DNA from: a virus
Length of the DNA: 33,895 nt
Reading direction: 5' to 3' (one strand)
Virus record (IMG/VR): IMGVR_UViG_3300037294_000357
Coordinates: 1 to 33,895 of that record
A model generated the notes under the pieces. It worked only from the letters and a program-made list of their open reading frames with translations. It searched no databases and was not told where the DNA came from. How positions within the stretch are numbered: the first letter of the stretch is position 1; each line of letters opens with the position of its first letter. Positions 1 through 33,895 of the stretch are shown here, piece by piece. The position numbers were made by a program, and so were the translations under genes.

Positions 1-123
1 GGATCCCGCCGCTTGGCTCAAAGACACGCTGGAAAAACTCCCCACCTGGCCCAACAGCCGCCTCGATGAACTGCTGCCGCTGGGCAGAATCGCCGAGTAA
101 AGGTGGGGCGGCTGGACGCTTAC
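1..123 (+). mobile_element. 3' end of an IS66-family insertion sequence
   Basis: The segment holds the last codons of an IS66-type transposase followed by about 23 bases ending in CGCTTAC. That is the complement of the GTAAGCG start typical of IS66 terminal repeats. Coding sequence of an unrelated methyltransferase resumes immediately after it, so the element's outer end is placed near 123. The rest of the element, including its other end and any 8-bp target duplication, lies left of the window. The family call is firm from the protein tail; the exact end base is inferred. Confidence 0.75.
2..100 (+). CDS. IS66 family transposase (TnpC), C-terminal fragment
   Basis: This is the final 32 codons of a transposase truncated by the window edge. 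The reading frame gives AWLKDTLEKLPTWPNSRLDE followed by LLP and a short tail before TAA. That is the characteristic end of the IS66 TnpC C-terminal domain, which carries out the DDE strand-transfer reaction of the element. No catalytic residues are in the window. Its only visible neighbour is the methyltransferase remnant into which the element is inserted. Confidence 0.8.
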   Translation, partial: DPAAWLKDTLEKLPTWPNSRLDELLPLGRIAE

Positions 124-125
124 CC

Positions 126-551
126 TTTAGCGGCATGGGCCATACGGCCGTCGGTTTGGATGGCTGCGCGCGCTTTGTCGAAATGGCCCGCGCCGACAGT
201 GGCTGCGAAGCCTGGCAGCAGGAATTTATCGCCCTTGATCTGCCGCCTGAGCGCTTCGACGGGGTGTTTGCCAATGCCTCGCTGTTTCATATTCCCAGCC
301 AGGAACTGCCACGGGTGCTGAGGCAGCTGCATGCCACCCTTAAACCCGGCGGCGTGCTGTTTAGCTCCAACCCCCGTGGTGACAACCAGGAAGGCTGGAA
401 TGGCGAGCGCTATGGCGCCTATCACGATCTGGCTAACTGGCGCGTACTGCTCAACGCCGCCGGCTTCAGCGAACTGCAGCATTACTACCGCCCGGCGGGC
501 TTGCCGCGTGAGCAGCAGCCCTGGCTGGCCAGTGTATGGCGCAAGTTTTGA
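126..551 (+). pseudogene. Class I SAM-dependent methyltransferase, 5' end lost to the IS66 insertion
   Basis: About 141 codons of a Rossmann-fold methyltransferase remain. They contain the segment after motif I (GHTAVGLDGCARFVEMAR), the acidic motif II/III region (LPPERFDGVFANASLFHI) and the post-core strand LKPGGVLFSSNPRGDN, ending WLASVWRKF. The N-terminal part with the glycine-rich SAM loop is missing because the IS66 end abuts it at about 123. An ATG at 66 is in frame through the IS tail but would not restore the SAM loop. The gene is therefore called a remnant. The substrate cannot be told from the sequence. Confidence 0.8.
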
Positions 552-555
552 GCCT

Positions 556-816
556 TCAGTAAACGTCGCGCAGATAACGCTTCTGTTCGGCCAGACGGCG
601 AATATGTTCGGCGGCTTTTTCCTCGCTCAAACCACCGTGCTCGCGCGCCACATCCTGTAGCGCCTGTTCGACATCCTTGGCCATGCGGTTGGCGTCGCCG
701 CAGACATACAGCTGCGCACCCTCCTCCAGCCAGCGCCATAGCTCGCCGCCCTGCTCGCGAATACGATCCTGCACGTAGATCTTCTGCGCCTGATCGCGGG
801 AGAAGGCCAGGCTGAG
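556..816 (-). pseudogene. C-terminal fragment of a flavoprotein reductase (CysJ / cytochrome P450 reductase type)
   Basis: The minus strand encodes the last ~87 residues of an FAD/NADPH-binding reductase. It contains [20 protein letters not shown], the NADPH-binding strand [17 protein letters not shown] and the terminal aromatic tail RYLRDVY that stacks on FAD in this family. Homology stops at the codons for L-S at about 816. Upstream bases (817 on) are in-frame nonsense with a stop and match the expected start of a transposable prophage. The gene is thus split by prophage insertion, and its 5' part should be found right of the prophage. Normally it passes electrons from NADPH through FAD and FMN. 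Whether it is a sulfite reductase alpha subunit or another member is open. Confidence 0.8.
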
Positions 817-1025
817 TGTGAGCTAGTGGGAGTATTGGCATAGCCCGGAAAGCCGGTGGGAAGTACTGGGGTTAACCGGGGTGAGTCGTTCGGGTCAGGC
901 GTGGCGCGGGGTACGGGCTACGGGTGGCTGGCGCTTGGCAAGGGTAGTGCCAAAACTGGTAACCGGTAATTTTGGCCGATTTCGCGGCAGGTTTGGCATC
1001 TGCGTATAACGCCTAAGTTAAGGGG
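817..1025. other. Prophage left end with candidate transposase-binding repeats
   Basis: No gene is seen between the host junction and the repressor stop codon. The stretch contains GTGGGAGTATTGG (826-838) and GTGGGAAGTACTGG (856-869), start points 30 bases apart. A looser third element, AACTGGTAACCGGTAA, lies near 954-969, recalling the GGTTAACCGG at 870-879. An inverted repeat TTGGCA/TGCCAA spans 935-953. In Mu the left end carries three spaced MuA-binding sites, so these are proposed as equivalent sites. That is inference from position and repetition only. Confidence 0.5.
826..869. repeat. Direct repeat pair at the prophage left end
   Basis: The copies GTGGGAGTATTGG (826-838) and GTGGGAAGTACTGG (856-869) differ by one inserted base and one substitution, and begin 30 bases apart. 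The first starts about 10 bases inside the proposed end. They are the best candidates for the first two end-binding sites of the MuA-like transposase. Confidence 0.5.
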
Positions 1026-1733
1026 CTAAACCACCCAGCCACCGGCCCATACCACGCGGCCGACAATATATAGCTCAGCCAAGCGATCCTTGGGTACAAC
1101 GATCTCCCGGTACTCCTTGTTGTGGCTGATGATGTGTACCGAACCGTCGAAGTCGCGCTGTAGGCGCTTGGCGTACAGGTGGTCATCGAGCAGCACCACA
1201 TAAACACCCTCACCCTCAAGCGCGTTGCGGCTCTGGTCGATCATGACTGTGTCGCCGTCTTCCAGTAGCCCCGTCATTGAGTCGCCATCTACGCGCAAGC
1301 ACGCCAGATCGGCAGGTGTCAGGCCCTTCTTGCGCAGACTGTAGCGGGTGAACGACAGCTGAACCAGGACGCGGGAGCGCTCGTTCCACGCGCCACTGCC
1401 TGCGCTACAGCGGGCGTCGTAGAGGGGGACATAGGCGTAGGAATCGTCTTCGACGACCATTGGCGGGCGCTCATCAATTCCGAACCCAAGCCATACAACC
1501 GAAACCCCTGCCGCTGCCGCTATCTGCTCAAGCCTGTCTAGGGTCGGGTAGGTGTCGCCGCTCAAATAACTGCGTATAGCCCCTTCTGACAGCGCGCAAC
1601 TACGCGCAAATGCGCGTGCACCTACAGCGCCCATCACCATTTTTAGCCGTTCGCGAAAGCATTCGATTCTGCTGGTAGGAATCGAATGCTCTGGGCCTGA
1701 TGTATTCGATTCGTTCGATTCCCCGTAAGCCAT
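1026..1733 (-). CDS. S24-family phage repressor (LexA/CI-like, self-cleaving)
   Basis: This is the lysogeny repressor, transcribed leftwards. After a polar 25-residue leader comes an XRE-type helix-turn-helix (about 26-60, ...AFARSCALSEGAIRSYLSG) and a C-terminal S24 protease fold. The serine of VDGDSM (S152) and the lysine of YAKRL (K189) are 37 residues apart, the spacing of the LexA Ser/Lys dyad. The Ala-Gly in CSAGSG (111-112) is the likely cleavage point, so the repressor should respond to RecA/DNA damage. An ATG at 1751 extends the frame by six codons but coincides with the -10 hexamer of the only good promoter. The ATG at 1733 is therefore preferred, although it would leave a very short leader. 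Operator-like repeats fall inside codons 5-25. Confidence 0.85.
   Translation of the reverse strand: MAYGESNESNTSGPEHSIPTSRIECFRERLKMVMGAVGARAFARSCALSEGAIRSYLSGDTYPTLDRLEQIAAAAGVSVVWLGFGIDERPPMVVEDDSYAYVPLYDARCSAGSGAWNERSRVLVQLSFTRYSLRKKGLTPADLACLRVDGDSMTGLLEDGDTVMIDQSRNALEGEGVYVVLLDDHLYAKRLQRDFDGSVHIISHNKEYREIVVPKDRLAELYIVGRVVWAGGWVV
1658..1720. promoter_or_regulatory. Cluster of ATTCGATT operator-like sites inside the start of the repressor gene
   Basis: AGCATTCGATTC (1658-1669) and GAATCGAATGCT (1679-1690) form a perfect 12-base inverted repeat around a 9-base spacer. Two more copies follow at 1704-1711 (ATTCGATT) and 1713-1720 (GTTCGATT, one mismatch). They lie in the early codons of the repressor. 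The same octamer recurs in the divergent promoter region, which suggests a repressor- or Ner-bound operator array with autoregulation. Binding itself is not shown by the sequence. Confidence 0.55.
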
Positions 1734-1750
1734 TGATTTATATAGCTCCA

Positions 1751-1779
1751 ATCATATTTCCGAGAGTGCCACTCGTAAA
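1751..1779 (-). promoter_or_regulatory. Candidate leftward repressor promoter
   Basis: Read on the minus strand, TTTACG (1779-1774), a 17-base spacer and TATGAT (1756-1751) match sigma-70 boxes in 4/6 and 5/6 positions. The start would fall near 1744, just before the ATG at 1733. An operator-like octamer (1784-1791) lies five bases behind the -35. Confidence 0.5.
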
Positions 1780-1782
1780 AAT

Positions 1783-1807
1783 GAATCGAATACGCGCTTA
1801 TCCGATT
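1783..1807. promoter_or_regulatory. Operator-like pair between the divergent promoters
   Basis: GAATCGAAT (1783-1791) and ATCCGATT (1800-1807, one mismatch to ATTCGATT) sit between the two back-to-back -35 boxes. The second overlaps the -35 of the rightward early promoter. This is the expected place for sites deciding lysis or lysogeny. The function is inferred. Confidence 0.45.
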
Positions 1808-1834
1808 TACATGCACTTTTATCCGCGCTATGTT
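1806..1834 (+). promoter_or_regulatory. Candidate early rightward promoter
   Basis: TTTACA (1806-1811), a 17-base spacer and TATGTT (1829-1834) give a reasonable sigma-70 promoter facing the Ner/transposase operon. Transcription would begin near 1841, about 60 bases before the first gene. It is arranged back-to-back with the repressor promoter and overlapped by an operator-like octamer. Confidence 0.5.
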
Positions 1835-1861
1835 TATGCCGTAGGTAACGTTAAACACACC

Positions 1862-1886
1862 AAAAAACCACCCTGCCAGGTGGTTT
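1862..1886 (-). terminator. Intrinsic terminator for leftward transcription, upstream of the repressor promoter
   Basis: On the minus strand AAACCACC, a six-base loop and GGTGGTTT are followed by further T, giving six T in a row. Read rightwards it is only a hairpin without a T-run. It would stop antisense transcripts from the early operon entering the repressor, or act as a leader hairpin on the early mRNA. Confidence 0.55.
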
Positions 1887-1901
1887 CAATGGACGCCAAG
1901 C

Positions 1902-2240
1902 ATGAACACAGCCGATATCCCACTTGACCCAAGCCTTCGCTGGGAATGGATCAAGTACCAGCTCCGCACCAACGGTACGTCACTGGCCAAGCTCGCCCGA
2001 AAACTGCGCGTTTCAGGCCCTGCCGTGAAGAACGTAAAGCGTACCGCCTACCCGCGTATGGAACGGGCCATTGCCGAAGCTCTTGCCCTTGATGTCGAGA
2101 CGCTCTGGCCAGAACGCTGGAATGCCGATGGCACACCGAATCGTATGAGGCCAAATCGTGCCGAGGCATATGCCAGCCATATGCAAAAGCATAACCCAGC
2201 TTGTGACCTTGGGCACCGTAAAACCGGCACGGAGGCCTAG
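1902..2240 (+). CDS. Ner-like transcriptional regulator
   Basis: This 112-residue basic protein is the first gene of the rightward early operon. Its helix-turn-helix occupies about residues 25-60 (SLAKLARKLRVSGPAVKNVK, then YPRMERAIAEALALDVETLWPERW). That is the Ner/Nlp pattern of Mu-like phages, including the trailing LWPERW motif. Mu Ner turns down early and repressor promoters after the lytic switch, and this position directly behind the divergent promoters fits that job. The extra C-terminal ~40 residues make it longer than Mu Ner (about 75). The start lacks a strong ribosome-binding site. Confidence 0.8.
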   Translation: MNTADIPLDPSLRWEWIKYQLRTNGTSLAKLARKLRVSGPAVKNVKRTAYPRMERAIAEALALDVETLWPERWNADGTPNRMRPNRAEAYASHMQKHNPACDLGHRKTGTEA

Positions 2241-2242
2241 AC

Positions 2243-2683
2243 ATGCGTCACGGAAAAGACGACCGCACATTAGACATCTTCGAAGTGCCCCGAGCGGTGC
2301 TGACTGTGCCTGGATTCGGCAATTACGCCGCTCAGGTGAGTGAGTTGGTCAGTGAAATGTTGAAAGGCAGCGAACTAGATCGTTATGAAATTGCCGGCCG
2401 GATGTCGCGCCTGAGTGGTGATGACGTAAGCAAGAACATGCTCGACGCATGGGCCAGCCCGGCCCGCACTGACCACAACCTGCCTTTCTATAGAGCCACG
2501 CTGCTTGAAGAAGTGTGCGCCAGCCATTTGCTGACCGACTGGCAAGTGGCGTTGCGCGGTGGGCGGGTGGCCTATGGGCGTGACGCCCTGCTGGCTGAAC
2601 TGGGACGGCTGGAACGTACCCGTGATGAGTCGGCGCGCCAGGCGCGTGAACTGAAGCGACGAATGGGGAACGACCATGAGTAA
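2243..2683 (+). CDS. Hypothetical early phage protein
   Basis: This 146-residue soluble, charged protein starts after a good GGAGG. No catalytic motif is recognised. The N-terminal half contains a segment LDRYEIAGRMSRLSGDDVSK that could be a helix-turn-helix. The C-terminus is a charged helix (ELGRLERTRDESARQAREL) likely to form a coiled coil. Its end overlaps the next start by eight bases. Proteins in this slot between Ner and the transposase occur in B3-type phages, but no function is known to me. Confidence 0.65.
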   Translation: MRHGKDDRTLDIFEVPRAVLTVPGFGNYAAQVSELVSEMLKGSELDRYEIAGRMSRLSGDDVSKNMLDAWASPARTDHNLPFYRATLLEEVCASHLLTDWQVALRGGRVAYGRDALLAELGRLERTRDESARQARELKRRMGNDHE

Positions 2684-2993
2684 CTGGCTCACCGCCCAGG
2701 AACTAGCCGGATTGCCGGGGATGCCGACCACTGACCGCGGCTGCAAGCTAATGGCTTCTCGAGAGTCTTGGTGGTCGCGGCGTCGCGCCGGTTCTAAAGC
2801 CCGTGAGTACCCTGTGCGGGTACTTCCGAGCAAAACAAGACAGGCACTTTCTGAGCCTCCCGCTCGTAAAGACAACAGCTCGTCTGCTACCGAGGTCGCA
2901 AGCCGTATCCGTTGCTTAGAGTTGCTTTTGCAAAGCATGGGCAAAGAACTTGTCGAGCTAAAGCACGAAGTGCTGAGGGGGAACCATGCGTAA
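2676..2993 (+). CDS. Stand-alone Mu-type transposase end-binding domain protein
   Basis: Residues 1-57 of this 105-residue protein match the first 57 residues of the transposase that follows, with about half identical (shared: TxxELAGLPGMP, GSK, EY, VLP). This is the Mu DNA-binding (HTH_Mu) domain that in MuA contacts the operator/enhancer. Instead of a catalytic core it ends in a helix (SRIRCLELLLQSMGKELVEL) that could dimerise. It overlaps its neighbours by eight bases on both sides, so it is co-translated with the transposase. A role as competitor or architectural partner at the enhancer or operators is inferred. Duplication of the transposase 5' end is the simplest origin. Confidence 0.7.
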   Translation: MSNWLTAQELAGLPGMPTTDRGCKLMASRESWWSRRRAGSKAREYPVRVLPSKTRQALSEPPARKDNSSSATEVASRIRCLELLLQSMGKELVELKHEVLRGNHA

Positions 2994-5040
2994 TTGGTTC
3001 ACCGGCCCGGAGCTAGCAGGGCTACCGGGCATGCCGGGCACGCCTCAGAACGTGGCTGTGAAGGCAAAGAGAGAGGGCTGGGAAGGTCAGCGCCGCTTTG
3101 GTTCCAAGTCCATCGAGTACTCCTTCGCTGTACTGCCAGTCGAGACCCAAGCCGGTTTGCTGGCGCGCCTGGTTAGCGAAGAGCAGCCCGAGGAGGCACC
3201 CAGGCCAACAGCCCCACATGCGTTTATTTCACCTCAGCGTGATGGGGTTTTAGCGTCACGATTAACCGATGATCAGCGTTCAGTCATGGGCGCGCGCGTG
3301 TCGTTTATTCGTGAAATAGAGCGCATGAGCCAAGTAGTCAGCCAGCAGCGGGCAATTATGACCCTGGTCGGTCTGGCTCGTGATGGGCTGCTGAGCCCTT
3401 ACCTGGCTGAGCGCGTCGAGCGTGCAAACGACCGTAAGAGTAATGATCGCACCCTTAGCGAGCGCACTCTTAAGCGTTGGCTGGCCGACTACCGCAAGCA
3501 TGGTGAAGTGGCCCTAGCCCCGATTCGGCGCACAAAAGACATGACCATGCCGGTGTGGGCTCCGCTGTTTCTAAAGCATTACCAACGCCCACAAAAACCC
3601 AGCGCAGAGGCAGCCTACGCTGCCTTCCGCACCGAGTACCCTGGCGCGCCCAGCATCCATGCTGTTCGCCGCTACCTGGCCAAACTTTCGCCGCAGCAAC
3701 GTGAGCATGGCCGCATGGGCGCGCATGCGATCAAGTCGCTTAAGGCGATGAATCGTCGCACAGCCAATACGCTGTGGCCGAATGATGTGTGGGTCGCAGA
3801 CGGACACACCTTCGACGCAGAGGTACTCAACCCGCTGACCGGGCAGATATTCCGGCCAGAGGTCACGCTGATTATTGACTGGGGCACCCGGCGCATTGTC
3901 GGCTTCTCGGTCAACCTGGCTGAGTCGACGATTGCAACTCTGGACGCCATCCGTGACAGCGTCAGCCGCTGCGGTATGTACAAAATCTTCTATGTAGATA
4001 ACGGCAGTGGCTTCGATAACGCCGTGGTCTACGAAGTGAATGACCGCTTGGGCGGCACCATCACGCACTCACTGCCCTACAACTCCCAAGCGCGCGGCGT
4101 GATCGAGCGGCCGCACAAAACCACACTGGTGCGTCTGGCCAAAACCTATGACAGCTACATCGGTGCCGACATGGACAAGGATGCGGCCACCCGCATCCAT
4201 CGCAAGTCGCGCAAGGAGCTGAATCAGGGTATTCAGCCAACGCAGATACCCACCTTTGAGGCCTTCTTTTCCGATTTACAAAACGCCTTGGACGTCTACA
4301 ACCACAACCCGCACCGGGGGCTGCCAAAAGTCCGTGACCTAGACACCGGGTTGATGCGCCACCTAAGCCCAATGGACTCCTGGAAGTCAGCGCAGGCCGA
4401 TGGCTGGGAACCACTCAAGGCAGACGCGGATGTGGTGACCAGTCTGGTTCGGCCGCAGGTGGTGCGCACAACCAACCGCGCAGAGGTGCGCATCTTTGGT
4501 GGCATCTACTTCCTCCAGGATCTGGAGGAATACCACGGTGAGGAAGTGCGCGTGGCTTACGACTTCCGCGATGCCAGCCGCGTCTGGGTGCACACCCTCG
4601 ACGGCGACTTGATTGGGGAGGCAGTGCATGGCGGCAACGCCAGCCAGGCCATGCCACAGAGTTTGCTGGATAAGAGCACCGTTAAACGCGAGAAAGGCCA
4701 GCTGAACAAACTAGTCAAGAAAGCCAAAACCCTGACCGGCCATGACGTAGAGCTGCGCGTAGTGCCAAAGGCAACGCAACCCGCCGACCTTACGTTTGAA
4801 CAACTTGAAGCCGGCCGCAGCTACGCCGCTCTGGCTATGGCTGAGCAGGAAGACGCCTTCGAAATTCCAGGTGATTCCATGGCCCGTTACCGCTGCTGGA
4901 AAACCCTCGACGGCCGCCATGCTGCTGGCGACGAGTTGCGCGAAGACGAAGCCCGCTGGCACGCCAACTACCCCAAGCACCAAGACTTCCAATCAATCCA
5001 ACGCATGTATGAATTCGCGGACGAACAGGCCCGCGCTTGA
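2986..5040 (+). CDS. A: Mu-like DDE transposase A
   Basis: This 684-residue transposase (MuA 663) cuts and joins the phage ends during integration and replicative transposition. It has an N-terminal Mu DNA-binding domain (1-65), a helical end-recognition region and an RNase H-like catalytic core. Catalytic residues are D272 (WVADGH), D338 (FYVDNGSG) and E374 (RGVIERPH). The 35-residue gap between the last two resembles IS3/retroviral integrases rather than MuA (D336/E392). A C-terminal beta-barrel and a charged region expected to contact B follow. It starts after AGGGG and overlaps the preceding small protein. All key residues are present, so it should be active. Confidence 0.93.
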   Translation: MRNWFTGPELAGLPGMPGTPQNVAVKAKREGWEGQRRFGSKSIEYSFAVLPVETQAGLLARLVSEEQPEEAPRPTAPHAFISPQRDGVLASRLTDDQRSVMGARVSFIREIERMSQVVSQQRAIMTLVGLARDGLLSPYLAERVERANDRKSNDRTLSERTLKRWLADYRKHGEVALAPIRRTKDMTMPVWAPLFLKHYQRPQKPSAEAAYAAFRTEYPGAPSIHAVRRYLAKLSPQQREHGRMGAHAIKSLKAMNRRTANTLWPNDVWVADGHTFDAEVLNPLTGQIFRPEVTLIIDWGTRRIVGFSVNLAESTIATLDAIRDSVSRCGMYKIFYVDNGSGFDNAVVYEVNDRLGGTITHSLPYNSQARGVIERPHKTTLVRLAKTYDSYIGADMDKDAATRIHRKSRKELNQGIQPTQIPTFEAFFSDLQNALDVYNHNPHRGLPKVRDLDTGLMRHLSPMDSWKSAQADGWEPLKADADVVTSLVRPQVVRTTNRAEVRIFGGIYFLQDLEEYHGEEVRVAYDFRDASRVWVHTLDGDLIGEAVHGGNASQAMPQSLLDKSTVKREKGQLNKLVKKAKTLTGHDVELRVVPKATQPADLTFEQLEAGRSYAALAMAEQEDAFEIPGDSMARYRCWKTLDGRHAAGDELREDEARWHANYPKHQDFQSIQRMYEFADEQARA

Positions 5041-5057
5041 CCAAGGGAGCTACAAAA

Positions 5058-5777
5058 ATGAGTGTTTCCAAAATCGTACCTTTGACCAATGTTGGCCTGC
5101 TGGCCAGTGCCATCGAGCGCGCTCTGCAGCGCCCGCAAGGCTTGCCCGGCGTGATTGTGATGTACGCGGCCAGCGGTCTTGGCAAGTCAGTGGCAGCCAC
5201 CTGGGCGGCTAATCAACACCGTGCGTACTACGTCGAGTGCCGGGATACCTGGACGAAAAAAGCCTTTCTGCTGGCCATTCTGCGCGACATGGCCATCCTG
5301 CCGGGCCGCACCCTGAGCGAAATGGTTGACCAGATCGCCGAGCAGCTAGGCCGTAGCGGCCGCCCGTTGATTGTTGATGACGTGCAGTACCTGCTGGACA
5401 AGTCTGCCGCCAACGTCCTGACCGACCTCTATAACGCGAGCCAGGGCACCATCGTGCTGATTGGTGAGGAGCGTGTACCTGCCAGCCTGGCCAAGCTGGA
5501 GCGCCTGCATAATCGGGTGCTGGAGTGGGTGCCGGCTCAACCTGCCACGACAGTGGATGTGCAGCAGCTGGCGCGCGTCAGTTACCCGAAAGTGGCCATG
5601 GCAGACGACTTGCTGGCCGACTTGCACCGCGAGGTCAAAGGCTGCCTGCGCCGGGTGGCGGTCAACCTGTACCGCATCCACAGCGAAACCCAGGCGCTGG
5701 GCCTTACCAGCATGGACTTGGCGACGTGGGCAAAGCGTGGCTGGTTCAACGGCCAGCCGCCACGGAGGGGGGTGTAA
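5058..5777 (+). CDS. B: DNA transposition protein B, AAA+ ATPase
   Basis: This 239-residue ATPase is the usual partner of the A transposase. It coats target DNA in an ATP-dependent way, delivers target to the transpososome and gives target immunity. Walker A is AASGLGKS (K43) and Walker B is PLIVDDVQYL (D107/D108). A C-terminal domain with RRVAVNLYRIH resembles the MuB-type end that contacts DNA and A. A TTG at 5037 would add seven residues, but the ATG at 5058 has GGGAG nine bases ahead and is preferred. The stop overlaps the next ATG. Confidence 0.9.
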   Translation: MSVSKIVPLTNVGLLASAIERALQRPQGLPGVIVMYAASGLGKSVAATWAANQHRAYYVECRDTWTKKAFLLAILRDMAILPGRTLSEMVDQIAEQLGRSGRPLIVDDVQYLLDKSAANVLTDLYNASQGTIVLIGEERVPASLAKLERLHNRVLEWVPAQPATTVDVQQLARVSYPKVAMADDLLADLHREVKGCLRRVAVNLYRIHSETQALGLTSMDLATWAKRGWFNGQPPRRGV

Positions 5778-6388
5778 TGACTACAGGCCGCAAGCCCGCT
5801 GACCTGCAAATGCTGGGTGGCAAAAGCAACCGCCAGCGCATTTGGGAAGCCCTGCGCAAGCGCCGCGACGGTGTAAGCGTGTACGACCTAGCCCGCGCTG
5901 CTGAGGTTGATGACGGCACCGTCCTGACCTTCCTGCGCTGCCTGATTGCCGGTGACTACGTGCTGAGGCATGGCAAGTCCTACTCGACGGCCACTTACAC
6001 CCTGAAAAAGGACGTAGGGGCCGAAGCGCCAAGGCTCAACCGCGACGGCACGCTCAACACGCAAGGCCAAGGCGTGGAAGCTATGTGGCGCAGCCTGCGC
6101 ATTCTCGGTGAGCTGGATGCGGCCGACTTGGCCGTCAGCGCGGGTGCCAGTGGTGTTGAGGTGTCGCTGAATACAGCCCGGTCGTACTTGGCCTGGCTGA
6201 CTAAAGCCGGGTACGTGCGGCAGATCGGCACGAGTTATCGCGGGGCGCACGGTGGCTTGAACCGCTACCGGCTCTGCCCGCAGCACAACACCGGGCCACT
6301 CCCGCCGATGATCCAGCGGGTTGGCCAGGTGTTTGACCCCAATCTGGGCAAGGTCGTGTTTGTTGCCACCGCCGAGGTGGCCGAATGA
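5777..6388 (+). CDS. Tandem winged-helix DNA-binding protein
   Basis: This is a 203-residue soluble protein. Residues about 15-70 (IWEALRKRRDGVSVYDLARA, then a recognition helix and a YTLKK wing) and about 100-160 (MWRSLRILGELDAADLAVSA, ..ARSYLAWLTKAGYVR, wing NRYRL) look like two successive winged helix-turn-helix units. The start ATG overlaps the stop of B (TAATG), following GGAGGGG. No enzyme motif is seen. A regulatory or nucleoid-type role early in infection is inferred. Confidence 0.65.
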   Translation: MTTGRKPADLQMLGGKSNRQRIWEALRKRRDGVSVYDLARAAEVDDGTVLTFLRCLIAGDYVLRHGKSYSTATYTLKKDVGAEAPRLNRDGTLNTQGQGVEAMWRSLRILGELDAADLAVSAGASGVEVSLNTARSYLAWLTKAGYVRQIGTSYRGAHGGLNRYRLCPQHNTGPLPPMIQRVGQVFDPNLGKVVFVATAEVAE

Positions 6389-6765
6389 ACGCCGCGCGCC
6401 TTGAAGCATGGGGCGAGCAGCCCCCGCTGTTTGTGCAGCTGCTGGGGGCCGAAGTGGCCCGCAGCAACATGACTGCAACCGGCAAACGCATTGGCATGAG
6501 CCGCACAGCTGTAAGCCTGGTGCTGGCAAACCGATACCCATCGCCCAGCACCTCTGGCGTAGAGCGCCGCGTGATGGATGCCCTTGGCCGCCTGGAGTGT
6601 GTGGCCGTAGGTGCGGTGGTCACCGCCTCGCAGTGCCAAAGCTACCGCGAAAAGCCAGCACCAACCCACAACCCCAGCGCCATGCAGCACTGGCGTGCCT
6701 GCCAATTTTGCCCAAACAACCCCAACTGCAACGTCCAGGAGAAAGCTCATGCACGCATCCACTGA
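6385..6765 (+). CDS. Helix-turn-helix protein with C-terminal cysteine cluster
   Basis: In this 126-residue protein, residues about 25-60 form a LacI/XRE-like helix-turn-helix (ATGKRIGMSRTAVSLVLANR). The tail holds the cysteine motif CQFCPNNPNC plus an earlier Cys, a possible metal-binding knuckle. The gene overlaps the previous stop by four bases. It looks like a small early regulator. Neither its DNA target nor metal binding can be shown from the sequence. Confidence 0.65.
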   Translation: MNAARLEAWGEQPPLFVQLLGAEVARSNMTATGKRIGMSRTAVSLVLANRYPSPSTSGVERRVMDALGRLECVAVGAVVTASQCQSYREKPAPTHNPSAMQHWRACQFCPNNPNCNVQEKAHARIH

Positions 6766-7084
6766 TAAACGGCCGTTGAAAGTGCTTATCCCGCAACTGG
6801 CAGACCGCTTGCGCGTGTTCAACAGCGCAAGCCGCACATTGCAGGCCATGGGCATTCGCATGCACCGCATTGACCCGGTAGCAAACCTCCTGGTGATAAG
6901 CCCCGAGGACGGCCAGCGCCTCCAGCGTGAGCGCCTGACCGAGGGCTACCAGCGCCACCCATCGGCAGGCAGCACCCGTTACACCGTGATGTTCCATGGC
7001 GTGTCCGTGGAATGGCGCGAGCCCATTAGCTACCGCGACCTGATCAGCACCACGCCGAACAGCACCGCCCTGACTTTCCACTGA
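6749..7084 (+). CDS. Hypothetical early phage protein
   Basis: This 111-residue soluble protein starts at an ATG preceded by AGGAG, inside the end of the previous gene (17-base overlap). It has no recognised domain. A basic segment near the middle (QRLQRERLTEGYQRH) and a beta-rich end (YTVMFHGVSVEWREPISY) are visible. Its place in the early operon is all that bears on function. Confidence 0.55.
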   Translation: MHASTDKRPLKVLIPQLADRLRVFNSASRTLQAMGIRMHRIDPVANLLVISPEDGQRLQRERLTEGYQRHPSAGSTRYTVMFHGVSVEWREPISYRDLISTTPNSTALTFH

Positions 7085-7094
7085 GGACACCTGA

Positions 7095-7715
7095 ATGAAC
7101 GCACAACAAACCGCCCCGGCCGGCTACCGTAAAAACGCCCAAGGCCACCTGATCCCTGAAAGCCTGATCAAGCCAATCGACATCGAGCGCGACCGTCTCG
7201 TGCAGCACCTGGTTGGCGGCGCGAGCAAGCTGAATAGCGACCTGACCGACTACAAAGCATCGGCCTTTGGTGACATTGAGGCATTTGTAGAGATGAGCGC
7301 CGAGCAGTACGGCGCAAAGGTCGGCGGCAAGAAGGGCAATGTCACTCTGTTTAGCTTTGACGGACGCTACAAAATCCAGCGTGCAGTGCAAGAGCGCATC
7401 GCCTTTGATGAACGCCTGCAAGCCGCGCGAGCCCTGATCGAAGAGTGCTTCAAGGAATGGACGGAGGGCGCACGGCCCGAAGTAATTGCCCTGGTTGACG
7501 ATGCTTTCCGCGCGGATACCAACGGTGAAATCCGAACCGCCCGCGTACTGGCCCTGCGCCGGTTTGCCATCAGTGACGAACGCTGGCAGCGCGCTATGAC
7601 CGCCATCGGCGAAGCTGTCCAGGTGGTCGGCTCCAAGTCCTATGTCCGCATCTATGAGCGGGTGGGCGACACCGACCAGTACCAGCCGATCAGCCTCGAC
7701 ATTGCTGGGGTCTGA
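7095..7715 (+). CDS. DUF3164 family phage protein
   Basis: This 206-residue protein resembles the DUF3164 family found in early operons of Mu-like phages. It has an N-terminal QGHLIPESLIKPIDIERDRL segment, then VTLFSFDGRYKIQRA and a long helical C-terminal half. The function of the family is not established; a role in DNA metabolism during transposition is sometimes guessed. It is preceded by GAGGACACCTGA and followed after one base by the next start, so it belongs to the same operon. Confidence 0.75.
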   Translation: MNAQQTAPAGYRKNAQGHLIPESLIKPIDIERDRLVQHLVGGASKLNSDLTDYKASAFGDIEAFVEMSAEQYGAKVGGKKGNVTLFSFDGRYKIQRAVQERIAFDERLQAARALIEECFKEWTEGARPEVIALVDDAFRADTNGEIRTARVLALRRFAISDERWQRAMTAIGEAVQVVGSKSYVRIYERVGDTDQYQPISLDIAGV

Positions 7716-7716
7716 C

Positions 7717-8124
7717 ATGCAGCGCTACCACGATCCACGCATAGACCCGCTGCCACAGCGCTCGCCACAGCTGGAAGCCGAAGCGCTGCGCATCGAGCAA
7801 GCCACTCAGGCGTTTCTGGCCAAGGGCGGACAAGTTGAGCAGGTTGGTTATCAGATGAGTGCCGCGGCCGCGACCTTTGTGATTAACCCGGAGAAAACGC
7901 CGGTCTACGCGCACCTGTTCACGGCCGCCGAGGCTGTCGCACTGCCGGCCGAGCCAGCGGCAGAGTCAGCCAGCGACGTGGAGACCAAGCAGGCCGCACA
8001 AGTCATGGCTCGTGCGGCCCTTGGCGAACCACCGAAATGGATCGCCAAGCAGCTGCACATGACCGAAAAGCGCGTGCGCCAACTGGCCCGCGATTACCAC
8101 ATCAGCTTTCGCGCCCAGCGTTAG
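7717..8124 (+). CDS. Small protein with C-terminal helix-turn-helix
   Basis: In this 135-residue protein the N-terminal half has no recognised fold. Residues about 95-130 (QVMARAALGEPPKWIAKQLH, then MTEKRVRQLARDYHI) read as a sigma-70 region 4-like or resolvase-like helix-turn-helix. The ATG at 7717 follows the previous stop by one base and is preferred to an upstream in-frame ATG that lies inside the DUF3164 gene. A regulatory role is inferred. Confidence 0.6.
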   Translation: MQRYHDPRIDPLPQRSPQLEAEALRIEQATQAFLAKGGQVEQVGYQMSAAAATFVINPEKTPVYAHLFTAAEAVALPAEPAAESASDVETKQAAQVMARAALGEPPKWIAKQLHMTEKRVRQLARDYHISFRAQR

Positions 8125-8132
8125 GAGCATCA

Positions 8133-8345
8133 ATGGCCAAGGTCACTATCACCCTAGAAGACACGCCCGACCGCGTCACCGTATCCATGGATATGGCCGG
8201 CGCTCCGAGCAATTTGCGTGGTACGCCACTTCAAACCCGAGCGGTGCTGATGTCGCAAACCCTGTTCGATCTGGCGGCAGTAGACGCCAAGCTCAGCCAG
8301 CTACCGGCCTGCGCCCGCCACACATCGAACATGACCATTCACTAA
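8133..8345 (+). CDS. Hypothetical small early protein
   Basis: This 70-residue acidic protein begins MAKVTITLEDTPDRVTVSMD, a beta-rich start, and has a helical middle. The start is fixed by TAGGAG eight bases upstream. An upstream in-frame ATG would lie inside the previous gene. Not recognised. Confidence 0.55.
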   Translation: MAKVTITLEDTPDRVTVSMDMAGAPSNLRGTPLQTRAVLMSQTLFDLAAVDAKLSQLPACARHTSNMTIH

Positions 8346-8415
8346 GCGAAACCGCCCCGGCCTAGTCGGTGGTGGTCTGCCGGGTGTGGTTGCCCGGTAC
8401 TGATGAGCAGCCAAG
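8346..8415. other. Short gap with a hairpin in the early operon
   Basis: This is the only clear intergenic gap of the early operon. CCGGG (8380-8384) and CCCGG (8393-8397) can pair across eight bases. There is no T-run, so it is not an obvious terminator. No promoter is recognised. Confidence 0.3.
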
Positions 8416-8697
8416 ATGAGAAATACAAAACGAACAGAGCGCATCCGCAAGCAGGATGCCGACCGCCAACAGGCAAAGCGTGACCGCGACGCGGCGCACC
8501 GTGACCGTGTGGGCGCACAAGTAACAAAGCTGACCACCTACCAGGGCACCCGTGCTGACTGGGCGCTGATGCAGCAGGTTGGCGAGTTTGAGGAAGTCGA
8601 GGAAGTGATCACGCTAATGACTCGCTATATGGCGGGTATGGCGCGGCGCGACCCGCAGGCATTCCTTAATGCGATGAATCCGAGGAACCCGGTATGA
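8416..8697 (+). CDS. Small charged protein, N-terminal basic helix
   Basis: In this 93-residue protein the first 35 residues are almost all Arg, Lys, Asp and Gln (RKQDADRQQAKRDRDAAHRD), likely a helix binding nucleic acid or forming a coiled coil. The rest is an acidic helical region (EEVEEVITLMTRYMAG). It overlaps gemA by four bases. No family is recognised. Confidence 0.55.
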   Translation: MRNTKRTERIRKQDADRQQAKRDRDAAHRDRVGAQVTKLTTYQGTRADWALMQQVGEFEEVEEVITLMTRYMAGMARRDPQAFLNAMNPRNPV

Positions 8698-9101
8698 GCG
8701 CAGGTAAGCAAAAAATTCAGATCGCCCGCCGCCAGCTCGGCCTGGACGATGCTGCGTACTACGCGATACTGGCCCGCGTTGCTGGCGTGAAAAGCTCCAA
8801 AGAGCTGACACCGGGTCAGATCAGCCGCGTACTGATCGAGCTGGAGCGCCTAGGCTTCAAGCCCAAAGCTGCGAAGAAACCCAGCCGCGCGGCACCAAAG
8901 CCTGCGCCAGACCGCACAGCCCAGGTTGCTAAAATCGAAGCCTTCTTAGCAGAGGCTAAGCGCCCTTGGAGCTATGCCGATGCGATGGCCTTGCGGATGT
9001 TCAAGGTTGAACGGGTAGAATGGCTCGACGCTGACCAGCTGCGCCGTATGATCGCCGCGCTGACTTACGACGCAAAGCGTCACGGGAGACCCATAAAATG
9101 A
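8694..9101 (+). CDS. gemA: GemA/gp16-like regulatory protein
   Basis: This 135-residue protein belongs to the Mu gp16/GemA family (DUF1018). It opens KIQIARRQLGLDDAAYYAIL and has the conserved block about residues 20-60 (VAGVKSSKELTPGQ, VLIELERLGFK), then a basic Ala/Pro linker and a second helical domain (RRMIAALTYDAKRHG). In Mu, GemA affects host gene expression and DNA supercoiling, but the mechanism is unsettled. It overlaps both neighbours by four bases and precedes mor, the standard Mu-like arrangement. Confidence 0.85.
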   Translation: MSAGKQKIQIARRQLGLDDAAYYAILARVAGVKSSKELTPGQISRVLIELERLGFKPKAAKKPSRAAPKPAPDRTAQVAKIEAFLAEAKRPWSYADAMALRMFKVERVEWLDADQLRRMIAALTYDAKRHGRPIK

Positions 9102-9526
9102 AAATTGATCAGGTGAAACAGCTGCTACCCAAGCAGCTACTGGACATCGCCGAGGCCATTGGCCTACCGGCAGCCCAGCGCCTGGTCGACGAACTTGGCG
9201 GCACCACTTGGCCAGTGGCCAAGGGCTTGCGCCGCCTAGGCATCATTCGCCATGCGGCCCTAACTGACGTTGTCGGTGAAGAGGCGGCCAGCATCATGGC
9301 CAAGCACTGGGGCAGCGTGCAGCTGTATATCCCCAAGTGTGATTCAGCCCTGCGCTGCTTGCGCGACCTGGAGATCAACAGCCAGTTTGAGCAAGGCGTG
9401 CGTGAAGGTGTAAGCGCCAACACCCTGGTCGCCGAGCTGGCGCGCAGCAATAAGCTGAGTGACCGGCGCATCTGGGAGATTCTCAAGCAGCCGTCGCCCG
9501 AGGCTACCGGCGACCTATTCCACTGA
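9098..9526 (+). CDS. mor: Mor/C-family transcriptional activator
   Basis: This 142-residue activator has the Mor family signature. The dimerisation half is followed by a strand with VQLYIPKCDSALR, the DLEIN turn and a C-terminal helix-turn-helix (ANTLVAELARSNKLSDRRIW). In Mu, Mor switches on the middle promoter and its paralogue C the late promoters by recruiting RNA polymerase. Only one such gene is present here, so it probably drives the late blocks directly. The paired elements at 10072 and 19438 are its best candidate targets. The start ATG overlaps the gemA stop. Confidence 0.88.
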   Translation: MKIDQVKQLLPKQLLDIAEAIGLPAAQRLVDELGGTTWPVAKGLRRLGIIRHAALTDVVGEEAASIMAKHWGSVQLYIPKCDSALRCLRDLEINSQFEQGVREGVSANTLVAELARSNKLSDRRIWEILKQPSPEATGDLFH

Positions 9527-9537
9527 AGGAGAAGTAT

Positions 9538-10020
9538 ATGCAGCGCTTCTGCAAGGCAATTACCCTCGCCGCCGGATTGTGGCTGGCCAGTGTAGGCACT
9601 GCTTACGCCGAGCTGGACGCGTTCACGGCATCGGCCCGCGACTCGTTCAGGGAAACAATCGCCGCTTACTCTGTCCAAACTACAGACACCTCGATTGAAG
9701 AGCAGGCCAAGTACCTCATGCTGGTTAAGAATGGACTTTCCCTTTACCGGGATGGTGCCTTAGAGGCCGAAGACAAGAGCGCCCTGGGCACTCTAGTCGA
9801 TCAACAGGTGAAAGCATCGAATGCTGCGCTAGGCTCTCCGCTAGCCGCCGAACAGAAGGCGCTAGTTAGACAGATGCATACTGCAGCACTAGCGGCCAAA
9901 CAGCTCTTGGATCTGGAGCCGACTACTCAAGGCTATTCCGGGCTGATGGATAACTACCAAGCTGGCGTCGGATATGATGCCTACCGATCCGCTCAGGATA
10001 TCGGCATCGAGCAGTATTAA
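9538..10020 (+). CDS. Exported protein of unknown function (cargo gene)
   Basis: In this 160-residue protein the first ~24 residues are a textbook Sec signal peptide: basic MQRFCK, a hydrophobic core AITLAAGLWLASVG and a TAYA cleavage site. The mature part is helical, acidic and lacks cysteines. AAGGAG precedes the ATG, and a strong terminator follows 20 bases after the stop. It sits after mor and before the lysis block, where Mu has no equivalent. It looks like a moron acting in the periplasm of the lysogen or infected cell, for example in superinfection exclusion. That role is inference; the family is not recognised. Confidence 0.7.
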   Translation: MQRFCKAITLAAGLWLASVGTAYAELDAFTASARDSFRETIAAYSVQTTDTSIEEQAKYLMLVKNGLSLYRDGALEAEDKSALGTLVDQQVKASNAALGSPLAAEQKALVRQMHTAALAAKQLLDLEPTTQGYSGLMDNYQAGVGYDAYRSAQDIGIEQY

Positions 10021-10039
10021 AGCTTTGCTGCACCACTCC

Positions 10040-10066
10040 AAAAGCCCCGCCAAGTGCGGGGCTTTT
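10040..10066 (+). terminator. Rho-independent terminator of the early operon
   Basis: AAAAGCCCCGC pairs perfectly over 11 bases with GCGGGGCTTTT around a CAAGT loop, with T-rich sequence after it. It closes the early operon and separates it from the late block starting at 10126. The A-tract on the left would also let it work in the opposite direction. Confidence 0.9.
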
Positions 10067-10071
10067 GCTTT

Positions 10072-10126
10072 CTACTGAACCCCTTCAAACTGTTTTGACT
10101 GCCCACTGCCGCTGACCATAGCGGCA
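10072..10126 (+). promoter_or_regulatory. Candidate late promoter 1 (Mor/C-dependent), upstream of lysis genes
   Basis: CTACTGAACCCC (10072-10083), then TTCAAACT, is nearly identical to a block at 19438 and lies at the same distance, 54 bases, from the next ATG. A weak -10 (TGTTTT, 10091-10096) follows. A dyad TGCCGC (10107-10112) / GCGGCA (10121-10126) reaches the start codon. The conserved upstream block in the -35 region with poor core boxes is what an activator-dependent promoter should look like. Confidence 0.6.
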
Positions 10127-10467
10127 TGAACAATCAAGCCCCGGTATCTCAGCCCAACCCACGCGAACTAGCCGCCGCCATTCTGGCCGAGCCAGTGCTG
10201 GAGCAACGCCGCCTGATGATGGCGCGCTGCCCAGCAGAGTTGCTTGCGTTGGTAGAGGAATACGTTCGCGCCGGTTATTCCAAGGTCAAAAGCTACCGGC
10301 AACACCAAGACCTGCGCGCGCAAAGCGCCCGTGAAAAGCCAGCAGCGGCCCCGCGCCGCGAAGCCAAGAACAGCGTTATCCATCACACAAAGTCAGCGCC
10401 TGAGGTCGGTAATCAGCGTCTAGCTGAGCTGCGTGCTCTGGTTGGAGGTGCTGCTCATGGGCATTAA
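10126..10467 (+). CDS. Hypothetical protein heading the lysis block
   Basis: This is a 113-residue basic protein with an N-terminal helical part (RELAAAILAEPVLEQRRLMM), a Lys/Arg-rich middle (QSAREKPAAAPRREAK) and no membrane segment. It is the first gene after the proposed late promoter and lacks a normal ribosome-binding site, with GCGGC just before the ATG. It overlaps the endolysin by 11 bases. It is not a recognisable holin. Confidence 0.6.
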   Translation: MNNQAPVSQPNPRELAAAILAEPVLEQRRLMMARCPAELLALVEEYVRAGYSKVKSYRQHQDLRAQSAREKPAAAPRREAKNSVIHHTKSAPEVGNQRLAELRALVGGAAHGH

Positions 10468-10960
10468 AACCCGTATCGCGCTGGCCATCGTGGCCGCCAC
10501 ACCTGTTGTCGCCTACTACGAAGGCCGCAGCCTGCTTGCGTATCTCGATCCCGTAGGCATTCCAACAATCTGCGACGGCTGGACTTATGGCGTGCGCCTC
10601 GGTGACGTTGCTACGCCTGTCGAGTGCGACCAGAAAACCCAGGTCGCGCTCCAGGACGCGGCTGATGTTTTCGAGCGCTGGGTGCCGGTCAAGGTGATTG
10701 CCAGCATGGACACCAAGAGCATCGCGGCCTTTCTGTCGTTTATCTACAACGTAGGCCCCGGTAAGCCCGGCGTGAAGGACGGCTTTGTCTGGCTCAAGAA
10801 CGGCCGCCATTCGACCATGCTGCTGCACCTACAGGGCGGGCGTATCCAGCCGGCCTGCGCACAGCTCAGCTATTGGGTGAGCGCTGGCGGTCGCAAATTT
10901 CGGGGGTTGGTACGGCGGCGGGCGGCTGAGCGTGAGTTGTGCGAGGCGGTACTGCAATGA
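10457..10960 (+). CDS. Lysozyme-type endolysin with SAR signal anchor (GH24)
   Basis: This 167-residue muramidase cuts the glycan chain of peptidoglycan. Residues 1-18 (MGIKTRIALAIVAATPVV) are a weakly hydrophobic signal-arrest-release segment. It would tether the enzyme in the inner membrane until membrane depolarisation. The catalytic Glu follows at once (YYEGRSL), and the GH24 signature PTICDGWTYGV comes after it. Later helices include IAAFLSFIYNVGPG and the conserved end GGRKFRGLVRRRAAE. The upstream ATG-like frame at 10433 is disfavoured because the ATG at 10457 has GGAGG ahead. A stop/start overlap joins it to the spanin. Confidence 0.88.
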   Translation: MGIKTRIALAIVAATPVVAYYEGRSLLAYLDPVGIPTICDGWTYGVRLGDVATPVECDQKTQVALQDAADVFERWVPVKVIASMDTKSIAAFLSFIYNVGPGKPGVKDGFVWLKNGRHSTMLLHLQGGRIQPACAQLSYWVSAGGRKFRGLVRRRAAERELCEAVLQ

Positions 10961-11586
10961 CCTGGCTCACCTATATACGCCCATTCCTGCCACTGGCTTT
11001 GGTTGCTGCCCTAGGGCTATTGGTCAATTACTTAGAGAACGCGGCCTACGGCGACGGTTTCAAGCAAGCGCAAAGCGATGGCGAGTTAGCCCTAGAAAAG
11101 CTGCGTTCGGAGCATCTCCAGCTTGACCTGGTGCGAGCCAAGGCAATCAACGCCAGTGCCAAAGCGGCCGCTAAAAAGCTGCTCGATGAACAGGCGCGCA
11201 ACGACCAGCTCGCCGCCGATCTGGCTGAGCAGCAGCGCACCCACCGCAAAACCACCGACCGCCTTACTGGGGAAATTGCCCGTGTTAACGACCTCTATCG
11301 CGACGCCCTCGACGCGCCGCCTAAGCCTCTGCCTGCTTGCGTGTTCACTGCTGGCTGGGTGCGCGTTTATGACGAAGCAACCGGAGCCATTACCACCGGA
11401 ATGCCCTCGGCCGCAGATACCGGCAGAGCTGCTGCGCAAGTCACCGAAGGCCACGCCGCTGAGCAACTCGATTCAGGTATCAGCCAGCGCGACATCCTGG
11501 AGCACCACACCCGCTACGCCGAGCAGTGCCGCAACACTGCCGCGCAGTTGGACCTTCTGATCGACGCAGTACAGGGGCAGCACTAA
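10957..11586 (+). CDS. Rz: Rz-like inner-membrane spanin subunit
   Basis: In this 209-residue protein one N-terminal membrane helix (about 8-28, PFLPLALVAALGLLVNYLEN) is followed by a long charged coiled coil in the periplasm (about 35-120). That is the form of an i-spanin, which fuses inner and outer membranes at the last step of lysis. A C-terminal extension of some 90 residues makes it longer than lambda Rz (153). A lipoprotein gene is nested in another frame, confirming the assignment. The ATG overlaps the endolysin stop. Confidence 0.82.
   Translation: MTWLTYIRPFLPLALVAALGLLVNYLENAAYGDGFKQAQSDGELALEKLRSEHLQLDLVRAKAINASAKAAAKKLLDEQARNDQLAADLAEQQRTHRKTTDRLTGEIARVNDLYRDALDAPPKPLPACVFTAGWVRVYDEATGAITTGMPSAADTGRAAAQVTEGHAAEQLDSGISQRDILEHHTRYAEQCRNTAAQLDLLIDAVQGQH
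11282..11560 (+). CDS. Rz1: Rz1-like outer-membrane spanin lipoprotein, nested in Rz
   Basis: In the +1 frame inside Rz an N-terminal signal LCLLACSLLAGC ends in a lipobox. It is followed by a short Pro-rich segment (EPLPPECPRPQIP), the hallmark of Rz1 o-spanins. The mature lipoprotein would be anchored in the outer membrane and bind Rz. There is no suitable ATG; the GTG at 11282, eight to nine bases after a GGGG, is the best start and gives 92 residues, so the start is uncertain. Everything after the Pro-rich part may be just frame left open. Confidence 0.72.
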   Translation: MLTTSIATPSTRRLSLCLLACSLLAGCAFMTKQPEPLPPECPRPQIPAELLRKSPKATPLSNSIQVSASATSWSTTPATPSSAATLPRSWTF

Positions 11587-11966
11587 TGCAAATGGACTTT
11601 GCCGAAGCGGTTGGCTGGGCGCTAACCCTGCTGGGCATCTTCACCACGCTGATGTTCGGCCTGGTGAAGCTGCTGCTCGCACAGTTTGAAAAGCGCCTAG
11701 CCGAGAGCTTTGCCGCACAAGACAAAGCGCGCCAGGAAGCCGGCAAGCACTGGGACGAAAACTTTACCAAGGTGCTGGAGCGCCAGGATAAAGACGCCGA
11801 AGCCCTTAGGAGCCTGGAGCATTCCTTCCTGCGTTTCCAGGCCGAGCTGCCCCTGCAATACGTCCGGCGCGAGGACTACGTGCGCAACCAAACGGTACTG
11901 GAAGCCAAGATCGACCGCGTATTCACCAAGCTTGAATTCATCCAGGAACGGAGCAACAAACAATGA
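11586..11966 (+). CDS. Mu gp25-like membrane protein (DUF2730 type)
   Basis: In this 126-residue protein one N-terminal membrane helix (about 9-31, GWALTLLGIFTTLMFGLVKL) is followed by a charged coiled coil and the ending EAKIDRVFTKLEFIQE. This pattern and the position before gp26/gp27/terminase genes match Mu gp25. The function is unknown. A second-holin or pinholin-like contribution to lysis is possible but not shown. The ATG overlaps the Rz stop (TAATG). Confidence 0.75.
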   Translation: MQMDFAEAVGWALTLLGIFTTLMFGLVKLLLAQFEKRLAESFAAQDKARQEAGKHWDENFTKVLERQDKDAEALRSLEHSFLRFQAELPLQYVRREDYVRNQTVLEAKIDRVFTKLEFIQERSNKQ

Positions 11967-12274
11967 TCCCAATCGACACCGCCAAGGTTCGCCGCGAGTC
12001 AATGCGCTGGTACATCCTGCTCACGCTCAACAATGCCCGCCCGGTAGACCCGCACGAAGCCCTGGTGCTTTCCACCATTCAGGGCATCTATACAGACGCG
12101 ACCCAGCACGAAGTACGCCGCGGGCTGGATTACCTCAAAGCTCGCAGCTTGGTCACCCTGGATAAGCAGCCCAGCGGCGTGTGGATTGCCGGCCTGACTC
12201 ATTACGGCGTAGATGTGGCCGAGTACACCATCGCCTGTAACCCCGGCATTGCACGCCCGGCCCAGGGACTCTGA
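11963..12274 (+). CDS. Mu gp26-like winged-helix protein
   Basis: In this 103-residue protein residues 10-90 read as a winged helix-turn-helix (RWYILLTLNNARPVDPHEAL, then HEVRRGLDYLKARSLVTLDK and a wing). It keeps the Mu gp25-gp26-gp27 order in front of the terminase genes. It overlaps the previous gene by four bases and is followed after one base by the next. The function is not established. Confidence 0.72.
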   Translation: MIPIDTAKVRRESMRWYILLTLNNARPVDPHEALVLSTIQGIYTDATQHEVRRGLDYLKARSLVTLDKQPSGVWIAGLTHYGVDVAEYTIACNPGIARPAQGL

Positions 12275-12275
12275 T

Positions 12276-12788
12276 ATGCCGCCGCGCAGCAAAGTGGCCG
12301 GTTTGCCCGGCGAGGTTAAGGCTTGGCTGGATAAGGCTCTGGCCGAGAATAACTTTAGTGACTATGAGGCGCTCGCTGATGAGTTGTCCGGGCGTGGCTT
12401 TGCTATCAGCAAATCGGCGCTGCACCGCTATGGGCAAAACTTCGAGGAAAGGTTGTCGGCCCTCAAGATCGCCAGCGAACAGGCCCGCGCTGTGGTCGCG
12501 GCTGCCCCCGATGAGGAAGGCGCGGTCAACGAAGCGCTGATGCGTCTGGTGCAGGAGCACCTGTTCAAGTTGCTGATGAGCGAGGGCGGTCAGATTGACC
12601 TGCCCAAAGTAGCCAAGGCTGTAGCCGAGCTAGGTCGAGCCAGTGTTGTGCAAAAGAAATGGCAGGCCGAGGTGCGTGCCAAGGCAGAAGTAGCGGCCAG
12701 CCAAGTAGAAAAGATCGCCAAGAAAGGCGGCCTCGATGCAGACACCGTGGCCGAGATTCGCCGAGAGATTCTGGGGGTGGCTCGGTGA
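12276..12788 (+). CDS. Mu gp27-like terminase small subunit candidate (DUF3486)
   Basis: In this 170-residue protein the conserved N-terminal block is PRSKVAGLPGEVKAWLDKAL, with a helix-turn-helix up to about residue 55 (AISKSALHRYG). A long helical C-terminal half ends EIRREILGVA. This DUF3486 family sits just before the large terminase in Mu-like phages and is thought to recognise the phage end for packaging. Here an antisense cargo gene has come between it and the terminase, and its stop lies only two bases from the stop of that gene. Confidence 0.82.
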   Translation: MPPRSKVAGLPGEVKAWLDKALAENNFSDYEALADELSGRGFAISKSALHRYGQNFEERLSALKIASEQARAVVAAAPDEEGAVNEALMRLVQEHLFKLLMSEGGQIDLPKVAKAVAELGRASVVQKKWQAEVRAKAEVAASQVEKIAKKGGLDADTVAEIRREILGVAR

Positions 12789-12790
12789 GA

Positions 12791-13273
12791 CTAATAACGG
12801 TTAATGCCGCCGCGTGTACCCCTAACAGCAAATCGAGGTTCAGCCGGCGCACAGTAGATGGTCTGTTTACATTCTGGACACAACAACACTTTTCCATTCT
12901 GGTGCAGAGTCACCAGTTTTTGGCTCTCAAAGCACCGACTGCAGAGGAAGAACTCAGGTCCGCCAGCTTTAAACTCATCCTTAAGTTTGTAAGCAAACTG
13001 GCCTGTCACAAATTGGTGGCGCTCATGGCGTGCATTCTCATCACTTTGAGACGTTGCGCTTGCGAGGTTAACCTGCAGCTTAGCCACCTCTTGGATAAGC
13101 TCCATCTGCTCCATCTGTGCTTGCATCAGCTTTTGCTGCAAGTCCATCAGACTATTAGTCAGATCAAATACCTTCTCGCGGATCATTTCCCCGTCGCGCA
13201 AAGTCACCAGACTCTGGGTGATCTCTTTGGCGGTATTCGCGCTGGCAAAAGCGCCGGCAACCCAATCAAGCAT
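12791..13273 (-). CDS. Antisense cargo gene: coiled-coil protein with C-terminal zinc ribbon
   Basis: In this 160-residue protein the N-terminal helix resembles a short membrane-associated or amphipathic segment (MLDWVAGAFASANTAKEITQ). A coiled coil follows at about 35-75 (MDLQQKLMQAQMEQMELIQE), then a zinc ribbon (LCSRC ... LLCPEC, two CxxC pairs 20 residues apart). The ATG at 13273 has AGGAG upstream; a GTG at 13303 is weaker. The gene is transcribed against the late operon and lies convergent with gp27, without a terminator between them. It is AT-richer than its neighbours. It is probably expressed from the prophage independently of lytic control. No family or function is recognised. Confidence 0.7.
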   Translation of the reverse strand: MLDWVAGAFASANTAKEITQSLVTLRDGEMIREKVFDLTNSLMDLQQKLMQAQMEQMELIQEVAKLQVNLASATSQSDENARHERHQFVTGQFAYKLKDEFKAGGPEFFLCSRCFESQKLVTLHQNGKVLLCPECKQTIYCAPAEPRFAVRGTRGGINRY

Positions 13274-13316
13274 TTCAACACTCCTTTGCGCGTTATTTGG
13301 CACCGCGAGCGTACCA

Positions 13317-13331
13317 CCAGCCGGTGGCTGG
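13317..13331. other. Hairpin at the start of the terminase gene
   Basis: CCAGCC (13317-13322) and GGCTGG (13326-13331) pair around GGT, ending one base before the terminase ATG at 13333. It could hide the ribosome-binding region or mark the edge of the inserted antisense gene. No Shine-Dalgarno is visible otherwise. Confidence 0.4.
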
Positions 13332-13332
13332 C

Positions 13333-14874
13333 ATGAATATCCCCGTCATCCTGGACAGTACCGCTGCTATCGACATACCAGCCGTACTGCTCGATTACCA
13401 GAAAGACTGGATCGGCCTGCGCTCACCACTCAAGGTCGGCGAGAAATCCCGCCGTATTGGCCTGACCTGGGCCGAGGCTGCTGACAACGTGTTGGTCGCC
13501 GCAAGTGCGCGTAACGCGGGCGGGCAAACGGTTTACTACCTGGGCTACAACCAGGACATGACCATTGAATACATCCAGGCTTGTGCCATGTGGGCGCGGG
13601 CCTTCAACTATGCAGCTGGCGAGATTGAGGAAGGCATCTGGCCGGACGAAGATCCTGACAAGCACATCAAAACCTACACCATCAGCTTCCCATCAGGCTT
13701 TCGCATTGTTGCCCTGACCAGCCGACCCTCCAACCTGCGCGGCCGCCAGGGCGTGGTGGTCATCGACGAAGCGGCATTCCATGCCGACCTGGCTGAGCTG
13801 CTCAAAGCAGCGCTAGCGCTGCTGATTTGGGGCGGTGAAGTGCACGTCATCAGTACCCATGACGGAACCGACAACCCCTTTAATGAGCTGATTGAAGAAA
13901 TCCGCGCCGGTAAACGTAAGGGGATGCTATTCCGCTGCACCTTCAAGCAGGCCGTTGAGCAAGGCTTGTACCAACGGGTATGCCTGCGCAAAGGCATCAC
14001 CTGGAACGCAACAGAGCAAGAAGACTGGGTACAGGACGTTTATGACTTCTACGGCGATGCCGCTGAAGAAGAACTGGACTGCGTGCCTAGCCAAGGTGGT
14101 GGGGCCTACCTGAGCCTGGCGCTCCTGGAGCAGCGCGCCAGCCGCAATGTACCCGTACTGCGCCTGGCCTACCCGCAGGGTTATGAAACCATCGCCGAAC
14201 ACCTGCGCCTGGCTGACAGCCTGAGCTGGTGCGAGCGCGAGCTGCTGCCAATATTGGAGGCCATCGCGCCTGACCTGCGCAGCTTCTACGGCATGGACTT
14301 CGGTCGCAGTGGTGACCTGTCGGTGATCGTGCCCTTGCTCCAGGCGCAAGACCTGCGCCGCCGTCAGCCGTTCCAGGTAGAGCTGCGCAACGTGCCGTTC
14401 AAGCAACAGGAACAAATTCTGTTCTTCATCGTTGATCGCCTGCCGGGCTTCCTAGGCGGCAAGAACGATGCGCGGGGTAACGGCCAAGCAATCGCCGAAG
14501 CGGCCGCTGTGCGCTACGGCCACACCCGCATAGACCAAGTGATGCTCACCGAAGGCTGGTACCGGGACAACATGCCGCCGTTCAAGGCGGCCCTGGAAGA
14601 CGGCACCCTGGATGAGATCCCCGCTGACAAAGACACCATCGACGACTACCGCGCCCTCAAAGTGATCAAGGGCGTGCCCCGCGTGCCGGATAGTCGAACT
14701 ACTGAAAAAGGCGGCGGCAAGCGCCACGGCGATGCCGCTGTTGCCGGTGTGCTGGCCTATGCCGCCAGCCGCACCCCGGCCGCACCTATCGAATTTACCG
14801 CCGCGCCACCCAAAGCAGACCGCTGGAGTGAGAGCGACGACGACCAACCCGGTGCCTGGTCAGGTGCTTGGTAA
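13333..14874 (+). CDS. Terminase large subunit (Mu gp28-like)
   Basis: This 513-residue packaging motor with ATPase and nuclease domains cuts phage DNA and pumps it into the prohead. The ATPase shows a Walker A-like region (SRRIGLTWA, about 40-48), SRPSNLRGRQG and Walker B VVVIDEAAF (about 138-146). The nuclease part has YGMDFGRSGDLSV (about 318) and a late acidic KRHGDAAVAG, as in large terminases. A TTG at 13297 would add 12 residues, but the ATG at 13333 is preferred. Upstream late transcription must run through the antisense cargo gene. Confidence 0.9.
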   Translation: MNIPVILDSTAAIDIPAVLLDYQKDWIGLRSPLKVGEKSRRIGLTWAEAADNVLVAASARNAGGQTVYYLGYNQDMTIEYIQACAMWARAFNYAAGEIEEGIWPDEDPDKHIKTYTISFPSGFRIVALTSRPSNLRGRQGVVVIDEAAFHADLAELLKAALALLIWGGEVHVISTHDGTDNPFNELIEEIRAGKRKGMLFRCTFKQAVEQGLYQRVCLRKGITWNATEQEDWVQDVYDFYGDAAEEELDCVPSQGGGAYLSLALLEQRASRNVPVLRLAYPQGYETIAEHLRLADSLSWCERELLPILEAIAPDLRSFYGMDFGRSGDLSVIVPLLQAQDLRRRQPFQVELRNVPFKQQEQILFFIVDRLPGFLGGKNDARGNGQAIAEAAAVRYGHTRIDQVMLTEGWYRDNMPPFKAALEDGTLDEIPADKDTIDDYRALKVIKGVPRVPDSRTTEKGGGKRHGDAAVAGVLAYAASRTPAAPIEFTAAPPKADRWSESDDDQPGAWSGAW

Positions 14875-14892
14875 CCAACAGGACAAACCATC

Positions 14893-16425
14893 ATGGCAAT
14901 CGTTGATATTCACGGCCGTCCACTTGAGCAGGCCACGCTCCGCGAACAACAAACCTCCCGCCTGGCACAGTTGCACGCTGAGTTTGCCGAACACCCATCC
15001 AGTGGGCTGACCCCACCCAGGCTGGCGGGCATTTTGCGCACCGCTGAGCAGGGCGATATTCGCGCGCAGTGCGAACTGTTCCAGGACATGGAAGAGAAAG
15101 ACGCCCACCTTCTGGCTGAAATCGGTAAGCGCCGCCGCGCCCTGACCACTGTGGACTGGTCGGTGCTGCCGCCGCGCAACCCAAGTGCCGTCGAAATGGC
15201 CGAGGCCGACTGGCTTAACGAGGTGCTGCAGGACTTACCCGACTTCGAGGATTTGCTCTTCGACATGCTCGATGCCATCGGCAAGGGGTTTTCCTGCATC
15301 GAGATGGACTGGCAGCGCCTGGGCCGTGAGTGGCTGCCACAGGCATTCAGCTACCGCGAGGCATCCTGGTTCCAGCTAGACCCTAAAACCCGCACCGAGC
15401 TGCGTCTGCGCGACAGCAGCACAGAGGGCGAGGCGCTCAACCCGTTCGGTTGGATCGTCCATACACACAAAGCCAAGTCGGGCTATATCGCGCGCGGTGG
15501 CCTTTACCGGGTGCTGGCCTGGCCGTACCTGTTCAAGAACTACGCCGTGCGCGACCTCGCCGAGTTTCTGGAGATCTACGGCCTGCCCGTGCGCCTGGGT
15601 AAATACCCGCCAGGCTCCAGCGCAGATGAGAAAGCAACCCTGCTGCGAGCCGTGGTGAGCATCGGCCACAACGCAGCTGGCATCATCCCCGACGGCATGG
15701 CCATCGATTTCAAAGAAGCCGCTAAAGGCACGCATGAACCGTTCGACTGGATGGTGCAGTGGGCTGAAAAGAGCATGTCCAAGGCTATCTTGGGTGGCAC
15801 GCTGACCAGCCAGGCCGATGGTAAGAGCAGCACCAACGCCCTGGGCGCAGTGCACAACGAAGTACGCCACGACCTGCTCAAGAGCGATGCCAAACAAGTC
15901 GCTACAAGCCTGCGGCAATACCTGCTGTACCCGCTCCTGGTACTGAATAAGGGTGGCGACCGCGATCCGCGCCGCTTGCCGCGCTTTCAGTTCGACCTGG
16001 TCGAAGCTGAGGACATGGCCACCTATGCCGAGGCGCTGCCGAATTTGGTCAATGCCGGTATGCGAATCCCGCTCAACTGGGCACATGAAAAGCTGCGTAT
16101 TCCGCTGCCAAGCAAAGACGACGCGGTACTTGGCAGCACAAGCCCTGCAGCACCAGGTGCAGCGGCAACACGCGTGGCAGCCCTGAAAGCCGAGCCAGAG
16201 GCTGACCCGCTGGATGATCTAGCCGACCAACTGGCTAGCGAGTGGGAGCCGGTGGCCAACATGATGGCTCCGGTGCAGCAGTTGCTCGCCAGCTGCAAAA
16301 CCCTAGAGGAATTTCGCGACCGATTGCCCGAACTGGTAACGCAACTGGATGCCGCCCAAGTTACTGAGTTGGTCACCCAGGGGCTGTTTGCAAGCACCTT
16401 GGCTGGCCGTACCGGTGCTATCTGA
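14893..16425 (+). CDS. Portal protein (Mu gp29-like, DUF935)
   Basis: This 510-residue protein forms the ring at the head vertex through which DNA enters and where the tail attaches. Family features are the N-terminal LRTAEQGDIRAQCELFQDME, KRRRALTTVDWSV, the core WPYLFKNYAVRDLAEFLEIY followed by GLPVRLGKYPPG, and TSQADGKSSTNALGAVHNEV near residue 310. Length and position after the terminase are normal for this family. The stop overlaps the start of the next gene (TGATG). Confidence 0.92.
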   Translation: MAIVDIHGRPLEQATLREQQTSRLAQLHAEFAEHPSSGLTPPRLAGILRTAEQGDIRAQCELFQDMEEKDAHLLAEIGKRRRALTTVDWSVLPPRNPSAVEMAEADWLNEVLQDLPDFEDLLFDMLDAIGKGFSCIEMDWQRLGREWLPQAFSYREASWFQLDPKTRTELRLRDSSTEGEALNPFGWIVHTHKAKSGYIARGGLYRVLAWPYLFKNYAVRDLAEFLEIYGLPVRLGKYPPGSSADEKATLLRAVVSIGHNAAGIIPDGMAIDFKEAAKGTHEPFDWMVQWAEKSMSKAILGGTLTSQADGKSSTNALGAVHNEVRHDLLKSDAKQVATSLRQYLLYPLLVLNKGGDRDPRRLPRFQFDLVEAEDMATYAEALPNLVNAGMRIPLNWAHEKLRIPLPSKDDAVLGSTSPAAPGAAATRVAALKAEPEADPLDDLADQLASEWEPVANMMAPVQQLLASCKTLEEFRDRLPELVTQLDAAQVTELVTQGLFASTLAGRTGAI

Positions 16426-17600
16426 TGATTGACCTGGTGCCGCTGCCACCCTTAGAAGCCGTCGAGTACTTCAGGCAGAAGGGCTTTGCCATTGGCTTTG
16501 ACTACCGCGACGTGTGGCAGGCCCAGCACCAGGCTGCGTTTACCGTGGCTAAGGTCATGCAGCTCGATCTGCTGCAGGACATCCGCGCCGAGGTCGACCG
16601 TGCCCTGGTCGAAGGCATCACCCTGCGCGATTTCCAGCAGCGTCTCACCCCAACCCTGCAGGCCAAGGGCTGGTGGGGGCGCAAAGAGCAGCACGATCCA
16701 CTGACTGGCAATACCGGTGAGGTGCAGCTGGGCAGCCCGCGCCGGCTGAAGGTTATCTATGACACCAACCTACGCACCGCCTATAGCGAGGGTCAGTGGG
16801 AGCGTATCCAGGCGCGCAAGGATGCGTTCCCATACCTGGAATACGACGGCAACAACTCCGAGCATCCACGCCTTGACCACTCAGGCTGGGATGGCTTGGT
16901 ACTGCCGGTAGATGATCCGTTCTGGCAGGCGCACTTTCCGGTTAAGGCATACGGCTGTAAGTGCCGCGCCATCCCGCGCACGGGTCGCCAAGTAGAACGC
17001 TCAGGCAAAACCGTAGGCCCGACCCCAAATGTACCTAGCGCACCCTATGTGAATGCCCGCACGGGTGAGGTGCAGCAGATACCGGCCGGCGTTCATCCGT
17101 CATTTCACTACCCGCCAGGCGGCCGCCGTGCCGGCTTGGCGCGTCACCTGGTGGAGAAACTGGACAGCGCACCGGCTGGGATCGCCCGCGCCAGCATTGC
17201 TGACCTGGTCAGCGGCCCGGCGTTCTCGGAGTGGTACCGCAAGCCGGCTGGTAGTTTCCCGCTGGCGTTCATCGGCAAGGAAGTGGCAGAGCGGCTGGGG
17301 GCCAAGACTCAGCTGGTTGCACTGTCTGAGGACACCCTGGCCAAGCAGCTGCGTGAGCACCCGGAAATCATCCTAGACGAATACACCATGGTGCAGGCTG
17401 CTATTGATCGGGGAACTGAGGTGGCTGGCAATCAGCCTAATACCAGCGTCTACCTGCTCGATGAGGCGGACGGCTATGTAACGGTGATCAAGGTGACTCG
17501 TGATGGACGCCAAGTCTTTATGACCAGCATGCGGCGGTTGAGCCGCGATCAGGCCAAGCGCGATGAGGAAGTCCGGCGCTTGCTGAGTAAGAAGAAGTGA
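16425..17600 (+). CDS. F: Minor head protein gpF with C-terminal PBECR nuclease-like domain
   Basis: In this 391-residue protein the first ~200 residues are the phage Mu F family, with RRLKVIYDTNLRTAYSEGQW, RLDHSGWDGLVLPVDDPFW and the cysteine motif YGCKCRAIPRTG. In this family it joins the portal/head interior. After a linker, residues about 265-380 (WYRKPAGSFPLAFIGKEVAE, ALSEDTLAKQLREHPEIILD, VFMTSMRRLS) look like a PBECR domain, a Barnase/EndoU/RelE-like RNase fold fused to phage structural proteins. Such a domain could be injected as an effector. A strongly folded RNA-like segment begins at its stop codon. Confidence 0.85.
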   Translation: MIDLVPLPPLEAVEYFRQKGFAIGFDYRDVWQAQHQAAFTVAKVMQLDLLQDIRAEVDRALVEGITLRDFQQRLTPTLQAKGWWGRKEQHDPLTGNTGEVQLGSPRRLKVIYDTNLRTAYSEGQWERIQARKDAFPYLEYDGNNSEHPRLDHSGWDGLVLPVDDPFWQAHFPVKAYGCKCRAIPRTGRQVERSGKTVGPTPNVPSAPYVNARTGEVQQIPAGVHPSFHYPPGGRRAGLARHLVEKLDSAPAGIARASIADLVSGPAFSEWYRKPAGSFPLAFIGKEVAERLGAKTQLVALSEDTLAKQLREHPEIILDEYTMVQAAIDRGTEVAGNQPNTSVYLLDEADGYVTVIKVTRDGRQVFMTSMRRLSRDQAKRDEEVRRLLSKKK

Positions 17601-17712
17601 GCAGGCGGTGGGGCCTCCCAGTCCGACCAAGGTCGGGAACCCCACATAACGCTCCGCACCGGCAAGCCGGTGGTGCTACGGCAGGGAGAGTATCACCGTG
17701 TCACGTCTGCTC
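17599..17712 (+). ncRNA. Candidate structured RNA directly downstream of gpF
   Basis: The segment folds by eye into a closed multibranch structure. GAGCAG (17599-17604) pairs with CTGCTC (17707-17712). GTGGGG (17608-17613) pairs with CCCCAC (17640-17645) and encloses CCGAC-CAAG-GTCGG (17623-17636). CACCGG-CAAG-CCGGTG spans 17657-17672. GTG-ct-ACGG (17673-17681) can pair with CCGT-gt-CAC (17696-17704). Both small hairpins carry the same CAAG tetraloop. No open frame of note occupies it. It could be a noncoding RNA, an RNA partner of a neighbouring protein, or a regulatory 3' element. No known family is recognised with confidence. Confidence 0.55.
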
Positions 17713-17923
17713 GGCCCTCACTATAGCACTCTAACCAGATATGGAAGGCGGCAGCCTACAAGGCTGCTGGCTGCGTCTTTTGCCTGACTTGTGGTGCCAG
17801 TTAGCATTTTACGGTTTCGCGGCGTTCTGGAGAATCTAACGCCGGTCTAACGCTACGCTGTGGCTTTTCGGCGGGTGTTCAGAGAGGATGGCCACCATCT
17901 GACAGCAAACGGAGTAATTGCGA
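17713..17923. other. Remaining gene-free stretch before the cargo pair
   Basis: This is the rest of a 323-base stretch without a gene. It holds a terminator-like hairpin (17751-17767), a second inverted repeat GGCGTT (17821-17826) / AACGCC (17838-17843) and a weak possible promoter, TTGCCT (17780-17785), 16 bases, TAGCAT (17802-17807). GGAG at 17911-17914 is the ribosome-binding site of the next gene. Nothing coding is seen. Confidence 0.4.
17751..17767 (+). terminator. Possible terminator after gpF / structured RNA
   Basis: GCAGCCT and AGGCTGC form a seven-base stem with an ACA loop. The T-rich TCTTTT comes eight bases later, so termination would be imperfect. If it works, the downstream cargo genes need their own promoter. 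Confidence 0.45.
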
Positions 17924-18901
17924 GTGTCCCGCCGCCCAGCCAATAAAACCATTCATTACGTTCGCGCCGCCTATAACCAAGGAACTGCGCCGACGAAGAA
18001 CTTTGAACAACTCGTGCGCCAAGCAATGAATAAGCTCGGACGTATGGATGAAACAGACATCACCATGTCCACGCTCGGAGTCGTAAGCGTCCGTCACCGT
18101 GAAACAGAAACGGGTGAATCGTTACGGCTGTCTATCGGTGCTGGCGTACCGGGCGAGCAGATGAGCACAGTAGGTATCAAAGTCACTGCTGAGTTTGACA
18201 ATGATCAAACGGCTAGCGCGCCTAGGGATCGAGCTTTTAAACATGGCGATGCCTTTCTGCTGATTGAAGAAAACGACTTGCTTGTTGTGACTGACGGCCC
18301 ATTCCGGGTAAACACCGTATCGGTCTATCTTCGCGAGCTATTCTCAAAAGCAGACTTGAAGAACGAAACTACGGCTTTCGAGCTGAAAAAAGTGACCAAC
18401 CAGGATACGAAGGCAATCCTTGCAGCTGAAGGTATCAAGGAGCTTCGTTTGGGCACCACGATGTACCAGGCCACCGACACCCTGGACTCTCTTCAAGCGC
18501 CGTCGTCTGTTAAGGCCAAGCTGAAATCATTTGTTGGGACATTGAAAAATGTTTTCGCCGCAGATGTCAGCGAGAAGCGATTACTGCAGCTTGCAGAGCA
18601 TTGGGGTGAGCTTCAAGTCAGTACTGTGATAAGTGCTGTAGGCGGCTCCAGGGCTGACGAAGTGGTACTTGAGGCGATGTTCAATGTTGGTGAGGACGTG
18701 CTAGAGGAAGCTGAGAAAGGCGTTGAAGTAACCGTAATCACTAAGAAAAATACACCTGTGAAGATGAACCAGGTAACACCTACCAAGGGGATTCGTCTGT
18801 TGCGTAGAGAAGGCGCGAACGACCTGATCAATACCGAGGTCTACACAGAGTTGCTTACCTACCGGCAAGAACTGCAAAAAAATGGGCAATGGAAACAGTG
18901 A
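17924..18901 (+). CDS. Unrecognised 325-residue soluble protein (cargo gene)
   Basis: It starts at GTG 17924, which has GGAG nine bases ahead; a TTG two codons earlier is too close to that site. The protein has no signal peptide, membrane helix or catalytic motif I can name. The N-terminal half looks alpha/beta (HGDAFLLIEENDLLVVTDGP, then VSVYLRELF). The C-terminal half is helical, then beta-rich (GVEVTVITKKNTPVKMNQV). The DNA is visibly AT-richer than the head genes on either side. It overlaps the membrane-protein gene behind it by 13 bases, so the two are probably made together. A sensor/effector pair guarding the lysogen, or a counter-defence, are the main ideas; neither is shown. Confidence 0.7.
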   Translation: MSRRPANKTIHYVRAAYNQGTAPTKNFEQLVRQAMNKLGRMDETDITMSTLGVVSVRHRETETGESLRLSIGAGVPGEQMSTVGIKVTAEFDNDQTASAPRDRAFKHGDAFLLIEENDLLVVTDGPFRVNTVSVYLRELFSKADLKNETTAFELKKVTNQDTKAILAAEGIKELRLGTTMYQATDTLDSLQAPSSVKAKLKSFVGTLKNVFAADVSEKRLLQLAEHWGELQVSTVISAVGGSRADEVVLEAMFNVGEDVLEEAEKGVEVTVITKKNTPVKMNQVTPTKGIRLLRREGANDLINTEVYTELLTYRQELQKNGQWKQ

Positions 18902-19425
18902 CCGCACCTTCAAAAAAAACGAGCTGGCGAAAAGTGGCGTACATCGCTGCATGCATCGCTATTTCCGTTTTCTTTGCGTGGCAGTTTCAGCCCAAATACC
19001 ACGACAACAGCAACGCCTTATCCGTTTTGGTCACTGTGTTCTCGATCCTAGCCGGCTTTTTGGTTGCCGTGATGGCCATCGTGGGTAGTGAGCGCGCGCT
19101 CAAAGGTCGCAACTGGCGACAAGACACGTTCTATTTGCTCCACGTTAAGCAAGACCTACAGAGACATTCCGCGCTGTTCTACCTGTATCTTCTGGTGCTG
19201 GCGCTTTCTTTTCTAGCGTCGTTAAACCTCGGTTGGCCAGCCTTGATACAAGTCAGCGTGGAAGGCGTGCTGCTGTTTTTGGCGTGCCTTGCAATGCTTC
19301 TATCGTTCTCACTCCCAGGACAGCTGACTCGCAGGCATGTCAGCGACCTTGAGGCCGCTATTAAATCGCGTCGCGATAAAGAAGCAGGCAAGACAGAGAG
19401 CCGCACCGATCAATCCGTAGACTAG
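18889..19425 (+). CDS. Four-helix inner-membrane protein (cargo gene)
   Basis: This 178-residue protein has four predicted membrane helices: about 16-34 (VAYIAACIAISVFFAWQF), 43-67 (LVTVFSILAGFLVAVMAIVG), 96-115 (FYLYLLVLALSFLASLNLGW) and 119-141 (SVEGVLLFLACLAMLLSFSL). A ~45-residue loop lies between helices 2 and 3. The C-terminal tail is highly charged and faces the same side as the N-terminus. It starts inside the end of the 325-residue gene without a strong ribosome-binding site, pointing to translational coupling. Small multi-helix proteins paired with a soluble partner are common membrane effectors of abortive infection or exclusion systems. The specific family is not recognised. Confidence 0.7.
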   Translation: METVTAPSKKTSWRKVAYIAACIAISVFFAWQFQPKYHDNSNALSVLVTVFSILAGFLVAVMAIVGSERALKGRNWRQDTFYLLHVKQDLQRHSALFYLYLLVLALSFLASLNLGWPALIQVSVEGVLLFLACLAMLLSFSLPGQLTRRHVSDLEAAIKSRRDKEAGKTESRTDQSVD

Positions 19426-19437
19426 ACACCTGCAAAG

Positions 19438-19492
19438 CTACTGAACCCCATCAATCTATAACGCCTCCCTCATGCCACAGACACTGGCGGCA
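19438..19492 (+). promoter_or_regulatory. Candidate late promoter 2 (Mor/C-dependent), upstream of protease/head genes
   Basis: CTACTGAACCCC (19438-19449), then ATCAATCT, repeats the block at 10072 and is likewise 54 bases before the next ATG. TATAAC (19457-19462) makes a better -10 than in the first copy. TGCCAC (19473-19478) and GCGGCA (19487-19492) repeat the dyad in exactly the same register. It restarts late transcription after the cargo insertion. Confidence 0.62.
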
Positions 19493-20550
19493 TGAAGAAA
19501 AAAGCCCCCACTCAGACCACCGCCTTCGCCGCCTGTACCTTTGAGATACAGGCCGAGGGAACGGCTATTCAGCTTTTCCCGGCCGGTGCCTTCAAGGCAC
19601 GCGACGGCCGCCCCAAAGACGTTGCCGCTGGGCACTGGTATATCGACGCTCTGGTGGCCGCCCGGCTTATCAGCTTGTTGCAGGCCCGCGTGACCGACCT
19701 GGTCATCGACTACGAACACCAGACCCTGAACAGTGCCGAGAACGGCAAGCCTGCTCCGGCCGCTGGTTGGTTCAAAGGTGCCGCTCTGGAGTGGCGCGAA
19801 GGCCAAGGCTTGTTCGCCACCCAGGTGGGTTGGACAGAGTCGGCTGCTGGCTTTATCGCCGCCAAGGAATACCGCTACCTCAGCCCCGTATTCAGCTACG
19901 ACCGCAACAGCGGAGCCGTGCTCGATCTGCTGCACGTCGGCCTCACCAATTACCCCGCACTCGACGGCATGGACTCCCTGCCGGCGCTAGCGGCTGCGCG
20001 TTTTCAACTGGCCGACCCGGCCGCCCTTTCCGCAGAGGAGAACCAAAGTGTGAATAAAGACGCACTGATCGCAATGCTTGGCCTGTCCGCAGATGCCAGC
20101 GAAGAAGACATCCAGACCGCCCTGACTGCCCTCAAGGGTGACGCGGGCAAAGTCCAGGAACTGCAAACGGCCTTGGCCGCTGCCAAAACTCAGCAGGCAG
20201 ACCCAGCCAAGTTCGTACCGGTGGCCGTGGTTGAAGAGCTGAAAAAGGACATCGCCGCGCTCAAAGCCAATCAAGTTGATGGCGAAGTTGAAACCCTGGT
20301 GAAAGCCGGCCTTGCCGATGGCCGTCTGTTGCCTGCACAGGAAGCGTGGGCACGTGACCTGGGTAAGAGCAACACCGCCGCGCTCAAAACCTACCTGGAA
20401 CAAACCCCGGCCATTGCTGCGCTCAAGGGTCAGCAGACCTTGGATCGTTTGCCCGCAAGCCAAAACCATGGCCTTACCGATGTGGAGCTGCAAGCCGCCG
20501 CGCTTACCGGCCTCACCCCCGAAGCCTACGCCAACGCAAAAGGAGCCTAA
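19492..20550 (+). CDS. I: Prohead protease gpI with C-terminal scaffold region
   Basis: This 352-residue protein has an N-terminal ~180-residue Mu I-type protease domain, with HWYIDALVAARLISL, VIDYEHQTLNS, PAAGWFK and EYRYLSPVFSY all visible. It is followed by a helical scaffold. The protease processes head proteins during capsid maturation. The second half is also made alone from an internal start at 20050 (Z). The gene follows the second late-promoter element directly and lacks a normal Shine-Dalgarno. Confidence 0.88.
   Translation: MKKKAPTQTTAFAACTFEIQAEGTAIQLFPAGAFKARDGRPKDVAAGHWYIDALVAARLISLLQARVTDLVIDYEHQTLNSAENGKPAPAAGWFKGAALEWREGQGLFATQVGWTESAAGFIAAKEYRYLSPVFSYDRNSGAVLDLLHVGLTNYPALDGMDSLPALAAARFQLADPAALSAEENQSVNKDALIAMLGLSADASEEDIQTALTALKGDAGKVQELQTALAAAKTQQADPAKFVPVAVVEELKKDIAALKANQVDGEVETLVKAGLADGRLLPAQEAWARDLGKSNTAALKTYLEQTPAIAALKGQQTLDRLPASQNHGLTDVELQAAALTGLTPEAYANAKGA
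20050..20550 (+). CDS. Z: Scaffold protein Z, nested in frame inside I
   Basis: GTG 20050, nine bases after AGAGGAG, is in frame with I and would give the 166-residue helical C-terminal part alone. It begins MNKDALIAMLGLSADASEED and contains coiled-coil segments (VEELKKDIAALKANQ). In Mu, Z is likewise the C-terminal half of I and acts as the head scaffold. The start is supported by the strong ribosome-binding site; expression is inferred. Confidence 0.72.
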   Translation: MNKDALIAMLGLSADASEEDIQTALTALKGDAGKVQELQTALAAAKTQQADPAKFVPVAVVEELKKDIAALKANQVDGEVETLVKAGLADGRLLPAQEAWARDLGKSNTAALKTYLEQTPAIAALKGQQTLDRLPASQNHGLTDVELQAAALTGLTPEAYANAKGA

Positions 20551-20553
20551 CTC

Positions 20554-21468
20554 ATGGCCGTTGTTACTTCCGCTCTGCTGGTCGCGTTGCGTACCAGCTT
20601 TATGGCGAATTTTCAGGCAGCCCTGCAAGTTGCGCCGAGCGAGTTTAAAAAGCTCGCCACCGTCGTGCCGTCCAGCTCAGCCAGTAATACCTATGGCTGG
20701 CTTGGCCAGTTCCCGCAGCTGCGTGAATGGATTGGCGACCGCGTCGTCAAGGACATGGCCGCCCAGGGCTACCAGATCAGCAACAAGCTGTTCGAGTCCA
20801 CCGTAGGGGTCAAACGTACCGACATAGAGGACGACAACGTGGGCATCTACAGCCCGTTGTTTTCCGAGATGGGCCGCGCTGCCGGCAGCCACCCGGACGA
20901 AATGATCTTTGCGCTGCTCAAGGTAGGCCACAGCTCCTTGTGCTTTGACGGCCAGAATTTCTTCGACACCGACCACCCGGTTTACCCGAATGTGGACGGC
21001 ACCGGAGCCGCCGTCACTGTTGCCAACAGCTTTGCCCCCGGCGCTAGCCCTGGCCCAGCGTGGTACCTGCTGGATACCAGCCGCGCGCTCAAGCCGTTGA
21101 TCTACCAGGAACGTACCAAGCCTGAGTTCACCAGCATGACCAAGCTCGATGATGAGCAGGTGTTTACCGCTGATGAGTTCCGCTATGGCGTGCGCGCCCG
21201 TAACAACGCTGGCTTTGGCTTCTGGCAGATGGCCGTGCGCTCGACCAAGGCGCTGGATGCGGCGAGCTTTCAAGAGGCCTACGACGCCATGCGCGCCTTT
21301 AAGGCAGACGGCGGCCGCCCGCTCAACCTCAAGCCCACCCTGTTGGTAGTGCCTACCAATCTGCGCGCAGCAGCTCAGGCAGTGGTCGGCGTAGAGCGCA
21401 TGGCTGGCGGGGCGACCAACCCGAACTTCAACTTGGCCGAGATCCTCGATACCGGCTGGTTGAACTGA
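20554..21468 (+). CDS. T: Major head subunit gpT
   Basis: This 304-residue capsid protein is of the Mu gpT family. Typical segments are LRTSFMANFQAALQVAPSEF, SNTYGWLGQFPQLREWIGDR, YQISNKLFESTVGVKRTDIE, the GQNFFDTDHPVY motif and PTLLVVPTNLRAAAQ. AGGAG precedes the ATG, four bases after the I stop. Complete and normal in length. A hairpin follows the stop. Confidence 0.93.
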   Translation: MAVVTSALLVALRTSFMANFQAALQVAPSEFKKLATVVPSSSASNTYGWLGQFPQLREWIGDRVVKDMAAQGYQISNKLFESTVGVKRTDIEDDNVGIYSPLFSEMGRAAGSHPDEMIFALLKVGHSSLCFDGQNFFDTDHPVYPNVDGTGAAVTVANSFAPGASPGPAWYLLDTSRALKPLIYQERTKPEFTSMTKLDDEQVFTADEFRYGVRARNNAGFGFWQMAVRSTKALDAASFQEAYDAMRAFKADGGRPLNLKPTLLVVPTNLRAAAQAVVGVERMAGGATNPNFNLAEILDTGWLN

Positions 21469-21476
21469 CCTTATCC

Positions 21477-21497
21477 CGGCCACGGATGGCCGATTTT
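21477..21497 (+). other. Hairpin downstream of gpT
   Basis: CGGCCA and TGGCCG pair around a CGGA loop, followed by ATTTT. It may be a weak terminator tempering expression of the next genes, or a structured element. An RNA motif downstream of Mu gpT genes (Mu-gpT-DE) has been described, but I cannot tell whether this matches it. Confidence 0.5.
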
Positions 21498-21513
21498 GCA
21501 GGAGATTTGACAC

Positions 21514-21762
21514 ATGGCAGTTAAGAAAAACACTGCGGCGGGTGTTGCTGACACGGCCAAAACCGAAGGGCGTGAGGTTGAAGGCATTTACGTTCGCGCT
21601 GTTGCTGAGCGCCGTTGCCGCGCCGGCTTTTGCTTTGACCGTGAAGGCCAAGGCTTTGCTGAAGGCGTGCTGAGTGACGCGCAGATCGCTGAGCTGGATG
21701 CAGACCCATTGCTCAAGCTTGAGCGCGGCACCTTCACTGACAACGCCGCCAGCGCGGAGTAG
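21514..21762 (+). CDS. Mu gp35-like small protein
   Basis: This 82-residue protein resembles the FluMu gp35 N-terminal family: VRAVAERRCRAGFCFDREGQ, then LSDAQIAELDADPLLKLER. It sits right after the major head gene as in Mu and FluMu. The role is probably in head completion or joining, but it is not established. GCAGGAG lies ahead of the ATG. Confidence 0.75.
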   Translation: MAVKKNTAAGVADTAKTEGREVEGIYVRAVAERRCRAGFCFDREGQGFAEGVLSDAQIAELDADPLLKLERGTFTDNAASAE

Positions 21763-21768
21763 CGGGCC

Positions 21769-21927
21769 ATGGAACACGCCAAGGCCCACCTGCAGATCGC
21801 TGCAGAAATCGCCGAACACAACGCGCCCATCAGCGAAGCCGAAGGCAACCACGCCCAGGCCGAGCTGCAGCAAGCCGTTGCCCATGACTGCCGCGAGGCC
21901 ATTGCCGAGCTAGAGGAAGAAGCCTGA
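21769..21927 (+). CDS. Small acidic helical protein (52 residues)
   Basis: A short frame between gp35- and gp36-like genes encodes a single acidic helix (MEHAKAHLQIAAEIAEHNAP ... AIAELEEEA). Its stop overlaps the next ATG (TGATG), and it begins six bases after the previous stop. Codon use fits the neighbours, so it is likely real. The function is unknown. Confidence 0.6.
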   Translation: MEHAKAHLQIAAEIAEHNAPISEAEGNHAQAELQQAVAHDCREAIAELEEEA

Positions 21928-22427
21928 TGTACGCCAGCGCCGCTCAACTGCTCAGCCGCTACAGCGCCGATGAAATCGCCCAGCGCGCCGAGGACAACAT
22001 ACCGCCATTGGTTTATGGCGAGCTGCTGACCAAGGCCGCTGCAGGTGATGACTTGTCCGCTTACAGCGCTGAGGAACAAGCAGCCGCTGCTGCGGCGCTG
22101 GCCAAGGTTAACCGCAAGCTGCAGGACGCCGACCAGACCATCAACAGCTACCTCGGCGGGCGCTACCAGCTGCCGCTGAGTAATGCGCCTGAGGTGCTGG
22201 AGCGTATTGCTGGTCAGTTGGCCCGTTACTTCCTCTACGACGATACCGCGACCGAGCAGATCGCCAACCTCTACAAGGACTCCATCAAGTTCCTGGAGAG
22301 CGTAGCGCTCGGCAAGGTACAGCTCGGCCCGGCCGACAGCGGCGCAGTTGCGCAGCCGTCTGCAGGCGCTGAGATGGTCAGCGATAGCCTGGTATTCAGC
22401 CGCCGCAACAGCGGGGACTTTATCTAA
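21927..22427 (+). CDS. Mu gp36-like head-tail joining protein (DUF1320)
   Basis: In this 166-residue protein the DUF1320 signature is present: YASAAQLLSRYSADEIAQRA, ALAKVNRKLQDADQTINSYL, GGRYQLPLSNAPEVL and YDDTATEQI. In Mu-like phages this is the head-completion/joining protein, structurally like other connector adaptors. It overlaps both neighbours by one base. Confidence 0.88.
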   Translation: MYASAAQLLSRYSADEIAQRAEDNIPPLVYGELLTKAAAGDDLSAYSAEEQAAAAAALAKVNRKLQDADQTINSYLGGRYQLPLSNAPEVLERIAGQLARYFLYDDTATEQIANLYKDSIKFLESVALGKVQLGPADSGAVAQPSAGAEMVSDSLVFSRRNSGDFI

Positions 22428-22939
22428 TGGCTGTCAGCCTGCGTATCGAGTCCAACCTGCCGCTGGTGCAGCGCCTGTTTAAGGCCATGCAGCAGATGGG
22501 CGCTAACCCCCAACCGCTGCTCCAGGACATTGCCTTTCTGGGCGAGAGCAGCACTCGCCAGCGCTTCAGTACCCAGGCCGGCCCGGATGGCCGGCGCTGG
22601 AAGCCAAGCCTGCGCGTACAGCTTAACGGTGGCAAAACCCTGACCAAGGACGGCCACCTGGGCGACTCCATCACCAGCCGCGCCGACAAGAGCGCTGCCG
22701 AGTGGGGCACCAACCGCATCTATGCCGCCATCCACCAGTTTGGCGGCGTGATCAAAGCTAAAGCTGGCGGCTACCTGCGCTTTGCCATTCCCGGCTTTGG
22801 CTACGCCAGCAAGCGCCAGGTCACCATCGACGCACGGCCTTACTTGGGCATGTCTGCCGAAGATGAGCAGGACGTTCTCGCCCTGGTCAGCGACCACATC
22901 AGCAACTTGGTGCGCCGCAATGCGCCTGGGAGGGCCTGA
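22427..22939 (+). CDS. G: Virion morphogenesis / tail completion protein (gpG, P2 S-like)
   Basis: This 170-residue member of the phage virion morphogenesis family shows DIAFLGESSTRQRFSTQAGP, WKPSL, GHLGDSITSR, YAAIHQFGG and RPYLGMSAEDEQDVL. In Mu, G lies between F and I. Here it has moved behind gp36, and the F-I gap holds cargo instead. It completes the tail end so it can join the head. Confidence 0.85.
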   Translation: MAVSLRIESNLPLVQRLFKAMQQMGANPQPLLQDIAFLGESSTRQRFSTQAGPDGRRWKPSLRVQLNGGKTLTKDGHLGDSITSRADKSAAEWGTNRIYAAIHQFGGVIKAKAGGYLRFAIPGFGYASKRQVTIDARPYLGMSAEDEQDVLALVSDHISNLVRRNAPGRA

Positions 22940-23526
22940 TGCTCGGTGACCTGGAGAACGAACTGATCGCACTGATCAAGGAAAGTCCGTTAGGCAAACG
23001 GTTAAAAACCGTCGACAGCCTGCCGGACACCCCAGACAAGGACGTTATCAAACGTTGGGGCGTGGACGCTCCAGCGGCCTACTTGGTCGCCATGGACGGC
23101 TCTATTACCCAAGCCATCGCCACCCCGCAGTTTGTGGTGGTGTTGGTAGCCCGTAACGCCCGCAGCCACCAGGCAGCGCGGCAAGGCGACGGTAAAACCA
23201 TCGGCCTGTACGAAATGATGGAAGCCTGCATCGGCGAGCTACACGGTGGCCAAACCGACAACGCCAGCTGGCAGGTCACCCGTTACCAGTTCCAGCAGGA
23301 GGCTGAGCTGCGCAACCAAGGCTTATGCGCCGCCCTGGTACTGGTGCAGGCCGATGTAGACCCGCCCCAAAAAGACGGCATGAACCTGGGCGAGTTTCTG
23401 GAGTTCCACGCCGACTTCGATATTGACCCGCTCACCCCAGGCGAACACCAGCGCTGGTTGGATGAAAACCACGACGCGCCAGAACCTGACCTGCAATCCC
23501 ACATCAACCCGCAGCAGCTTGAGTAA
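22939..23526 (+). CDS. Mu gp37-like protein (DUF1834)
   Basis: This 195-residue protein has the DUF1834 pattern of an early alpha/beta part (DLENELIALIKESPLGKRLK, PAAYLVAMDGS, FVVVLVARNARSHQAAR) and a later helical region with HGGQTDNASWQVTRYQFQQE. The family is found before the tail sheath in Mu-like phages and is probably a tail terminator-type protein. It overlaps the gpG stop by one base. Confidence 0.83.
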   Translation: MLGDLENELIALIKESPLGKRLKTVDSLPDTPDKDVIKRWGVDAPAAYLVAMDGSITQAIATPQFVVVLVARNARSHQAARQGDGKTIGLYEMMEACIGELHGGQTDNASWQVTRYQFQQEAELRNQGLCAALVLVQADVDPPQKDGMNLGEFLEFHADFDIDPLTPGEHQRWLDENHDAPEPDLQSHINPQQLE

Positions 23527-23537
23527 CAGGAGCCGAC

Positions 23538-23744
23538 ATGAGCAAAACCGTTTATCTGGTGCCCGAAGACAGGCTCCTGGTACGCCACCCGCAAGGCGGC
23601 TACCTCAAGCCCGAGGGCGACCACGTTGTCCTGGACACCTACTGGCGTCGCCGCCTAGCGGACAAGTCCGTGCGCGACGCCAAGCCCCCGAAACCAGCAG
23701 CCGCCAAGTCTGTTGCTACCAAACCAGCGGACGCCCAGGAGTAA
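23538..23744 (+). CDS. DUF2635 protein (Mu gp38-like)
   Basis: This 68-residue protein has the DUF2635 core VYLVPEDRLLVRHPQGGYLK, then VVLDTYWRRRLADKSV, and a Lys/Ala/Pro tail. It is always found just before the tail sheath gene in Mu-like phages; the role is unknown. AGGAG precedes the ATG. Confidence 0.82.
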   Translation: MSKTVYLVPEDRLLVRHPQGGYLKPEGDHVVLDTYWRRRLADKSVRDAKPPKPAAAKSVATKPADAQE

Positions 23745-23747
23745 CCC

Positions 23748-25217
23748 ATGGCCGAGAACGTCAGCTTTAACGAAATCCCGGACAACATTCGGGTACCAGG
23801 TATCTACCTGGAAATTGACCCGAGCAAGGCCGCTGGTGGCGGTGCCGTCATGGAGCGCCGTTTGCTCCTGGTCGGTCAGCGCATGGCCGCTGGTACCGTG
23901 GCCGCGTTTACTCCTGTGCGTCTGGGCAGCCAAGCGGCTGACCAAGCAGCCAACGCGTTTGGCCAAGGCAGCATGCTACACGGCATGGCTGCTGCAGCGC
24001 GCAAGGCTAATGACTATGTCGATGTTTGGGCCATTGGCCTGGACGATGACGAAGCGGGCCAAGCGGCCACTGGCAAAGTCACGTTGACCGGTGCGCCTAC
24101 AGCGAGCGGCACGCTAAATCTGTATATCGGTGGCACTCAGGTGCGTATCGGCGTCGTCGCTGGCGATGCCGTCAGCGCGCTGGCAACGCGCCTGGTCGCG
24201 GCCATTAACGCCACCGCTGGCTTGCCCGTAACCGCCACCGCATTGTCGGGCGAAGTAACCCTGGCCGTTCGCTGGGCTGGTGAAACCGGCAATGACCTGG
24301 ACATGCGCCTGAACTACTACGGCGAGCAAACCCCAGCGGGTTTGACCGTGGCCATTACTGCCATGGCTGGCGGCTCGGCCAACCCAACTGTCCAAGACGC
24401 CTTGGACGCCATCGCTGGGCAGCAGTACTACAGCATCGTGTGCCCCTTCCTGGACGGCCCAAACCTGCTGGCCCTAGAAGAGGAAATGAAGGCGCGCTTT
24501 GGCCCGATGGACACGATGACGGGTCACGTATTCAACGCCAAGGTGGGCAACCACGCGCAGCTCACCACCTGGGGCAACTCGCGCAATTCACCGCATGTCA
24601 GCACCCTTGGCCTGTTTGATGTGCCCACTGCGCCATGGGTTGTTGCTGCTACTTGGGCAACGGTTGCCGAGTTCAGCGGTGCCAATGATCCCGCTAGACC
24701 ATTTCGCAGCTTGGCCTTGCCGGGCGTACTGCCGCCGCCAGAGAAGAGCCGATTCATGCGGCCTGAGCGCAACTTGGCGCTGTATGACGGCATCAGCACC
24801 TTCACCGTAGACCAGGGCGGGCAGGTGTTGATTGAAACCATCATCACCAACTACCAGAGCAACAGCTTCGGCCTGCCGGACATCAGCCTGCTGCGCCTGG
24901 AAACCAAGTGGACGGTTGACCTGGTGCGCTTCCGCTTCAATGCCGCCGTGGCCCGCGATTATCCGCGCCACAAGCTGGGCGACGTTGCGGTACCGGGCCA
25001 GGCGTATGCCACCCCAACCACCGTTCGCGCCACGCTGATTGCCGAGGCCATCAAGTTGGCCACCGAAGACGGTTTGATCGAGGACATCGAGGGCTTCAAG
25101 CGCGACCTGCTGATCAAGCGCTCCACCCAAAACCCAAACCGCATGAACGCCGTGCTGACGCCGAACCTGGTCAACCAGTTCGACATCTTCGCCGGTGCCA
25201 TCCAGTACCGCCTGTAA
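23748..25217 (+). CDS. L: Tail sheath protein gpL
   Basis: This 489-residue protein forms the contractile sheath. It begins VSFNEIPDNIRVPGIYLEID as Mu L does, has an insertion domain in the middle, and carries the conserved C-terminal region (YQSNSFGLPDISLLRLETKW, VRFRFNAAVARDYPRHKLGD, FDIFAGAIQYRL). It confirms a myovirus-type tail. Complete. Confidence 0.94.
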   Translation: MAENVSFNEIPDNIRVPGIYLEIDPSKAAGGGAVMERRLLLVGQRMAAGTVAAFTPVRLGSQAADQAANAFGQGSMLHGMAAAARKANDYVDVWAIGLDDDEAGQAATGKVTLTGAPTASGTLNLYIGGTQVRIGVVAGDAVSALATRLVAAINATAGLPVTATALSGEVTLAVRWAGETGNDLDMRLNYYGEQTPAGLTVAITAMAGGSANPTVQDALDAIAGQQYYSIVCPFLDGPNLLALEEEMKARFGPMDTMTGHVFNAKVGNHAQLTTWGNSRNSPHVSTLGLFDVPTAPWVVAATWATVAEFSGANDPARPFRSLALPGVLPPPEKSRFMRPERNLALYDGISTFTVDQGGQVLIETIITNYQSNSFGLPDISLLRLETKWTVDLVRFRFNAAVARDYPRHKLGDVAVPGQAYATPTTVRATLIAEAIKLATEDGLIEDIEGFKRDLLIKRSTQNPNRMNAVLTPNLVNQFDIFAGAIQYRL

Positions 25218-25226
25218 GGAGGCCTT

Positions 25227-25571
25227 ATGAAGCATCACGGCCGCGCCACCATTTCGTACAACGGCAAGCGCCTGCGCTCCAAGCAGGGCGCAAGTCTCAA
25301 CCTAGGCGGTACCGGGCGTACCCCGGAGCCGCTGGACGATGGCACCGTCGGTTATGTCGAGGCCACGGTGGCCCCGGAACTGACCTGCACCATTCCGCTG
25401 ACCCAAGACCTCGCAGTTGAAGAACTGCAGAACCTGGTCGACGCCAACATCGTGTTTGAAAGCGACACCGGCAAATCCTGGGTCATTCGCGAAGCCTTCA
25501 CCGTCGACACCATCAGCATCGGTACCGAAGTCTCCCTCAAATTCAGCGGCCAGCCGGCCGTATTGCTCTAA
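25227..25571 (+). CDS. M: Tail tube protein gpM
   Basis: This 114-residue tube subunit of the Mu M family shows GRATISYNGKRLRSKQGASL, EATVAPELTCTIPLTQDL, and DTGKSWVIREAFTVDTISIG. It polymerises inside the sheath along the tape measure. AAGGAGG lies ahead of the ATG. Length normal. Confidence 0.9.
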   Translation: MKHHGRATISYNGKRLRSKQGASLNLGGTGRTPEPLDDGTVGYVEATVAPELTCTIPLTQDLAVEELQNLVDANIVFESDTGKSWVIREAFTVDTISIGTEVSLKFSGQPAVLL

Positions 25572-25580
25572 GGACGCACC

Positions 25581-25925
25581 ATGAAACAGATACTGGTAGT
25601 CGGCTCGCTGCCCTTCGGCCTGAGCATTGAAGGCGTTATCTACAATAACTTTGAAATGCGCGAGGCACTGCTCGCCGACATGATCGAGGCTGAGGCCGAG
25701 GCCGGCAGTGTGCATAACAGCATCCACTACAACGCCCAAATGGCCGCGTTGCAGTTGGTCAAAGTGAGCGCCGAAGACGGCACCGAATACAAAGGCCCGT
25801 TCGTGGTGAGCATGATCAAGAAGCGCGCCGACTTTATTGCCCTGCGTAATAAGCAGATCGAGCTGGACGCCTTGGGAAACGTCGAGCAGAGCGGCTCCGA
25901 AACTACTGGGACGCCATCCAGCTAG
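25581..25925 (+). CDS. Tail assembly chaperone, zero-frame product (Mu gp41-like)
   Basis: This 114-residue acidic-helical protein has the pattern of gp41/gpE-type chaperones that hold the tape measure before tube assembly: YNNFEMREALLADMIEAEAE, VHNSIHYNAQMAALQLVKVS, FVVSMIKKRADFIALRNKQI. Near its end a slippery GGGAAAC allows a second, longer product. The short tail after the slip site (QSGSETTGTPSS) is the unshifted ending. Confidence 0.85.
   Translation: MKQILVVGSLPFGLSIEGVIYNNFEMREALLADMIEAEAEAGSVHNSIHYNAQMAALQLVKVSAEDGTEYKGPFVVSMIKKRADFIALRNKQIELDALGNVEQSGSETTGTPSS
25874..25880 (+). other. Programmed -1 ribosomal frameshift site
   Basis: GGGAAAC lies in the right phase (ttG GGA AAC) for tandem -1 slippage. 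It is the same type of heptamer as in lambda G-T. The -1 frame stays open for 47 more codons and encodes a conserved-looking sequence, whereas the zero frame ends 15 codons later. Confidence 0.82.
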
Positions 25926-26023
25926 TCGCTCTAAAGCATCACTGGTCGCGCGCGGAGATCCTCGCGCTGCCAGAACGCGAACTCAACCACTACCTGAGCA
26001 ACCTGACTAAGAAAAATGAGTAA
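25880..26023 (+). CDS. Frameshift extension of the tail assembly chaperone (gp41' part)
   Basis: Reading in the -1 frame from the slip site gives 47 codons including YWDAIQLVALKHHWSRAEIL and NHYLSNLTKKNE before TAA. The fused protein would be 147 residues. In Mu, P2 and lambda the minor longer chaperone contacts the tape measure, and its gene overlaps the tape measure start as here (ATG 26016). The segment has no own ribosome-binding site or start, supporting translation by frameshift. Confidence 0.8.
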   Translation, partial: RRAERLRNYWDAIQLVALKHHWSRAEILALPERELNHYLSNLTKKNE

Positions 26024-27821
26024 CGACCTGAACCTCGCCTTGCGCCTCACGGCCGACGCTTCCCGCCTTCTTGGTGGGCTGGCGAAGGGCGAAGGCGGCT
26101 TGCGCAAATTTGGCAGCGCTGCCAAGCGCGAGATGGATGCGTTCAAGCACGCGGCCGGTTCGGTTGAAGGCAAGCTGGCTCAGTTGGGTTTAGGTATTTC
26201 GGTGGTGGCCGCTGGCATGCAGTCGGCCAAGCTGGATAAAGAATTAAAGCAGCTGCAATTGACTGCCGGCGCAACGGCCAAACAAGCTGACACGTTGCGT
26301 AAAAGTTGGCTCGATGCGCAGATCGCTACCGGTTACAGCGCGGATGAGCTTCAAAAATCATCCAGCGTATTTATCGCGTCAGGTTTTGATATTGAACAAG
26401 CAATGGGCGCCGTTAAAAGCACGGCCGAGGCCATGGCGGTAGCCGGAGGATCAGCGGAAACCGCAGCTCGTGGTGCGTCAGTCATTGCGAACATGTTCGA
26501 TATCGACCTGAGCAATCCCAAAGAGGCCGTTGATCTTTGGGATCTGATGATCGTTTCAGGCCGTGAAGGCAATGCTGAGCTGGAGAACCTTTCAGATATT
26601 TTTGCAAGAGTTGGTGGCAGTGCAAAAGCGGCAAACCTTGGGCTTAAAGAATCAGCAGCACTGATAGAAACGCTATCACTCACAGAACAAAACCCTGAGC
26701 GCCTGGCAACTCTCGTTGATAGCACTCTGCGTGTGTTTACTAACGCCAACTATATGAAGGCGGCGAGCAAGGCAACAGGCATCAAGTTCTTTGACGCTGA
26801 AGGCAGTCGGCGTGATGCGCTGGACGTGCTCAAAGATGTCAAAGTCCAATACGAAAAATTGGATTCCGATGCCTCTCGGTTTGGTTTCATCAACAAAGCA
26901 TTCGGTAAGACTGATCTCGATACGCAGAAAGGGATCAAGGCTCTTTTAGATGAGGGGTCGCTCAGTAAGCTTGATGGGATTTTGCTGAATATCCAGAATT
27001 CCAGTGGCACCGTCGCCCGCGACCTGCCAGATGCCATCGGCAACGCCGTCGACCAGACAGGCCGTCTGAAAGGCGCACTGCGCGAGGCCGCTGACGGCTT
27101 TGCTCAGCCCATCAACAACGCCCTAAGCGAAGCCATCAAGTTTGGCCTGGACAAGGAAAACGGCGGCCTTGGCTTGAGCGGCGGCGAGATCATTGCGGGC
27201 AGTGCCATTGGCGCTGCTGGCCTTTTTGGCGCGGCACGCTACGGCGGCAAGGCCATCAAAGGCCTGGCCGGCAAGTTCGGCAGCACTGCTGCAGGCGTAG
27301 CAACAGGCAAGGCCCTGGAAGAAGTCGCAGGCGTTCAGCCGGTGTTCGTCGTCAATATGAGCGATGGCATGGGCGGAACACTTGGCGCAGCCGACAAGCT
27401 GGCAGGCGCTGCTGGCGACGTACTCAGCCCCAAAACATTCAGCAAGCTGAAAACTACCATCGGCCTGCTTGGCAGTACGTCATTGTCGGCCTTGCCGATG
27501 TACGGGGCCGGCGCAATGGCTACCGCTGGCGCGGCGGTCACCGCTGCAGGCGCGGCCGGTTATGGCGTCGGCACCTTGCTCAATGACTACCTAATTGAAG
27601 GTACGGCCGTAGGTGACGCAATCGGCTCGGCCATTGCTCACGCTTTGTCGCCTTTCAGCGAAGAAGCCCGCGCCGCCATTGCCGCCAATAACGCGGCCGA
27701 GATTGGCGGCACCATATCGGTTCACGTCACCAGCGATGGCCAGGCGAAAGTCACCCAGCTGCGCAGCGATAGCAATGTAGACCTTGCCGTTTACACCGGC
27801 CGCACCGGGGCGGGACGTTAA
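26016..27821 (+). CDS. Tail tape measure protein (Mu gp42-like)
   Basis: This 601-residue protein sets tail length and is ejected before DNA. The N-terminal half is the phage minor-tail/TMP domain (LRKSWLDAQIATGYSADELQ, SAETAARGASVIANMFDI, EQNPERLATLVDSTLRVFTN). The later part has Gly/Ala-rich hydrophobic stretches (GGEIIAGSAIGAAGLFGAAR; AGAMATAGAAVTAAGAAGYG) that may act at the host membrane. Bases about 26330-27000 are AT-richer than both flanks, suggesting a swapped segment. The ATG overlaps the chaperone extension. Confidence 0.9.
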   Translation: MSNDLNLALRLTADASRLLGGLAKGEGGLRKFGSAAKREMDAFKHAAGSVEGKLAQLGLGISVVAAGMQSAKLDKELKQLQLTAGATAKQADTLRKSWLDAQIATGYSADELQKSSSVFIASGFDIEQAMGAVKSTAEAMAVAGGSAETAARGASVIANMFDIDLSNPKEAVDLWDLMIVSGREGNAELENLSDIFARVGGSAKAANLGLKESAALIETLSLTEQNPERLATLVDSTLRVFTNANYMKAASKATGIKFFDAEGSRRDALDVLKDVKVQYEKLDSDASRFGFINKAFGKTDLDTQKGIKALLDEGSLSKLDGILLNIQNSSGTVARDLPDAIGNAVDQTGRLKGALREAADGFAQPINNALSEAIKFGLDKENGGLGLSGGEIIAGSAIGAAGLFGAARYGGKAIKGLAGKFGSTAAGVATGKALEEVAGVQPVFVVNMSDGMGGTLGAADKLAGAAGDVLSPKTFSKLKTTIGLLGSTSLSALPMYGAGAMATAGAAVTAAGAAGYGVGTLLNDYLIEGTAVGDAIGSAIAHALSPFSEEARAAIAANNAAEIGGTISVHVTSDGQAKVTQLRSDSNVDLAVYTGRTGAGR

Positions 27822-29122
27822 TGGGCTGGCGTGATGATTATCGGCCGGGCGCATTCCGTGGCGTGCCGTTCCACCTAAAGAGCAGCACCCGCACGGGCGG
27901 CCGCCGTACCGTGCTCGATGAGTACCCGCTGCGCGACACCCCCAGCACCCAAGACATGGGCCGTAAGGCGCGCCAGTTCAACCTGACAATGACGCTCATC
28001 GGCCAGGACTACATGGTCCAGCGCGACCGCTTAATTGAAGCCCTTGAGACCTACGGCCCCGGCACCCTGATGCACCCGTTCTACGGCGAGATGTACGTGG
28101 CCGTGCTGGGCGACTACAGCATTGAGGAAAGCACCGAGCAAGGCGGCGTGGCCCGCATCAGCCAGAACTTTGTCGAGAGCGGCGAAAAGCCCCGCCCAGA
28201 TAACCAGCCCCTGGCCGGCGCACTGGTCAATGAAACCGCCGACCAAGTGCAAGGCGAAGCCCTAGAAGAGTTCACCGAAGAATGGAGCATCCTCGGCCAA
28301 GCCGGCTTTGTGGCCGATGAGGCCATGACCATGCTCGGTGAAGCATCAGGCATGGTTGGCGATGCCTATGCCAGTGCCGAAGGGCTGGCCAATAGCGCTA
28401 TCAGTAAGGTGCAAGGCTTAACCAGTGACGTTCTCAATGCGGGCGGCCTGCTTAATGGCGCTGGCTCTTTCAATACCCTGTTTGGCCGCGTAACGGGCAG
28501 CTTCCAGCAGCTGCTTCTATCGCCCGGCAACCTTGGCCTTAGCTTGCTTAGCATGGTGCGCGGCATGACCACCGGCCTTAGCCCGTTTGGCGCATTCAAG
28601 GCCATGACTGCCTTATTCAATGCTGGCAGCAAAGCCAAAGCGGTTAGCGGCAAAGGCTACGTCACCCCATCACGCGCCCAGCAATCTGCCAACCAAACGG
28701 CGGTTTACACGCTGATTGAGCGCATTGCCGTGGCCGAAGCGGCGCGTATTGCCACCGGCAGACCGCTTGCAGAAGGCGGGAAAGTACTCCCCGGTTTGGT
28801 CTATGAAAACCGTGAGCAAGCACTTACAGCGCGCGACCAGGTCGTGACTGAGCTAGACCGCCAGCAGCTGCAGGCGACCCCTGCGCGTTACAACGCCCTG
28901 GCCAAAATGACCGCCGCCCTGGTGACGGATATGAATAGCCGCTCGGCCACCCTGGTGCCGCTTGCACGCTATCAGCCCCTGGCCACCATGCCGGCCCTAC
29001 TTATTGCCCACCGCCTGTACGGCGATGCCCGACGCGCCGAAGAAATTGTCAGCCGTAACCGCATCGCCCACCCCGGCTTTGTGGCGGGTGGCCAAGTATT
29101 GGAGGTGCTGAAAGATGCCTGA
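27821..29122 (+). CDS. N: DNA circularisation / baseplate protein gpN
   Basis: In this 433-residue protein the N-terminal ~90 residues are the DNA_circ_N family (GAFRGVPFHLKSSTRTGGRR, RDTPSTQDMGRKARQFNLTM, PGTLMHPFYGEMYV). A long helical part and a C-terminal region follow (YGDARRAEEIVSRNRIAHPG, FVAGGQVLEVL). In Mu it has been linked to circularising injected DNA and is part of the tail/baseplate. It overlaps the next gene by eight bases. Confidence 0.88.
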   Translation: MGWRDDYRPGAFRGVPFHLKSSTRTGGRRTVLDEYPLRDTPSTQDMGRKARQFNLTMTLIGQDYMVQRDRLIEALETYGPGTLMHPFYGEMYVAVLGDYSIEESTEQGGVARISQNFVESGEKPRPDNQPLAGALVNETADQVQGEALEEFTEEWSILGQAGFVADEAMTMLGEASGMVGDAYASAEGLANSAISKVQGLTSDVLNAGGLLNGAGSFNTLFGRVTGSFQQLLLSPGNLGLSLLSMVRGMTTGLSPFGAFKAMTALFNAGSKAKAVSGKGYVTPSRAQQSANQTAVYTLIERIAVAEAARIATGRPLAEGGKVLPGLVYENREQALTARDQVVTELDRQQLQATPARYNALAKMTAALVTDMNSRSATLVPLARYQPLATMPALLIAHRLYGDARRAEEIVSRNRIAHPGFVAGGQVLEVLKDA

Positions 29123-30155
29123 AGTCCGTTTGATGGTCGACAACCAGGAATGGGGTGGCTGGAAGAGCTACCGCATCGGCCTCGGTATGCAGCAGCTGGC
29201 CGGCACCTTTGACCTGCAGTTGACCGAGCGCTGGGCTGGCCAAGCCGCACGCCGCCAAATCCCCGAGGGCGCTCCTTGCAGCGTACATTATGACGATGAC
29301 GTCCTAATCACCGGCTACATCGACCGCGTCGGCCCCACCTATAACGCGCAAGACCATAGCGTCAGCGTGAGCGGCCGCGACAAAACCTGTGACCTGGTCG
29401 ATTGCTCAGCGCCTGCGACTCAGTGGATCGGCCGAAGCCTTGCCGATGTGGCGCGTGAACTTTGCGCGCCCTTTGGCATAACCGTAATCGACCAAGCCGG
29501 GGCGAATGCACCATTCAAAAGCCTGAAACCCAACGACGGCGAGACGGTGTTCGAGATGCTCGATCAGGCCGCGCGCATTCGTGGCGTGCTGCTGATCACC
29601 GACGGCAAAGGCAACTTGGTGATTACCCGCGCCGGGCACTCGCGCGCGCATGACGCCCTGATCCTGGGTGAGAACATCGGTCAAGGTTCCTGCAACCGTG
29701 ACCTGAGCGATGTCTTCAGCCACTACACCCTCAAAGGTCAATCGCAAGGCGATGACGACAACTACGGCGCGGTCACCAGCGCCGTGCTGGCCACCGCCCG
29801 CGACAGCCGTATCAAGCGTCACCGGCCGCTGACTCTCATCGCAGACGGCCCGCTGGATACCGCCTCGGCGCGTGAGCGCGTCACCTGGGAGCGCAATGTG
29901 CGCTGGGGCCGTTCGCAGGCCATCAGTTACACCCTCAATAGCCACCGGCAAAGCAACGGTCAGATCTGGCAGCACAACAGCCTGGTTACGGTCCATGACG
30001 CCTACAGCTACCTGCGCGGTGCCGAGCGCCTGATAACTGACCTGACCTACGTGCTCGATGACCAGGGCGAACGTGTTGAGCCCACCGTAATGCCCCGCGA
30101 GGCGTTTGCACTGCTCGATCAGCCAGAGCCGGAGGTCGCCGATGCGTGGTATTGA
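29115..30155 (+). CDS. P: Baseplate hub protein gpP (gp44-like)
   Basis: This 346-residue hub protein of the gpD/gp44 type has N-terminal WGGWKSYRIGLGMQQLAGTF, SVSGRDKTCDLVDCSAP, ...VARELCAPFGITV, and the C-terminal TLNSHRQSNGQIWQHNSLVT plus YLLxx-type baseplate strands. It binds the central spike encoded next. Complete, with a 14-base overlap with the following gene. Confidence 0.9.
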   Translation: MPEVRLMVDNQEWGGWKSYRIGLGMQQLAGTFDLQLTERWAGQAARRQIPEGAPCSVHYDDDVLITGYIDRVGPTYNAQDHSVSVSGRDKTCDLVDCSAPATQWIGRSLADVARELCAPFGITVIDQAGANAPFKSLKPNDGETVFEMLDQAARIRGVLLITDGKGNLVITRAGHSRAHDALILGENIGQGSCNRDLSDVFSHYTLKGQSQGDDDNYGAVTSAVLATARDSRIKRHRPLTLIADGPLDTASARERVTWERNVRWGRSQAISYTLNSHRQSNGQIWQHNSLVTVHDAYSYLRGAERLITDLTYVLDDQGERVEPTVMPREAFALLDQPEPEVADAWY

Positions 30156-30693
30156 CCGCTTGCTTAATCCGCTGCGCCGGGGCTTGGCGCACATCGTTAC
30201 CCGCGCGGTAGTCACCCTGGTAAACGACGCCGCCAAGATGCAGACCCTGCAGGTCAGCTTATTGGCGGATGAGCAGCTCGATGGCGTCGAGCACTGGCAA
30301 CCTTACGGCTTCACTGCCAACCCGCTGGCAGGGGCCGAGGCCCTGGTACTGGCCGTCGGTGGCCACCGCGCGCACAGCGTTGTGGTGTCCTGCGGTGATC
30401 GTCGTTATCGCTTGACCGGGATGCAGGACGGCGAGGTGGCCATGTACACCGATGAAAAGGACAAAATCCATTTCAAGCGCGGCCGCGTGATCGATATAGA
30501 GACCAGCACCCTCAACATCCAAGCGGCCACTGCCGTGAACTTCGATACGCCGCAGATAACCACCACCGGCAAGATCGTCTCTGCAGGTGACCAGGTCGCT
30601 GCAGGCGTTAGCCAGGTTAACCACCCGCACGAAAACACCATGCCGGCCGTTGGCCAGCAATCTGGCAAGCCAATGGCCGGAGGCGTCGCATGA
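30142..30693 (+). CDS. Baseplate central spike protein (Mu gp45-like)
   Basis: In this 183-residue protein an OB-like N-terminal half (ARAVVTL-type strands TRAVVTLVNDAAKMQTLQVS, HWQPYGFTANPLAGAEALVL) is followed by a beta-helix tip with repeated short strands (STLNIQAATAVNFDTPQITT) and an NHPHEN motif. The HxH could bind a metal at the spike tip, as in related spikes. The ATG at 30142 after GGAGG is preferred to an earlier in-frame ATG at 30106. It pierces the outer membrane during tail contraction. Confidence 0.88.
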   Translation: MRGIDRLLNPLRRGLAHIVTRAVVTLVNDAAKMQTLQVSLLADEQLDGVEHWQPYGFTANPLAGAEALVLAVGGHRAHSVVVSCGDRRYRLTGMQDGEVAMYTDEKDKIHFKRGRVIDIETSTLNIQAATAVNFDTPQITTTGKIVSAGDQVAAGVSQVNHPHENTMPAVGQQSGKPMAGGVA

Positions 30694-31139
30694 CCGACTT
30701 AGCCCTGAGCTGGAACGGTCGTGAAGCCGACCTGGTAATTGAAAACGGCGACCTCGCGCTCGATGACAGCCTGCAGACGTCCGTCATCATCAGCCTGTTT
30801 TCCGACCGCCGCGCGCGCCCAGATGATGCACTGCCAGACAGCGCCTCAGACCGTCGCGGTTGGGCCGGCGACGCCTGGCCGGCCGTGCCGACTGACCGGA
30901 TCGGTTCGCGCCTATGGCTGCTCACCCGCGAAAAGGAAATCGCTGAAACCCTGCGCCGTGCCCGTGAGTACGGCAAAGAGTCCGTGGCCTGGACGCTGGA
31001 TGATGGCATCGCCGCAAAAGTCGAAGTTACTGCCAGCGTGCCGAAGCGCGGCGTCCTGCGCCTGCAGGTGGTAATCAGCCGCCGTGACGGACAAAACGAG
31101 AACTACCAGTACGACAGCCTCTGGGAAGCCCTGCAATGA
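30690..31139 (+). CDS. Baseplate protein (Mu gp46-like)
   Basis: This 149-residue protein is of the GP46 family. It shows NGREADLVIENGDLALDDSL, TSVIISLFSDRRA, RRGWAGDAWPAVPTDRIGSR, then LWLLTREKE. It corresponds to T4 gp25 lysozyme-like baseplate wedge proteins without lytic activity. Overlaps of four bases at both ends place it firmly in the baseplate operon. Confidence 0.9.
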   Translation: MTDLALSWNGREADLVIENGDLALDDSLQTSVIISLFSDRRARPDDALPDSASDRRGWAGDAWPAVPTDRIGSRLWLLTREKEIAETLRRAREYGKESVAWTLDDGIAAKVEVTASVPKRGVLRLQVVISRRDGQNENYQYDSLWEALQ

Positions 31140-32197
31140 CATTCATCCTGCCCACACTCGAAGAAAACCGGCAGCAAGTCGGCAGCGACATCGAGGCCCA
31201 TTTGCCCATCAACAGCGCCAAAACTCGCCGCAGCACCGCTGGCGTGCTGGCATTCGCCCAGGCCGGCGCGGTGCAAGGGCTGCACGCGCACATTGATTAC
31301 CGCCACCGCAACTTCCTGCCGGATGAGCTGGCCGACGCTGAGGGTGTAGAGCGCTGGGCGCGTATTTATAAGTTCTGGTACCTCGATCCGACCTATGCCT
31401 TCGGCATGGCGCAAGTCAGCGGAGCCATCGGCGCAAAGCTGCTCGCAGGCACGCCGCTGCAATTCAGCCAGGGCCTGCTCTATACCGTGCGCGAAACCGT
31501 GACCCTGGTCGCCAGTACCGGTGCGGTGATGCTGGACGCACAAACCCCCGGTGCAGCCGGTAACCTGCCCCCAGGTTCCCGCTTGGCACTGCTCAGCCCC
31601 GTCACCGGTATTCAGTCCGCCGCCCTGGTGGGCGAGGACGGCATGACCGGTGGCACTGATTTGGAAGCTTTGGACGGCCTACGCGAGCGAGTACTGCGCC
31701 GCATGGCCGAACCGCCACAGGGCGGCAACCTGACGGACTACGAAACCTGGGCGCTGGAATCTCACCCCGCTATTACCCGCGCCTGGGCGACTGAGCACGA
31801 ACAAGGTAGCGGCAGCGTTACGGTGCGTATCGTCTGCGACAACCAGGAAAGCCCAATCCCCAGCGCCGAAGTGCTGGCAGTCTGCGCCGCTTACATTGCC
31901 GCGCGCCGCCCTGCAGGCCGTCGCTCGGTTTATGTGCTGGCCCCTGTGGCGGTACCGGTCAATTACCAGATCCACCTTGTGCCCAATACCGCGCAAGTGC
32001 AGGCCGCTGTTGAGGCCGAGTTGCGCGACCTGCACCGTCGCGAATCGCGCCCAGCAGGCCCGCTGAAAATCAGCCATATCCGCGAGGCCGTCAGCATCGC
32101 CGCTGGTGAAACCGATAACAGCGTTGAGGAACCGCTCGCCAGTGTGGTTGCTGGGCCGGGCCAAATGCTGACCTTTGGGGACATCGAGTGGACATAA
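31136..32197 (+). CDS. Baseplate J-like wedge protein (Mu gp47-like)
   Basis: This is a 353-residue member of the baseplate J family. It begins FILPTLEENRQQVGSDIEAH, has HIDYRHRNFLPDELADAEGV, the central GGTDLEALDGLRERVLRRMA block, PPQGGNLTDYETWALESHP, and a C-terminal domain with KISHIREAVSIAAGETDN. It builds the wedges connecting hub and fibres. Complete. Confidence 0.92.
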   Translation: MTFILPTLEENRQQVGSDIEAHLPINSAKTRRSTAGVLAFAQAGAVQGLHAHIDYRHRNFLPDELADAEGVERWARIYKFWYLDPTYAFGMAQVSGAIGAKLLAGTPLQFSQGLLYTVRETVTLVASTGAVMLDAQTPGAAGNLPPGSRLALLSPVTGIQSAALVGEDGMTGGTDLEALDGLRERVLRRMAEPPQGGNLTDYETWALESHPAITRAWATEHEQGSGSVTVRIVCDNQESPIPSAEVLAVCAAYIAARRPAGRRSVYVLAPVAVPVNYQIHLVPNTAQVQAAVEAELRDLHRRESRPAGPLKISHIREAVSIAAGETDNSVEEPLASVVAGPGQMLTFGDIEWT

Positions 32198-32787
32198 GCG
32201 CCCAAGGCTACGGCCGCCAGCTCAGCCAGCTATTGCCGCCCGGCGAGGCATGGTCACAAGACCCGGATAGCAACTTGCAGAAGCTGCTCCAGGCTTATGG
32301 CCGCAGCTTCTCACGCGCGCACCAACGGGCTGACGACCTGTACCGCGAAACCAGCCCAGCCGAGGCGTTTGAAACCTTGGCGCGCTGGGAGCGCGCATTG
32401 GGCCTGCCGGATGAATGCAGCGTGCAAGGTTCCATGACCGTTCTGGAGCGCTCGCGTGCTGTGCTGGCCAAGCTAGTCAGCCTAGGCGGCCAAAGTCGCC
32501 CGCATTTTCTCACCATTGCTGAGGCGCTGGGCTACCCAAGCGCCACCATTACCGAGTACTGGGCGCGCCGTCACGGCCGGGCGCGCATGGGCGAGCCCTA
32601 CGGCGGCGAAGAGTGGGAGGACGTCTGGCAGCTCAACCTACCCGAATCCCAAATCACCGAGCGCCGCCACGGCCGCTCAGCCATGGGCGAACCCTATCGC
32701 GTGTGGGGCGACAGCCAACTGGAGTGCGTCATGCACAAACGTAAGCCGGGCGGCTCCATTCTCTTTTTAAGCTACGGAGGTATCTGA
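32188..32787 (+). CDS. Tail protein (Mu gp48-like, DUF2313/YmfQ)
   Basis: This 199-residue protein starts at GTG 32188 with GGGG seven bases ahead. The family block QLSQLLPPGEAWSQDPDSNL, LWRALGLPD-type segment (ARWERALGLPDECSV) and HFLTIAEALGYPSATI are visible. The C-terminal third contains a direct repeat, RRHGRARMGEPYG and RRHGRSAMGEPYR, 38 residues apart. It connects baseplate and fibre in Mu-like phages. Confidence 0.88.
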   Translation: MDISAQGYGRQLSQLLPPGEAWSQDPDSNLQKLLQAYGRSFSRAHQRADDLYRETSPAEAFETLARWERALGLPDECSVQGSMTVLERSRAVLAKLVSLGGQSRPHFLTIAEALGYPSATITEYWARRHGRARMGEPYGGEEWEDVWQLNLPESQITERRHGRSAMGEPYRVWGDSQLECVMHKRKPGGSILFLSYGGI

Positions 32788-33683
32788 TGGATTACCCACA
32801 CACCCAACCCGGCGTGGCCTTGCGTGATGGCAAGTTCACAGACGGCAACCCGCTACTCAGCATTCCTGCCTCACGTGATCCAGCTGTTTGGGCAAACTTG
32901 GTCACCGATGAGCTGCTCAGTGTCGTCACCGCTGCCGGCTTAGTGCCCAGCGAGGAACAGAACGATCAGCTGTTGTTGGCCATAAATGAGCTGATCTCCC
33001 GGCAAGTACCGGACAAGCTGTTCCTTAGCTTTAGCGTGGACACAGTACTCACTGCTGCGCAGCTGGGGCTTCTGATCCTGGACGCTAGCGGCGGTAATCG
33101 CTTGTTCACATTGCCCGCGGCCACGCCAGATCTGGGCGTGGTCGATGTCATCGTTCGGCGTGCCGACGTTAGTGCCAACACCCTGAGCATCGCCGGGGCG
33201 GGTGCCGACAAGATTATGTTTGACACGCTCGCTACGCCCGCTGGCTCTGCATCCACAGCGCTGCTGTTCTCAGGTGATTGGCTACATCTGCGCGCCGATG
33301 GTGCGGGCAAATGGTGGGTGGTCGGAGCTGCTGTTCATCCGGTTATGGCTGGTCGCGTTTCTACCTTAGAAGCCCGACAACGGTGCATAGGTGACGGCCA
33401 AGCTTGGACTGACGTGTCGGGCTCGCGAGCCATGGACACAACCTACACAAACACCACGGGCCGGACGATTGTTGTTCATATCCTCACTTACCACCAGGCC
33501 GCCGCTACGTCGGGGTTGTACATAAACGGTCTGTTGGTCTCGCATGAGGGGGCGAGCATCGGAGGCGGGAACTTCAACAACCTTCGTGCAGTTCTGAGAG
33601 CAGAAGTACCGGTGGGCGCCACCTACAAAATAAGCCCGATCACGGGCTCTGTAGCAATTGAAAAATGGGTGGAGATGCGCTGA
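32787..33683 (+). CDS. Tail fibre protein
   Basis: In this 298-residue protein the N-terminal ~70 residues are the baseplate-attaching part seen in Mu-like and P2-like fibres (PHTQPGVALRDGKFTDGNPL, RDPAVWANLVTDELLSVVTA). A beta-rich shaft follows, and a C-terminal domain (WTDVSGSRAMDTTYTNTTGR, then GLYINGLLVSHEG and GATYKISP) probably forms the receptor-binding tip. It is short for a Mu fibre (about 500). It starts after GGAGG and overlaps the next gene by one base. Confidence 0.83.
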   Translation: MDYPHTQPGVALRDGKFTDGNPLLSIPASRDPAVWANLVTDELLSVVTAAGLVPSEEQNDQLLLAINELISRQVPDKLFLSFSVDTVLTAAQLGLLILDASGGNRLFTLPAATPDLGVVDVIVRRADVSANTLSIAGAGADKIMFDTLATPAGSASTALLFSGDWLHLRADGAGKWWVVGAAVHPVMAGRVSTLEARQRCIGDGQAWTDVSGSRAMDTTYTNTTGRTIVVHILTYHQAAATSGLYINGLLVSHEGASIGGGNFNNLRAVLRAEVPVGATYKISPITGSVAIEKWVEMR

Positions 33684-33895
33684 TGAAATACTTTCGTGAC
33701 ACCACTACCGGTAGCGTTTACGCCTACGATGCCGACGGCTCTCAGGATGCAGTCATTCCTGACACCCTGGTACCCATGACGGAATCCGAGGTGCAGGCGC
33801 ACCTTAATCCTGTTGTTGTTCCAACTGCTACCGCTGTCGACGCCGAACGTGACCTTCGTATCGATGCTGGCACTGCGTTTGGCGGGGTGCTGTTT
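33683..33895 (+). CDS. Tail fibre-associated protein, N-terminal part (runs off the window)
   Basis: 71 codons are visible, beginning MKYFRDTTTGSVYAYDADGS, followed by PMTESEVQAHLNP. This start is typical of small proteins placed directly after Pseudomonas phage fibre genes, commonly fibre assembly chaperone-like or DUF4376-type proteins. The start ATG overlaps the fibre stop (TGATG). The C-terminal part that would decide the family is outside the window. Confidence 0.65.
   Translation, partial: MKYFRDTTTGSVYAYDADGSQDAVIPDTLVPMTESEVQAHLNPVVVPTATAVDAERDLRIDAGTAFGGVLF

Follow-up and report, generated by a model that had tools for sequence, protein, structure and literature searches.

The late promoters of phage Mu are the closest described counterpart of the locus studied here. 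Mu has two separate activators: Mor, which acts at the promoter Pm, and C, which acts at Plys and PI. Mor binds a dyad in Pm that spans positions -51 to -36 and is centered at -43.5, and this promoter has a -10 element and no -35 element (PMC4287176). The Mu genes lys and I possess leaders with annotated ribosome-binding sites, and leaders are also found at both genes in D108.

A second related system has been described in phage T4. For the genes e, soc, 49, and I-TevI, the initiation region is concealed in the long early RNA, and the late promoters of gene e are situated within the hairpin's 5' strand (PMC3014915). The T4 late mRNAs retain a leader with a ribosome-binding site, and gp55 is used for their transcription.

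Leaderless mRNAs represent a third point of comparison. The cI transcript of phage lambda that originates from PRM is leaderless, and, to our knowledge, leaderless phage mRNA is known mostly from repressors such as this one. Leaderless genes with an adjacent -10 element also occur in Deinococcus-Thermus (PMC12340547).

Here we describe two copies of an element in a viral sequence of 33,895 nt (IMG/VR record IMGVR_UViG_3300037294_000357; the full stretch is referred to as the window). The locus shares with the Mu promoters the gene positions, a Mor/C-family activator, a dyad near -44, and a weak -10 hexamer without a -35 element; however, the phage has a single Mor/C gene, and the start codon is located at the predicted +1. 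As in T4, the late promoter would lie in the DNA of the 5' hairpin strand, only read-through RNA would fold, and a lysis gene would be among those guarded, whereas in the window phage the hairpin would hide an AUG lacking a Shine-Dalgarno (SD) site and would carry the -10 hexamer in its loop. A TANNNT hexamer few bases before the ATG and the lack of an SD site are shared with the leaderless genes of Deinococcus-Thermus and lambda cI, but those precedents are host genes or a repressor, while the window has activator-driven phage late operons with a hairpin.

In the portions of the literature available to us, we found no study that maps a late start site in D3112, DMS3, B3, or Fc02, nor a transcript 5' end or footprint for any of these phages. 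As far as the accessible text goes, RNA sequencing of Fc02 has revealed three rightward clusters and places the beginning of the first at the holin-endolysin genes, but start sites were not mapped.

Results

The motif CTACTGAACCCC occurs in the window at positions 10072-10083 and 19438-19449 only, even when two mismatches are allowed. Among the direct repeats in the window, this pair ranks first and is also the longest (73% over 71 nt, spacing 9366), and in both copies GCGGCATGAA follows downstream. While a shared 12-mer is by itself unremarkable in 34 kb, as follows from simple arithmetic, the register of the two copies is identical: each element starts 54 bases before an ATG (at 10126 and 19492, respectively), and 38/60 positions are identical in the 60 bases preceding these start codons. 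In comparison, the corresponding 60 bases upstream of 464 other pairs of ORF starts in the window showed a mean identity of 15.9 (sd 3.6) and a maximum of 27. The common register had already been claimed in a reading made from the sequence alone, and these values confirmed it. A bipartite scan of the window for further copies ranked only the two known ones clearly at the top, both with full operator matches, and no Rfam family matched at either element.

All genes and features of the window that are given with coordinates in the following, except two accessory ORFs mentioned at the end of this paragraph, are located on the + strand. Copy 1 precedes a 113-aa ORF (10126..10467; phrog_3648, annotated as of unknown function), which represents the first gene of the lysis operon and is followed by a phage lysozyme (10433..10960; PF00959) and a spanin. 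Copy 2 precedes the Mu gene I protease/scaffold (19492..20550; PF10123, E 8e-99), in which no further in-frame ATG, GTG, or TTG occurs before codon 55. The two gene positions are those of Plys and PI in Mu. Upstream of copy 1 lies a Mor/C-family activator gene (9098..9526; PF08765, E 1.2e-16; phrog_836, 'late transcriptional activator'), which we propose to encode the sole late activator, and an intrinsic terminator with a 12-pair stem and a T-containing tail (10039..10067; arms 10040-10050/10056-10066) is situated between the mor side and copy 1. A type II hammerhead ribozyme (RF02276, 70.7 bits) was identified at 8344-8416, upstream of mor. In addition, two ORFs at 17918-19425, between the Mu F-like gene and gene I, occupy the place of the accessory/anti-CRISPR genes in D3112; they gave weak or no family matches (phrog_26543), and the second is membrane-like.

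The sequence-only reading had proposed that related phages be scanned for the element, and it was indeed found before the orthologues of both genes in Mu-like phages and prophages of gamma- and betaproteobacteria, with both promoters present in D3112 as well as in DMS3. A pattern search of viral contigs for CTACTGAACCCCNTC yielded 95 stretches, and about 30 of the copies were located 53-55 bases ahead of an ORF that, with few exceptions, was orthologous to either gene I or the 113-aa ORF. So as not to bias the sample toward the motif, we gathered upstream regions by gene homology. The first gene I set comprised 79 distinct upstream regions, mostly from a homology search of viral contigs and in a minority from pattern-fetched contigs, and the second comprised 80 prophage loci from named genomes, collected by protein homology alone; the lysis-side set was formed by the regions preceding the 113-aa ORF, of which 17 were distinct. 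In DMS3, an unannotated 115-aa ORF (L179:3204-3551) is by our analysis the first gene of the lysis operon, and the start of gene I probably lies 126 nt upstream of the annotated one. In two loci (L153 and L127), the element is present a third time, upstream of the ORF MADAYLDPTTGGYTL, a putative Mu gp46-type baseplate gene according to gene order and sequence. This third site suggests that some phages possess a third late promoter. The arrangement is common and not universal: Mu and D108 have leaders, some lysis promoters (Klebsiella Kp4852-3 and SuMu) do not fit it, whether taken as annotated or in our own reading, and the annotated SuMu starts likewise do not fit.

Position profiles were determined with the A of the ATG set as +1. 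Among 36 dereplicated gene I starts of set 1 with a single possible ATG, A(-11) was present in 75%, T(-7) in 78%, and C(-1) in 97%; among 48 prophage loci of set 2, the values were 75% for A(-11) and 73% for T(-7). The combination A-N3-T occurred at exactly -11 in 72% and 71% of the two gene I sets and at -12 in 22% and 19%, compared to a median of 3% over all other offsets, and it was present at -11 in 17/17 lysis-side starts. The bases A(-11) and T(-7) typify a sigma-70 -10 element, so that the A of the ATG would fall on +1. The corresponding hexamers of the window, GACCAT in copy 1 (10114..10119) and GACACT in copy 2 (19480..19485), agree with TATAAT at only 3/6 positions, and a sigma-70 two-box scan of 9400-20000 gave no match. 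The promoters are thus characterized by a -10 hexamer with conserved A(-11)/T(-7) and by no -35 element. A flagellar-sigma-like reading of the element (TCAA..GCCG) was abandoned because relatives do not retain TCAA; in L105, for example, TTCC stands at this position.

SD-like sites were detected at 0/51 gene I starts and at 41/47 starts of the next gene, in line with the earlier claim that such sites are absent and as expected for leaderless mRNAs. The same reading had suggested an unusual short leader. The SD-less start was corroborated; as judged from the -10 offset, the leader most likely has a length of zero. Transcription beginning at the A of the ATG (10126 and 19492 in the window) and yielding a leaderless mRNA appears probable to us, based on the position of the -10 hexamer.

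In copy 1, the hairpin TGCCGCT-GACCAT-AGCGGCA (10107..10126) has 7-bp arms that flank exactly the -10 hexamer, which makes up the entire loop, and the A of the ATG is within the 3' arm. In copy 2, the -10 hexamer lies within the loop of TCATGCC-N12-GGCATGA (19470..19495), the 3' arm of which contains the entire ATG. Of the TGCC dyad claimed earlier for both copies, a perfect 7-bp repeat in each was verified, but the arms differ between the copies. According to RNA folding, the bases of the start region are paired in the read-through RNA and free in an RNA beginning at the AUG; the read-through fold of copy 2 was not unusual compared to shuffled sequences (z -1.0). Among the phages, the arms differ and nevertheless pair, and they are coupled within each phage: the mean arm score was 5.33 and 5.25 in the two sets and dropped to 4.08 and 4.11 when the upstream halves were swapped between phages, with swap maxima of 4.56 and 4.44, and the observed score was reached in 0/200 swaps. 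In one locus (L174), the -10 hexamer is kept and half of the 3' arm is lost. Structure prediction and arm coupling together point to a hairpin that covers the initiation region in the long RNA and contains the promoter. The GC dyad likely behaves as a start-codon hairpin around the -10 hexamer, and that this hairpin silences read-through RNA appears to us slightly favored over the opposite.

As an alternative, the GC dyad may represent a protein-binding site over the -10 hexamer, for a repressor, a host factor, or as a second site of the activator, which would leave the promoter part of the reading unchanged. Such a role would agree with its palindromic nature, its overlap with the -10 hexamer, and the frequent occurrence of GCCGCC/GGCGGC. 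However, the arms vary widely while pairing is kept (GTCGCCAT/ATGGCGAC, AGCCCCGA/TCGGGGCT, GACGCC/GGCGTC), and the loop length ranges from 3 to 12, which is unlike the operator of one protein. We therefore regard a protein site as rather improbable.

The left part of the element contains a further dyad, TGAACCCCTTCA, which the first reading had missed. In copy 1, the inverted repeat TGAA-CCCC-TTCA (10076..10087) is centered 44.5 bp before the A of the ATG, and the copy 2 operator TGAACCCCATCA (19442..19453) is centered at the same distance. In both sets of relatives, inverted repeats with arms of at least 5 peak at centers from -43 to -45, with 8 to 11 loci compared to a median of 1. With the A of the ATG as +1, the dyad is thus placed close to the -43.5 described for Mor, in a phage that encodes a Mor/C-family protein. 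The activator had previously been assigned to the GC dyad; the left dyad (TGAACCCCNTCA), sited at Mor distance, is the likely, predicted activator site instead. The proposal of a single Mor/C-like regulator for two late promoters is supported by the PF08765 (E 1e-16) and phrog_836 matches. We consider it highly probable that the elements are promoters under the control of a Mor-type protein.

Among the phages, similarity of the operators tracks that of the Mor proteins (Mantel r 0.27, p 2e-4; spacer control 0.07). A Trp in the recognition helix of Mor goes along with TGA in the operator in 12/13 cases as opposed to 2/14 (Mor proteins less than 50% identical), and examples of operator class and helix are TGAACCCC/WEIL vs TGACACCC/WRIL. 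Much of this co-variation is due to shared descent, and once gene I and the remainder of Mor were controlled for, the partial correlation gave no significant evidence (p 0.12) of operator-helix specificity beyond phylogeny. A clearer case is a natural swap in genome G001, in which both promoters read ACTGACACCCG instead of ACTGAACCCC: its Mor shares just 56% identity with that of the window, although the gene following copy 1 shares 79%. In six loci (L063, L080, L209, L248, L254, and L259), the distance from the end of a Mor-family gene to the downstream gene I is 57-112 nt and not about 9 kb; their operators are of the TAAARCGCTTTA type.

The promoters might instead be regulated by another phage protein or by a host factor. 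The confounding of operator/Mor co-variation with phylogeny leaves room for this, and binding by Mor is itself predicted. Yet the operator stands at Mor distance, both operators of G001 differ along with Mor, and orf19 of D3112 is annotated as late transcriptional activator; a regulator other than Mor is hence, in our view, quite unlikely.

We assign the same low probability to a -10 element farther upstream, at about -35 to -30, in which case the GC hairpin would be an ordinary 5' leader structure of the mature late mRNA that stabilizes it or guides non-SD initiation. The better conservation of hairpin pairing than of hairpin sequence would be compatible with this, and in copy 2 a hexamer resembling TATAAC lies at about -35. 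The latter was rejected as upstream -10 since it is not conserved in relatives. Moreover, TANNNT peaks only at -11/-12 and at no upstream offset in either set, the positions from -35 to -19 are variable and C-rich, and the distance from Mor to the start would be about 20 bp, not 44. Finally, that the twin element is a functionless product of chance or recombinational duplication, for which one common 12-mer would be expected in 34 kb, has practically no probability and is already refuted: the fixed register of the two copies and the recurrence of the element at fixed spacing upstream of orthologues in numerous diverged phages and prophages demonstrate that it is real and exclude a chance repeat.

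Discussion

In the mechanism we propose, a Mor/C-family protein would bind the inverted repeat TGAA-N4-TTCA, located about 44.5 bp before the start codon, and activate the host sigma-70 polymerase at a weak TANNNT-type -10 hexamer lacking a -35 element. The RNA would begin at the A of the start codon, and as the late mRNAs would be leaderless, an SD site would not be needed. The GC hairpin, which ends in the start codon and carries the -10 hexamer in its loop, could be formed only by a longer read-through RNA, where it would hide the AUG and confine translation to transcripts from the late promoter. The proposed gain is that lysis and protease genes stay silent in read-through RNA. We are fairly confident in the explanation as a whole, i.e., that both elements are Mor-activated late promoters in the positions of Plys and PI with a leaderless start and a hairpin directed against read-through.

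In Mu itself, an inverted repeat (CTGCTCA/TGAGCAG; L183:9027-9057) is located directly before the ribosome-binding site of gene I. This could represent the same promoter-in-hairpin logic, with a leader.

On a broader scale, a large Mu-like group may transcribe lysis and head genes into leaderless late mRNAs, using Mor-activated promoters that are embedded in a start-codon hairpin, with translation only from their own late start, and Mor operators and recognition helices may have co-diversified into readable specificity classes. We consider the chances of this generalization to be evenly balanced. If true, leaderless mRNA would be the standard route by which many phages of proteobacteria, among them the CRISPR models DMS3 and D3112, express their lysis and capsid-protease operons. 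The absence of a ribosome-binding site at gene I would then be explained, as would the apparent misannotation of its start in DMS3 and D3112 and the way in which lysis and protease genes could stay silent while adjacent anti-CRISPR or accessory genes are transcribed. With the pairs of operators and Mor proteins, a data set is at hand from which a recognition code could be derived for this little-studied family of activators.
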